In this document: positions 1 to 64,000 of the stretch, in pieces
How the letters are laid out: every line of letters starts with the position of its first letter
How positions within the stretch are numbered: position 1 is the stretch's first letter
Origin: Lasiosphaeris hirsuta
Taxonomy: Eukaryota; Ascomycota; Sordariomycetes; Sordariales; Lasiosphaeriaceae
Direction of reading: 5' to 3'
Length of the DNA stretch: 64,000 bases
NCBI GenBank assembly: GCA_030549175.1
Contig: JAUKUA010000007.1
Location: 248,001-312,000, forward strand
Translations under genes and position numbers: made by a program
The notes under the pieces: generated by a model
What the model was told of the DNA's origin: nothing
The model's input: the letters and a program-made list of their open reading frames with translations, nothing else
Database searches by the model: none

Positions 1-1576
1 CCGGTCCCAAGCCTTTCATACTCGCCTCCTGCCGTCCGTCTTACCACCAGCAGGTACAAATCCTGACTCTCGTGCTTCGCCCCCAAAATGATGGCCCACT
101 CTAGGCAAAGGGTGCTATAATCTTCAACATCATACATCACACAGCCCCTGAGCTCCCCGGAGGAATCCAATATCTGGTGGCGTATTCCTGTGGAATCTGC
201 TCCCAAGTCCTTTTGTAAACGGCAATTCCGAAACTCCCATACATTGGTGACCAAGGCCCTCCCGTCTCTCGTGAACTGGAGATTGCGAAACTTGTCCCAT
301 TCCCCATAGCGAATTTGGTGGAACTGGATGCCTCCCTTATATCTCATCCATGACCATGACGGTACTTCACTGTTTTCGTCAACCGTGTTCTCCTTTCTCG
401 GGATCGTCCAATGCCAAATGAGAGTTCGGTGAAGGAACTTCTCGAGGATGCCGTAGCTTTGTTTACACTCGAAAACTGAACCAATACGAGCCAAAAGCCC
501 AGATAATGCAACAGCTCTATCGGCTGGGACTGAGAGCTCGCGGGTGGAGTATGTCTCGAAGAGAGACTGTAGGAACTTGATAACATTGTTGAAATAGTCA
601 CTGCCCAGACGACTTGGGAAATTTGGATCGAGGTCGATGAACTTCTCGGAACCTACGATGCTAAAGAGTAGGGAATATTTAAATTAAAGGACATTCATGT
701 GAAAAAGTATTGGGTTCTTACCTCTTCATTTGGGTATAATCCTCACCGTATATCCCAAAGCCACATTCGAAATACATGCGATAAGAGCTGAAATGAACGG
801 TTCGACGGGATAGGTATCTTTCTTGCAACACCCATGCCCGCTGATTAAGTGGACCATTATCCACTTCTTGAGCGAAATTTACTGCCCTAGTATGGAGGTA
901 AGCTTGTGAATTTGGGCTTTCGTTGTCAGAAACATACCGTGGCACGTTTTGGTTATCTCTGTGAGTCTCATCTTCGTCACGTCCGAGAAACCCCGCCTCC
1001 GAGCTGACAGCCGATGTCGCAGCGATTGTGCAGTACGCCCCAGCGTAGACGGCTTCCATACGCCCAGACTCTGTCGCCCAGTCCCCCCCACTCCCTTGGA
1101 TGATGCAAAGAGAATCAATCCAGAGGTAACGTATATCAAGACCCTGAGACACTTTGATAGCGTCCTGGAATGTCAATGGTAAGCTTCCAACACAAAACCC
1201 ACGTCCCTCCTTGCGGGAGTCAATATTTTGTGTAGTTGTGCAATGCTGCGGTATCTTGCCGGGCGCAAGCTTGCCCCAACAATGGGATAAAGCGATGTAT
1301 CGCCGAGAGGAAACTTTCTGACTGAAAACTTCCTGATTGGAAACAAGCCTCAAAGCGTCTGGGTTGCCTATATCGAGAACTCTTGTCGGGAAATTTCCTT
1401 CAAGCGCTCTGGGACGCTGGCAACATGTATGGGCATCGCATTGCTGGAGCCAGGCACGAAGCAGTGAAAAACGTAAAGGACTCGTTGGAGAGGAAGTTGA
1501 AGCTGAAGCTGCAGGTAGGTTCTTCGAAAATTGAAGTCGGAAGCTTTCTTCCACAACTTGAAAAAAATCCTGATCT
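1..1576 (-). CDS. HET-domain (heterokaryon incompatibility) protein, partial
   Basis: Minus-strand gene running off the left edge. The exon from 1576 down to 722 encodes the HET core: a W-L-x2-C linker with two cysteines, the YIALSHCWG block, a WIDSLCIIQ block and the RAWVLQER block. A GT-AG intron at 661-721 joins in phase to a second exon that stays open to base 1 and contains a tryptophan-rich PSWSW segment typical of HET C-terminal parts. HET proteins act in non-self recognition and cell death after hyphal fusion (family knowledge). No in-frame ATG exists on the gene side: the frame is open back to an acceptor-like CTAAC..CAG ending at 1577, so the start must lie upstream of the tandem array at 1577-2852, or the gene is 5'-truncated. 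I found no convincing upstream exon. Confidence 0.85.
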
Positions 1577-2852
1577 CTGAGTTAGCAAAGGCCACACAGC
1601 CCTGACATCCAGGGCTACTTACTCTCTATACCAACACACACAACAGGGTCAGCAAAGGCCACATAGGAACTGATATCCAGGGCTACTTACTTCCTATACC
1701 AACACACACAACAGGGTCAGCAAAGGCCACATAGGAACTGATATCCAGGGCTACTTACGAACTATACCAACACACACAACAGGGTCAGCAAAGGCCACAT
1801 AGGAACTGATATCCAGGGCTACTTACGAACTATACCAACACACACAACAGGGTCAGCAAAGGCCACATAGGAACTGATATCCAGGGCTACTTACTCTCTA
1901 TACCAACACACACAACAGGGTCAGCAAAGGCCACATAGGAACTGATATCCAGGGCTACTTACGAACTATACCAACACACACAACAGGGTCAGCAAAGGCC
2001 ACATAGGAACTGATATCCAGGGCTACTTACTCTCTATACCAACACACACAACAGGGTCAGCAAAGGCCACATAGGAACTGATATCCAGGGCTACTTACCA
2101 ACTATACCAACACACACAACAGGGTCAGCAAAGGCCACATAGGAACTGATATCCAGGGCTACTTACTCCCTATACCAACACACACAACAGGGTCAGCAAA
2201 GGCCACATAGGAACTGATATCCAGGGCTACTTACCAACTATACCAACACACACAACAGGGTCAGCAAAGGCCACATAGGAACTGATATCCAGGGCTACTT
2301 ACGAACTATACCAACACACACAACAGGGTCAGCAAAGGCCACATAGGAACTGATATCCAGGGCTACTCACGAACTATACCAACACACACAACAGGGTCAG
2401 CAAAGGCCACATAGGAACTGATATCCAGGGCTACTTACTCCCTATACCAACACACACAACAGGGTCAGCAAAGGCCACATAGGAACTGATATCCAGGGCT
2501 ACTTACTCCCTATACCAACACACACAACAGGGTCAGCAAAGGCCACATAGGAACTGATATCCAGGGCTACTTACTCCCTATACCAACACACACAACAGGG
2601 TCAGCAAAGGCCACATAGGAACTGATATCCAGGGCTACTTACTCTCTATACCAACACACACAACAGGGTCAGCAAAGGCCACATAGGAACTGATATCCAG
2701 GGCTACTTACTTCCTATACCAACACACACAACAGGGTCAGCAAAGGCCACATAGGAACTGATATCCAGGGCTACTTACGAACTATACCAACACACACAAC
2801 AGGGTCAGCTAAGTGCTAAACTGAAGAATAAATATCCAGCATAGATGGTTAC
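1577..2852 (-). repeat. Tandem array of intron-shaped 68-bp units
   Basis: Seventeen copies of a 65-bp block (first 1626-1690, last 2714-2778), spaced by variable trinucleotides. On the minus strand each block starts GTAAGT, has TTTGCTGAC about 20 nt before its end, and ends GGTATAG: donor, branch site and acceptor of a typical Pezizomycotina intron. Read by eye, the blocks are identical except for one T-to-C at 2368, which gives GTGAGT. The 18 spacers take only five values on the minus strand: TTC, AGA, GGA, GAA and TTG. The array ends in a shortened 46-nt intron-like block (1577-1622, GTAAGT..GCTAAC..CAG) joined to the HET exon, and at the far end in a diverged 71-nt block (2782-2852) whose donor is GTAACC. 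It occupies an intron position in the HET gene. Confidence 0.9.
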
Positions 2853-4854
2853 GAACTTCCTACATCTCAATGGTTAGTATCCTTGACAGTGACATATCAA
2901 GAGGCCGCATACACTCTGCATTCTATTAGCGATGCTGTGTTAAAAATTTCTCAGTTGTAGTACCTCAAATAAGTCACGATCCATCCTTGTCTAGAACCGA
3001 CTACCCGGGCAGAAACAGAACAAGGAGTCAAACAGAAAGGCCAGGAAAAAGCTTTGCCGGGTGTATGCGCTGTGGTGGCTTTGTTGCAAGAACAAGATGT
3101 GTTGGGGAGATCAAGGACAATGGGCATCGCTTCTGTGGTGGGCATGCTGCCGCCCGAAGCTATCTGGCGCTAACTTCGGAGACCCGTGGAAATGCCCTTA
3201 TTGATGAGGGGGCTGGAATTGCCGCAAAACCAAAACCAGCTGCATCTTGCATCAGTTGGCCAGTTCTGGTTGGAGCCGCTCTTGACCGGGTGCGAGGTTA
3301 TTGGTTGGTAGTTGGCCAAACACCAGCAGCTGGCTGGTGCGCGCATGCTGAGCCTGTCGATCAATGGAGCATGATTGGGACGGGGGTTCTGCGGGGCGGC
3401 CGTGCAGGACCGGAGAAGGGTTGGGAACGAAATCTATTGGGGATCTCATGTTGCACGCTGTGGCACTTTTGGGTGCTGCTGGCAGATTAATGCACCGTTG
3501 AGAGTCTTGGAGGGCCTGATTTGGTCGGTCCGTGTGAGCCGAAGTAGCCCCGACCACATAGGCCACGGATTGGCGCACAATCCGATCCTCTGGCAGCCAG
3601 AGTGTAAGGTAACGTGATTTGAAGCGCTGCGCTGGCGTTGGTTGAACATGCAACGGCTTGTAACAGCGGCAGTGATGAAGAACCGAAGGCCCATAGTTCT
3701 GATGATGTGGAAGGGTTGGTTCAGTAGAAGGCGCCATGGGAAGCATAGCTGCGGACTGTTTGATAGGATGCCGTTGATATAGAGGTTTTGATTCGGAGAG
3801 AGGAGGTGGTCGGTCATTGGAGTGTTTGGACCTGGGGAAGAGGTTCAGTGAGAATGTGGCGTCACAGATTGTCGATGGTGTTGCTTGGTGTTGAGTGGCT
3901 ATAGACATTTGAACCCAACGAGAAGGTTCAATTTTGGAGGTGTTTATGCTCAAGTGAGTCAGTTATAGGCCCCCTTAGTTATATTGTTTCATCAGGAATC
4001 GGATAGGCACGACATAAGAGCTCAGTGTTTCATACATCACCGAGCCAATGACTGGATGGAGAACTATTACATGAGATGCATTGATTAGCCCATCGATTCA
4101 GAAACAGGGCATTAAATTCATACTTACAATACTACAATAAATATACAACTCTTCTGAAGCTAGTGGTGCTGAGAATTCATAGGGGAACATAGGGATATAC
4201 TGTTATTCAACCATTTCCCGCCTGAATGAAGGTAAATAGCGAGTTAGCAAAGATTTATGACTGTCTAAAAATAGGGGAAATATAGAGTAGATAATTAGTT
4301 ACGTCTTGGTCATTGAATCATAACCTCTATATACCGCTGGCGTAGCTTTGAGGTTAATAACCCTGGGGATCCTTATATTCTATCGTTCGTATTATAAACA
4401 TATCGGGATTGCTTGGAAGGTAGGAAGATTTCACACCTTAGTCCTGGTTGCAGAGTGTCGTACTGGTTGCAAATTACGGTATTCGCTTGTTGTGAAACCG
4501 TTGCATTGTCTGCAGAGCAAAATCTCCAACTTCCCACTTTTCTGGTTAGTCAACCCTTGTTCTCCGGCGCCCCCTCGACGAAGCCAAGTCGTTCTGAAGA
4601 AGGAAGGAAAATTTGTGGTGTCGATTTGGGGGTTTTGTACGTCCTGCCTGTTTCGCATTTGAAGGCCGATGGGGGCCGACGGGGGCTGATCGCCCAGTGT
4701 GTCACCTATTTAATAACGTCCGCTCGTATCCACTGCCCCAATCTGTGCAGGTGATAGGGTGAATAGAGAAGCCCTATTGGCTTCATTGGCTTATCACCCA
4801 CGTTAGCTGCTGTTGTGTCTGTTTGCACGCGCTTGCGTGCATGTTTAGCGTGGG
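2853..4854. other. No confident gene
   Basis: About 2 kb between the array and the DUF2235 gene. A minus-strand frame is open from an ATG near 3909 down to 3252 (about 218 codons), but its predicted protein is low in recognisable motifs and the opposite strand is also open over part of it, so I do not call it. The part just beside the array (2853-2990) could carry a short upstream HET exon: a TACTAAC branch-like motif followed by TAG lies at about 2856-2881. Bases 3960-4350 are AT-richer and hold nothing recognisable. Confidence 0.4.
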
Positions 4855-7800
4855 ATGCCTCAGACGGCCACAGCCTTGCGGGCACTTCAATTTACCTATA
4901 GGTCCCTTCCGAGTCTGGAAACTGGCGCGTTGCGTCGTTCCTTTCGTCCTCCTTCAGCAACCCCAGATTCACCGACAACAGTGACGGCATGCCACAGTGA
5001 CATCATGATGCAACGACCGGTGCGACTCATTATCTGCGTCGACGGCACATGGTGCTCTCCCGACGGATCCCACGGGGCAAGGAATCAGAACATTACCAAC
5101 ATCTACCGCATTTTCGCCAGCGTTCAGACGGGAATCGTCAAGGACGCTGCAGATGGCCGAGAATACGAGCAGCGGAAGCACTACGTGAAGGGAATAGGAG
5201 CCGACGATGACTTGTCGTGGGTGCATCGAGTGCATGTTGGGATCCACGGCAACAAATGCCTCGAGCAGATACGCGACGTGTACCAGATGTGCTGCCAGCT
5301 CGGTTCCGAGGACGAGGTCTGGATGTTTGGCTTCAGTCGTGGCGCCTACGTTGTACGAGCAGTGGCGGGCCTGCTGCATTTCCTCTGGTGTCTCGTGCCG
5401 CCGTCGCGAGACGATTCCCGCAGCAGCTTCAAGCAAGAATACGAACAGATGTTGAAGCTCTACGCGAAGATGCAAAAGCAGAAAAAGCTGGAGGAAGGTG
5501 CCATTCACCACATGTTCGTGGCGAAGACGCAGCCGCCGCCCAAGATTCGATTTGTTGGCGTCTTCGACACGGTCAAGGCCGTCAGCGACGAGAACCTCTA
5601 CGACATTTCCTTCAACCACTCGATTGCTCACATGAGACATGCCGTGGCCCTTAGCGAGAACCGCGACCACTTCCGACCCGAGACTGTCTATCCCAACCTC
5701 AGCAACAAAGCCAGCGGCCTCATCAAACGCAGCATTGTACAGGCGTGGTTTATCGGCGCCCATATGGACATGGGCGGATCCAACGAGCACGACGGCCTGG
5801 CTTTGTACCCGCTGCAGTGGATGCTAATCGAAGCCCAAAACCTGGGGCTTTGCCTTGCTTTTGACGGCAACTATGGTGGTCGCTCCAGGCTCCCAAACCC
5901 ACTACACGTCGTGGCGCTAGAATCCGAGGCCGAGGGCCGTGAGGAGGAGACAAACACACCGTGGTCTTGCAAGGTCAAAAACGGCATCGTCGTTACAATG
6001 CACGACGTGCGTAGCGTCCACGATCCCAAGGGGGAGCACGGAGAACGCTATCAGATACGTACACACCAGAAGAGGGCGACCGGATGGCCGAAGAGCCCTC
6101 GGCGACCGTTTGCGCTTTCCGACGGCGAGTGGGAGTTGATCGGCTACTGCGGGTTTGCGCCGCAGGGCACCATTATCCATCCATCTGTCTATCTGCTCCT
6201 TGATGAGTTCTCCAAAAGCACTCTCGGGATCCCAACGTTTGGCTTTAAGAAAGATCAGAATCCCATCGAGCGGTTGCGGCTGACCATGCTAGGCACTACG
6301 ACGATGGGGATAAGCCCCAGTACCTTGGAGGTGCCAAACATGGGCTTCTGGAACATGCAAGCTTTGTCTACTTTGAAGGGCCCCGGCGCCATTCGCATTC
6401 TTGTTTGTGGCAATTGCGGAGTGGGCAAGTCCACGCTCATCAATACCGTGTTTGGCGCCGAAGTGACAACAGCGTCTGACCGAGTGCGTGGCACCCACGA
6501 AATCCGGCAGGAGCTGACGAGCAAGGATCGATCGGATCTCATCGTGCACGATTCAGGCGGTTTTGAAGCTGGGACTGCGGATCAGTTCGATGCGGTCGAG
6601 AGCTTCCTAAAGGAAAAGTCGGCCGAGTCCAACATTGATGACCGCCTTCACGTCATCTGGTTCTGCATCGAGGCTACCTCGGATCGGACCGTCCAGACTG
6701 CAACGGAGAAGCTCTTCGAAACTGTTTCGCATCACGCACAGGATGTCCCCATCATTGTTATCGCGACCAAGAAGGATCGTCTTTTCGGAGCAAAGATGAT
6801 GGAACTCAAACAACTTCGCAGGAGAGAGAACAGGAAAGTTACAATGGAAGAGCTTGATGGATATGCCGAGGTCCAGGTCCAAACCCGCGTCGAGGAAATC
6901 AAGGAGGAGATGCTGAAAGTAAAAGGCGGCCGGTTCGACGACTGCATCGCTGTGGACAAAGGTATGATGGATTTCAAAACTGTTCAGACCCTGATGATGA
7001 GCGAGCTCTCGGACTAACCCATCCGTCCTTCACCTCCCAGACGACGAAAGTTCCATCCAACGACTCACCGAGATCACGGCCGAGTCTTTCACTCACGACC
7101 GGGTGAGGTTGCTCTACATCCGCGCCCAGGTCACTCGGATTGACTTGAAGATTTCACTCGCGCTAGACGAGACGATGATTGTCTACAAGCGTATACTCAA
7201 GACGGCCACGGGCTCCGGCAGCATCCCTATGGCATCCTCGTCGAACCGTATGGCGGCTGCCATTAATATTTGCAGCGTCATCATCAATTGCTTCGGACTG
7301 CCCCGCGTCACGCCCGAGACTCTTTTCCAGATCTGCAAGGCCAACCTTCTGGATGACCTCGGCAACAACTTCGCCGTCTTCCTCGCCGAAGGTTTAGCAA
7401 CCGTTGCCATGGGCGCTACCATCCTGACGGCTGGCATGCCTTTCTTCCTCGTTCCTATGGCTGTCAACATCCCTGCCGTTGTGCCAGCCACAACGCGCCT
7501 GTTCCTCATGCTGGCATGCGATCTCATCCTCGTCCTAACCCGAGCTTTCCAAGAAGCTGTATCCAGGTGTGTCGGACAGCCCCTGGAGCGCGACGTGGAG
7601 ACGGCGGCCGTGGCGTACCGGGCCCACTACAAGTCGGTACACGACGAGGTCCGCAGGCTGGTGCCACGGAGGGACGTGGTGGCCAATTTTAGAGTAGACC
7701 GGGTTTTTGAGGGAATCAAGGGAGTCGTGGGAAAATACAGAAAAGAGATGGATGTAGGGGAGCCAGCAGCCTTCTCGTCGTTGCCAGCTAGCCCGCCACT

Positions 7801-7942
7801 TTTCCAGTACGCCATGAACCGTAACTCGAGCCTAACCTTAGCGAGGTCGTCCATCTCGGATGAAAAGTGGAGTGACACGATGGAGGAAGAGGAGGAAATA
7901 ACAAAAGGGATCGAGGCTCTCAGTTTACAAGGTCGGGTGTAA
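4855..7942 (+). CDS. DUF2235 (Tle1-like) hydrolase fused to a P-loop GTPase
   Basis: Two exons, 4855-6961 and 7041-7942; the 79-nt intron (GTATGA, CTAAC, CAG) keeps the frame and gives about 1002 residues. Residues about 54-420 form a DUF2235 alpha/beta-hydrolase domain: ICVDGTW at the first strand, nucleophile motif GFSRGAY (159-165), GVFDTV with the probable acidic residue, and GAHMDMGG with the probable histidine. A GTPase domain follows, with P-loop GNCGVGKST (from 519), DSGG (about 566) and TKKD (638-641). The last 280 residues include hydrophobic stretches resembling membrane helices, then a charged acidic tail. The first 50 residues are low-complexity; an internal ATG at 5005 directly before the hydrolase domain is an alternative start. 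DUF2235 enzymes include bacterial phospholipase effectors; substrate here is unknown. The architecture recalls hydrolase-NTPase sensors (inference). Confidence 0.85.
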
Positions 7943-8812
7943 TCAGGACTTGAAGCTGGACTTTTTTTGCACTTTGGATATGTTTTCATTGGGTCTGCTG
8001 GACGGACATGCCTTGGGTAGATAGGACAAAAACACACTCATTGGACAGGAGGTTTCCTACTGAAAAAGAGTTAAATCGGACTGGAGGGCCTATGAGGACG
8101 TGTTCAAGTGAGCTGGAGAGGCAGTTCCCGCGGCTGAGAGAGTTGCGTGTTACCGAGGGTTGAGTAGGATGCCTTTTACGAAGAATATCCCGGCTTTGAA
8201 TCCCCCGCTGTAGCGGAGGCTGGCGTGGTTCTCAAGGGTGGTGCATGGCAAAGATGTTGCTAGATTGATTGGGAAGTTATAACAGCAGCTGTTATGGCGC
8301 GTTGGACACTAGTGTGGGTTTCTTGTCTAAATCACACCCTCTTGGTTTACAGGGCTACTCAAAAGCCATTAATCTCTGAGCTTCTTATGACGATATCGAC
8401 AGCAGGGCGGCTAACAGCGCCTCAAACAAGGTGAAGAGATTCCTACAGATTACGCGTCGTCTATATTCCCTCGAAGGGCAACTTTAACCAGTGGGGCTGA
8501 TGAAGGGCCTCTGGGGTCGTACAGCGGCCACTTGTTGGATCCCCCTAGCTCTGGAAAGCTCAGCGCAAATCAGCCACAGCTCACTACGACTCAGGGCTAC
8601 GAATGGGAATGGCAATTGTGAGTGCCTATATTCGTCTAATTTAACCAGGCAGTTGTGTGTGTCGGCTTGCTGCCTTGAGAATCTGCAGTACGCATGAGTA
8701 TGACTCCCGATCAGGCCATGTTTTTATGCTGCCTATATCTTTCAAGTTCTTTTTAACATAGCATCATTACCTAATTAGCCCTCCCAGTTCAAAACGACAT
8801 CTCACTCTAGGA
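7943..8812. other. No gene seen
   Basis: Intergenic stretch downstream of the DUF2235-GTPase gene. Only short frames without recognisable motifs; no tRNA-like or repeat structure that I can support. Confidence 0.5.
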
Positions 8813-8965
8813 TCAGGATCGATACCCAGAGACGATGCGGCCTCAAGCAGGTATTTAAGCGCCACTAGTCCCCAAGGACCAGACTCAATGATGGCGACTT
8901 TCGTTTTTACCTGTCTTCAGGCGTTATATCTTGAACTCTGGTAGAACTGAGATATAGTTTAAACG
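8813..8965 (-). pseudogene. Relic of flavin monooxygenase 5' end
   Basis: This stretch aligns by eye to the start of the intact monooxygenase gene (16260-16400): about four in five bases match over the clearest 90 bp, including the segment encoding the FAD-binding start and part of the upstream leader. The start codon is lost: the position of CAT (ATG on the minus strand) reads CGT at 8902-8904. No following exons were found to its left, so only a decayed first exon and leader remain. Confidence 0.7.
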
Positions 8966-9155
8966 ATGTCTATTTGACTAAGGCTAGGCTTGATTAAAGT
9001 TCCGGCTTGGCACCCCCGGTCCTGTCCGGTCCTGTCCGGGTCAGATATGGAGGGAAGCCCTACTCTTCTGGGATCTGCATGTGTGGGGTAGCATCCAAGT
9101 TTCCTTTTCCCGCGCGACAAAATACTGTCCTTTAGTGTTCAGATTAGAGCAAAAG

Positions 9156-9268
9156 CAGAAACTACTCATCTCATCATTTTCATATAATAAAGACAGCTAG
9201 CTATGCCAGCACCACCAAACCATACAAAGATGTTGATATTCCTCACCACTTCATAACCCTGAAATCGA
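9156..9268. other. Relic of monooxygenase 3' flank
   Basis: Matches 13943-14055, which lies about 200-310 bp downstream of the intact monooxygenase stop codon; shared blocks include CAGAAACT, TCTCATCATTTTCAT, TAAAGACAGCTA, CCAGCAC and TACAAAG in the same order and orientation. Together with the 5'-end relic at 8813-8965, it shows that the monooxygenase locus was once duplicated, because the relics are in tandem order (5' end of one copy, then 3' flank of the next). Confidence 0.7.
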
Positions 9269-9890
9269 CACTCAGAATTTCCCTTTCCGTCCTCGGAACT
9301 GAACAGTTGCCGACTTAGCCTGAGCCGGCCTGAGCCAAACTAAGCAAAGGGAGTCACCATTCTAGGCTGCCTCGGCAGTAGTTGACACAGTCTAAATTGG
9401 CGATTGAGTTGCGGGCACGAGTCCCTGAACCCAATATTGGGATACCCGCACCATCACTTCGTCGCGCTTTCCTTCGCTCCAACAACAGGAGAAATGCCCT
9501 CCGAGATCAAATAAATACAGCTATGGTCCACGCTAGCCTTCAGAAGATTGAAAATGTAATAGTGAACTAAGGGATCTATCTATAGCACTTTTCAATCTTT
9601 AATGATATGAGCCGGAATATCTACCCCCATGGCCTCTACTCCCTCACTTAATGGGACACCATGGACCCTCTTTACGGTCCTCACTGAGCCAGCGGATCAT
9701 GGCCTCACTCTGCGAGGTTGAGTTCCTTTTTCCAGCGTCACCGTTGTGCTTGTACCCTTGACCCTTACGTGAACCGCGCCAGTCCTTGAATCTACGGCTA
9801 TTTTCGTTGCTTTCGACACCGAAGGCGTCTTGCCTATGCCTGACTAATTAACGAAAGTAGAACAATGGGTGTCAAAGCCGATGCTGGGTG
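9269..9890. other. No gene seen
   Basis: Only short frames. Repeated GAGCCGGCC/GAGCC words at 9320-9345 but no defined element. Confidence 0.4.
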
Positions 9891-10990
9891 ACTCACGCTA
9901 CTACCTTCATGTTCGAAGACGATGGTCCGCGTGGCGCCATATTCACCTCCGCAAGCAAGACCAGCGCGGCCTGAGACAGTGATCTTGCTCCTCCCAATGA
10001 AGGGGAGAGGTGGTGTTCAAATGAGGTTGATGGTTTGAGGGCCAGTCAGTGGAGTGATGGAGTCAACCTTGGCCGTGCTGCCGGGACTATAGGCTTGTAC
10101 CGATGTGGGAGGGAAAAGGGAGGAGTTTTTGGGGAAGAACCATTGTGCCTTTATAGAAACCCGAGCCCTCTTCCTCATGTCAAGATTTTGAGCAGGTACG
10201 TACATGTCGTCACACTTGGGATATCTTCTGGTTGAAGAGGTACTTTTTTCAAGTCTCCGGGCAGTCACGCAAGTGACAGATTTAGTACATACCTTAGACC
10301 CTGAGGAGAGGCCCATCCCTCGCAGGGGACCATGAGGTACAAACCGGGCGAGTTCGATGACCAGGGGGGAATCCGGCCGGCGCGGCAATAGTGCACTCCT
10401 AGGTAGACATCTCGTAACCTCGATTGGTCGACATTAAACCCAGGTCCATGAGCTACTGGCGGCAGCAAAGTCCCGTCGCTACTAATGATCTCGAGGCGTG
10501 CTTTGCATGCGGTCAACAATGTGCTGTGTTCGACTTTGCACCCGTTGCATATCTGGGCACCTTTCAAATTGTGCACGTTTGTGCTGGATCCCGATTGGCT
10601 TCAAGGTTATGTAGCAGAAGAGAAACAGGTACTCCGCCATCCTTGTCCTGTCCGGAAAAGAGAGATGTCGTAAACAGCCCACTACTCCCATACCTGAAGT
10701 TTCTAGTGATTGGCATATCTGCGGAGGGGTGCAAAGATCTGCTCACCCTGCATTCAAGATCACTGCACTTTCGATTGGTTGTGTGCGTAAGTTGGTGTTT
10801 TTCGTCGTCAAAGCATTCCCGGTTCTGGTAGCTCAGCCCCATCAGGCACCTGCTTGGCGGACTCGACAAATCGTCCGCGCACCTCTTCCATGCGCCTGCT
10901 CGGAACTGCAGCGTACTCAAAACCCTTGATGTCCCGCTCAAAGTAAAAGGGACAGAGCGGGGAATCTGGGATAGTCTTTGTCAAGGTCTA
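9891..10990 (-). other. Possible degenerate protein-coding segments
   Basis: Several minus-strand pieces look like protein but in changing frames: about 10985-10820 (a charged stretch containing FERDIKGFEYAAVPSRR), about 10576-10290 (GPGFNVDQSRLRDVYLGVHYC) and about 10240-10020 (VQAYSPGSTAKVDS, weakly recalling arrestin-like N-termini). A GTATGT donor-like site follows the second piece. I cannot join them into one reading frame with convincing splice sites and do not recognise the family. It may be a decayed gene or a multi-intron gene I could not resolve. Confidence 0.3.
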
Positions 10991-11569
10991 GTTCACAGCG
11001 GCAATTCTGTTACACCTGTCTCTAGTTCGATTTTTCCTTTGCCTCAATTACGCAACGCATTCTGGACTAGCACAACCAAGTCGCATCGATACTACGATAA
11101 ATCATCTACAATCCTCTGAATTTTGCCGGACCCTTTCGGGCCTTCTGGGTGGGGATGGAGACATAGGCTAGGATCGCCCCTGGCACACCCTCACTGAAGA
11201 AAAAGCAGCACCATACCATGGAAGTCTCGATAGGAAATGCTCGTTTCTTCGAAATCAAAGCATTTTAGGGACATCGTGTTCCTCGACATTCATGTGGCCC
11301 TGGGGTTGCAATTTCCCTAAGACAACAGTGTCGGGATCGTGAAGATCTCGCTTGGGCTGGAGACTACCATTCCGCAATCACCAGACTGTCCAATATGTGA
11401 CGTCGGCGTGTTTGCCATTGACTTAATCGAGCGATCAGGCGCATTTGCCGTTCAATCACCCTTGAGGGGTCATGAAAATGTCCCAAGGAGTAAGTAAAAC
11501 CCTCAGATTATTTGTCGAGGCCGTCATCAGACACAGACACATGACGTTTGGCTTGCCCTTGTGCTTCAC
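10991..11569. other. No gene seen
   Basis: Short frames only. The left half of this stretch may contain the eroded C-terminus of the AAA-ATPase pseudogene that follows, but nothing is alignable by eye with confidence. Confidence 0.4.
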
Positions 11570-13283
11570 CAAGAGGATGACTGAGAAAGTTTTCGTCGAG
11601 TCACTGCGCTCAACTCGTCATACTCGAGATGAATGGAAATCCGGGAGGCAAACGCGGCGTCGATGTCGGCGAAAAGGTTGGTAGTGAGAAAGATTATGCC
11701 CGAGTAGTACTCCAATATAGCGAATAGGACCTCATGGTGCCAAGTCAGCCTTGGTAGCTGGCGGTATCAATGGTGGGGATTTCATTTACCACAGCAAAGG
11801 TCATCCCAAGATGAGTCATTTATGTTTCGACTTCTGATCAGCACATTAGCTTCTGAAAAGGTATTGATGCCGGTGAGCCACTGTCACTTTCAACACCATT
11901 TCTTGGGCACTCAAGTGGCTACCATTGATACCGTAGTTGAACACACCATCCAGCAGTATTGGGTCTTACCAAACTCGACTGTTAAGGACTTTCCGATCCC
12001 TCTCGGACCACTCAGGAACACTAACCCCTGGCCTGGAATAGAAAATGATATCGAGTTAACAAGCGTCAACGAGTGTTGAAGTGATTGACCTGCCCTTTCC
12101 CTGAACAATGTCGGCCCCTAGGGATCGGATCTCCGTGTGTCTCTGCGCAAAGCTGAGGACCATGTCTTTCCGCTCAGGTGGAATAGTATGTCGGTCATAT
12201 GCCGTTTCCTGCCATACGGCGAGACGAAGTTGATCGACGTCGATCATATCTGTAACGCTGATCAGCGATCTGGTTTCAACAGTGGATATAGCGGTTTGTG
12301 ACTTCCACCATCTCTTCTCAACAACAGAGAAACAAGGAACCTTAGGATTCATCGTCAACAACCAGACCGGGTGAGCCTGTACCACGAGGCTGTTGGCCTC
12401 TTGCTCTTTCTGGGTCGGTCTGCTGTACAGGTCCCGGAGGCGGATCCAGTGCTCTCTGAACTCTTTATTTTCGGCATTTTTGCTCTCCAATAATTCGCTT
12501 TTGACGTCTTCAAGGATGGGGCGAAATGGGTGCTCGAGTGACAATGTGTGGCTATTCCACTGATAATACCTCAAGGCATCCACAACCAGTCGACTAGACG
12601 CCGGAAGCTATCAAGGTTGGCCATTACTCGATAGTGTACTTAAAAGATGCACTCATTATATCTGCAGCCATTATTTGAGGACCCATGCTGCCAGCCAAAA
12701 AACCACCCGGGCCCTGTTCATCCTCGTCGGAATCGTCGAAACCGTCAAGAGCCTTACGTATCTTGGTCGAAGTAGTCTCCCAGAAAGAAATTCCTTAGAG
12801 GCCAAGCGCTTTCAAACCCCAATGTGTCGCCCGTTTCTTGTATTCCCTTGGCGTCTTGGTGGAAGCTTAGAGGGCAAATTATGAGGGAGTTGATAGGCAC
12901 GACTCCTTCGAAGCTCTTGATTTTGATGAGGCGTGTCTGAAACCCGTAGATAGATCCATCGAAATCGATATACCGATAGAATAGAAACAACTCAGGTTTT
13001 GCCGGCGAGAAAGGCAGTACCTCGAGCACCAACTCTGTCTTGTCCATTTCTGTGAACACAGCGATCCGGGAGGAAAAAGGGTCCAGAGGTCCTTTTCATC
13101 GATGACGTCTTTTCCCCGAAGCTCTGCAATCTTGGGTGACAGGCTGCGGAAGAGGTCTTCCATGACCTTGACCAGCAGCTTGGGGTGCATCTCCCCATCT
13201 GTTCCTTCCTCCTTGCTGTGGTACAACTCCAAATTGAGAGAATGACAGAAAAACAACTCCCTGAATGGTGATCTGAATACCAT
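11570..13283 (-). pseudogene. Decayed fungal AAA-ATPase (DUF7025 type)
   Basis: Read on the minus strand the segments follow the usual order of this family. At 13280-12754 lie a LWTLFPPGSL segment and, after a one-base frameshift near 13058, KPELFLFYRYIDFDG..FEGVVPINSL..PLSFH, as in DUF7025. At 12583-12110 is the pre-ATPase linker ending LSFAQRH..DIVQGKG. At about 12050-11990 comes a Walker A motif GPRGIGKS. A short LSAQEM stretch follows near 11900, and LEYYSGIIFLTTN..ASRIS near 11720-11620, as in AAA sensor/arginine-finger regions. The Walker B (DEAD-like) segment expected between the last two is absent and replaced by sequence with stops. The exon junction before Walker A fits only with a GC donor. 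Intact relatives are long; this copy is broken and cannot encode a working ATPase. Confidence 0.75.
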
Positions 13284-14250
13284 AACGTCCTTTTGCCCGC
13301 TAGTGTATTTGGCTTCCTCCTTCAGGATGGGTGATATTAGTACTGGGATGGCTGAGCTGATTAAAATCGGAGATGCCAGGTTGAACGGTTCTCATGCATC
13401 TTTAAATGGGGAAGACCGGAGGGAGAAAGTGGTAGCTCGAGTCGGAAGCTGCGGGGGACTTTGTTCAGTCGCGCCATGTCCTTGATGGTAAGGGTCTGTA
13501 TTTATTCTGCCGACCAGTGGATAATGTACTCACACATTTTTGTTATCGGACGTACCTCCGATGCCTGCTTGCCCGGCAGGGAGTTGGGGAGAAAGGTCAG
13601 ATAAAGGACGTTGCCTGTGAGATCGTGCAACAAAACATATTTAGAGGAGTTGTGCAAAGGTGATGGGTTCCCTTCATCTTGGCTGAGAATGGCGGACCAA
13701 CACAATAAGGCAACTGGAATGTCGGCAGACAAGGCAGCCGATTGTCAAGGCCGCAGGACGTCAAGAACTGCACCACCTTGAGGATGTCTCGTCTAATAGG
13801 GCTACGCAAGTACAATGATTGAGACGAATAGTAGTATGTTAAATATGATACGTTTTCCGGGGCTATTTTGGCCCGCATGCGCTACACAAATCCCCCTTAG
13901 GGTGGCCCTTGACAGTCACACCCAATACAGTGCAGGACTCATCAGAAACTCTAGGTATTTGTCTCATCATTTTCATGTCGTAAAGACAGCTACCTAGCTA
14001 AACCAGCACAATCAAGCCCTACAAAGTGTTGATGAAGTTCCTCGCCAGGCTGACTCATTACCATAATGAATCGTTGAAACCCGGACGTATATTTCCAGTG
14101 AATCATTGAACCCGGAAATCCATACCCGCGAAAGCCAACTGCCGTGTAACTACCCCGCATACACCTTATATAACGCCGAAAGGACGCCGCAGACGTATAT
14201 AGCGCCGACGATCTTGAGAAGGAATGGTCGAGAGAACGAGCAAGCCACAT
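13284..14250. other. No confident gene
   Basis: Lies between the AAA-ATPase remnant and the monooxygenase stop codon. The upstream part could hold eroded N-terminal AAA-protein sequence, but I recognise no motif. The stretch 13943-14055 is duplicated in diverged form at 9156-9268. Confidence 0.4.
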
Positions 14251-16358
14251 TCACATGTTGGGCTCCACTGCAAACTTCTTCTCGTTTCCGCCGTCCATCA
14301 CCATGCTGGTATCGCCAGCCTCATAGCCACCATATCCCGGCTCAACGCCAAAGACAATCTGGTACAGCTTCGCGTAGACCCAGCAGAGCAGGCTGAGTGG
14401 TCCAAAGATCGACATGGGGAGAATGGTCAGAAAGAATATGTCCGAGACGGCTGTGTTGGTGGTTAGCATCCCTCCTAACGGCTCAAGAGAAAAAGGGTAC
14501 TCACTCCAGAACCATCTGCGGCGACAAATCTGACTCCACATCTCGCCAGTCATGATGCCCTGGGCACCCTCCCACTTCCACGGGCCCCGCAGGCGGAATC
14601 GCACATTCAGGTTGGCGCCGAAAGCCCAAGCCAGGGGCAGTCTCCAGTTGCTGGTCAGGCCCTTCCGGACGGCCTCCTGGAAACCCAGCGCGGAATCCAT
14701 ATCCATGGCCAGCTGGTACACGTAGCTCTCATGGTCGACACCATAGTGGATGCGGCTGCGGTCGAGGTGATGCAGCCGGTAGTGCGGCTCGTCGCGGGGG
14801 TGCAGAGGCTTGGGCAGCTTCTGGGGCGCGAGCAAATGGCAGACCCACAGCTGGGCCTGCATCTCAGCCAGGGGCGGGATGGCGCCGAGGCTCGGGCGCA
14901 GGAAGCCGATGAAGCCGACGGTCGGGTCGGAGCGGTGCCAGACGCCGCGGACGTTGGCCTCGCCCGGTAGCGGGTACGAAGACGCGAGGAAAGGCAGGGA
15001 CTGGGTGTAGCCGGTGCAGAAGACGGCGATGTCGGGCTTGATGATGGCGTCCTTGAGGCGATGATACTCGGGGCGGCCCGTGTTGCGGAAGTACAGAGTG
15101 CCGTCGGCCGAGATCTGCGAAGGCCACGGGGCCAGGTCGATTTGGCAGCCCTTGGTGTCCGGGAAGGGCACATTGATGAGCGCGGCACGGATGCGCTCGA
15201 GGACACCCTTGTCAAGGATGCCTCGGTAGGGCGCGCTGACGTACGGTGCAGCTTTGGAGGATTTGTTGAAGAACACTGGGCAGGGTGTTAGTACTGGTGT
15301 GGGGGAGGGGAGGGAGAGAGGCTTACTTTTGGCGACATGATCGTACTCCTCGTCCGGTTCGCCGACCAGCTGACCGTAGCCGCCGGGGGTTCCTGTGGTC
15401 ATTCGCAGGATGAAGCGCACGTAAGTGTTGTAGAAAGTCCAGAGTGCAAAAGAGTTGCGCAGGATTGGGTGGACGTAAGACGTATCGAACAAGCTGGCGC
15501 GGGCATTGTCGAGCGGGATGGTCAGCTCCTCACTCGGTTTACCGCCGAGTATGGGCAGGATGGCGGGGTTCAGGTTCCGCTGTCATGTCGTTAGAAACAA
15601 TGCCCCTCTGTATTGAGTCAGATACATACCTTGGGGGCAAAGTGAAATCCGTAGCGGTGGCACATGACCACCTGCTTGGTGGGCGAGGTGACAGCCAGAT
15701 AGGAAACATCAGAGGCCGTCTCGCCGCCTCCAAGAACCATGACCGTCTTGCCCTGGCCAAACTGGTGTCGGCCCTTGAACTGGGACGAGTGAAGACGCAC
15801 GGGGACATTCTCGATGCCGGGGATATCGGGGATATTGGGCGTGACGTGCAGACCCGAGCACACGGCCACTGCATCGCACTCCCACTGAGCCTCCTCGCCC
15901 GTGTCCTGCGAAACGCAGGTGACAATGTGGGTGCGAGCCTTCAAAGCGGCACCTCGGGCGACCGATGTGACCTTGGTCTCGAGGTAGATGTGAGGCCACA
16001 GCTTAAAGTGAGTGGCGTACTGGTTCAGGTACTCGAGGTAGCGCTTGGCCGACAAGAAGTCGGCGTCGTCCTCGCGCGCGCGGAAGTCAGAAAAGCAGGT
16101 GAGCTGCTTGGACGAGACGAGCTGTGGCAGGGTGTGTTTCCATCGTTAGAAACAGGTCAATTGAGAGCGTGGAGACGTGTTGGTCAATAATACCTCAGCA
16201 TCCTCGTACATGCGCGCGTAGAAAGTGCCGCCAACCGAGGTCTCGCTCTCAAAGAGTTTGACTTCGACCGGATCAATACCGAAGGACGACTCGGCTTCGA
16301 GCAGGTATTTGAGCGTCACCAGTCCCGAAGGACCAGAGCCAATGATGGCGACCTTCAT
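14251..16358 (-). CDS. Flavin-containing monooxygenase
   Basis: Five exons: 16358-16194, 16121-15630, 15579-15327, 15275-14505 and 14450-14251. All four introns (16122-16193, 15580-15629, 15276-15326, 14451-14504) are GT-AG with CTAAC-like branch sites, giving about 626 residues. Residues 7-12 are the FAD dinucleotide motif GSGPSG; an F-x-G-x3-H type FMO signature (QFKGRHQF) lies near 170-176, the NADPH motif GGGETAS at about 186-192, and CTGY, an ATG-box-like motif, further on. The C-terminus has a long hydrophobic stretch (DIFFLTILPMSIFGPLSLL), suggesting ER-membrane anchoring as in many FMOs. FMOs oxygenate soft nucleophiles (N, S) of xenobiotics or pathway intermediates; the substrate here is unknown. 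The ATG at 16358 is the first in frame and directly precedes the FAD motif. Relics of a second copy lie at 8813-9268. Confidence 0.93.
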
Positions 16359-18337
16359 TTTCACCCGTCTCTGAGCGTTGAATCTGGATGTTCGTCGGAA
16401 TCAAAACGCGGTTTGAACTGCGAGGAGAAGGGGCTGCTCTTCGAGAAGAGAAAAAGAATTGGAGTGGCAGAGCAGAAGAAAAGGGCAGAGGATGAATGAC
16501 GCAGTGGCGGACCAGATGAAATGCGGCCCCGAGTTTATAGGACGGCGGCGTGCCATGCCTAAGTCATGGCCGAAAACGGCAATAGTTCCTTTCTTCTTTC
16601 ATCGTGCCTTCCTTGCAGCTGAGTCTGCGGGCGAGATGATGAAGCGCAGTTACGAGTGCACCCACCCATCGACAAATGCTTCCCCAGAGAACAAGACTGC
16701 AGTCAGCTTATTCCTTGCGCTCCCGTCTCTTGATACCCCCTCAACCACTACCCACAAACCTACAACCGATTTGGGTGAACTCGGTGCCGTCATAGATTGC
16801 GCCATGGATGATGACCGAGCGCGAGAGCCAACCGCGTTTCTGTTGTGATATCGATATGGGCCGTCATCCTATCACACCTCGGCTGCGACACTTGCTGGCC
16901 CTCACCGTGCATCTTGTTTGCTGCCGTGTCGGCCATCCCTCCAGAACAACAAGCCACCAAAGTATCATTTCTTGCTGGACTTTGCTCAAAGTAGAAAGAC
17001 GTGTCAGCAGGGCATGGTCCGGCTTATACCATTCCACCGAGAGAGCAGCTTCACACCGGGTTTAATGTGCCAGAGAGAGTCCGACCCGGGGGAGTAATCG
17101 CTAGTGCAGAAGCGTAGCTTGGGTTTAACTGCTCGCGGTGTGATTGGCGACTTGGTATTGCTTCTCGACGTTGGTTATATCTTGCTCCATAGCATCTACC
17201 GTGCCGCAATCCTACCCACAACCAACGCGCATCCTGATATTCTGTTCTGGCCCGAACGTACTCGGTTGGTTTTCCCCCGATCTCTGGGGGTCTCGACTTG
17301 ACACAGCCAAGACAGTCGAGTCCCGAGCCCTTGCCGGCCCCGGCATGTGTACAGTGCCGATGCCCTAAAAGGATTATTCGGTCAAAGGAAATCAGCTTTC
17401 TAGACTGACGGCCCAGCCAATCATCTGAAGACAGGACTACCGCAACTCTCAGCCGCAACGAAAGTGTGCGCTCGTTCCGATGTGAGGTTCAACTGCCGTG
17501 TAACCGCGTCTCAATCGATTGGAGACCCTGCGAAAATGGCTCCGATCGAGTTCTCAAGTCTAGGTTTAGGGAGCTGACAGATGCAGGTGCGGCCCGAGAT
17601 CCTGCCCGTGGCCTTGTTACCAGGGAACGTGCCGTTCCTATCTGTCGGGTGGGGTACAAAGAAACTCCACAAGGTGCGCGGTGTAATTGGGGCTGCTGAA
17701 GTGGGAATCCCAGACCCAGGGGAACCTTCGATCACAGCGCGAGGGGACATGTTGGCAAGATCGCCGAGGGCTCTTGCCATCTCAAAGTCACCAAGGCCAA
17801 GGTCCCGGGAAGTCTAGAATGGGTGTGTGTGGCACCAGACAGACAGACAGCTCGTGGCAGAAAGTGATTGGAGGGAACTTGGAATAGTCCATCGGTGTCT
17901 GTTAGTGGCTGATGATGTCCGTTGTTTTTGGGACGAGGTATTAATTTCAAGTTTCTGGATCAAGTAGGCTTATCCGTTGAGGGAAAGCGCAACTTGAGCA
18001 TCAAGCCTTGGTAAACCGCTGATGAGAAAGTCGGAAAGTTGGAAAGAGCCTCACCCTCAAGCTCGACGCGCCTCAAGATGCTGCTAGCTCCTTCCTTGAT
18101 CAAATTGCAAGTGCTTTGTGAAAAGGATTTCCGTCGACCCCCACTTTTTACGGTCACATGCCGTCGAGATGCTGGGGGAGAAGTGGAAAAGATAACAAGT
18201 GGGCCTGAAACCTTGTCTGCACCTTCCTTGGGAATGAAGATAACTTTATCTTGCTTCAACGCCGGGTCCCTCGCCGGCTATTTCGCACAATCTTCAAACA
18301 TCTACCTAAGCCAAAAACACCCCCTCCACCAACACCC
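16359..18337. other. No gene seen
   Basis: Two kilobases upstream of the monooxygenase start and downstream of the CCCH-protein stop. Only overlapping short frames on both strands and no family I recognise. The 100 bp next to 16358 resemble the leader preserved in the relic at 8905-8965. Confidence 0.45.
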
Positions 18338-19953
18338 CTATACATCCCACGGCACCAACCTCCCGCCCTGCTCCGCATACAAAACCGCCTTCACACCCAG
18401 CCCGCCAAACCCATCACTCTCACAAACCAGCACGACCCTATCCCTCCCCTCGGCAGCCAACTCCCCCGCCCGCCGCCTCAGCAGCCCGAGGAACGCCCCC
18501 ATGCGCCCCAGCACCCCCTGGCTCTCGCACTCCCACCGCCCCAAGTCCCGCCCCTTATCCTCCACCGCGACCACCCCCACACCGCTACCACTAGGCCCGG
18601 ACTCGGCCTCGGGCTGCGGCGCCACGTTAAACACGCCCGCCCGGTGCGCCGCCGTGTGCAGCAGCGCGCGCCGGCTGAAATACAGCTGGGCCTCGGGCGC
18701 AAACCCCCGCCTCTGCATGCCCGCGCGGTGCGTCTTGACCTCGAGCAGGCAGCGTGAGGGCACATCGCGGCCCAGGCGGTGGATGCGCAGCATGGACGGT
18801 TTGTTGTCGCCGCCGGTGGTGGCGGGGTGGGAGGCCGCGAAGGCTGGGGACTCGCCTGGGTCGTCGAGGGGCAGGGCCGCGAAGATGGAGGGGGAGGTGC
18901 TGAGGGAGGGGGGTTTGCTGCGTGGCGGGGAGGAGCGGGTGGTGGTGGAGGAGCGGCGGCGGTGGGGCTTGGGAGCGGCGGGTTTGGGGATCGGGAGAGG
19001 CTTGGTGGCCGGCGGGTGGTTGCAGCCGCAGTAGTAGGCGTCGACTTCGGACTGCACGACGAGCTCGAGCCCCGCGAAGCGGAAGCGGACTACGCGGTGG
19101 TGGCTGGCGCTGCGGTGGAGCAGCGGCGAGTCGGTCTCGGCGTAGCGGCACGTCGCTTTCTCGAAGCCGGCGCCGTGCCCCATGGACGAGTTGAGCGACG
19201 GGTCGTCGGTCCATTTGGACAGGAAGAGCACGCCCCGGCGCCACTCGAGGTCGTAGCGCTCCACCATGCGGCGTCGGTTTTGGAAGATGTGGAACAGCTT
19301 TCGCAGGTTGCTGGCGTTACTCACCATGTTTGTTGTTTCGAAGAGGTTGAAGCTTGGGCTGCTCACCTCGAGGGCTCGCAGGAGTGGCTCAAAAGTGTAA
19401 GTGTATCGAGGGAACCTGGGTGTCAGGTCGTGGTTCTCTGCATCGAGGAGGATTTCTGTCCGCCGAGTTATGGGAGAGAAGAACGGCGGGGAGCCTATGC
19501 GACCAAATATCGGTCAGTATGTGGTGAAGTAGGGGGATGGGTTGAAGACTAACCCGGCACGATGATCTCGTCATCGGCAAGCTTGTTAAAACTAGCAAGG
19601 TCACCCCTATCCTGGATGTAGACATCGCGGTCTGCCAGGAGGGTGTCCAGGTCCAGTTGCTCCAGACGCTCGAGGCCAAACGTCATGGCAGCTGGTCTTG
19701 CGAGCTGATGCTCTGGCGGGTGCCAGTAGATACACATTCCCTCATGCATGTGGTAGCAGTCTTCTCTCCATCGGCACGTCTTGGTTTCATCGCGCCCATT
19801 CTGCCACTTGCGAACGAGCTGAGAATCGTGGGAGGATTCGCAGCTGGGATCAAGGCACTGCTTGTTGTTGATCAGCAGCCCGCAGGGGGGTTTCCATCCC
19901 CTCCCAGCATTGGGTTCACGGTCCCAAGAGCGTCTGCGGATGGAAAAGGACAT
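18338..19953 (-). CDS. CCCH-finger protein of a fungus-specific family (often mislabelled GGPP synthetase)
   Basis: Two exons, 19953-19554 and 19494-18338, split by a 59-nt GT-AG intron, encode 518 residues. The N-terminal 80 residues carry two CCCH-like zinc-binding patterns: C24-x8-C33-x4-C38-x3-H42 and C60-x5-C66-x7-C74-x3-H78. The body has the IIVPGSPPFFSP segment and the VVRFRFAGLELVVQSEVDAY block seen in a widespread fungal family that databases often label geranylgeranyl pyrophosphate synthetase. No DDxxD prenyltransferase motif is visible, so I reject that function. A proline/serine/arginine-rich linker lies at about 285-335. Role unknown; CCCH fingers make RNA binding plausible (inference). 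Confidence 0.85.
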
Positions 19954-20985
19954 GGATTCTGATGTAAATGGTATAGACTAAGACTCAATCTGTGTGGTTT
20001 GAGCTGTAGCAATGCTTCATCTATCACATGTACGAAAACTATCCGAACTTGGCAGGAAGTTGTCCGAGCCATGGCAAGCGGCAGGGGCGCGGTCCATCTT
20101 ATACCTTCTTGTCCAACAGATTCGACGTATCAAATGCCGCAGGCCGTAGCCTTACTGAAAGACGTCTATGCCCAATTCAGCACTGCTGGCTGGCTGCCTT
20201 GTGAGTTTGCCTCCCCGCCAGGCCAGCTGCAGTGAGGCCTGCATCTGCAAGGGGGGTGTGCAGCCTGATCATCTGTGTGGGCGAAGCCGGGCAAGGTGAA
20301 TGCCAACAAAACGTGGTGACAAGGCTCTGCAGCATGAGCTGCATTGACTGGTTCCGTAAGTTCATGATGGAAAAGTGAATGCGGGCAGCCCGCAAATTAC
20401 ATTGCGTAAAGTGTACTTGTGATGTTTTTGTTGAACGTTGCCGATGGGCTCCTCGCCACTGCTGTGGCAGAGCGGATTTTCCATGGTGAATCTTGCATGA
20501 ACGCGGATTCCTGGCGGGTGCCCAGTGGCTCGAGATAAAACAGGGCGGTTGGCCACCACCAGTCGGCTCCTGCGCAATTGTTGCATCTGCAGTTCGTTGG
20601 TAACACGACTACGCGACCTAGGCCACAGGCCGAACACAGCATGAGAATTTCATTGGATCAAATGCATTCTGCAAATTGCACAGCGCTTTGCTCAGTGTCC
20701 ACACTCTCCACCGAAGACTTGACCGGCCACTGGGCTATGATATACTAAGGTGCTACTAACACCCCAATCATGGTTGAAGTTTCCCGGAGTGAGGGGCTAT
20801 ATAGATTTAACCTGAGATCTCATTCTCATTCTCATTCCCGTATTTCAACTCGTAAATGAGAGTTGCGTGGGATACATTGCGCTTCACAAGGTGGGCCACA
20901 TAATCTCATTTCTCCACCCAACTCCATCACCACACAGCACAAAAAGTTAAGCAATGGACCCATCAGAGCCCAGTTGAGCTAATAG
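19954..20985. other. No gene seen
   Basis: Intergenic. Holds a short (CATTCT)n-like run at about 20820-20838 and no recognisable coding or RNA signal. Confidence 0.45.
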
Positions 20986-21068
20986 TGGAGAAGCTAAGAA
21001 TCGAACTCAGGACCTTTCGCAGTATAGAAACTGCTAAGCGAACGCTCTAACAACTGAGCCACACCCCC
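20986..21068 (-). tRNA. tRNA-Ala (AGC) with a 10-nt intron, possibly degenerate
   Basis: On the minus strand the sequence folds as a tRNA of 73 nt plus a 10-nt intron. The 5' acceptor strand is GGGGGTG, the D arm GCTC..GAGC, the anticodon stem TTCGC/GCGAA with loop TTAGCA-T, and the T arm CTGAG-TTCGATT-CTTAG. Anticodon AGC gives alanine. The intron GTTTCTATAC sits after position 37, the canonical site. The 3' acceptor strand (CTTCTCC, discriminator A) pairs imperfectly with the 5' strand: one T-T mismatch and two G-T pairs. It reads as if C-to-T changes have weakened it, so it may be a pseudo-tRNA. Confidence 0.75.
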
Positions 21069-22447
21069 TTTGTTGATGTTGCTGAATCTCATAGCAGAGA
21101 CTACGAGCGGAGGAGAATGGATCGTGCGCTGTGTTTACCCATGGAAGAGTGTTTAAATTCCTAGCATCCACCTGGTTGATCAAACATACCTATCTGCCTC
21201 CAAAGGGACTGCATGTGATGGGGCATGTGGTGACTCGCACCAATGGATTGCAACGCAACTAGCTAGGAAGAAGACGGGGTCAAAAGACAGTGTTTTCCCA
21301 CCTCGATTGGCCACTTTACGCTCTCTTTTTGCTCTTCTACATCTTTTTGCACTATTCGATGGTTGACTGAAGTCGCTGTATGGTACTAGAAGTGCGGTCC
21401 CGTTTTTTTCTGTACTATTGTTTGAGGCGTTCAAGCTGCTCCGTCTAACGCAACTCTACGACTCGGACTATAATAGCTGAGCACTTGCAGTTATGTGTTT
21501 TTGAATAGCCTGGCTAAGATTGCTGCCAGGTTGCTCAATGACGGGGCCGGCAGTCTTGAGATACCCATATGTCTCCGAGTCGGGTAGAGTGAGTCCCGGC
21601 CGTTGTAATTACCCGGCACGGAAGATGAGTAGCCTCCCGTACCAAAGAAAGCAGGTACATAACCTTGAGTTATCTATCTACCTCAACTTCGGTACCTGAT
21701 ACAAGCATTGAGACATACACGGTGAGCGTACGATTGGGTATCCGATTAGAGATATCCGAAAAATTCGGACTATCCAGCTATGAAACTTCTTGGCAAAAGG
21801 AAACCCTTCTACCCTGAGGGCTAGACCACTTATATACCCATATGTCGGTTATGCGACACCAGCATTGGGAATTGTCTCGTATCCCTCGTAATTGAGGGAA
21901 GAGATAGCGAACAAGTTCTGCAGCTGGCGCCTTTTCGGTGTTGCATAAGGTCCCGGCACCAGTGCCAAGGACCCCTCAAGGGGTTGTTGGCATCTTGCCG
22001 CCCTTGACATATCAGGATCTAATGCAGTATCTCTATGCATGCCAATGGCACAACTGGGCCTCGACCTGTCCTTCAATGTCCTAAGGCCCAGGGTTACCTG
22101 CAGAGTTCTCGTCCAAGCTGGTATCCCGGGCGGGGTTGTCAGTCGGGCCTGTGTGGTGTTGTTGCCAAGCTGCCGATACAAAGCGGCGGCCTCTCGGTCT
22201 TGAGATACAGCTGCCAGTGATCCTCCCCTTTCACCTTCCTTCGCCTTCTACATTCCACACGGTCAGAATTTCGGTTGGCTGGTAGGTCAGGTAAACAACT
22301 CCCTCACTGCACGTCCCTACCCCAATCACCAACCTGCAAGATGCCGCTTCACGATACGAACCCAGACCCAAACTCCACAACAATTCGCGGCGCCCTAGGC
22401 GCCGTAAAGCATCCCACCATCCTCCCGTCCTCCATCCCTAACCCACT
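21069..22447. other. No gene seen
   Basis: Short frames only, AT-rich in places (21480-21840). No transposon ends or RNA structure that I can support. Confidence 0.45.
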
Positions 22448-23467
22448 CAGGCCATCATCTACACAACCTTCAAACTCCTCCACAACCTTTTCCTGCATCC
22501 CCTCTCGCGCCAAGGCCCCCCCGCCGCTGCACCACTCCCCTCCCGCACCTCTGGGCCCTCCTCACCGGCTCCGTAGCCCCGCGCGTCGCGACACTCCACA
22601 CACGCTACGGCCCCGTCGTCCGGCTGGGCCCCAACCACCTGTCCTTCACCGACGTGCGCGCCTGGCGCGACATATATGGGCACCGCATCGGCAACTCCGC
22701 TGGGTCACTGCAGGTTGGGTCTGTTGTTGTGAGTGCGGCGAGTGACTGACTTGGGAGGAATTAGGACATCGGTATCAGTCGAATGCCGCCATTCTGGTGG
22801 CTGCCGGATCCGAGATCATGGCCACTGTGCTCTCGGGGGTCACATACCACTTTGTTTTCCAACCCGGGGTCATGGACAAGCTGAAGCTTGAGGTGCGGTC
22901 TGCCTTCAAGAGCGCCGACGAAATCACCATGGTGTCGGTCAATTAGCTGCCGTACATGCTGGCGTATCTTAGCGAGGCCCTGCGTCGGCATCCCCTCGTG
23001 CCGAGCAACTTGGTGCGCGAGGTGGCCAGGAGGGGGGGGGGCTACCATTGCCGGTCACTTCCTCCCCGGTAAGACCATGGTTGAGTGCTAGTTGTGGTCC
23101 ATGAGCCGCAGCGAGTCCCACTGGGAAGACCCTTGGTCCTACCGCCTAGAGAGATTTCTCCACTCAGGGGATGGGAAGGGGGCTTTGGGAGCAACGATTC
23201 GACCGAAGCGCTCCAGGCCTTTGGTGTGGGGCCGAGAGGAACTGTATCGGACGAAAGTAAGTGCTGCCGACACTTTTACTGGTGCACCGCTGTAGACATG
23301 GTGAATAGCCTGGCTTATGCGGAAATGCGACTCGCCCTCGCCAAAATGGTGTATGCCTTTGATATGACGTTAGCCGACGAGAGCAAAAAGATTGGACCAA
23401 GGGGCAAATGACATTCCCCGTTTGGAAGAAGGGGCCTCTCTTTGTCCATGTCAAGTCGGTTGCTTGA
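22448..23467 (+). pseudogene. Decayed cytochrome P450
   Basis: Pieces of a fungal P450 in order but in several frames. About 22448-22700: a hydrophobic start with FLHPLSRQGP, then RYGPVVRLGPNHLSF and WRDIYGHRIGN. About 22780-23060: the I-helix region NAAILVAAGSEIMATVLSG, the K-helix region EALRRHPLVPS and GATIAGHFLPGKT. About 23200-23290: the heme loop FGVGPR, then NCIGRK one base out of frame. After a GTAAGT..TAG intron: LAYAEMRLALAKMVY, and a terminal FPVWKKGPLFVHV ending at 23467. Roughly 200-250 residues between the N-terminal piece and the I-helix are missing. Stops at 22944-22946 (glutamine expected, CAG to TAG) and 23089-23091, plus frameshifts near G and A runs, make it non-functional. 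Confidence 0.88.
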
Positions 23468-23953
23468 GAGAAGGCCCCGCGTTGGGAAATGTGAAGGTTG
23501 AAAATCAGGGATCTTTTTGCTCAAGCGTACAGAGGAAGGTAGTTGTCGTCGAAGTGGATTATGAGTCAGGGCGTAATTATAAAGCATCACTCGATAGGTG
23601 GTTGTATCATGGGCGGGCATTGCCGAAAGGTGGCTTTCCGCGGAATTACAAACGCGTTTGCGAATGCGCAAGCCAATCACCCGAGCGACTTCTTTTGGCA
23701 CGTCAGATCGGGACAATTTGATGATCCGCGCATTCTTTGGGCATTATATCTAGAAAAAGTATAAGTCACACCATTCCACACATCACAATATTTCAGCCCT
23801 CCAGGCATCTTTCGCATCAGGGCTCTGTCAATCGAACAAAAACACGTACCCCACACTCTTGTCACCCACCACTGACGACAGCACCAATTCCGGTCGGCAA
23901 AGCACGCCAGTGACCTCGAGCACTCCAAATGGTAGCCAAGTTCCCTAATCAGC

Positions 23954-24886
23954 CGAAGGGTGACAGTCTACTGGTAAGTGCGCCTCTAACAGCAAACTGT
24001 AAGCCATTCAACAACGAACAAAAGCCCTTTTTAGGCTGAACGAGTCCCGCGCCCAACGCATTGTATGGCTCCTCGAAGAGCTCGGACTCGAGTACGAGGT
24101 CGTTGTGTTCTACCGCGACCCCGACACCCGCTTCGCCCCGCCCGAGCTCGCCGAGATCCACGCTCTCGGCAAGTCGCCCGTCGTGACACTCACCTTCCCA
24201 CCCGCAACACCAGACGGCAAAGAGAAAAAGACCGTGCTCGCCGAGAGCGGCTTCATAGCGCAGTACCTGACCGAGCACTTTGGCCGCGACACTCACCTCG
24301 CACCGCCGCGGTACCTCGCGGGCCAGGAGGGGACGGCGGGCGGCGAGACGGAGGAGGGGATGCGGTACCAGTACTTTCTGCATTATGCAGAGGGCAGTTT
24401 GCATCCGCAGATGATGACAGCTTTTCTCCTTGGTCGTAAGTCTAGCACTCTGATGATAGGCCTGAGTGGCTTCCCGTTCACACCGTCGCAGTTCTCAAAA
24501 GCCAGAAAATACCGCTCTTCTTCCGCCCCATAACATCCATCGTAGCCGATAAGCTTACGAGCAACTATCTTCTGCCCAACATCATTAGCCACTTGTCATG
24601 GCTGGAGTCGCAGCTGGAGACGTCCTCTGGCGGGGGTACGTATCTCACTGGCGAGCACCTGACTGCAGCGGATATCCTCATCAGCTTCTCGCTACAGATG
24701 GCGCGGAAGCGGGTTGCGCATCTCGATGTCAGCAAGGAGAAGGGTAAGGTTGCAGATGCATATCCGAGAGTTTGGGAGTATCTCGATCGGCTTGAAAGTG
24801 AGGCGGGGTATAAGAGGGCTGAAGAGAAGGTTGCAGCTGTTGAGAAGAACGGAGTCAAGAGTGGTCTAGAGAGCCGGGTTCAGTGA
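23954..24886 (+). CDS. Glutathione S-transferase (GTT1-like)
   Basis: Recognisable exons: one ending at 23973, then 24035-24435 and 24492-24886, joined by 61-nt and 56-nt GT-AG introns that keep frame. The protein begins TVYWLNESRAQRIVWLLEEL, a thioredoxin-fold GST N-domain with a serine/arginine glutathione-site region, and continues with LGKSPVVTL, the AESGFIAQYL block and a helical GST C-domain (YFLHYAEGSLHPQM; YLTGEHLTAADILISF). GSTs conjugate glutathione to electrophiles. The start is unresolved: in the frame used, a TAG at about 23932 precedes the first exon and no ATG follows it, so a further short 5' exon must exist upstream or the start has been lost. It follows a P450 pseudogene on the same strand. 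Confidence 0.8.
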
Positions 24887-25391
24887 TAATTCCCGGTTGA
24901 AATTGTGCTGATGTTGAGTCGCTTCTGCTTCTGTTCAAAAAGGGTGGGGGTCACGGGGTCTCAGTCGATCGAAAAGGAGTTAACGTCATGGGAATGTATA
25001 TTACCAACTGGAAGTCAGACGTGATTTCAAATCATAGATCACGCAATGCAGGGCATGGAGATCCAATTTGATGCTATGGGGAAGGCTGGCGGAGAGCCGC
25101 CGGCGACGCCTTTGTTCATCCGAGCCCGAGTCCGAGATGCCATTCGGCTAGACTGTTGCGCCTTGTATTCTTTGCTTCGGCTCTAGCGTCTTCAACCAAG
25201 CGCCAACCGCTGAACGTTAATACTCTGAAGATTTCCAGGACCTGTCAGGATAGTAATTCGAGCGCAATCCGGGCATCTCCATATAGAAACACGAGGCGAT
25301 AATGATCCTCGATGAAGGCACTCAAAGTCTTCAAGTTGACTCTGCCACTAACACCACCCGCCCTCACAACCAACCACCAACCCCCTCCCTA
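24887..25391. other. No gene seen
   Basis: Spacer between the GST gene and the NAD(P)-binding protein, presumably the promoter of the latter; no motif stands out. Confidence 0.4.
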
Positions 25392-26142
25392 ATGGGCCAA
25401 CCCACCAAAACAATCCTCTTCCTCGGCGCCACCGGCGGCTGCGGCCTCTCCGTCCTCCGACGCAGCCTCGCCGCCGGACACACGTGTATCGCCCTATGCC
25501 GAACGCCCTCCGCCCTGCTCACCAAGCTCGCCCTCCCCTCCGCCCCACCCAACCTCACCCTCCACACCGGCAACGCCCACGACCCCGACGCCGTGTCCCA
25601 ACCCAACCTCCCCTGCGGGCCTCGTCAACACCATCCTCACCTCGATCGGCGGCGTCTTCAGCTTCGCCAAGCTGACCATCGACGACCCGCACGTGTGCGA
25701 GATGGGCATGGCGACGCTGCTGGGCGCCATCGCGCGGCGGCGCGCCGAGACTGGCAATACGGGCTGGCGCCCGCGCGTGCTTGTCCTTAGTTCGACGGGG
25801 TTGACTTCGGTTGGGACAAGGGATACGCCGCTGCTTATGGTCCCGCTTTACCGTGGGCTGCTGGAGGTGTCGAGGGCGGATAAGAAGGCTATGGAGGAGT
25901 TGCTGGTTAGGGAGGGAAGGGACGAGAGGTGGACGATTGTTAGGCCGAGTTTGTTGACTGATGGAGTGGAGGGCGGGGGGGTTGTGAGGGTTGGGGTGGA
26001 GGATCCGGGGGAGGGGAGGTTGGAGAGGTCTGAGGTCGGGTATACGATCAGTAGGGAGGATGTTGGGAAATGGGGTTTTGAGGAGTTGATTGAGGAGGGA
26101 GAGGCGAGATGGTTGAGCAAAGCAGTCGGGTTGACGTATTGA
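25392..26142 (+). pseudogene. NAD(P)-binding (atypical SDR/NmrA-like) protein with one frameshift
   Basis: From the ATG at 25392 the protein opens TILFLGATGGCGLS, a Rossmann GxTGGxG nucleotide-binding loop, followed by LRRSLAAGHTCIALCRTPS. In the next frame it continues GLVNTILTSIGG, LTIDDPHVCEMGM, RVLVLSSTGL, MVPLYRGLL, WTIVRPSLLTDG and YTISREDVGKW to a stop at 26142, matching a fungal NAD(P)-binding family in order. The two frames meet near 25590-25615 in a C-rich stretch without splice sites, so a one-base indel (real or a sequence error) separates them. Without it the gene would be an intact protein of about 250 residues. It is third in a row with a P450 remnant and a GST. Confidence 0.75.
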
Positions 26143-26373
26143 GTAAAGGACCGGAGGTGAAAAAAACACTTGTGCAGTTTTGGAACCTTTATTCCTTCTA
26201 CAGCCCAGGTACATCAGGGAATACTGCAAAGACCAAGCAAATTGTACCAAGCCCAGCTCCATTCCGTGTGACGAGTTGGGAATGCGTTTGGGGGAGGGGG
26301 AGTTGGACCGTCTCTGACAGATGAGGTATCCTATCAGTAGATTTTCCAACCTGCCATTTCAACTTGGAGGGCA

Positions 26374-26512
26374 CACTGGTGTAGTGGTAGCTCGCCCACT
26401 TACCCACCCGCAGGGTGCACATATCGCAGTGCTCCTCAGCCCATCCAACGCGGGGCCGTCGCTCCCTAGCATAGTGGACACAGCTTGCAGAGTTTGATCT
26501 CACACCAGGTCA
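26374..26512 (+). other. tRNA-like or SINE-like element
   Basis: TGGTGTAGTGG at 26377-26387 fits the RNA polymerase III A box. GAGTTTGATCTC near 26490-26501 is B-box-like. CACCAG near the 3' end pairs with CTGGTG near the 5' end as six base pairs of an acceptor stem. The 139-bp length is too long for a plain tRNA, so this is a tRNA gene with a large insertion, a decayed tRNA or a tRNA-derived SINE. An A9 run and then T-rich tracts (26514-26556), able to terminate RNA polymerase III, follow directly. Confidence 0.35.
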
Positions 26513-26860
26513 TAAAAAAAAATTATTTTTATTTTTATTTTTTTTCATTTTTACGTCTTTGCGTTTGGGCAAGAAACCAGCTGATGATTTCCGAGACGTT
26601 TCTCGTGGCATTATTGGCCGTATTGGGCCCCCTCGAAAGCTCTTGCAGCACCAACCCAGGCCAATCAGGGATATGCACATCTGGCAGCACCCCGCTCCGT
26701 CGCGGATTGATTTTCAGCTCAGGCATCCATCATCCTTCAAATTTACCCGTTACGTCTCCAGCACTCCAGTCCGCGACACAAGTACTTCCATGCCATCTGC
26801 ACAGCCTTTGTCGTCGCAGGAATACGCGCGCTGCCAGATGTTGCCTGGCTCTGAGAAAAC

Positions 26861-28831
26861 ATGAATGCAGCTCTACACTCCAGCCCTTCGCCCAGTATGG
26901 CCAACAACGGATCGTATCCATCCAAGCCGACATGGGATGTCGAGCTCTGCAAATCTTGGATCGCAAAGTGTCATGCCAAGGAACACCATGTCTGCAACTG
27001 GGATGTCACCCGAAAGAGCGACATCTTCCCATCAAGGCTCATCTACGTCGGCACAGAGGGCGAAGATCCAAAAACCCCTCGCTTGCACCCGCTATCAAAC
27101 AACGAAAAGCCGTCCTACATCACGCTGAGCCATTGCTGGGGTGGCGCCCAAGTTTACACGCTAAACCCCGAGACCAAGCACGAGATGATCAAAGCTGTAC
27201 CCATGGAGAAGCTGGCCAAGAACTTCCAGGATGCGATACACGTCACGCGGGAGCTCGGGTACTCGTACATTTGGATCGACTCTCTATGCATCATCCAGAA
27301 CCAACAGCGTAAGCCCGAGTGGGAAGCCGAGTCCGCCAAAGACTGGACCGAACAATCCAGGATCATGGGCGACGTCTATCGCAACTCCGACCTCACCATC
27401 GCCGCTACGAGCGCCGCCAACCCCCACGTTGGATTCATCAACCTCAAAGGTCATCCTAACGACACCAACACCTCCCAAAACGGAGTCGAGGACTCCCCCC
27501 TCTGCCAAAGAGCTTGGGTCTTCCAAGAGCGCCTCCTCTCCCCTCGCATGCTCCACTTCACCAACTCCATGCTCTTCTGGGAATGCCGAACCATGACTGC
27601 CTCCGAAATCGACCCATCGGGACATCCACGCGACAGGAGAGTCAACGAGCGCATGAGCGGCACGCGATACCCCACAACCACCGAGGCCATCGCCTTCGAG
27701 CAGGACCTCGAGACAAAACTGAACCTGTCGCACAACCCGTGCAGCCTGGGACACGATCTCTACCGCGACTCACAGCGACGATTCTTGCATCCCCACATGT
27801 GGCACGCCGCCGATCGCAACTACGCCGAGCACTTCAGCTTGTTTGGAGGCGGTGTCCGTCGACTGCGAGACATGGGTTCCAGGTTCCGAAACACCGCTTT
27901 CGGGGGTTCCAGCAGCCGGTGGCTACGGGAGGACGTCGTCTACCCCGGCGGAGTGGATTCGCTGCAGCTGTTTGTCAACCCCCGTCTAGAACCGGTCACG
28001 AACGACAGTGACATGGGCTGGGATGGGTTCCGTGGATCGTTCGCGGCCTTGTCGGGGCAGTCTTGGTCTCCGCAGGTGGGGGAACCCATCGCGCCAGAGA
28101 AGAATAAGGAGGATGCTTTCTTGTTCCATCGCAGATGGTATGATCTAGTCAAGGTGTACTCGGCTGGGAAGTTGACCTTCCAGAAGGACAAGCTCATGGC
28201 CATTTCGAGTATTGTCAGGGAGATTCAGGAGCGGCATCCTGCGAATGGATATGTCGATGGGCTGTGGGAGGAGACGCTCCTGATGGATCTGCTGTGGCGC
28301 GTTGATGTGAAGGGCGACGCGTTGGCGATGGGGCGGTTGAAGGAGAATGAGCTCCCCTCGTGGACGTGGGCGTCGACGGATTGCCGGGTTACGGATGGGT
28401 TGGAGAGCGATGAAAGCTGGGCGGAGGTTGGCAATAAGGCCATTGTTGTGGAAGTCACTCCCTCCAGCGCTATTGGGGGTTCACGACATGGGAGGAGTGT
28501 TGGCGTCCTCAAGATGCGGGGTGTCCTGGTGAAGTGCATAGCGGATGAGGTTGGTGGGCGATATGTCTTGAAGAATGAGGATGGGGAGGAATCTGGTGAG
28601 ATGTATCCCGATTTCAGATTAGATCCGAGTCAGGGGTGGGCGGACTGCATGAGTATTTTGGAAGTTGATGGTGTTGTCAAAGGTCTTGTCCTCTCGGTTG
28701 TCAGCGATGATTGCGGCGAGATCGTGTACTCTCGCTGTGGTTATTTTTCAAGACACAGCGAGAAGGGTTCCCGGCTCGTTATGAGCCCCGCTGCTAAAGA
28801 GGTATCAATGGTGGATGTGACAATCATCTAG
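26861..28831 (+). CDS. HET-domain protein, complete
   Basis: Single-exon gene of 656 residues. The HET domain spans about residues 27-225: a W-x3-C-x5-H-x2-C lead-in, YITLSHCWGG (86-95), FQDAIHVTRELGYSYIWIDSLCIIQ (in two parts, ending 146), DVYRNSDLTIAATSA, and CQRAWVFQERLLSPRMLHF near 215-235 followed by FWEC. The C-terminal half contains a conserved ELPSWTWAS block. Family role: allorecognition and programmed cell death after fusion of unlike hyphae; the C-terminal part varies between alleles. The ATG at 26861 is the first in frame in a suitable position; no N-terminal sensor or NLR domain is visible. A tRNA-like element ends about 350 bp upstream. Confidence 0.92.
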   Translation: MNAALHSSPSPSMANNGSYPSKPTWDVELCKSWIAKCHAKEHHVCNWDVTRKSDIFPSRLIYVGTEGEDPKTPRLHPLSNNEKPSYITLSHCWGGAQVYTLNPETKHEMIKAVPMEKLAKNFQDAIHVTRELGYSYIWIDSLCIIQNQQRKPEWEAESAKDWTEQSRIMGDVYRNSDLTIAATSAANPHVGFINLKGHPNDTNTSQNGVEDSPLCQRAWVFQERLLSPRMLHFTNSMLFWECRTMTASEIDPSGHPRDRRVNERMSGTRYPTTTEAIAFEQDLETKLNLSHNPCSLGHDLYRDSQRRFLHPHMWHAADRNYAEHFSLFGGGVRRLRDMGSRFRNTAFGGSSSRWLREDVVYPGGVDSLQLFVNPRLEPVTNDSDMGWDGFRGSFAALSGQSWSPQVGEPIAPEKNKEDAFLFHRRWYDLVKVYSAGKLTFQKDKLMAISSIVREIQERHPANGYVDGLWEETLLMDLLWRVDVKGDALAMGRLKENELPSWTWASTDCRVTDGLESDESWAEVGNKAIVVEVTPSSAIGGSRHGRSVGVLKMRGVLVKCIADEVGGRYVLKNEDGEESGEMYPDFRLDPSQGWADCMSILEVDGVVKGLVLSVVSDDCGEIVYSRCGYFSRHSEKGSRLVMSPAAKEVSMVDVTII

Positions 28832-29689
28832 CACGGGTTAGTTATCAGGACAGAGACCTTGAAGGTTTCCTTCGGGTTCAGGGGGTGCTTCACACACTCC
28901 CCGCGGACTCAAACGACGAACTGGAACGGACGTCGGCCGTTGGTACTTTCTACCCAGCTAGCTCCTGGCACGCGATTTTTCCGATTCCCGCATCGAAGAT
29001 GGTGGGGTTGACTGACGTATTGAGTTAGGGAGAACTAGGGGGGACTGGGAAGGGGAGAGGAAAATCAGCATCGACGCGGTTTTGGAGCCTGTGTCCCGTC
29101 TACAGTCCCGTCTACAGCCCAGATGTCTCTATCTGTGGGTACTGCAAGGCCCAAGGAAACTATTCCAAGCCCCCGAAAACTTGCTGCTTTGCTATTCTCT
29201 GCTTAGGTTTCAGTGCCACGTACCTAGTACCAGCGCCCTACGCAACCCAGGTCTTACCACACCAAGCAAGGCAAATCAAGCCAAATGTCAAATCAAATCG
29301 GAACGACTCGACAATGCCAAATCTAACACAAGCGTGCTTGCTCAATTTGGCATTATTTGGCTCAGTACCACTGTTTCTGGGTTGTCTGGTTTATAAATGT
29401 ATGCCTACCTTCCTCAATCCACGCCTACCACTTTCTTCTGTACCTTGCATCTACTTACCACAACTAAGTTGAATAATAATATAATCATGATCTTCAACAA
29501 TATGCATGCAATTGGCTAAGAAATGCCAGAAAATGGAGAACTGGCGTGATTCTATAGGTAGAACTTGAATGGGTTGTCCTTCAAGGGGTGGTTTCCGGAA
29601 GATACAAGCCCAGGACAATAGTACTAGGTATTACTATTGTTCCGGAGTTGGCACACCATTTAACTTTTGTTCCCTCAAATGTAACTTAA
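28832..29689. other. No gene seen
   Basis: Downstream of the HET gene. Short frames only; 29270-29350 has repeated CAAATC/CCAAAT words without a defined unit. Confidence 0.4.
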
Positions 29690-30139
29690 ATGGTAGGCCG
29701 AGTTTTGCTTATTTGGCTTGGGATAAGCGCTAGTACTTGCTGTCTAGATGAAGCGGACTGCTGGTTCAGCGACGAGGTCATGATTGCCTTCAACCTCAAA
29801 GGCTTGGACCCCTCGCAACTACCAACTTACGACGCCATGGTGGCGTCGATGGAGGCGGGAACACTCATACTCCCACGCCTGCGTGGAGAGCTCACCCATT
29901 GGATCGACGAGGAAGATAAGGAGCTCGCCATGACCCGAAGCGCGGTTCAACACGAGGACAAGAACAACAAGAACAACGCTGACGCCCGTGCCAAGTGCAA
30001 TCACTGCAAAGCCAAGATCAGCAAAAGATTCACCCACTGCAAATATAGCAAGACTCGTCAAAAGGATTGCCTTGGGCACGTTGCCAGGGCAATGTCAGCA
30101 GCAAACCGCTGGCGGAACAAGGTCAAGGCCAAGGATTGA
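29690..30139 (+). CDS. Hypothetical protein, 149 residues
   Basis: Open frame from ATG 29690 to TGA after 30136. The middle is acidic, then an asparagine/lysine-rich linker precedes a basic C-terminus with cysteines in the pattern CNHC-x10-HC and a further C, which could bind a metal. No family recognised. The surrounding DNA has no neighbouring gene within 700 bp, so it could be a remnant of a larger, transposon-type zinc-knuckle protein. Low confidence that it is expressed. Confidence 0.35.
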   Translation: MVGRVLLIWLGISASTCCLDEADCWFSDEVMIAFNLKGLDPSQLPTYDAMVASMEAGTLILPRLRGELTHWIDEEDKELAMTRSAVQHEDKNNKNNADARAKCNHCKAKISKRFTHCKYSKTRQKDCLGHVARAMSAANRWRNKVKAKD

Positions 30140-30809
30140 AGGGCCGGACACGCATGCGCCCCACTTGACGCCCAGCAGGTTGCTCCCGGCAACGATTGAT
30201 CCAGTTCTGACCTAGCACCTTGGTCCCTGAAGACAAGGTCGCCCGAGGCGCGGGTGTCGATTGCCGCGTTGCTAGTGACAGGCCTTTTGCCCCTCGGGTT
30301 TGCGCACTCTGCGGGACGGTTGGCGACTACTTGGGTCTGAACTGGGGGTTGGGGGGGGGGGGCGGGGTATTGCAGTCGATGACCGCCGCTCTATCTTTGG
30401 CTTGGAGTGTCGGTACAGGAAGGAATCTAGGAGAAACCAAAGTTACCGACTATATCTACTAGGAAGCAGGATACCTACAAGGATTGGCTGGCAAAGTCTA
30501 GTTCTTTATACCTGATAGACTGAATGCGAGGGCAATTATAACATGCCCACCTAGGTAATAGCAAGCCATTTTTAGATAATCGGCGTTGTGTGGAAAGTGC
30601 CAGTGGTTTGCAGCGGGCCACATTGAAGAGATTGCCTGCAAAGAGGAAGATTGTAGCTGATATTCGAATACCTTTTATTAGGCACCAAGAGAATTTGTTA
30701 CCCTTGATTCTAGACAATTGCGCCTCTGGGGGAGAAAGAAGCAATATTCTCCCCAGTCCTTTTGAGGAGAAAATGGATACACTCCTCGTTCAAGTTAAGC
30801 AATCCACAA
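30140..30809. other. No gene seen
   Basis: Contains a G12 run (30350-30361) and an AT-richer stretch (30460-30760). The 3' flank of the SDR gene begins at its right end. Confidence 0.45.
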
Positions 30810-31851
30810 TCATTTTGCCTCGGTGACACCAATGACCCCAATCTTGAGGAAGAACTTGTCCGTGCCGATCCTCGTCGCCACATCGCTCTTCTTGACCTCA
30901 TCAATATCCCAATGCACGGGGATGAAGCGGCCATGGAGAAAGCTCGCGTCCTCGGTAGCAGCCCAGACACCAAATTGACCCGCGAGGTTCTCTGTAAAAA
31001 TAGAGTCAGTCTTTGCTTTCTCACACGAGATTGGGTAACATGTTGGGAGTTGCATACCGTCGTCCCAGTCATACGTCTCCTTGGGCACTCCAGCGCTCTC
31101 GGCCAGCTCGGTCCAGACACCGCCGGGGTGGAAGCTGACAATCTGCATGTTGCTGCGGTCTACATCCTTGGCAACCTGCTGCAGCAGCAGGGTCCCCGAG
31201 TTCTTGGTCAGGCCGTAGGCGGGCATCATGGCGGCATCCCTGTCAAACGAGTGGATGGCCGAGGACGAGATGTTGACGAGATACTAGCAGCACACAAGTC
31301 AGTGACATTCACACATGGTGTTGAAAAGCAAAGCGTACCTTCTTGCGGAGACCCTCCTGGTTGTAGAACCTCTGTGTAAAATCCAGAAGCATCCTCACAT
31401 TGACCTCAAAGGCCCTCCAGGTATCCCCCACCTTAGTCTCCAGGAGGGGTCCCACGGCACCCGTGGTAGCGGCATTCAGGACCAGGACGTCGATGAAACC
31501 ACCCTCATTCTTAAACTGCCCCCACACCCGCTCCGAGTCGGCGAGATCGGCAGCGTCGCAGACGACGGCGTCGACCGTCGTGGCAGTCTTGTCGGCGGCC
31601 TCGGAGGCGAGGGTGGCCGCGGCCTTTTTGAGGACACCCTCGCGGCGGCCGAGGAGAATGACGCGGGAAGCCTTGGCCTGCACGTAGGCGCGGGCAATGG
31701 CGAAGCCGATGCCGGTGGAGCCGCCGGCGATCAAGACGGTTCGGCCCGCCTGGCTGAGTTCGGGACGCAGCGGCGAGATGGCCGGATATGGCGTCTTGTG
31801 CAGCGTGGGGACGCTGGGGTGGATGATGCTGAGGGTCTCGATGGGTGCCAT
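30810..31851 (-). CDS. Short-chain dehydrogenase/reductase
   Basis: Three exons, 31851-31339, 31283-31058 and 30991-30810, with GT-AG introns of 55 and 66 nt; 306 residues. The cofactor loop GGSTGIG is at 43-49, NAA lies in the NNAG position (VLNAATTG), the serine of the triad is in NISSSA (about 177-179), and the catalytic pair is Y194-x3-K198 (YGLTK). It ends with an unusually long region after HPGGVWTE. Classical SDRs reduce or oxidise alcohols and ketones with NAD(P)H. It is transcribed divergently from a Zn2Cys6 regulator 658 bp away, an arrangement that often means pathway-specific control (inference). Confidence 0.93.
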
Positions 31852-32509
31852 TTTTTGCTGGTTTGCTGTCTTGAGGGCTTGACTTTTTGTTTGTGGGAAG
31901 GTGTGGTTTCGAAGGTCTTGGCGATTCAGGGGTACAGTACCACTAACAAAAAATGATGGTGATGCTCAGCGGTATGCTTGATGATTGAGTTGGTGTGTTG
32001 ATTGCTTCATCATCACCGAATGCGAGCAGGAGGCGGCTGTCTTATAGAGAGCTTGTTCCCTTGCCTCCTTGTAAGTGTTGGCTTGCTCGAATGCCTTCAT
32101 TTCCAATACGTCCGACACGCAGATAAATCCGGGCTAGCGACAAGCCGCGACAAATCCGGATGGGTCAAGATTGGCGAGTCAGCAGCGACGTTTGTGAATC
32201 AGCGCCTTCGCCCGCTCCCGCCCGCAAATTTTCCGCCCAAAACCCGCCGTACGACTGCTAAAACCCGCGGCAAAACCTGGCATCTGCAACCCACAACCCG
32301 TTCGCAACCGCCACCTGACCAATGACAAAAACAACAACATCTGAACAATTTTCAAGCGTCGGCTTTCCAGGCGTTGGCTCGGGATAAACCCGGCCTACAC
32401 TTAACGTCGTCTTGTCCCCCCCTCCCCTACGGGGTACTTGACCCTTGGCCATCCCGCTGCGGATGGCAATTACGAGTGGAGTATCAAGCAATCAATCATA
32501 CGCGTCAAG
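31852..32509. promoter_or_regulatory. Shared divergent upstream region of SDR and Zn2Cys6 genes
   Basis: Intergenic region between two head-to-head genes. Two near-identical words ATAAATCCGG (32123-32132) and ACAAATCCGG (32150-32159) lie as direct repeats 27 bp apart, and AAAACCCGC words recur at about 32240-32275. Zn2Cys6 proteins commonly recognise CGG/CCG half-sites, so these are candidate operator sites for the adjacent regulator. This is inference from position and sequence only. Confidence 0.4.
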
Positions 32510-34048
32510 ATGCAGGCCAGTGACGGAGACACGCCGCCCAGCAAGCGCATGCGGATCCGCAAGCGGAAAGCCTGCCTCCCGTGCACAAAGTCGAAGCGCA
32601 AATGCGATAAGTCCAGCCCTCTGTGCATGCGGTGTTTAGAACGGGGCATCGACTGCAAGTACCAGCCGCTGCCGTCGTTCCCGCCCCCTACCGCCCCCGA
32701 CGAGGATGAAGTGGAAGAGATCGTCAACCGGGGGATTTTTGGGTCCCGCGGGGGATTCAGCGGACGTAGCAACCCGCACCCGCACCCGCACCCACACCCA
32801 CACCCGCACCCGCACCCGCAACCCGCCGACGGCTCCCACCCCCCCTCGACCTCGTCCCCATTTGTACAGACCGGCAACAGCCCCGACCCCCTCCTGGCCG
32901 AGCCCTGGTTCCTGTCGCCCGACTCGTGGGAAAACCAGCAGATGCAGCTAGCGACCCGGTACGAGTACCCGCTGTGCCAGGAGTCGAGCCCGCGCTTCAT
33001 CAGCAAGCTGCAGAGCTGGACCGACGAGTGGGCGCGGGGCGGCCACTCGCCCGTCATGCACAAGCACCTGTACCGGGACCACATGCCGGAATGCATCCAG
33101 GACGCCTTCACGTCGCGCATCGCGTACCACGGCGCCACAGCCGCGACCAAACCCGCCATCATCCGCATCGTCAACGACCGCGCCAACCGGCTCGTCCAGG
33201 CCCACTTCGACCCGTCGGCCATGAACACGACCAACACCACGACCGTCGGCGCCACTCCCGCCCTGCTGGCCACCCCGGTCCTCGCCCTCGACACCCCCTC
33301 CCACCTGGCGCGCGTCCAGGCCCTCTTCACCTACCAGCTCACGCGCCTCTTCGACGGCGACATCCGCGCCCGCGCCGACGCCGAGAACCACATGGACACG
33401 CTCAACACCTGGTCCTCCCAAATGCTCGAGAGCGCCCGACTCGACTGCGCCGCCGCCGAGCTGGTCATGCCCACCACGCCCACGTCCGGGAACAACCCCG
33501 AACACGACGACGACGACGACGGCGACGACCCCGCCAACTGCGGGTACTTTGGGCTCGGGCTGGGGAGGAAGGCCGCGGTGGACCCACCCGCGCTCTGGCG
33601 CGCGTGGATCCTCGCCGAGTCGGTGCGGCGTGTGTATCTGATGGTGCGCTTCATGCAGGCCGTGTACCTCGTGCTCAAGCAGGGCTGGTGTACGTGTCCG
33701 GGCGGCGCGGCGTTCACGGCGCGCGCTGGGCTGTGGGACGCGCCCTCGGCGTGGGCGTGGTATGATGTGGCTAGGGGGAGTTTTGCGGGAGGGGGGCGGA
33801 GGGGGGCTCGGGCCGGAGGCGGGGGAGGTGCCAGTGGTGAGAGTTCTGGCGGAGGCAGTACTGCGGTGGGCGGGGATGAGGGGCCCAAGTCGTTGTTGTT
33901 GATGCAGAGTTTGGATACCTGGTCCATCTTTGATCATAACAAGCCTGGTGATATCGACGAGTTTGCGTACGCCGTCATGGAGGTCAACTACGGGCTGGAT
34001 CCGATGGAGAAGTGGGTTATGCAGCACAGAGAGGGTGTGTCGGTGTGA
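32510..34048 (+). CDS. Zn2Cys6 fungal transcription factor
   Basis: Single-exon frame, 512 residues from ATG 32510. Binuclear zinc cluster: C22-x2-C25-x6-C32-x6-C39-x2-C42-x6-C49, preceded by a basic stretch (KRMRIRKRK) and followed by an acidic segment. Residues about 85-105 are an alternating His-Pro run encoded by a CACCCG-type microsatellite. The body (FISKLQSWTDEWA; VQALFTYQLTRLFDGDIRARA; WRAWILAESVRRVYLMV) matches the helical region common in these regulators. A glycine-rich stretch lies before the C-terminus. The frame extends upstream without a stop but lacks another ATG. Probably nuclear and regulates nearby genes, perhaps the divergent SDR (inference). Confidence 0.92.
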   Translation: MQASDGDTPPSKRMRIRKRKACLPCTKSKRKCDKSSPLCMRCLERGIDCKYQPLPSFPPPTAPDEDEVEEIVNRGIFGSRGGFSGRSNPHPHPHPHPHPHPHPQPADGSHPPSTSSPFVQTGNSPDPLLAEPWFLSPDSWENQQMQLATRYEYPLCQESSPRFISKLQSWTDEWARGGHSPVMHKHLYRDHMPECIQDAFTSRIAYHGATAATKPAIIRIVNDRANRLVQAHFDPSAMNTTNTTTVGATPALLATPVLALDTPSHLARVQALFTYQLTRLFDGDIRARADAENHMDTLNTWSSQMLESARLDCAAAELVMPTTPTSGNNPEHDDDDDGDDPANCGYFGLGLGRKAAVDPPALWRAWILAESVRRVYLMVRFMQAVYLVLKQGWCTCPGGAAFTARAGLWDAPSAWAWYDVARGSFAGGGRRGARAGGGGGASGESSGGGSTAVGGDEGPKSLLLMQSLDTWSIFDHNKPGDIDEFAYAVMEVNYGLDPMEKWVMQHREGVSV

Positions 34049-34171
34049 GAGAGCGGAGATGTTCAAGGTGAAGTCCGCTCAGTCATTTTTAGAATATATC
34101 TGCTCATATATACAGACATGCAAAAAAAACCAAAAAAAAAAAAAGAATTCCACAACAGAGAACGGCCACGC

Positions 34172-34955
34172 CTAGCATGTGTTCAACATGCTCGTCAGCG
34201 CCGTCTTCTCGGCCGACGTGATGGTCAGGGCCCACGTATACTTGACCTGGGTCCAGGCCCGGGCATAGGTGCAGTAGTACGACGACAGGGGCGGCTTCCA
34301 CGCGTCGGGGCTCTTGTCGCCCTTGGCTTGGTTGACATTGTCCGTCACGGCCCAGAGCTGGGGCGACGAGAGGTCGTTGGCAAACTGCTGGCGCTTGGCC
34401 GTCGTCCAGGCATTTGCGCCAGACTGGACGGACACTGTTAGTAACGCGTCCGGAAGAGGGTTGAGTGTCGGTACAACTTACCACCCAGGCATTCTTCAAC
34501 GGCACCATGTGGTCAATATCGATATCACTTGCCGCGGTCCAGGTCGCGCCGTCGTACGGGCTGTACCACGACCCGGAGGTGGCCGAGCAGGCCGAGTTGA
34601 CGACGACGTTGGTGCCATCGCGCTTCAGGACGGTCTCGCTACGGGGGTTGTTAGTTACGTTCTGGGTAGTACCGATTGGGGAGTCCGTCATACCGAGTAT
34701 TGCAGCTGCCGCTGATGGTGTTCCAGGTCGGGAACAGATCACGGTCGTAGTTGCCATCGTCGGCGTAGGCCTTGACCGTGAGGCTTGCCAGCTGGGTCTT
34801 GGCCGTGCTGGCGGCGGGAATTCCAGGCTGTTTTATCCGTGTCAGCGATGCGGCGCATAAACCAAATCCGGGTCTCGACTCACAGGAATCGGCATGGGCA
34901 TCGGGACGGCACTGGCCCCCAACACCATCAAGGTTGTCACCAAAAAGGACTTCAT
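34172..34955 (-). CDS. Secreted HNH (DUF1524-type) nuclease-like protein
   Basis: Four exons, 34955-34884, 34827-34694, 34638-34482 and 34423-34172, all with GT-AG introns of 55-58 nt; 204 residues. The N-terminus is a signal peptide (MKSFLVTTLMVLGASAVP). The core holds the HNH/DUF1524 pattern DIDIDHMVPLKNAWVSGANAW, then RQQFANDL, NVNQAKGDKSPDAWKPP and a conserved YCTYARAW. DIDH plus downstream Asn/Lys-Gly-Asp residues fit a betabeta-alpha-metal nuclease. Two cysteines near SGSC and NSAC suggest a disulfide. A TATA-type run (ATATATACATATATATATAT) lies at about 35045-35066, roughly 90 bp upstream. Role could be extracellular DNA degradation (inference). Confidence 0.9.
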
Positions 34956-35354
34956 GGTGAAAGCTGGGGGTTATGTTTCCTGCTGATTGGATGGACCTCA
35001 GATTGGATGCCCAGATCTGCCCAGCACACGGGAGCAACCCGAGCATATATATACATATATATATATAGCCCGACAAGACGATCGGGAATCCCTCACACCT
35101 TCGGGCCATACTATACAACAGCCCTCCAGCCCTCGGGCTGGCGTTTACACGGCTGTCAGCAGCAACACCACACCAGCAAATAACCCACCTCCCGGCCGCA
35201 ACGCCATCTCGCCAAATCCCCGCCAATTTGCCAAGCCGCCTCCGCTGCAGCCAATACCGGCGCACGATGGCCATCTCACCACCAGACACTCACTCTAAAC
35301 CACACACCAGTAGATCGGCGAGATAAGCCCACGACCTCTCTCGCCTACCCGTGC

Positions 35355-35388
<34 letters not shown>

Positions 35389-36181
35389 CACAGACAAGGT
35401 GAGATCGCCAACACCCCACACTCCGCCTCACCCTGAAATCTGGCCGCAGCAGTAGCCCTCCCGAACCCAATCGGCCAGCTGCCTAATCCGGCACTGCCGA
35501 GTCAAGTGGGGACGCACCGACGACAAGGGCCGGCCAATCAGCCGACTGCACCGCCCAACGTTCTGCCGCAGGGCCCCTACCCCCCCTGGCGACTAGCGGC
35601 AACGGGACGCTGTCGTCGCGGGCACAAACGTTGCAAATCCCTCGCGGTAACGGCAGGTAATGCAGGTGCTATGGTGTGCATGTGTGCGGTAACTAGGACA
35701 GGACGGGGGCGCGTCCCACTAGTGATGTGACGAGGGATTGACTAACGGGTTCGTGCCATGCCCAGGAGAGCAAGAGGGACGAGGTATGGAAAGCAGGGCT
35801 GCCGATCGCGTTATCGGTGTGCAAGACGGCGACGAGCTGCCCAACGTGGGGTCGGGACTGGCGGAGAGCTGTCGAGTTCCTTGCTTCGTCGGAAAGCTTT
35901 GCCCTTTCCCCTTGCAGCAATGTCCAACGTGCCTTGCCGTGAGAGCGCCACATGGACCTGCCAGGAACCACACGTTGTGAGAGATTGATAATGGCAACAC
36001 CTTATCTCTAATCTGCACGTTTCTTCTAGAATACTATCAAGCATAAACTATCGAAAAAGGAAAAAAAAATACCTTTCACACTACCCTCCTCCACGCTAGC
36101 CTAACCCCCATGATATCCCAGGACCGACCAACCACCCCCCCGCCAAAACACCAAAACCAGTAACCCGCCGAACACAAACGA
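34956..36181. other. No gene seen; poly(A) tract
   Basis: Contains a 31-base A run at 35356-35386 and the TA-rich tract at 35045-35066. Short frames on both strands carry no recognisable motif. Confidence 0.5.
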
Positions 36182-38151
36182 CTATTTCGAACCTGAATCC
36201 TCGCCTGCAGTCGCCTCTGCATCGACTTGGCCTCCCACCGCCGGGCCCTTATCAGTATCCTCCACCTTGGACTCCAGCTCTGCTGCAGCCGGCTCCGAAA
36301 CGGGCTTCTCTCCCGCGGCCAGATTCCCATCAGACTTTCTCGAAGAAAAAAGGCTGATGCCCCTGGGCATCGATACGCTCGGCATGCTGGGGAGGCTGGG
36401 CATGGTGACGCTGGGCATGGACGGGAGGTTGGGCATATCGACCGAGGGCAGCTTCGTCGGCAGATAGGACCGGAGGTTAGTCCCCGTCTCCTGGGCGATG
36501 CCAAAGAGGTACCGCATGTAGGCCTTCTTCTGCTCGTCCACGTCCGTCTTCTTCCCCTCCTCCCCGTCCATGTCGCCATCGGGCAGGGGGACTAGTGACG
36601 CGGCCGCCGCGATATCGATGGGTGATTCGTCTGGGATTTCGTCTTCTGCCATGGTCTCGGCCGTCCCCTCGCTCAGCTTCTCCTCGATCTTCTTCTCGGC
36701 CGCACCGGCAGCGTCCGACTCTTCCACCGCCTTCGCCATCATCTCAGACTCGGCGGGCTCAGGGGGCACCGGCTCAGCAAACTTGGGGTCGTCCCATATT
36801 TCCGTCTCGTCCTGGAACCAGTCCACCGCAAGCCGCGCTGCCTCGTTCAGCATCCTCTCGTAGTCCTGGTTCTTATCCTGCTTAAAGAGATTGATATGCG
36901 CCACGATCTCATCCGCCGCGTCCTCCACCACATGGCGGCTGAACAAGCCCGCCGCCGGCTGGTCCTTGGCCGGGACCGCGCAGAAGGTGCGCTCAGGCAC
37001 AAAGTACCCGCCGCTCCAGTACCCATTCTCGCCGAGCGAGGCGTAAAAGTCCCGCACCCCAACACCGCGGAGCGACGCCAGCCGCTCGAGCCGCCGGTTG
37101 AGCTCGTTCTGCTTGAGCAGCGCCCCCACAAAGGTGAAGTGGTCGGCCAGCCAGGCGAACGACGCGCCAACGTTGCCCTTGTTAACGTACGCCAGCCCCT
37201 GGCCGAGCGCGCCGACCGACTGCTGGTAGCCCTGCACCACGTCCTCCCTGCGCAGGTTGCGCACGCTGCGCACGCCCTCGAGGATCTCCCGCCGGTGCAC
37301 GTACGCCGCCACGCCGCCCGCCGCGATGGCCCCCACCGTACCCGTGCGCACCGCGATCAGCTGCCACGTCTTCCACGCCGGGCTGGAGCGTCGGCCGGGC
37401 GCGAGCGAGGTGGTGGCGGCGGTCCGGGTGGCGCTGGCGGTCGCGTGCTTGGTGGCGAGCCGTGAGAGCGTGGCGGGCGCGGCGGCTGACAGGGCTGTCA
37501 TGACGTTGAAGACGTTGCTGACCTTTTGGTAGTTTGAGAAGGCGCCGTAGACGAACATGGAGCGCGCGAGCCCGTTGTACGGCGTGTCGAAGGCCAGGAT
37601 GCCCTGGATCAGCGGGAAGATGGGCCCCGTGGCTGTGTCGTCGCGCCGCCGCCCGTCGAGGAGCTGGAAGAGGCAGTCGCTGGCGACGAAGCCGCTGTGA
37701 AGAGGTGAGCATGAGAACGTGAGGGGGCCATGGTACAACTGACCCCATCGAATGCGCAACGAGTATGACCCCGACGGATCGGTCATTTGGCGGCCACGGG
37801 TTTTCGACATGTGTTTTCCGCAGTGTCATGACTTGTTCCTTCAACCTGCTGCTGTCAGCACGTCTTCGGTGCCGGATGCATCAGTGAGCAATCTTACCAC
37901 TCCAGGAAAGCTGTAGAGCTCTGCGCAAGCTCTCCCTTGGTTTCATATTTTGGGTAGACAACAGATGTAACCTCATCTTCGGGTAGGTTATTTGTGACGG
38001 TGTCCTCAAGATGCTTCGGAAAATCGCGGAACGTGTCGTCGTCTCCCTGTTGTCAATGTCGATCGTCAGCCAAGAGAAATCTCGACAGAATGACACTGCG
38101 CAGGCCTACCTTCCATCCATGAATAAAACACAGCAGCAGGACTCGCTTCAT
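36182..38151 (-). CDS. Alpha/beta hydrolase (DUF676/lipase-like) with repeat-rich tail
   Basis: Four exons, 38151-38110, 38046-37898, 37845-37744 and 37694-36182; introns of 63, 52 and 49 nt are GT-AG. 601 residues. It opens MKRVLLLCFIHGWKG, the oxyanion-side HG motif, followed by FRDFPKHL, VVYPKYETKGEL and the nucleophile elbow VAHSMGGFV (Ser96). ILAFDTPYNGL follows, as in DUF676 serine hydrolases. After about residue 380 the protein is acidic and low in order, then a Met-Pro-Ser-Leu repeat (LPSMPSVTMPSLPSMPSVSM) near 535-560. Family members act on lipid or ester substrates; location unknown. A hydrophobic stretch near 235-255 could be a membrane helix. Confidence 0.9.
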
Positions 38152-40163
38152 TTTGGGCTACTGTGTCTGCGTCTGGCCTTGAATCTCGGGAGGGGTATTA
38201 AAAGCGCTAATATGATAATAATACAATGTGAGAAGTAAGAATGCCCAAATAGGAATGAGAAAAACGCGGATGAAGAGAAGACAGATGGTTTGAGATTCCA
38301 GCGGACTCGAATTCAGCATCTGTTCTTCCCAGAGCCAACAGAGGTGCTCATTCTGCAGTAGCGTTTTCCAGGTTTCTTGTGCCACTCGAAACGTCATGTT
38401 CAACGTCATGGAAAGTTTAACCCGCCAGTTCTGGCAGCCAATCAGCGATGCGCAGCTGCAACTCTATTGGGTTTGGGGAAGGTGATGACTTCACTTCTCT
38501 GTATGAAAAAGAGAGCGTAATGGGGCACCGTAGCGATCGTCACTTTGTACCGTAGTACATCCATCAACCCACTTTTTCCACACACCGCCTTTGAACCACA
38601 CCACCGTCAGGGCTTGTCAACGGCCGTCAGTAAAAAGGTGAAAGCCACATACCATCGTAGTCAATCGTAGTCAATTACAGTCAATCGAACACTTAATTCA
38701 GCGCTATTACAGCGATTTAAATCGCTTAAATCGCACAAAAACGTAATAAAACAGAAGGGGACCAAGCCGCAGTCGATACCATCCTCACGTCCTGTGCTAC
38801 CCAGCTCAACCAGACGATCCTGCCCAATTTTCACAACGACCATCAGTCGTGTCCCAGAGCATTTACCGCGTTTAGACACGGGCACTTTGAATTCGAGAAT
38901 GATGAGATTCACCATGCTTTTCGCCCTCGGTGAGCATGATCCGGAAGATGACCACGTGTGCGCTAGACAGGATCGAGGGTTTAAATGACATTTCACCCTA
39001 GGTTAGTTGATACACAGGGACATCGGTTTTACCATGAGACACATGCTAAAAATGCCGCAGCATGTGCTGCTGGCTGGGTCGCACTCAAAGCCTAGATTCT
39101 TGAGAGAAGAGCTTTCCAGGGCTACGTTACGCAAGAGCTGTGTAGCCAACCTGCCGCCGCCTATATTACTCAACTCACACGAGGCGCATGATGGTCTCAT
39201 GCGAGGGGCTGCTGATGAAGGTGGAAGAGAGTCGGGTACCGGCGGTTTGGAGCAAACGAGGCAGGACACGCGACAAAACTGAAAGCAAGAGGGGTAGGCA
39301 GTCGCGTCGGCGAGCTGGATTCCGCAATGCCAGGACACCGTACCGTAGAATAACCCCTCGCCTTGCCACCCAGGGAGTTTGAAGACACAATTGCGGGCAT
39401 AATGGAAACCTCTCGAGAAACAAGCTTGAACCCCAAATTAAGCGCCCAAGCTGTTGGGTTGCATAATGTTAAGCCATAAGCCCGCCAGCCAGCCACACGC
39501 GGAAAACCGAGAGGGGACGAACCGTTCTGTGTCTGCCTTTTCCCGTGGCACAACTCTGTCGGTCTCGACTCGGCTAATCAGATTATCAGGATGAAAACCG
39601 CAATCCGAAGACTCAACTTAGTTGCTGGCACTGCCCGCATAGCCCGGTTGCCTCCGCGTTGACAGTGGTCGGTGACGGTTATAGGGCTGAAGGCACGAGT
39701 GCCTGTTTTTGTCCGAAATCTGGGGCTGAATCGGGGCGGTGCAGGTCTATACCCAAGGAGAAACAGCACATTGGAACTAGTCAAAAATGCTAGAAATTGG
39801 GGAAACTATCCATTTGCTGGAATGCACCAGCCATGTTGGGCGGCAATCTCCGAGCTCAAAGACAGCAAAAGTCTCGGTCCAGCACCAGATTGGTTCATCA
39901 ACGGAGACCCCTTATTCTGGGGCTATACCAAGCGACGCCTCTCGGCACCCAGCCGAGACGAATATGTAAAGTAACCTAACGGCTGGACACGGTCTTGGAT
40001 TGAGACTGAGACTTTCCCAGTCGATGCGAGCGGTTCGTCTAATTGACTCGGGAGAACAACCGCAGGACGAAGTACATAAACACGCCAAACACCCAGTTTG
40101 AACTCAACACCAACACTCAGCAGCCCTTTTTTCCTCCACATCAACAAGAGCAAGCCTCCCATA
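38152..40163. other. No gene seen; palindrome at 38711-38726
   Basis: Two-kilobase gap. AGTCAAT words recur three times at 38656-38687, and AGCGATTTAAATCGCT (38711-38726) is a perfect 16-bp palindrome. Frames in this stretch are short or open on both strands without motifs. Confidence 0.45.
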
Positions 40164-41078
40164 ATGGTCTCCCTCCCCCTGTTTTCCCTGGGCCGGGCCG
40201 TCGCTCTCCTCTCAACGCTGACCCGCGTCCTCCCTTCCGCCGCGGCATCCATTCCTCCCAACACACCCAACCCCGCCTCCCTCCTCCAAGCCCGCGCTAT
40301 AGCATGGCAAGCCCGCTCTGGGATGACCACGGCCCAATACCAAACCACTTTCGACAACTTCGTCTCCAGCGGCTACCGTCTGACCTGCGTCGCCGGCTAC
40401 ACCTCCAACAACGACCCCCGCTTCGCCGCCATCTGGGATAAATCCCTCCCCGGCGTCCCCTGGGTTTCCCGCTCGGGCATGACTTCCGCGCAGTACCAAT
40501 CCAACTTCGACACCTACGTGTCTCAGGGCTACCGCCCTAAGCACGTCTATGGCTACGCTGTCGGGAATGCTCCGTACTTCGCCGCCATCTGGGATAAGTC
40601 TCCGGCCCCCGGCAACGGCGCATGGGCTGCGCGCCACGGTTTGACCTCCGACCAGTACCAAACCGTGTCCAACACCTTCACCAGCCAAGGATACACGCCC
40701 GTGCACGTCTCAGGGTACGCCGAGAATGGCCAGGCACGATATGCCGCCCTCTGGGAAAAGCCTTCGGGCGGGTACCCCTGGCTTTCGCGCCACGGGCTGA
40801 CGAGCGCGCAATACCAGCAGGCGGCCAGCACGTGGACTGCGCAGGGGTATAGGCCCGTGAAGGTGAATGGGTATGTGGTTGGGGGAGTGGACTACTACAC
40901 GACCATTTGGGATAAGGCGCCGAGCCCGCCATGGGTGACGAGGCATGGACTTACGGCGGGCCAGTATCAGGCTGAGTATGATCGGTTGGTGCCGCAGGGT
41001 TATCGGGCTACGGTAGTGAGTGCATACACGCTGTATGGGAACCAGGATCGGTATGCCGCGATTTGGGTCAAGGAGTAG
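40164..41078 (+). CDS. Secreted protein with five BTRD1-type tandem repeats
   Basis: 304 residues from ATG 40164. A signal peptide-like start (LFSLGRAVALLSTL) is followed by five repeats of about 50 residues. Each has an aromatic-x2-R-S/H-G-M/L-T start, a QYQ core, QGYRP, a G-Y turn and an end like YAAIWDK. This is the pattern of bacterial tandem repeat domain 1 (BTRD1), found also in fungal polyglycine hydrolases, where it accompanies a beta-lactamase-like domain. Here no such catalytic domain is present: the repeats make up the whole mature protein. Possible roles are binding or inhibition at the cell surface or in a host (inference). Codon use is GC-rich and ordinary for the window. The start lies before the signal peptide; the upstream frame lacks another ATG. 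Confidence 0.88.
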   Translation: MVSLPLFSLGRAVALLSTLTRVLPSAAASIPPNTPNPASLLQARAIAWQARSGMTTAQYQTTFDNFVSSGYRLTCVAGYTSNNDPRFAAIWDKSLPGVPWVSRSGMTSAQYQSNFDTYVSQGYRPKHVYGYAVGNAPYFAAIWDKSPAPGNGAWAARHGLTSDQYQTVSNTFTSQGYTPVHVSGYAENGQARYAALWEKPSGGYPWLSRHGLTSAQYQQAASTWTAQGYRPVKVNGYVVGGVDYYTTIWDKAPSPPWVTRHGLTAGQYQAEYDRLVPQGYRATVVSAYTLYGNQDRYAAIWVKE

Positions 41079-42011
41079 GGGAAAGAGACGGGGTCGGGGA
41101 AAGGTGGAGGGGAAGGGGAACGAGTGAGTGCAGGAGAGACTAGGGGTTTGTTGTCTATTAATCTGTAATACTACGCCTTGGTAACTGCAATGGGGTCGCT
41201 TGGTATGCTAGTAGGTTATCCTGCCCAGATTCTTCTTCCTTGTTGTCCCAGAGCCCTCGGCCTCAAAGCCCCCTTGTAGATGGCACGACTTGGCGGATCG
41301 AAAGGCCTAGTCTGCCTTTCGAAATGTGAGCGTCGGGTATCGTATGGAGCATTATTGTCTCACCAGCTCCCTAAACTACATATTCTACGAGATGTCTGCG
41401 ACAGAGTGAACACGGTAACGTAGGCGAAGGTGTCGGTACATCTATATCCTAAGCTTAGAGCATAGACGTTTTCCATCCTTCCAGCTTCCAGGCTGCCACA
41501 TTGGGTCAATCTCTAATGGAGAACTGGGGCTTACGTAAAGTTGGCTAAACTGACGAGTTTGGTTCATGCTAGGTATGCCTAATGGGGTAACCTGGAGGAC
41601 ACGCGCAGAATTGAGTGCTACCTAGATTTAAGCCCTATAGCCCGTTTGAGCCCGCCCGCCCGCACAGTTCCGTGTCATCGGTTTGCGATTTTCGGTGTAC
41701 TCGGTGACACGCAACGTTATGACCCGCCCAGCCAATAAACTTCTCACAAATTATGTGATCCCTAAATTATAAAGGTTGGGGACGCCTGAAAATGGTTGCC
41801 CGCATCGGCTGCTAATGCAGCGCCCCCTTTAGCTGCCTTGCCCCGCCGCTGCCTCCAGTCTGAATTCGTGAAATACAACCTGATAATCCGGAGTTGGCGA
41901 GATCCCAGATAGTCTCGCAAAAACCCGAGACGGATCCAAATGCCCCCCCCCCCCCCCCCCCCCAAAAAAACACCAAGAACTAACTCACAGCCGAGGGTTA
42001 TAAGAATATAC
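41079..42011. other. No gene seen; poly(C) tract
   Basis: Bases 41943-41963 are 21 C. An ATG at 41940 would place seven prolines ahead of the membrane protein, but the signal peptide begins at 42012. Confidence 0.5.
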
Positions 42012-43099
42012 ATGATTGGTCGGTATTGCCTGTTCCTGCTGAATTGCCTCATCGCAGCAGCATGCTTCTGGAAAGATGCGCTCGCCCAACAGGACAGCAA
42101 GTTCGACATTTGCAAGGTCCGCCTTGATCGAATACTCAACGGCACCGAGACGTACCGTGGGATTGACAATGAGACGGTCTACCGATACATCTACCGCGGC
42201 AAAATCTGGGGCATGAAAAACGAATCCGTACAAAGCTCAAAGGACAAGTTCATCGCCATCACCACCGAGGGATGCAAAGCCATCTGTGACGACCCCACGG
42301 ATTGGTACTGGGCTTCGGATCCCACCACGACCCTAGGCATCATCTCGAATTGGATTTTGCCCATCATCGCCCTGCTTGCTGCCCTTCCTTACGATTCGGG
42401 CCGGGCCGGAGGCAGGTGGTGGAACCCAAAACAACACACGGTGCTAGGATTGCTCAATTGGCTTGGGTCACCTCAGACGGCTCTCACAGCCACCTTCTTC
42501 AACATTCATCAGATGCGAAAGTCGCTAGCGGCAGTCAAGCCATCCAAAAACCCCCGTTTTCAGTCAAGGGAAAAGGGTGCATACTACGTCCTGTGTTGCA
42601 TCGGCCAGTTCAAACTCCCAGACAATACACGCTGCTTCTTGGAAGCGCTTGCATATGGCCTGTTTAAACCAATTCGAAACCCCGTCATGATCGAAGCCGA
42701 GCACAACCAGACCGCCAAACGGTGGACCGAAGAACTCCTCCGCGCCATGGCGCATCAGATGAGACGGTCCCGGCGTCTTGGGGTATGGTCAACCTGTGCT
42801 AGCATACTGCTCTTCTTCGTTGCGTATGGCGTCTCCGTTGTGTTGGCTTTTGGCGATCTTGGGGAGCGGACAACTACACATTCTCTCGCCTTTGGCATTC
42901 TGATCACCTGGTTCCCGCTGCTCTTGTTTTTTTCCATTCTCGACAGGAATCCAAACTCGGCTGATCGAACCAGGTGAGTAGGGAAAATACCCATTTTGCA
43001 GAGGCGTAACTTGCTGACTTAGTCCTCTTAGGAAATTCATCTCCCGCTGGCTGTGGAACGTCAGAGCAGTAAAGAAGTGGGAAGAAGACCGCAACAACG

Positions 43100-43148
<49 letters not shown>

Positions 43149-44073
43149 ACAAACCACCCGTCACTCCGGACCACCAATTTGGTGGTCCCCGAAAAAGGAG
43201 CGCTTGGCCTTCGTTAATCACACCATAGACGGACCTCACGACGCATGCACCCACCTAGGCAAATGCGTACCCTCTCACTTTGTTGGCCAAGGTCGACACA
43301 TCGGCTACTATGGTATCACATACAACGTTGTCAAAAGCATGGGCGGGATTCGAGGACACTCCGCCTCTCCCGTCCAAGAAATCGTCTCCAAAACTCAAGA
43401 GCATCTCCGCAGTAAACCCCCTTGGTCCTGGGTATGGTCCGCACTGGCTGGCCTGGCGCTAGTATGGTGGGAGGTTGGGATGGCGCTGATGATATCGTAC
43501 AACATCCCGACGGTGGGCATCGGATGCCGATCAGGATCGTACATCATCTACGGCATCCTCAGCACGGTTCCCTGGGTGGCGCACCTCTTCGACTACCTCG
43601 GACCTCAGGGGGTGGTAGGGAGGCAAATCAGTCGAATCTTCAACTGGATATCGACGATATGCCTTGCGCTTTCGGTTGCATGCCTGGTGTTTATCACATT
43701 CGCGGCCGTAAGTGATATCCTAACCCCTCACCGCAAGCAAAGTCTAATACCGGCATAGTTCAGCGGCGTCCTTAAGAACTGCACATGCAGAGGCGGGCTC
43801 AACCGTTACATCGACTTCCAAGACGCAGAGTTTTACAGAAATCCGGAGCACTTTGACGTCAAGAAGTGGTGGGTAGCTGCCGCTGTGACGGCTGCTGTTC
43901 CGGTAGTTCTTAGCTTTGTTGTAGCGCTACCGGTTTGGGTGTTGTTGAGGGAGCTCTGGAAAGACGACGAGCCGATTGTTGCTCTGGAGGTTGGTGAGGA
44001 TGAGGAGGAGAGAGGATTTCTGCTGGAGGAGATAAGGGGGGTTAAGGCGGATATGGACTGGGTTGCTTATTGA
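42012..44073 (+). CDS. Multi-span membrane protein with polyasparagine tract
   Basis: Three exons, 42012-42973, 43032-43707 and 43759-44073; introns of 58 and 51 nt are GT-AG. 650 residues. The first 25 residues are a signal peptide (CLFLLNCLIAAACFW). Later hydrophobic segments include LGIISNWILPIIALLAAL, STCASILLFFVAYGVSVVLAF, GILITWFPLLLFFSIL, WSALAGLALVWWEVGMALMI, ISTICLALSVACLVFITFAA and VTAAVPVVLSFVVALPVWVLL, so about six or seven membrane spans. A run of 15 Asn, encoded by AAC repeats, lies in a soluble loop. The pattern matches a common uncharacterised family in sordariomycetes; no function is known to me. The C-terminal tail is acidic and probably cytoplasmic. Confidence 0.88.
43102..43146 (+). 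repeat. (AAC)15 microsatellite
   Basis: Fifteen uninterrupted AAC codons within an exon, preceded by two AAC and one GAC. It encodes polyasparagine in a loop between membrane spans; length is likely to vary between strains. Confidence 0.95.
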
Positions 44074-45147
44074 GTCCGTAACGCTCATTATGCCGATCGT
44101 CACTTTCTACTATGGCCCGCATACATAGCCCCGAAAGTGGCAGAACATTCAGGAATACTGCTGCCCTGTCAAATATCTTCCACTGCAAATCCGCGCTTCC
44201 GGGTCAGCCCATGGCGCCAGACTATCTCCATGAATTGGTCACTTCGTCTCGGATAAGAATGATTCGGCGTGGATAGCTCTGAATGTATTTAAGTCAATAG
44301 CGCGTGAGATAACATGCGACTCAGCCATGGCAGCTCGACGAAGTAAGGGATGCGGGATTCTTCTAGGCTTGGACAGGAGCACGATAGAATCCGGTCTGCC
44401 AAAGTATGCGAAAATGTCTTTATTACGTTATAAAGTTGTTGCGATTGTTGGACCTGCTGTAATTGGAAGGTGCCCTGGAAGTCGAAGATTCGATCGGAAC
44501 AGTGTATTGTGACGGGCTCAACTTAAATCCAACCCTTGTTCAGTCACAGTGTCCTCCCGTCTGGTTACCCAGAATTTTCTCCAAAGTCTATATAATGACT
44601 GGTCAACTATATTATCAAGACAATAAGGCATTCGGATGCCATCTGTAATGTTCTCTATGACCGCTCCATTATAACGCCATATAACTTACCTTCTTTCGTC
44701 CTCGATTGGTCATATGATACTTGTCGCTAATACCTACTGTCCTCCAATATGGAGTTCCCCGCAGACATAATACAAAGGTCGACTACTGAACTGGCGCTGG
44801 AACGCGCCCAGCAAACAAAAAGAAGAACAAAAACAAACGTATAATCTAGGAGGAAGATCATCAGTGTAGTCGAGACAAGTGTCCTATCTCCGATCGGAGG
44901 GAGGAGGTGGCTTTCGGCACGAAGCGACCAGAAGGCGCTTTAGTGCAAGTTATCAGGCCAAGACGCTATTAAATTCATCCACTTCACAGCAGAATATTAC
45001 TCCACTCTTTCCCAGGCTGTCCGGTCCCTAGCTGCTCTGGCTAGCTAGCTCACCAAGCTTTCGCCAGGACCCGGTTCCACCACCCGCCATCCTTCGCCCA
45101 ACACAAACACGAATGCTCATTTCGCGGTACCTGGTACACACAGCTTG
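44074..45147. other. No gene seen
   Basis: Short frames only. The right end holds eroded upstream sequence of the methyltransferase pseudogene. Confidence 0.4.
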
Positions 45148-45971
45148 CGCGAGTCGACGTCGTGCATCGCCTCGAGCATCTACGAAAACCGCACCATCAA
45201 TGGGCGCGCCTACCAGGCACCAAGACCCGAGTACTGGGCTCCGACCGACAACCAGCACACTGAGGGCAATGATATCGCGCATCAATACACGCTGATGCTC
45301 ATGGAGAACAAGCTCTATGCCGCCCCCATCAAAAACCCAAAGAAAATCCTCGATGTCGGCACGGGGACCGGCATCTGGGCCATGCAAGTTTTTTTTCTCC
45401 TCCCCCATTTTCGTGGGATTCCAATAATACCAATACTTGCAGCGACATGGCTAACGAGTTCCCCGAAGCCGAGGTAATCGGGACCGACATCTCGGCCGTG
45501 CAGCCCAGCTCAGCCCAGCTCAGCCCAGCTAGCTGCCGGCAAACTGCTCGTTCCAAATCGATGACGCCTAGCTCGAATAGATGTTCAAGGAGTCGTTCGA
45601 CTTCATTCACGCGCGCAATCTCTTTGCGGCATCGACGACTCGCCCAAGCTGTACTAGCAAGTCTTTGCCCACCTCAAGCCCGGCGGCCGGGCAAGGACCA
45701 GCATCTGAAACGCGTGGGCCAGTTCAACGGCCTGTACATTGATCTGTCGCTTGACGGTTTCGCTGTGTTCCCCGTGGGACAGGTTCTGGGATGGACGCTC
45801 GAGGAGGTACCCGCGCTGGTGAGTAGCATGCGGAAGAAACTGGAGGATCCAAAGTCGCTGCCTTATTACAACTTGTAAGCCACCCCCTTTTGCCTCAACC
45901 ATTGGGGTGCAATGCTGGCTTTAGATTTACTTGGGCATTTGGTATACGGCAGGAAACCAGACGACAAGTAA
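45148..45971 (+). pseudogene. Decayed SAM-dependent methyltransferase (LaeA-like family)
   Basis: Starts in frame with SSIYENRTINGRAYQ, EYWAPTDNQ and the motif I region ILDVGTGTGIWAMQ. After a T-rich GT-AG intron it continues ADMANEFPEAEVIGTDIS. Then a 10-bp unit CAGCCCAGCT is present three times (45501-45530); a single copy would restore the family frame, so the triplication shifts it by 20 bases. In that frame stops follow: TAG where W is expected, just after the triplication; TAG at 45569-45571 (Q expected in DDAQLEW); and TAG at 45578-45580 (W expected). The C-terminal part FNGLYIDLSLDGFAVF, VLGWTLEEV and VYGRKPDDK survives after another intron. Family members are class I methyltransferases; this copy is dead. 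Confidence 0.85.
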
Positions 45972-46059
45972 TTGGTCTTGGGTCTTGCGTCAGGAATGAA
46001 CTGGTGGTTAGGTAATAAAAGCGTCGGTTGACCACCAGGAAGACTGAATCCTACGCATC

Positions 46060-46221
46060 TTACACACACTAAGGCTCTTACACACACTGAGGCTCTTACA
46101 CACACTGAGGCTCTTACACACACTGAGGCTCTTACACACACTGAGGCTCTTACACACACTGAGGCTCTTACACACACTGAGGCTCTTACACACACTGAGG
46201 CTCTTACACACACTGAGGCTC
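46060..46221. repeat. 18-bp minisatellite, nine units
   Basis: Unit TTACACACACTGAGGCTC repeated with 18-bp spacing from 46060; the first unit has TAAGG in place of TGAGG. It creates long artificial frames of repeating CVRASV on the minus strand that are not genes. It lies 145 bp from the 3' end of the DUF899 gene. Confidence 0.95.
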
Positions 46222-46365
46222 AGTATTTGCAATGTACAATACAGCTTCAAGGTGCCGGTGCTCTCAAGGGTTTCAACTAGAAATCTTTTTGCTTCGCTCA
46301 CCTAGGTACGCTTTCCTACTAGCACTGGTTCCACGATTCAAACACAACCCGAATCCTAGTTCCGA

Positions 46366-47244
46366 TCAAGCCTCAGCGTCATACTCATACTTCAGCTGGA
46401 ACTCGGCTGGCCCCTGTGGGCCATCCTGGCGTCCAAGAGGAGTCATATCAAGCAACTGATAGGTCCCCAGCAGGTGATCCAGCCCCCGAGAGTAAGACGA
46501 GTATGTGTGGTACACCACTCCGTCCTTCCGGAAAAAGACGCTCAACCCCGGCTGCTCTCCAGCCAAGTTCCACTTGAGCCCCTTTGCTTCCAGCTCAGCA
46601 GCGTCAGAAAAGTTGTACTCGACTGGGCGCACCGCCGGATCGATCGTCGCGTGGAAGTCGTAGTTGAAGTCGGAACCCTCGCTAGAGTACCATGGGAAGG
46701 TCCAGCCAATCTTTTTCTTCCATGCATCCAGCTTGTCGAAAGGGGCTCGGGACACAACTACCATGGAAGTGTTGCGCGAGCGAAGATGGCGGAGGTCGGG
46801 GATATGCTCGCCTGCATGCAGATAAGCTGGCGTCACCTTAAAAGAGACAACACCTAAGGATAATGTGAAGTAGAGGGAAGAGTCCATAAGACTGTACATA
46901 CCGATGAAAGCACACCCCTTGCAACCGCGCTCGGCGTCAGGCCCAAACATGAAGTGGTAGACGATGAGTTGATCTTTTCCACCAAACAAATCCTCAAGTA
47001 TCACGACTGAACCTTCGGGTCCGTGGAACTTGTAGTCCTTGTCGAGTTTGACCATAGGGAGCGCTCGCAGCTCCGACGAGAGGGCGTCGCGGGCCCGCAC
47101 CAGGTCCTTCTCCTTTTGCAAAAGTGCCTTGCGTGCTGCGACCCATTCGTCTCTGGTGACAACCTTTTATCATGGTGAGCTACCTTTATTCCTCACGGAA
47201 AGCTAAGGGACCAAAACGGGAAAGGGACCTACCTGTGATTGCAT
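46366..47244 (-). CDS. DUF899 thioredoxin-like protein
   Basis: Three exons: 47244-47233 (12 nt, MQSQ), 47163-46902 and 46811-46366; introns of 69 and 90 nt are GT-AG. 239 residues. It has the DUF899 order: VVTRDEWVAARKALLQKEK, RARDAL..LPMV, YKFHGPEG, LEDLFGGKDQLIVYHFMFGP, a cysteine pair C-K-G-C near the thioredoxin-fold active site, VVVSRAPFDKLDAWKKKIGW, PWYSSEGSDFNYDF and VFFRKDGVVYHTYSSYSRG. DUF899 proteins are thioredoxin-fold enzymes of unsettled function. The tiny first exon is supported by an ATG and a good GTAGGT donor; a model starting in exon 2 would have no ATG. Confidence 0.9.
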
Positions 47245-49211
47245 GGCGAACACGCTGGAACTCTGTGTTTTGACTGACTGGGAAATTGGCGTCAGGTCGG
47301 ATGCCAGTTGTATCAGGTCAGTGAGCCGTCCGGTTGAGGATCGGCCCCTTTATACAAAACCATTGACCCTCCCAACTGCAAAAACGGCCACTGTGCGCAA
47401 GTCGTAAGCGTTATTGGGACAGCCGTTGATAGGGATGGTAACCGAAGTTTGCTGTCCCGGCCATGAAGCACAGCGATGAGCAATTTGTGGCTAACAAAGT
47501 GCATCAGATCATAGTCGGTGATTAGTGAACACGGCACAAACTGAACTCGACGAGGGATATGGCGTCCACTCACGCGGCCCTCTTGATGTAAGCGGGCATG
47601 GCAACACCAACTCGGCGCGCTGTCACATGAGCGGGAACCAATAATGATGAAGCGCGTGGTGAGGGGTCGATGCATCTCAGGCAGCAACCCCTTTATCGCC
47701 AACCCACGGGAGGGGTAATCTTGAAAGACATGAGCTTGCACACAGCGAAGGGAAGGGCACCAGTCTCTGCCTGCCTGACCAACCTCGTACACACAAGTGA
47801 GAATTGACTAGATGGGTCCCGGGAGCCTAACTCCTGCGAGCTCGGAATGCCAAGGTTGTGAATTGGAGTAGAAAGAGGTATATCTAACCTTTATAATTAT
47901 ATTTCTCTCGCCCACCCCGTGGCATCGCTGTGGCATCTTTCCTCTTCCCTACAGCTGACGCTTTGATAGTTTTTTAGTAGTGTGCCCAGCGCGTCTTGTC
48001 GTTTGAGGTTGACCGTTCCCGAGGGTAAGCTAGGCAATGATCGACGGACGCAGAGCTTAGTAACAGGATTAGCCGACTGCCTTCATTCCTCATTCCTTGC
48101 AGCCCTGCGTTCTCTACGAATTCGTCAGGGTCGGAAAGCCCGGCACGTCGCCAAGTTCTCGGCGCCGCTGGGCACGGAAAACTTCCGTCCGAGGAGAGCA
48201 AGGAGGGGGGCTAGGCCATTGAAAGTCCTGGAAGCCTCTAAAATATAGAGATTTCCAGAGCACTAAGGGGAATGAATGAATGCGGCGCACAGTTAGCCGG
48301 AGCCTACTTGTTAGATATTGCCAGAAACACTGCACCCCAGCACCCACAGGGATTTCAGGGGTTGTAGAACTAAGAGCCTGTGAATGGGCTTGGAGCCCCC
48401 TGGAATATAGAGGCTTCGGCTAAGTAGCTTCAGTGGGGTAGCGAACCTTCTGGAAGGTCCTTAGTCTCCAGAAGCTACGGTGGCTCGGGGTCAACACACA
48501 CAAAACAATCAGACGATTGCAACCTTCAATTCCCCTGAATCCAACGCGAAGACTTTCGAACCTTTTAGAATCTTTAAACGCCACTTGGTGCCAGTGGCTC
48601 TAATAAGGCTACATATCCTACAATACAGTACAGTGGTTCTAAAGGTTATATATCTCAGCTGGTATATTAGATATAAAATGGGTTTCTAGCTAATCTAATT
48701 ATCCTTTATACGCTTAGATACTCTGCCAAAGTTTTGGCCTATTTTACCTAGGATCTTGAAAGGTATACACGATTATAGTCCCCTTACCTTACGAGAAGAA
48801 AAAGGGTAGATATAGGTAGTTTGAGAGTAAATATCTACGGTTTTACTTCGGGTCTATCGTGGGTAGAGGTGTCTAACATCCCTTCACTGACGCTGGAGTG
48901 TGGCAGGAGCCCCCGCACTCGGAAGCTGGCATGCGGTCACGACTTAGCCTCGACGGAAGCCCGACGGCTTACATGCTCCTATGCGACCTGGCTCGCCAGA
49001 GCTTGCCTTTACGCCTCCACGCTTCTACTGTAAGCCGAAGAATTCCGGAGGCGGTGAAGAGCTGAATATGGCCTGATCACATTCATCACTACCCCGCATC
49101 ATTGAACGTCCTAGTTTCATTCCGACACTTGATCCCTGAATCTCTCAGTTTGCTCCCAGTATATGCTAGTTTCCAACCTCTAGATAATATCTTCGAGAGA
49201 CAAAGACTATA
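47245..49211. other. No gene seen; partly decayed
   Basis: Mixed sequence. 48600-48830 is AT-rich with short TA-rich words. Related words (GGAATATAGAGGCTTC, AAAATATAGAG) at about 48240 and 48400 suggest an old small repeat, but I could not define its ends. The right end leads into the DUF2278 remnant. Confidence 0.4.
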
Positions 49212-49819
49212 GGCCTCAACAACGGCTACGGAGTCCTCATCGGGATCAAGACAAAGTACTACCGCGACGACGCTGACGACCTTGGGCGGTTCTACCACGG
49301 CAACATCGAGATCAGGGCCAAAAACCGGAAGTACCACTGCGCCATCGATGTCGACCCCAAAAACACCCCCGACGGCATCCAGTGGCGCGTCGCTACCCTG
49401 GACCGAAATGCCTTCTCGCAGATCCTTGGGCTCTCAGATGGCTGGCACGCACTCGCGTCAAACGACACCTCTGGGGCGCTCGACTACATCCGCTCCGGCT
49501 TGTTGGCAGTACAGCCAGGTCAACCAACGTGGGAGAGCGGGGTGGGCACGGATGCCCTGCTCGCTCTGGAAGGCGTGATTGAGGACACGACGAGATTCTA
49601 TATATTTGGGGAGCCGTTCGGGGGTACTAACAACCGTTCGGGGGTGCACAACATCCACCAGAACCAGGGAGACCCCGTGGGAGGGGCCACGATATCGAGA
49701 ATGCGATCTGGCAGGATGGGGGGATAGTTGTGGAGAAGACAGACGGGACGGCTATTGCGTTTTTGAATAAGTTCAAGACGCAGTCTGATGCCACTGACAA
49801 TCTTGGGCATCCGTTGTAG
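49212..49819 (+). pseudogene. DUF2278-family remnant
   Basis: An open frame reads GLNNGYGVLIGIKTKYY, FYHGNIEIRAKNRKYHCAIDV, LDYIRSGLL, TRFYIFGEPFGG, GVHNIHQNQGDP and, one base out of frame after about 49680, ENAIWQDGGIVVEKTDG, IAFLNKFKTQS and DNLGHPL with a stop at 49817-49819. This is the order of DUF2278 (YukJ-like) proteins. The 5' end lacks an ATG: the frame begins at an acceptor-like TAG, so an upstream exon is missing or unrecognised. The single frameshift and missing start suggest a pseudogene beside the AT-rich island. Confidence 0.75.
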
Positions 49820-49834
49820 TCGATAGCTCTCTAT

Positions 49835-50930
49835 CATTGCCTATTATTATCATTAATCCTAGGTAATGGCGAGATATTATGCGCAATTAGGTGTTCCATA
49901 ACATGTAACTAGCTTCAAGGTTAGAAATAACTAGGGTAGGTCGACTACATATTTCGCTCCGGGAAGCTATTGCCTTTTGTATTCTCCTCTTAGGGGGGCT
50001 TAAAGTACCCAGTAAAAAGTATGGCTAGAATAGTCAGAACGCTAACACCTACCCTAAATAAGTAATATACTTCATTCTTCAGCATTTATAACATTATATT
50101 GTAAGCTAAAGTCTATAACTAATATATTACACACCGTTAAACTCTATTATAAAGGTTAGTTTACTCCTTGACAAAGGACGGGTGTTTTTTAGAGGGATTC
50201 CTCTAGGTAATACATAAGTAATATAATCACGTAGCTATTATAATGCTGTTAGGCGCTGGGGTGACGAGGATAGGTGGTTGTAGTAGAAGATGATAGAACG
50301 GTGGTTAGGTGGTTGTAAGGGGATCAATTGAAGCCTGGATCTCTTAATAGAGTGAAGTGGTCTAGGGCTCTTTTCTATCTGGGCCAGAGTATCTGGAAAT
50401 GGTAGAGTGATTTGAGGTCTTGGTTACTTATGTCCTACTATCCCGCTCCATACATAAGACTTCGCAGAGGTGTTCTTTATCCTATCCTCTACATCGTCCA
50501 ATGGTGCAACTGGCCCTGCATTTGTAAGTGTATGTTACACTTTTAGCCAATTTCCTTTAAACTATTCTTATATTCCTCAGTAGTTTCTAGAGGTAAGAAA
50601 TGAACTTAACAGTTAATGTATTTGCTCTTTATTATAAAGCTCTACGTTATAGTAGTTATACTAATTTATTATATAACTAATCTTTTCCGTCTTACTACTT
50701 ATTACACAACCGTGTTTTCCTAGGTGCTAGTTAGATAAAGAGGTGATTTAATCCGCCTTACTCCTAACCATACAAACCGTCTCTCTCTTATCCATCTTAT
50801 CTATACTCCTTAGCTTTCTTTCTTCATACCCTCCCGCATCTTAACGGCCCTTACCATTCTACCTCTTCTTGAACTTCAATTTACTCTACTAACTTACCTT
50901 ATTGATAAAACAGCTCGCCGCTGCAGCTGG
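49835..50930. other. AT-rich island
   Basis: Over a kilobase rich in TA and lacking long frames on either strand, in contrast to the GC-richer neighbours. It has the look of a RIP-mutated repeat: many TAATAT/TTATAA words and no surviving coding. No transposon ends are recognisable. It lies between the DUF2278 remnant and a truncated CBM6 gene. Confidence 0.6.
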
Positions 50931-50968
50931 TAAACAAGAGAAATAGATTCTGGGTCCCTAGAGCGCGG

Positions 50969-51660
50969 CTAATAGAACATGCCGCCGACAGGACACGTCA
51001 CCGTTCTCCATGACTGCCACCCCTGTGACGGCCGGCATCCACCAGCCATCACGTGAATACCCTCGACCATGGGGATAACCTTCCACTGGCAGTGTGGGCC
51101 ACCGAGCCATTCACTGGAAAGTAGGCAAGTAGTCTGAGCCATCCAAAGGCTCCTATAAAGGCACTGGATATGGCAACCACTTGTCCTTCTTCTTCCTCTT
51201 TCCTTAGCTTGTTTTTTCACAATCAAGGATAGGTTAACTGCAGCCTTGCCTCTCTTCCACCTACCCGGCCGTGACAACCCCTCCTTGTGCCCGATACGGT
51301 ATAAGTCCCCACGAGAGTGCCAGTGGTGCTGCCCAGACGCAGTTTAACCTTAGCTCCTGTAGCAGCTCCCGAGGCAACACGAGCCGTAAACCCTCTAGCG
51401 CCGGCCCCAAACGCCATGCCCCTGCTCTTAATGCAACCGCCATTGCTGATGTAGGCTACGTTGATGCCGCCCTCGCTGCACGCCTCGGTCTCGACACCCG
51501 ACGCTCAGGCTACCGTCTCGGCCTCCTGGCACACGTAGGGGTCTAGGACGCCGAACTTGGGCGCGTTGGCTGCGGTTATGGTGGGGGTGGGGGTGCTGCC
51601 GCCGGTGAACGGCAGCATGTTTCCCTGTGTGATACCCAACCAATACAAACCCGGCTACGA
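50969..51660 (-). pseudogene. Truncated GH43-type protein remnant with CBM6
   Basis: Minus-strand fragments give PTITAANAPKFGVLDPYV, QEAETVA-stop, GVETEACSEGGINVAYISNGG, RGFTARVASGAATGAKVKLRLG, GTLVGTYTVSGT and, after an insertion, GWQSWRTVTCPVGGMF. This is the family-6 carbohydrate-binding module that ends many GH43 xylosidases/arabinofuranosidases. The tryptophan after QEAETVA is a TGA stop (51505-51507). The GH43 catalytic part is absent, and the end of the module is cut after VGGMFY. A 253-bp MITE-like element splits the module. Confidence 0.8.
51024..51276. mobile_element. MITE-like insertion, 253 bp
   Basis: Ends TGTGACGGCCGG (51024-51035) and CCGGCCGTGACA (51265-51276) are inverted repeats with one mismatch in 12. 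A 5-bp target duplication ACCCC flanks it at 51019-51023 and 51277-51281. Removing the element rejoins two parts of the CBM6 pseudogene in the order the family requires, which is independent support for an insertion. It carries no coding. The superfamily is not determined. Confidence 0.75.
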
Positions 51661-51956
51661 TACTTGCGCATGTCTTGGCTCCCTGTAAACTATTTCATAC
51701 TTCATTATCATAATAGCAATCTAGACCACAGCTCCCATCGACAAACGATGCATATCAACAACCTCGCCTTCCAAGAAAGAAAAAAACCCAAAAGCCGCCC
51801 CGCCCGCATCAATAGGAGTAATCACATTCCGTACCCTTTTGGTCCGAGATAGCGACGAAGTGGAAGAGATTGTAAAAGACTTCCAAGACGGCGCCGGCGC
51901 TACAATTTGATCCCCCCACGCCCCTAGCCCACATGCACCCAGCCCAGTCTCTAGCC
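51661..51956. other. Spacer, no gene
   Basis: Between the CBM6 remnant and the stop of the metalloprotease. The metalloprotease frame passes a GTGAGT near its end, so an alternative spliced C-terminus reaching into this spacer is possible. Confidence 0.35.
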
Positions 51957-54302
51957 TCAATACCCAACACAGCCCCCTGGAACTTCCACCACCTCCCGAC
52001 AAGCCCCCGTCCCCGAACTCACCTCACAGAGCACATCGCACTTGACCCCCTCAGCCACCCAAACCCGATGTTCCTGCCCCGCAACCGGCAGCCGCCACTG
52101 CTTTAGCTCCCCCTTGCCGTGCGTCGCGAGTCCCGCGTCCGAGTGCGCTTTGTAGCCCGGCCGACAGGCGCAGGCGGCGCGCGGGCGTGGCGCGCGCGGG
52201 TCCGGATAGATGCAGGTGGGCGCGGTAATAGCGTCGCATTTGTTGAGGCCTGCGTGCGGGTCGCAACCTGCGGGGCAGATGGCGGGGGTCGGGCGTTTTG
52301 GGTCGGGCGAAGGGGAGGTGGTCGGGCGGTTCGGTGGGTATGTCGTTGGGTATGTTGGTGGGTATGTCGGTGGGTATGTTGGTGGGTATATTGGAGGTGT
52401 GGGATTGTGCACATCCGAGCCTGGGTATGTCGGGGTGCTGCTGGGATGTTCCTCCTCGTACCCTCCGCCACCGCCGGCGCCGCCAGGAGGGAGGCAATAC
52501 GGGCCTGGATCAACGCACGGCGGCATGTGCCCGTCATCGCAGGGCTGGATGGCTTCGCACTGCGGGTTGGGGCGGCTGCCGTCCGGGCAGTACTGCGCCA
52601 GCTTGCACGGCGGATGTGTCCCGTCTGGGCAGCGCGGGGGGGACGAGGCCGGGGGCTGGCATGTGCCGTCGGCAGAGCAGGATACCACCTCACCGCTGAT
52701 GACGTCGATGCCCTTCATGGATTCGGGGCCGGGCGGTTGAGAGCAGACGGTCGTGAGGTGCTCGAGGAGGTGGCGGCCTTGGCTGAAGAGGGACGGGCCT
52801 TGGAAGTCGCGGGTCGAGATCTTCGGAGAGTCACCAGTGGCGCGGCGGAAGAGAGACCTGGTCTCGGCGGGGGCCTCGCCAAACCATACGGGGTCGTCGT
52901 CGCAGGTTACGTGAGTAGTGCCCCTGCGCGCCGGGCGGCGGACGGTGAAGTACAACGAGAACATGTGGACGCGCTGCTCCGTGGTCCACGGCATGGTGCC
53001 GGGGTCGTCGCCTTGGTGGTACTGGCCGGCCTGGCTGCTGTAGCTCATGTAGTTGGTCACGTGGATGGGCGTGCTGTCCGGGCAGTAGTCCCATGTGGTG
53101 CCTCCGGTCTCTGCGTCCTCGGTTGGGCAGCACCGCGGCTGATTTTCCTCAAACATATAGTCGGCATCGTTCGGGAACTGGTATGTGTCGCCGATGTTGT
53201 CGCTCTCCCCTGTGCAGCCAGAGTCGGGCTCGTCAGGGAAGATGTGCATCAGGTCGAGCCAGTGGCCCAGCTCGTGCGTCAGCGTGGTGCCGTCCCCGGC
53301 GTTTCTGCCCCGGAAGGCGATGCCGGGGAGCGAGTCGATGACGATGACACAGCCATCGACGCGATGGTGGGCCTCCAGCAGGTTGCGTGCCGGGGTACAA
53401 TAACCCACCGTAGTTCTGCCCGTGTCACAGCCGTACTCGCCAATGGACTCGACCACCCAGATGTTGACCTCGTCGTTCTTCCCGTACCGGTTCTCGGCCT
53501 TGATGCCCTCGGCATAGGTGAAGTACTCGCCCTTGTCCGGGTGCTGGTTCTGGGTGAAGCGCTGCCACTGGTGGCCGACGTGGTAGGTAACGGTGGCCAT
53601 GAAGAAGCTGACGCCCAGCACGGCAAAAGCCTTGTTCGTCTCGCTGATCTGTCTCTCCAGGGCCGTGACGTCAGCTAGAGAGGCAGTCGTGTAGTTGGTG
53701 GCGAAGATGGTGAAGTGCATAGGGATCCGGAGCTCGGTGGGGATGCAGACGGGGCGGGGGAGAAACACTGGGCGCTTTGGTGGCTTCTTCTGCCATGGGA
53801 TAGGGATCACGGCAATGCCCTTGGAAATGTCATCTCTGGCCTTCTTGAGTGTGTTGACAATATCGTCCCCCCACCCCCGCTTGTGCTTGTCGAGACCTTT
53901 GTAGGTCTTGTGTGTCTCGATGCCGCAGTACGGCAGACTCAGCGGCTTCTGGTACGGCGTCGGATTCTTGGAGAATTCGACGAGGTATTCGACGTGCAGC
54001 ATGTGGTAAAACATGTAGTCCCCGACGTCGACGAGGTAGTCCTTCGGCGGCACCACATAGCCCGTATAGGGGGGAGCTAGCCCATATAACGAAGCGCGTT
54101 TGGTGCACGAGGGACATGTCGCTGTGACGCTGTCGCAGTACCTGTATGTGTATGGTCCACAGGCTGCTCCGTGTATTGGCGGCGGGTACGCTGGGCAATG
54201 AGGGTCCGAGACGGGATGGACTTTTGGCGGAGGGGCTGGTGATGCTCCCGCAGTCCAAACATGAATCAATGCGAGCAACGGTGCGAGAGGACTGAGCTTC
54301 AT
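51957..54302 (-). CDS. Secreted M43-type (pappalysin-like) metalloprotease with repeat tail
   Basis: Single-exon frame of 781 residues from ATG 54302. A signal peptide (LAPLLALIHVWTAGASP) precedes cysteine-rich sequence. The zinc site is H343-E-L-G-H347-W-L-D-L-M-H353 followed further on by a Met-turn NYMSYS, as in M43 metzincins, where the third position normally reads HExxHxxGxxH. Here the usual glycine is aspartate (position 350), which is odd. GRNAGDGTTLTHE and CCPTEDAETGGTTWDYCPDST fit the family. A cysteine-rich region (CPDGTHPPC; CPDGSRPNPQC) then a Tyr-Pro-Pro-Thr repeat and a final cysteine-rich module follow, suggesting cell-wall binding. The frame extends to 54575 upstream, but the signal peptide decides the start. 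Confidence 0.88.
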   Translation of the reverse strand: MKLSPLAPLLALIHVWTAGASPAPPPKVHPVSDPHCPAYPPPIHGAACGPYTYRYCDSVTATCPSCTKRASLYGLAPPYTGYVVPPKDYLVDVGDYMFYHMLHVEYLVEFSKNPTPYQKPLSLPYCGIETHKTYKGLDKHKRGWGDDIVNTLKKARDDISKGIAVIPIPWQKKPPKRPVFLPRPVCIPTELRIPMHFTIFATNYTTASLADVTALERQISETNKAFAVLGVSFFMATVTYHVGHQWQRFTQNQHPDKGEYFTYAEGIKAENRYGKNDEVNIWVVESIGEYGCDTGRTTVGYCTPARNLLEAHHRVDGCVIVIDSLPGIAFRGRNAGDGTTLTHELGHWLDLMHIFPDEPDSGCTGESDNIGDTYQFPNDADYMFEENQPRCCPTEDAETGGTTWDYCPDSTPIHVTNYMSYSSQAGQYHQGDDPGTMPWTTEQRVHMFSLYFTVRRPARRGTTHVTCDDDPVWFGEAPAETRSLFRRATGDSPKISTRDFQGPSLFSQGRHLLEHLTTVCSQPPGPESMKGIDVISGEVVSCSADGTCQPPASSPPRCPDGTHPPCKLAQYCPDGSRPNPQCEAIQPCDDGHMPPCVDPGPYCLPPGGAGGGGGYEEEHPSSTPTYPGSDVHNPTPPIYPPTYPPTYPPTYPTTYPPNRPTTSPSPDPKRPTPAICPAGCDPHAGLNKCDAITAPTCIYPDPRAPRPRAACACRPGYKAHSDAGLATHGKGELKQWRLPVAGQEHRVWVAEGVKCDVLCEVSSGTGACREVVEVPGGCVGY

Positions 54303-55122
54303 GGCGGACAAAGAGGGCTCAGCTGATGCAAATATGAAGTCGAAGCTCGCGCTCTCTGTCGTACCGCTCGACTCAACCAGAAGGGCGAAACTGGAAGGGA
54401 ACATGGCAACAGGGTGCGGCGCCCCAGAACCCACGGCAGCATTTATGTTGAAACTCCGTGGCAAGTTATCAGCCAGACGGCAAGCACGGGAAATTCCGTC
54501 TGTAAGCGATAAGGCTGGGCGCGAAGACACAAGGCGGTTGGCGACTGCGATCGAGGTTGAAGGCCTAGGCATCAATTAACGATCCGTCATGTGTTGCGCC
54601 TGCTTGTGTACGACCTGAAGGCTGAACAGTCTAAGAGCCGATCTTACAAGCTTAAGCCGCTACCTACGGCGAGAACCCAGTGGATATAGCTCATCCAATT
54701 TACAAACACACGGCGAAGTGAACATGTGCGCTTCTCGATAACGTACCTAAGGTAGGCAACGACCATTGCGGACAGCTATGCGGCTTGGCACGCCAACCGT
54801 GGAGTGCCGGCTCTACTCCTCCAGCCCTACGGGCCAGTAGTGAGGGACTTGGAGCGGCCACCGCCCAGCTCCGAAATGATGCATTTGTCCTATGACATGC
54901 CTTGTCCTATAAGCAATGGACACCTACCAGCACCGCTCAACTTCTCCGCGCTGTCCGAGACTCTTATCAGCTATCACCCAACCTCATGGGTCTCCTGCCT
55001 CCCGCTCTCACTTTATCATTCAGGTCTCCCCCCCACGTCCATATTATCTACTTTTGTTTCCAGACTCACAAGACACCAAGCATCAAGACCATCAACACCA
55101 AAGTGCATGATAAATTGGGAAA
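54303..55122. other. No gene seen; shared upstream region
   Basis: Divergent spacer between the metalloprotease and the SUR7-like gene (820 bp). No distinct elements were recognised; bases 54540-54780 have only short frames. Confidence 0.4.
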
Positions 55123-56323
55123 ATGCTAAAAAAGCTCACCTGCTCCGTCCTCCTACTTCCCCTCGTGATCCTCCTCAATGGCGCCATGCTCGCCATCGAG
55201 GTGATTATGCTGCGCGCCGGCACAGGGTCTCTCGATAACCACTCTCACCTTCCGTTCTTCCATGCGTGGTACACCGTTCTCATCGACACAGATCAGTACA
55301 AGTACGCCCCACCAGGCCAGGACGGCTCAGATCCCTATGGGCTTCCGGACTCGTACGACTATTCCAAGCACAAGGATTTCTTTGCCATTTTCCCCGCTGT
55401 GTATTGCAGCGGCAAGAAGGTAGCTTATCGGCAGGGAAAGCGCTACGATCATGATGCAGACTACAGCGAAGAGGTACATGGAGGATACCGCTACGAGGCA
55501 GACTACTGCTCGCCGTGGGGGAGTCAGTTTGATCTCCAGCGGTAGGTCCCATTCTTGGTTGACTTATCCTTGCCATCGCTCGCACTAGCTAACAACAACT
55601 TGTAGGCTCTGGCGCGTATGGGGCGTCGACCTGATCGAGGACAACTACATCGGGCAAAACCCACGCATGATCTACCTCAGCCTGATAATCGGGGCCTGCA
55701 CCACCGCTCTCTCCGCTATCCTCAAGGTTTTCGGCTATTGCTACTTCTACAGCAAGGTCGCAGCGTGCATCGTATCGTGGGTCTCCATGGCGTGCCTCTG
55801 CACGACGTCAGCAACATCGCAGACATTTGCGTCCAAACTCGCCAGTGGCGCGTCCCGCCTCGAGGTCAGCGGCGAGGGTCACATCTCGGCCCAGTTGTAT
55901 GTCGCCCCCATTCCTCTCTGCTTCACTCCCTCACCAAGTACTCACGCCGTCAGTGGCAACATGCACAACGGCCTATCCTGGGGCCTCTTCGGAGCCTCGC
56001 TCGCCTCAGCCCTAGCCGAGACCTTCATCGTCTGGCGCCAGTGGAAGCTTCGCCGCACACGTCGGCCGTCGTCGCCGGGTGGCCGTGGCCGTGCCACTGC
56101 CGTGGGAGGCGGCCACGGTCACAGTGTGTACCAGCACCTCGTGGCAGGCAAAGATGGAATGGGTCTACACGCCGAGTCGCACATTGAGCTGACCCACTCG
56201 CGGTCAAGGGGGCCGTCGAGGGAGCTGTCGCCTATGAGGGGGAACGGTGGCTATGGCGACGGGGCGGGTGTCACGGCACAGGGGTCGGCTTATGAGCCTA
56301 TGAGGCATCGGGATGTCGGTTAG
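55123..56323 (+). CDS. SUR7/PalI-like membrane protein
   Basis: Exons 55123-55541, 55606-55896 and 55954-56323; 64-nt and 57-nt GT-AG introns. 359 residues. The second intron is in frame without stops, so an unspliced form would also be open (19 residues longer). The N-terminal membrane span (CSVLLLPLVILLNGAMLAI) precedes a large extracellular loop with a cysteine (FPAVYCSGK). Three further spans follow: IYLSLIIGACTTALSAIL, VAACIVSWVSMACLC and SWGLFGASLASALAETFIVW. A long Gly/Ser/His-rich cytoplasmic tail follows. Four spans with a large first loop fit the SUR7/PalI family of cortical or pH-signalling proteins. I do not recognise its orthologue, so no symbol is given. Confidence 0.8.
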
Positions 56324-57427
56324 GATCTGGTGCTCTGTGGGGATGTCAGGGGGAAATGCTTTTATTTTGGGTGAAGACAGACAGGGTGAGCACAGGCAAA
56401 ATTGTTGGTTAATAAGATAGGTATCAGAATGTCTCTTTTTATGAACTACCCTAGGCCGCAATCATAACATTGTAACCAAACTGGCCAGGCCTGTCAACAG
56501 ACTGTTTTCTCTATGTTAACCAGGATGAAAGTCAGCACCATTTTTTCGAAGAAAATCCTCTTAAATTCAGGGTCATTTCCAAGCTCATGATCCCTAGCCA
56601 TAGTACATAGGAGTATCTCAATCGAGGGCATTTTTTCTTTTACCACACGGGATATACCAATAAAAGCATGCCAAAAAAAGCGAATTTGGAAAAAAGGGAG
56701 AATTTGGATTTCGGTCGTGGTTTTTGATCGAAATCAGTCCAGAAGAAAGCAAAAGTTATAGGGAGGAGAAATGTGTTGGTGTGGCAATGTCTGTATTGCT
56801 AAGGTGCAAGATTTAGGAAGTGGGCTGGAGCACAGGCCAACAGGCCTGTGCAGGTGCGGCACCCTGCCTGCCTGCACCTGAGGGTGTCCCACTCCCAACA
56901 GAATGTGGTAGTGATATTGTGGTATAGAAAGGCAGTGGGCGCACAGGTCACTATGACATAGTGGCTGACAAAAATACATACAACACCAGGGATTCGCTGG
57001 TCGTCACCGACCCAACTACTAGTCTGGCCCTCACTGGCTTATCTATGGGAGAGCGGACGGGATCCCGAGTTTTCCAGTAGGTATGGTCGTATGTACTTTG
57101 TTGTCCTCGGAGTCTGATTCAGATAGGGGTGATTGCAAGTAGTTCCAGCAAAATCATTGCACAGCAAGCCGAACTCAGCAATGTTCCCAACTCCTTTTAG
57201 TTTGGAAGCAGTCTGCCTTCAGAACCACATACCACCCATCGAACTTATGAGGTCTCATACATTGATAAATGAACAGTCCGCACCACACAGTTCTATAACT
57301 TAAAGTTACATTACACCAGCTTCTGGCAATGCCATGATTTTGGTCACGTTTAAGGAGACCGACACGAACACAAGGCCCACTCAGGTTCAAATGCAATGGG
57401 AACTTTGGGTGAGTCCGGTAGAGTGGC
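56324..57427. other. No gene seen
   Basis: Contains GC-rich words around 56840-56885 (CCTGCCTGCCTGCACCTG) and AT-rich runs at 56630-56710. No coding signal; the target site of the transposon at 57428 ends this stretch. Confidence 0.4.
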
Positions 57428-57932
57428 AAGCGGTTCTTATATTAATAGGGACCGTAAATTGGTGGCGAGGTGGCCCGTTACCACGCGCTAGCAATTGCTA
57501 ACACACCCCTGACAGATTTCCGCTCCCAGACCCTCCAAAGTTCCAACTTCCTCCCAACACAACACAATCAAGATGCCACCGCACCATACCACACCATTTG
57601 AAGCACTATTTTAATATACCAGGCTCGCCAGATTTGTCGCCAATTGAGAACTGCTGGCGTAATACTAAGCAGTATATTCGTACGGATCGAACACTATCGG
57701 GTCCTAAAGAATGCAAGCAATTGATCAAGGTTGGCTGGGCGAGAATTCCGCAATTGACCATTAATCGCTTGGTAGATTCTGTGGTAGTGCGGATGCAGGA
57801 TGTGTTAGCCTCTGATGGCCAGATGACAGGGTGGTAGGTTGAAAGACTTATAAGTACCTGCATTTATATAGAAATTTGGCCTGCTGTTAAGTACTGTGAG
57901 GTAGACGGTCCCTGTTAATATAAGAACCGCTT
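57428..57932. mobile_element. Deletion derivative of a Tc1-like DNA transposon, 505 bp
   Basis: Terminal inverted repeats of 28 bp, 57428-57455 and 57905-57932, differ at one position; each begins AAGCGGTTCTTATATTAA. The direct repeat GAGTGGC flanks both sides (57421-57427, 57933-57939). Inside, an ATG at about 57571 starts MPPHHTTPFEA and is cut; from about 57598 on the plus strand comes KHYFNIPGSPDLSPIENCW, then a helical end reaching a stop at 57835-57837. The SPDLSPIENxW block is typical of Tc1/mariner (DDE_3) transposases, so only the C-terminal end of a transposase remains. The start and end of the original gene are present but the middle is gone; the element is non-autonomous. Confidence 0.85.
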
Positions 57933-57939
57933 GAGTGGC

Positions 57940-58613
57940 TCTCCGCAATCCATCATTGGTTTGTTTGTTTGTTTGCACGCGACTTCGAAGCTAGTCACGG
58001 ACATGGGAAAGGCCTTATCAAGCCTGAGGCTTCAATATCCCTCCTGGATTAAGACCGCAGATTCCCCTGAGCCCCCTTTTGAGCCCCTTTTGAGCCCCTT
58101 TTTCGTTGCCAGGTAAACAATCCCGGTGTGTCAGTTCGGGTCGTTCCGGAAACCACATGCAATCATCCACTAGCAGTTTTAATTGCGGGTACGTAGCCTA
58201 GTTTTCCCATAACGCCCGAGCGGAACTATATTGCGACACAAGCACGCGAAGGCGGATTGTGAGTGGACTGCTGCCTGTTAATATGACGTGCTACGCCGCA
58301 GCAATCTCCTACGACTCCACGGTACAGCCAAAAAGCGAAATATCCGTCAAATTTGTGCCGCCCAGAAGGAAAGTCGGCTGACCAACCGTTGGAGTCACGA
58401 CTGACGGCGGTGGAGCCCTAGCGCAATCCTCCCAGGCATACTGATAGTTATTTTGGGCCGCTAATAAATGACAATTGCAAGACCGGGGTTTTTTTATACT
58501 GTATGCCATTTGTAACAAAGTATAAAGCATCCCGCTTGGCACTTGCAGCATTCCAAAACATCACCACCACCAACTTTTGTCATTCGTTCGGCTACCTCGC
58601 AACAAAACTCAAA
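57940..58613. other. No gene seen
   Basis: Includes three copies of a GAGCCCC(C)TTTT word at 58066-58101. It holds the upstream region of the small secreted protein. Confidence 0.4.
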
Positions 58614-59144
58614 ATGAAGCTCTCCACCTCCCTCCCCAACATGGCCCTCCTCGCCACCACCACCGCCGCCTCCCCCTTCCTCCCCAACCATCTCCTCCCC
58701 CGCGCAGCAATGTGCTGGACCAACTCTATCGAATCCACCACAACCTCCACCTCCCCCCTCGTCTCCGACTGCCTCGCCCTCGCCACCTCGGACACCATCC
58801 CCGCATTCACCCCCACCCCGGAGAACAACTACTCGTTCGACCTGCGTCACGGGACGTGCGGCTTCAAGGGTGTTTTCAACCCTGCTGGGGGGAGTCTGCC
58901 TGCCGAGGAGAATGTGATTGCGCCCGAGTATGTGGAGTCGGCGATCCAGTATGCTGTTGAGCAGTGGGGGGGCGAGGGGAGGGTTCAGGCGAAGGGGGCG
59001 TTTGCGTGTATGATTCCGGGCATGCAGGTGAAGGTGGGGTGGACTCTTTGGGAGATGTATGCTTTTGGGGTGCCGGAGGCCGAGGAGTCGGAAGCCCCGG
59101 TTGTAGAGGAGCTGGAGGTGGAGGTCAAGCGCAAGCGCCATTAG
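58614..59144 (+). CDS. Small secreted protein
   Basis: 176 residues from ATG 58614. The N-terminus is a short signal-peptide-like stretch (LSTSLPNMALLATTTAA). The mature part has four cysteines (MCW, SDC, GTC, FACM) and the patterns MCWTNS and LVSDCLAL, weakly resembling the Hce2/Ecp2 class of secreted effectors, which is not enough to name it. The C-terminus is acidic then basic (VKRKRH). Such proteins often act at the host or competitor interface (inference). An upstream in-frame extension to 58503 lacks an ATG context that fits secretion better. Confidence 0.6.
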   Translation: MKLSTSLPNMALLATTTAASPFLPNHLLPRAAMCWTNSIESTTTSTSPLVSDCLALATSDTIPAFTPTPENNYSFDLRHGTCGFKGVFNPAGGSLPAEENVIAPEYVESAIQYAVEQWGGEGRVQAKGAFACMIPGMQVKVGWTLWEMYAFGVPEAEESEAPVVEELEVEVKRKRH

Positions 59145-59815
59145 GCTTGAGGCAGTTTCAAGTTAATTTATTGGTTGGCAGTTTAGCTGTTAGTTCCCAA
59201 TAGTAATAGCACGGCTACCTTACTTCACATGACAATATGTGATTCGAGTTCTTGTGATAGGGTCAGGGGTAGAGATGTTGCTCCCCCAGGCCGATTCACT
59301 CGCCAATTTACTTGCCAATATGACGACGGAGGAGACGGAGGAGATGGATGACCTTGAACCCACTCTCTCCTGCCTCCTTACGGCAGGACATCAACCTGAT
59401 AAAAGACTAACCCAAGGTAAATGCTATCTTAGTTGAAATGCCAGGATATATATTATGCCTGTACTTTCTTACAACCTCGATTACAGAGCTAGGCAAGTGA
59501 CTTTGCCAAGTTTCGCTGCAGCAAGGCATGAGCCAATAGTCGGCCACAATCGCTCTTTATATTGTTACTAGGGTTAATCCGCGGCAGCCATAGGATTTGC
59601 ATTGCATTCCAGCCTTATATCCGTGTGTGAAATTTGGCCGCTCTATTTTTGGTGGTCCTCGACCGGATACCTGGACCTCTGTTTCTGACGTTCCATCAGT
59701 CCTGGCATCTCCATCAATCGGTCACGGAAACAAAATGCCTCGTGGGCTGATCCAACAAGGGCTGCCCCGCTTCTGGACTCATATGGAGTAGCCCTGGCCC
59801 GAGCTATTCTAGTTT
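59145..59815. other. No gene seen
   Basis: Short frames only; AT-rich around 59420-59600. Precedes the F-box-like gene. Confidence 0.4.
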
Positions 59816-61540
59816 ATGGACCTGCCCTACAGCGTCCGCCGGAGGATTTACCTGTAGCTAGGCGTGCCGACTGGAGAGTTTTTCAGCTTGAGTTCTGTCC
59901 CCCAGGCGGCCATGCGCACCGTTACCTGGACACTCCGTCACCGGCACGACCTGTCGGCCCCCGAGGGTGACGACCTCGCGCTTTCCGCGTATGGGGGCGA
60001 AGAGAGACTCGGCGGCTGCGGCGACTTCGCCAGCGGTATAATCAATCTTCTCCTGGTCTCCAAAGCAGTCTGCAACGAGGTCCGAAGAATCGTGTTCTCG
60101 GAAAACGATATCGGCGTCAGCCAGACCCGCTTCGGCGGCCTGCGGACCCTCGCAGACAGCGGCTCACACAACTGGCAGGACTTGCGAGTTCTTGTTATTC
60201 GGATGCAACCATGTGGCTGTCTCACCCCGTACTGCACCGTCGAAGGCTGGCCAGGTAGGGACGTGGAGGAAGATCACGATGAAAACGAGGCCCGATTCTT
60301 CAGACGCGGGGGAGACGCGGATCCGCGGCACCACAGACGCCTCGGCAGCGTCGACCGCCACGACCGGGACACACTTTATCAGTGGGAAAGGATATGCGCC
60401 GGAATCGTCGCACATGGGCGGCTGGGCAGTCTTAGGCTCTTCATGGCCTGTGACGTGGAGGACGTAGATGTGGCCAAGCGGATTGTCAAGCCTCTCTTCT
60501 CGCTGCCTCGTCTCCAGGACATTGCCATCACTTTTGGTTCGCCTTGTAAAGACGCCACCGGACTACGCCAGCTTGCCAAGGAAACCGTTCTCGGCCTACT
60601 TGGGAAGCTCCACGAAACTGAGCCTTTCCGGTTTCTCGACCTTCCGGTCGAGCTGCAGCATAAGATTATTGGGTACACGGCACTCGGGGCTACGAGTTGC
60701 GTGCATGTGCAGCTGGATGGCACCCGCTGGTTTTCCCCTCCTCTCCTCGGCATGTCCTGCAGCACCCCGAGTGAAAGGGGGGAGAAAGGCTTCCCCTACG
60801 CCTACGAGACCCGCAGCCTCTTCTGCGGCCTCAAAGGCGCCGCCTTCAGCTCGGCCTGCGGGTGCTCCCTGATGCCGCTCTCGTGGTTCCGCGTTAGCCA
60901 GCGGTTTGGACATGTCGCGAGGGCCGTCTTCTACTCGCAGACAGAGTTCAAGGTGTTTGGGTGGGACGATAGTTCTCAACTGTCACCAATGTATCCTAGC
61001 GCCGACGCCGACACTGATCGATGCGCGCCCAAGGCTTTCCGCGACTTCCTGCACAGTCACAGTCACAGCCACGACTCGATTCGCCGGACGAGGAAGCTCA
61101 CACTCGTGTTCCCTCCTATGGATCCCACCTACCTGGCGCCGGAGCGGAAGTCGTGGACACTATGGCTCGAGACTGTCCAACTTCTGGCGACAACCGCTAA
61201 CTTGGCAAGCCTGGAGCTGAGGGTCTGCTTCGCCCGTCATATATACCCACTGGCGCCGGACGGAAACGACTGGGAAAGGCTCAAGATGGTCAAAGATGTC
61301 GAGGAGGAGATGCGAGCAACATACCGGCAGATAGTCGCGCCCATGAAGCAGCTGGGCGGGTTAAAGAAGCTATTCATCCACGTTGCTTGGCCATTTCGCG
61401 ACGGCCTCGCCGGCGTGCGGAGAGCTGATGAAAGAATGCTGGAGCAGACTGTCATGGGCGGGTTGTACGACTCAAGAATGCTACACAAGCCACTGGACAC
61501 ATTCTGGTCTCAGCCAGGGTTTATTGACCGGTGGGGCTGA
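59816..61540 (+). pseudogene. F-box-like protein gene with early stop
   Basis: From ATG 59816 the frame reads MDLPYSVRRRIYL, then TAG at 59855-59857, then continues open for 561 codons (LGVPTGEFFSLSS..) to TGA at 61538-61540. MDLPYSVRRRIYL resembles the F-box-like start (LPxExRxxIY) of a fungal family, and the protein has a second such motif in the middle (FLDLPVELQHKIIGYTAL). The rest is cysteine- and charge-rich with a short HSHSHSHD run, no catalytic motif. The TAG probably replaced a glutamine (CAG). If it is real and not read through, the next in-frame ATG is 59912. The remaining long frame without any other stop suggests a very recent loss or a tolerated start change. Confidence 0.7.
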
Positions 61541-62223
61541 GAGCTTGGCTAGGTCGACCAACCTCATTTTGATAGCGTTGGTAAAGGCACCGTAGAGAAA
61601 TTCTAGGCTGCAAAGAGCTTGGCGAAAGAGTATAGCAAGATTGCAGACAGCGGTGAGCAGAGGTGAGCAAGCCTGAGCAAAGGCTCAGCAGGGCTGAGCC
61701 AGATGAGTAGCACTCCAGGTGCTGTGCTTTCATCAATTGAGCAGTCAGCCTGAAGTAAGATTTGTGATTGTAGTGCCTTGTCATTGCGAGTTCCATGCTG
61801 CCTTTTTCTCCACATTTTGGGACTTTGGGGGACAGCGTCGTATTGATGGCGTTTGGCCCCCCCCTTGTTCGTTGATGTCCAGCTACCTATTTTGAGGAAT
61901 GTCGCCAGACTAGGTTAGACCTTTCTCCTAGGTGGAGGGGTTATCTGATGAATTGAAAATGTCGATATCCCCCAGACGACACGGCCTCGAACTTACTTTT
62001 GACCCCTACGTGCCTCAAACTGCGTGTCTGTCTCGACAACCCACTTAAACTCCACCCAGAGCCAAGTCCTGTTCGGCCTGGGCCCTTCACCCCAGGAGTT
62101 TGACGGTTGGGCATTTACCCGCCATCGGCACCGTTTCACCCACAACGCCCGCACCCTCGATACCCTCAGTCTGCTCACCCGGCATCACTCGAGTACTGCT
62201 AACCCTCTCGAATCCCCTCAGCA
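61541..62223. other. No gene seen
   Basis: Contains repeated GTGAGCA/GAGCAAGCCTGAGC words at 61650-61700 and no coding signal. It holds the promoter of the NmrA-like gene. Confidence 0.4.
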
Positions 62224-63533
62224 ATGGCCCCCACAAAACGAAACATCCTCGTAGTCGGCGCGACGGGCAAGCAAGGCAGCGCGCTGGTGCACCACCTCCT
62301 CACGGCGCCGCTATCCGACCTCAGCAGCACCCAGAGCGGACCTGCGACAGCGCACCACCCCAGCTGGCACGTCTGGGCCCTGACGCGCAGCCCGTCGTCG
62401 CCCGCCGCGCTCGGCCTCCTGGCCGACGCCAAGAAGAGCGGTGCCGCCGACGGGGTCGGCCTGATCGAGGGGAACCTGGAGGATCCGAGCCGGATCAGGA
62501 AGGTGTTTGAGACGGTTGCGGCCGCCGAGGGGGGCTATGGGGGGTGTTTGTCGCGATTGCGTTCCCGGGGCTGGGGGTGGAGGATGAGAGGGAGAAGGAA
62601 CAGGGGATTGTGAGAACCTACCTCTAAAAGGTTGTCCTGCTATCTTTGGGTTGCTGACAGGGTCCAGATGCTCGCCGATTTGGCACTCGAGTTCAAAGTG
62701 CAGGCATTCATCTACTCGAGCGCCTTGCAGCCGGTACCGGGCAATGATGACACGGTCGAGTTCTCGCGTCTGTCAAAGCTTGCAGTTGAGAATCACTGCA
62801 AGAAGCTGGGGAAGGAGGGGCTGCACTGGATGTGAGTCTCCGTATTGTCATGTTGCAGATCCAAGCTCCTCTCACGTTGCTCACTCACTCGGCGTGCGTC
62901 TAGTCTCTTGCAGCCCGGCTTCTTCATGGAGAACTTTGACGGCCTTATTGGGGCCCTCGGCGTGACTGTTTTCCGAGAGGGACTTGGCAAGGACACGACC
63001 CTCTGCCTGATTGCCTCCGAGGACATTGGGCGGGTTGCAGCGGGCGTGCTTGCTGTAGGTTGCCCGAAATGTCACGGGTTGATGTAAGCTGACCCTGTTT
63101 AGAACCACGAGCCTTATGTCCACAAGATCCTTGCTTTGACATCCGGCGCGGCGACAATGAAGGAGATTTGCGACAGCTACAAGCGGGCGGCAGGCAAGCC
63201 GATACCCACGATACCCGGCTTCTTAGCCAGGTTTCTGCTGTCGGTGAATTCGAGCACTCAAGTTATGTAAGTCATATATATGTCCATCTTTGGGCTGATC
63301 TCTCCAATGAGCTTCTGGTAACACGTAATAGCCTCCAGGATATCGACAAGCATCATGCAGCCCGGAGGGACGGACTGTTCCCCGACTTTAACCAGGAGCT
63401 GGAGTTGGCCAAGTCGGTCTGCGAAATGCAGACATTTGAGGAGTGGACCAGGAATCGGAGAGCAAAACCGAAAGCCCAACCTGCAGGGTGGAATAAGCTG
63501 TCGGTGTTCAGCCTTCTAGCTGGCCGGTCGTGA
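62224..63533 (+). CDS. NmrA-like NAD(P)-binding protein with a local frameshift
   Basis: Exons 62224-62609, 62668-62831, 62904-63054, 63103-63266 and 63332-63533, introns 48-72 nt. The Rossmann loop is GATGKQG (12-18). Family segments: GLIEGNLEDPSRI; VFVAIAFPGLG (in the shifted frame); MLADLALEFKVQAFIYSSAL; AVENHCKKLG; LLQPGFFMENF; LIASEDIGRVAAGVLA. NmrA-type proteins sense or bind NAD(P) and can act as regulators. In exon 1 a G run (about 62540-62545) is one base short of the family frame. With the acceptor CCAG at 62667 the family frame is restored after exon 1; with the acceptor CAG at 62660 the unshifted frame stays open, but 22 residues are altered. So the gene is either a recent frameshift mutant, a sequence error or is rescued by splicing. 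Confidence 0.85.
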
Positions 63534-63957
63534 TGATGTGGAGGCTTCGGGTGTGCTGTTGCTTCTTTTTGAAGTGTTTGTTGTGATTTGACGAGACGAC
63601 AAGTTTGGCATGACGAGGTGAAAATCGGACTCACTGATTCAACTTTTTGCCGTTCGAGTGGCACGGGCACAGATTCGGGCTGGACCCGACAACGGGAAGC
63701 TGCTGCCACTGCCGCTGAGCTAGCTCCCGCGCGCGCGCATCTCCGGCGTAGTCTGCCCTTGGGGTGGCTGCCCTTGGCTATCCGTACCCTTGGTGCTTGG
63801 CGCTTGGCAATTGAGCTGTCAGCCCTAACCCGCAAGCCCTGTCCCAGAAACACCTCACTCAGCTCCCAGCTGCGTCGTTTCTCTGTTATCTTCAATGACA
63901 CGCCGAGCTCATTTCTGCCGTTCCCAACCTGCCACCACCGCCCTTCCACGACGCAAG
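63534..63957. other. No gene seen
   Basis: Spacer between the NmrA-like gene and a possible start at the right edge. CGCGCGCG is at 63729-63736; nothing else was recognised. Confidence 0.4.
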
Positions 63958-64000
63958 ATGGCAGAAACGAAGCAGCAATCGCAGCAATCGCAAAAACCCG
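63958..64000 (+). CDS. Possible start of a gene running off the right edge
   Basis: ATG at 63958 in a fair context (CAAGATGGC) opens M-A-E-T-K followed by a glutamine/serine-rich stretch with CAGCAATCG repeats to the last base. Only 14 codons are visible, so this is a guess from context. Confidence 0.3.
   Translation, partial: MAETKQQSQQSQKP

Follow-up and report, generated by a model that had tools for sequence, protein, structure and literature searches.

The window, the stretch of 64,000 nucleotides of DNA from Lasiosphaeris hirsuta (Sordariales, Lasiosphaeriaceae) that was analysed, carries in a HET-domain gene a tandem array of introns separated from each other by single codons. The pattern is a class in this genome and not a lone minisatellite: at least four further HET, HET-NACHT-ankyrin or ankyrin genes contain arrays built of their own introns, and at least two HET genes contain repeat-free runs of one-codon exons. 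We consider it probable that the blocks are spliced singly and insert a hypervariable peptide of single-codon exons, with the near-identical introns letting codons be duplicated and exchanged without loss of the reading frame.

Structure of the window array and its host gene

On the minus strand, 17 introns of exactly 65 nt alternate with 18 trinucleotides in the order TTC GAA AGA GGA GGA GGA TTC TTC TTG GGA TTG AGA TTC AGA TTC TTC GAA AGA, which are of only five kinds (TTC, AGA, GGA, GAA, and TTG). The donor is GTAAGT in 16 of the 17 blocks and GTGAGT in block 7, and this is the sole substitution among the introns. The array thus holds one change in 1,105 intron nucleotides compared with at least six in 54 exon nucleotides. 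In all 17 blocks, CTGAC begins 27 nt before the block end and the acceptor is TATAG. The initial annotation, made from the letters alone, had described seventeen 65-nt blocks that differ at one base and end in TATAG, with three-base spacers drawn from the same five kinds, and both descriptions are exact. Tandem Repeats Finder placed the array at 1584-2813 with a period of 68 and 18.1 copies. A genome-wide search for the 65-nt unit had also been proposed there. Our DNA search returned 19 matches (17 full and two partial), all within the window array, although an absence of matches elsewhere does not prove that other copies are absent.

The host had been taken for a HET gene, and the domain search confirmed this assignment. 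The gene model and the evidence for each part are as follows.

2913..2921, minus strand: first coding exon as proposed, reading ATG CAG AGT (M Q S), with an in-frame ATG followed by the donor GTATGC; the least certain part of the model
2860..2912, minus strand: proposed intron 1, 53 nt, GTATGC..ACTAAC..ATGTAG (gene model)
2857..2859, minus strand: proposed edge micro-exon GAA (E), with the acceptor TAG, 3 nt and the weak donor GTTCGT
2782..2856, minus strand: edge intron 2, 75 nt; its 3' part is homologous to the unit over 32 nt (97%)
1623..2781, minus strand: core array of 18 one-codon micro-exons (peptide FERGGGFFLGLRFRFFER) and 17 introns of 65 nt (sequence)
1570..1622, minus strand: last intron, 53 nt, GTAAGT..GCTAAC..ATCAG; its 5' part is homologous to the unit (86% over unit positions 1-43)
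722..1569, minus strand: large exon, entered in phase 0, that encodes the HET domain (PF06985, E 3.6e-30; domain match)
661..721, minus strand: ordinary 61-nt intron of the HET gene (gene model)
1..660, minus strand: exon for the C terminus of the HET protein, with the stop codon just past the window start

The model reads MQS-E-FERGGGFFLGLRFRFFER-DFFQVVEESF.. with no stop up to the window edge, and the HET gene comprises 520 amino acids from the array end to the stop. The first exon (MQS) and the edge donors GTATGC and GTTCGT are weak guesses. The acceptor of the window model was placed beyond a CAG that lies very near the branch-like motif. Adjoining the HET gene on the plus strand (4849-7017) is an open frame of 722 amino acids, which encodes a Tle1-like catalytic domain (PF09994, E 2e-53) followed by a GTPase-like MMR_HSR1 domain (E 2e-9).

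Related arrays in the genome

The genome was scanned for two acceptor-NNN-donor junctions 45-75 nt apart with TAG and GTAAGT fixed, a pattern blind to arrays that use different motifs. The scan listed 94 junction pairs, in five arrays, and the reversed-pattern control gave none, which excludes chance. The core arrays found with the 3-nt pattern hold 102 micro-exons in total, all exactly 3 nt long.

Window array (C12), 1623..2781, minus strand: 18 core micro-exons; host HET
L028 array, C2:440466-441454: 15 core micro-exons; host HET
L029 array, C7:3364686-3367139: 37 core micro-exons; host HET
L030 array, C7:5936241-5938044: 26 core micro-exons; host HET, NPHP3_N and ankyrin, with borderline NACHT
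L027 array, C2:351705-352069: 6 core micro-exons; host exon ankyrin only

The NACHT match of L030 scored 23.0 bits in one search and 27.3 in another, at a cut-off of 26.7. The window gene (predicted protein P0001), L028 (P0005 plus exons), and two large exons of L029 matched HET only, and the domain search detected neither NACHT nor ankyrin in them. The remaining exons of L028 and L029 gave no further family. An ordinary minisatellite, with differences throughout the unit and no tie to gene structure, was rejected as an explanation, as variation is concentrated in the three exon bases and all five arrays lie in HET or ankyrin genes.

The arrays span 0.36-2.5 kb. Their introns measure 65 nt in the window array, 65, 66 or 67 nt in L028, 60, 65 or 67 nt in L029, 61 or 69 nt in L030 (61 being an edge intron), and 64 or 82 nt in L027. 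The length differences are not multiples of three in L028, L029 and L030; the difference in L027 is 18. Within each array the units are near identical, less so in L027, the shortest, whereas the consensuses of different arrays match in only 44-51 of 71-80 aligned columns. This is the mark of concerted evolution. Compared with shuffled sequences, the intron consensuses resemble each other among the three HET arrays (z 3.5, 4.0, and 2.7) and between the two ankyrin arrays (z 3.6), and pairs across the two groups gave z of 0.0-2.3; the shuffles kept the donor and acceptor but did not hold the branch motif fixed, so that part of z is shared splicing signal. On the within-group values, a reading of the arrays as having mutually unrelated introns did not hold. 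Because of this likeness within groups, the five arrays should not be counted as independent instances. The consensuses would fit two old intron families that were later homogenised array by array.

Variation of codons and introns

Mean pairwise diversity was calculated on units of modal length (17/17 in the window array, 12/14 in L028, 31/36 in L029, 24/25 in L030, and 4/5 in L027). The exon and intron values were 0.637 and 0.0018 in the window array, 0.530 and 0.038 in L028, 0.563 and 0.0083 in L029, 0.609 and 0.030 in L030, and 0.444 and 0.14 in L027, so that codons are 3- to 350-fold more diverse than introns. The claim that differences in the window array are nearly all confined to the spacers is borne out by these values. 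Among all three-base windows of the unit, the codon ranks first in variability in four arrays (in the window array, first of 68) and third in L027. Minimum-change counts per column also gave an exon excess, with P values of 7e-8 for the window array, 8e-4 for L028, 2e-6 for L029, 2e-4 for L030, and 0.01 for L027; one diverged edge intron each was omitted in L029 (35/36 used) and L030 (24/25 used).

Among the 25 codon pairs separated by a single base change, the change falls at position 1 in 14 pairs, at position 2 in 8, and at position 3 in 3. Only one of the 25 is synonymous compared with an expectation of 23% (P 0.011); the pairs are not independent, and the P values for selection are indicative. 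Nine pairs are transitions and 16 are transversions, and the latter number led us to reject repeat-induced point mutation as the sole source of the codon variants.

Most of the encoded residues belong to the set R, F, L, D, N, W, G, Y, and E. Nearly throughout each array, one residue is written with one codon (in the window array, F is always TTC, R always AGA and G always GGA), the exceptions being L in L029 and R at the L030 edge. In another array, the same residue is often written with a different codon. This uniformity within arrays and difference between them indicate that codons were copied together with introns. Exchange of units is poorly documented, because repeated codon triplets exceed those of shuffled orders in L029 only (P 0.013, compared with 0.51 in the window array, 0.83 in L028, and 0.19 in L030; L027 is too short). 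In L029, a block with two marked introns was found four times, with the codons CGG-TTG-CGG, AAC-CTG-AAC (twice), and AAC-CTG-TTC. In this one array, the four copies look like what codon exchange along identical introns would leave.

Evidence bearing on the probable removal of single blocks

Straight read-through of the five arrays meets 8-98 stops per frame. The arrays must therefore be removed at least in part, and a read-through coding repeat was rejected on this count. The 102 micro-exons contain no stop in phase 0. When their concatenations were shifted, stops appeared in the window array (one), L029 (two), and L030 (five), and none appeared in L028 and L027. The flanking exons join in phase 0 in the gene models. 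The spacer exon is 3 nt throughout despite the variable intron lengths, and the same chains were recovered when exons of 1-15 nt were allowed.

A branch-like CTRAY motif has a fixed place in every intron of four arrays and in three of the five introns of L027, and the acceptors are YAG throughout the five arrays. For L028, L029, and L027, the models take the nearest YAG downstream of the branch-like motif as the acceptor. In L030, an AG a few bases earlier is skipped and the acceptor was chosen partly by frame; in the HET paralogue L035 (described below), it was chosen by frame.

Chains with exons of exactly 3 nt are rare by chance: one chain of two appeared in 3.84 Mb of first-order Markov sequence and none in real control DNA. 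With exons of 1-15 nt, six chains of three appeared in 1.28 Mb of control. At the latter setting, the window contained two other chains, one of three (8, 6, 8) and one of four (14, 1, 1, 1), which we took as chance. The chain of four coincides with an 18-bp tandem repeat (46058-46221; 9.1 copies at 99%).

From these signals in the DNA, block-wise splicing of the arrays is likely. The initial annotation had proposed that each spliced block adds one codon and keeps the frame, and this part gains strong, if indirect, support from the four further arrays, the phase-0 models, the lack of stops and the two paralogues without a repeat. Its other suggestion, intron birth from an introner-like element, found no support in that form, as the genome search found the 65-nt unit only at the window locus and one-codon exons also lie between non-repeated introns.

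Arrays in ankyrin genes

The two ankyrin genes make the strongest case for block splicing, since their arrays are flanked on either side by coding sequence whose frame is known. In the L030 model, an ankyrin exon ending in ..LLVKASKVDYEYE is followed by the array and then by TPLLRAVEKQDRIAVQLLLENGA. In the L027 model, the array lies between ..LLVNHEAEVNYSYFPN and SPLSQAVEIGNKAMVELLLKSGAK, which ends with a stop. The flanks in ankyrin frame are LLVKASKVDYEYE / TPLLRAVEKQ in L030 and LLVNHEAEVNYSYFPN / SPLSQAVEIG in L027. Judging from the ankyrin consensus, both arrays stand where the loop between two ankyrin repeats would be. This inter-repeat loop is a known binding surface. PMC4986451 reports positively selected sites in this region of a Podospora ankyrin NLR.

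Relatives of the L030 gene occur in Lasiosphaeria hispida and Cladorrhinum. Their models, P0127 and P0124, keep the ankyrin frame up to KIDYNY and KVNYWY, respectively, and depart from it past these points (read by eye), as gene finders would do before one-codon exons. The public model P0122 begins with the letters of the L030 gene and ends by eye inside a near-identical 87-bp coding repeat in its ankyrin-coding exon (L030:6321-6888; 6.5 copies at 95%). The L030 gene combines a coding repeat in its ankyrin part with a micro-exon array behind it.

Another ankyrin gene, at the NLR locus L031, has a 99-bp tandem repeat (L031:2958-5092; 21.6 copies at 90%), and the chain search gave no one-codon exons at this locus. 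The locus L062 adjoins the closest L030 paralogue; no junction was found on its gene strand, and it encodes a WD40-like stretch (by eye). Outside the window, at G000:C12:32548-32661, an ankyrin match reaches near the position where the L030 array begins; it may mark another array.

HET paralogues and other HET proteins

A HET profile search of the genome gave 380 first-look candidates; 150 were scored and all 150 matched. The paralogue survey covered the best 30 of 139 HET matches with 1,500 nt on each side, so that more distant arrays would be missed. Chains of one-codon exons were present at five of the 30 loci (the window, L028, L029, L035, and L060), and 25 had none. L060 has one chain of four (TAT, AAG, CAT, CCG) and L035 has two chains of two (GAA, TAT; AAC, GCT) rather than one of four, and no tandem repeat was detected at either. 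The HET gene of L060 (C7:1611351 region) contains in-frame stops and may be a pseudogene.

In L028, L035, and L060, the one-codon run lies near, mostly just before, an N-terminal motif composed of W, a few residues and FDNxFA, which is also present in HET relatives such as P0007, P0013, and P0018. In L035, the model between the last one-codon exon and the motif is provisional. The stretch before the motif is short in relatives (EVF-TS-NDW in P0007, SSF-QY-DGW in P0013). The L028 model has MEEDSF there, then W, E plus 15 codons, and then SDDW. The predicted proteins P0001 (window gene) and P0005 (L028) start downstream of their arrays. P0002 had no relative in a prokaryote contig collection, as expected for that collection.

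Two HET models from other fungi, P0014 (Phaeosphaeriaceae sp. PMI808, residues 1-290) and P0039 (Macroventuria, residues 1-30), have N-terminal stretches like EAAANASVLGGVAV. By eye these resemble translated introns and are possibly mis-annotated intron arrays. A protein search with the intron-like repeat of P0014 matched P0014 alone.

Comparison with known systems

Schistosoma micro-exon genes consist of strings of short symmetric exons that yield variable peptides. Their exons are longer than the 3-nt exons described here and their products are secreted, and they are not known to contain a homogenised intron array. Introner-like elements share with our arrays the many copies of near-identical short introns. 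Such elements are dispersed over unrelated genes, whereas the genome search placed the window unit at a single locus (19 of 19 genome matches in the window array). Stwintrons, described as complex fungal introns removed by consecutive splicing reactions, are nested, whereas the introns here stand side by side with a 3-nt exon between them. A stwintron was rejected for the window array, as donor, branch-like motif and acceptor are all present in each block and 3 nt separate the blocks.

The closest known exons are those of the NACHT-ankyrin (nank) genes of Tuber melanosporum, for which citing papers state that codon-sized or 3-bp micro-exons are alternatively spliced (PMC4986451, PMC3689799, PMC10197012; original report Iotti et al. 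2012). According to these papers, tens of 3-bp exons occur in NLR-type ankyrin receptors and are said to diversify the sensor part. Many 3-bp exons in one gene are common to both systems (18, 15, 37, 26, and 6 core exons here, by sequence). Unlike what the citing papers describe for Tuber, our arrays also occur in a Sordariales host and in HET genes that matched neither NACHT nor ankyrin: L030 has the Tuber-type combination of NACHT and ankyrin, the HET genes of the window, L028 and L029 do not, and L027 has ankyrin only. Our arrays combine homogenised, near-identical introns with hypervariable codons.

In logic, the repeats with high internal conservation in Podospora are the nearest parallel (PMC12222747). 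As PMC12222747 and PMC4986451 describe them, such repeats of fungal NLRs are kept near identical by concerted evolution, and HNWD/het-d and het-e of Podospora and ANK/TPR NLRs show the same near-identical tandem units with few hypervariable positions in allorecognition-type genes. In NLR repeats the unit itself is coding (WD40, ANK, TPR), whereas in our arrays the homogenised unit is intronic and one codon per unit is coding. The arrays thus work like these repeats without being one. In the available text of a survey of Sordariales NLRs from 2025, intron/exon structure comes up only in connection with gene-model correction (PMC12258605). Our literature search, mostly of papers open without subscription, found no description of such arrays in HET genes, in Sordariales or as homogenised introns. 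Within this search, the HET-gene hosts, the Sordariales fungus and the homogenised introns look new; codon-sized micro-exons are already known from Tuber.

Proposed mechanism and alternative readings

The window array would supply a HET-domain gene, of the heterokaryon-incompatibility type, with a hypervariable N-terminal part, each 65-nt block being an ordinary spliceosomal intron and each trinucleotide a one-codon phase-0 exon. Splicing one by one would insert about 18-19 residues (E-FERGGGFFLGLRFRFFER) ahead of the HET region, and in the two ankyrin genes it would place the peptide between ankyrin repeats, at the loop position. The near-identical introns could offer a homology track for duplication, loss and exchange of units, on which the codon rides as a cassette. 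They would absorb breakpoints and indels, so that length and order could change without a frameshift, with recombination as the putative mixer. Selection for recognition diversity may keep the codon variety. A recognition function is suggested by the domain families (HET, NACHT-ankyrin) together with the pattern of variation. A bolder version, which we put forward only tentatively, is a codon-cassette generator in which the introns are kept homogenised as recombination tracks and the one-codon exons are gained, lost and traded among units with the frame intact, possibly with skipping on top. If this were true, the array would work like an antibody hypervariable loop built codon by codon, placed ahead of HET domains and between ankyrin repeats, and automated annotation would overlook it.

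Removal of the whole array as one length-variable intron, from the first donor to the last acceptor, would make it a minisatellite, located in an intron or in the 5' untranslated region, with splice-like motifs left as relics. This reading draws on the upstream coding exon of the window gene, a putative exon of three codons, and on the downstream starts of P0001 and P0005. Against it, the trinucleotides never contain a stop and in four of the five arrays no other window varies as much, donors and acceptors are intact, the pattern was found only in HET/ankyrin genes (five of five arrays), and one-codon exons also exist without a repeat. It would also require removal of a stretch longer than the array span, compared with the ordinary 61-nt intron of the window gene, and we regard it as unlikely. 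Less likely still is intron birth, in which an introner-like or reverse-spliced intron entered a pre-existing coding stretch at one codon boundary after another. Such insertion would leave introns that are alike and exons that are diverse, and fungal introner-like elements exist. Against it, the DNA search found the 65-nt unit at no other genome locus, the edge introns are half-homologous to the unit, and the codon uniformity within arrays with differences between them fits copying of codon-plus-intron units and not an old coding stretch.

Splicing of single blocks, our preferred reading, is compatible with a combinatorial variant, in which real one-codon exons are alternatively skipped to give each individual many peptides with the order kept and the subset varied. 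With every core exon 3 nt long and in phase 0, any donor-acceptor pairing holds the frame, and the donors and acceptors within an array are near identical and hence equivalent. In fungal splicing, intron definition would instead favour pairing inside each 65-nt block. For Tuber, PMC4986451, PMC3689799, and PMC10197012 state that 3-bp micro-exons are spliced alternatively. Overall, we hold skipping to be possible rather than probable.

Biological implications

The arrays join two puzzles, namely the variability of fungal recognition genes and the upkeep of identical introns next to variable exons. If splicing removes the blocks singly, a receptor loop would be varied in a frame-safe way by moving intron-flanked codons, and the arrays offer a clean test of 3-nt exon splicing. 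The present observations also suggest that receptor gene models (P0001, P0005, P0122, P0124, and P0127) fail where specificity may lie. Its presence in at least five recognition-type genes suggests that the array architecture may be a DNA-level way to diversify a recognition protein.
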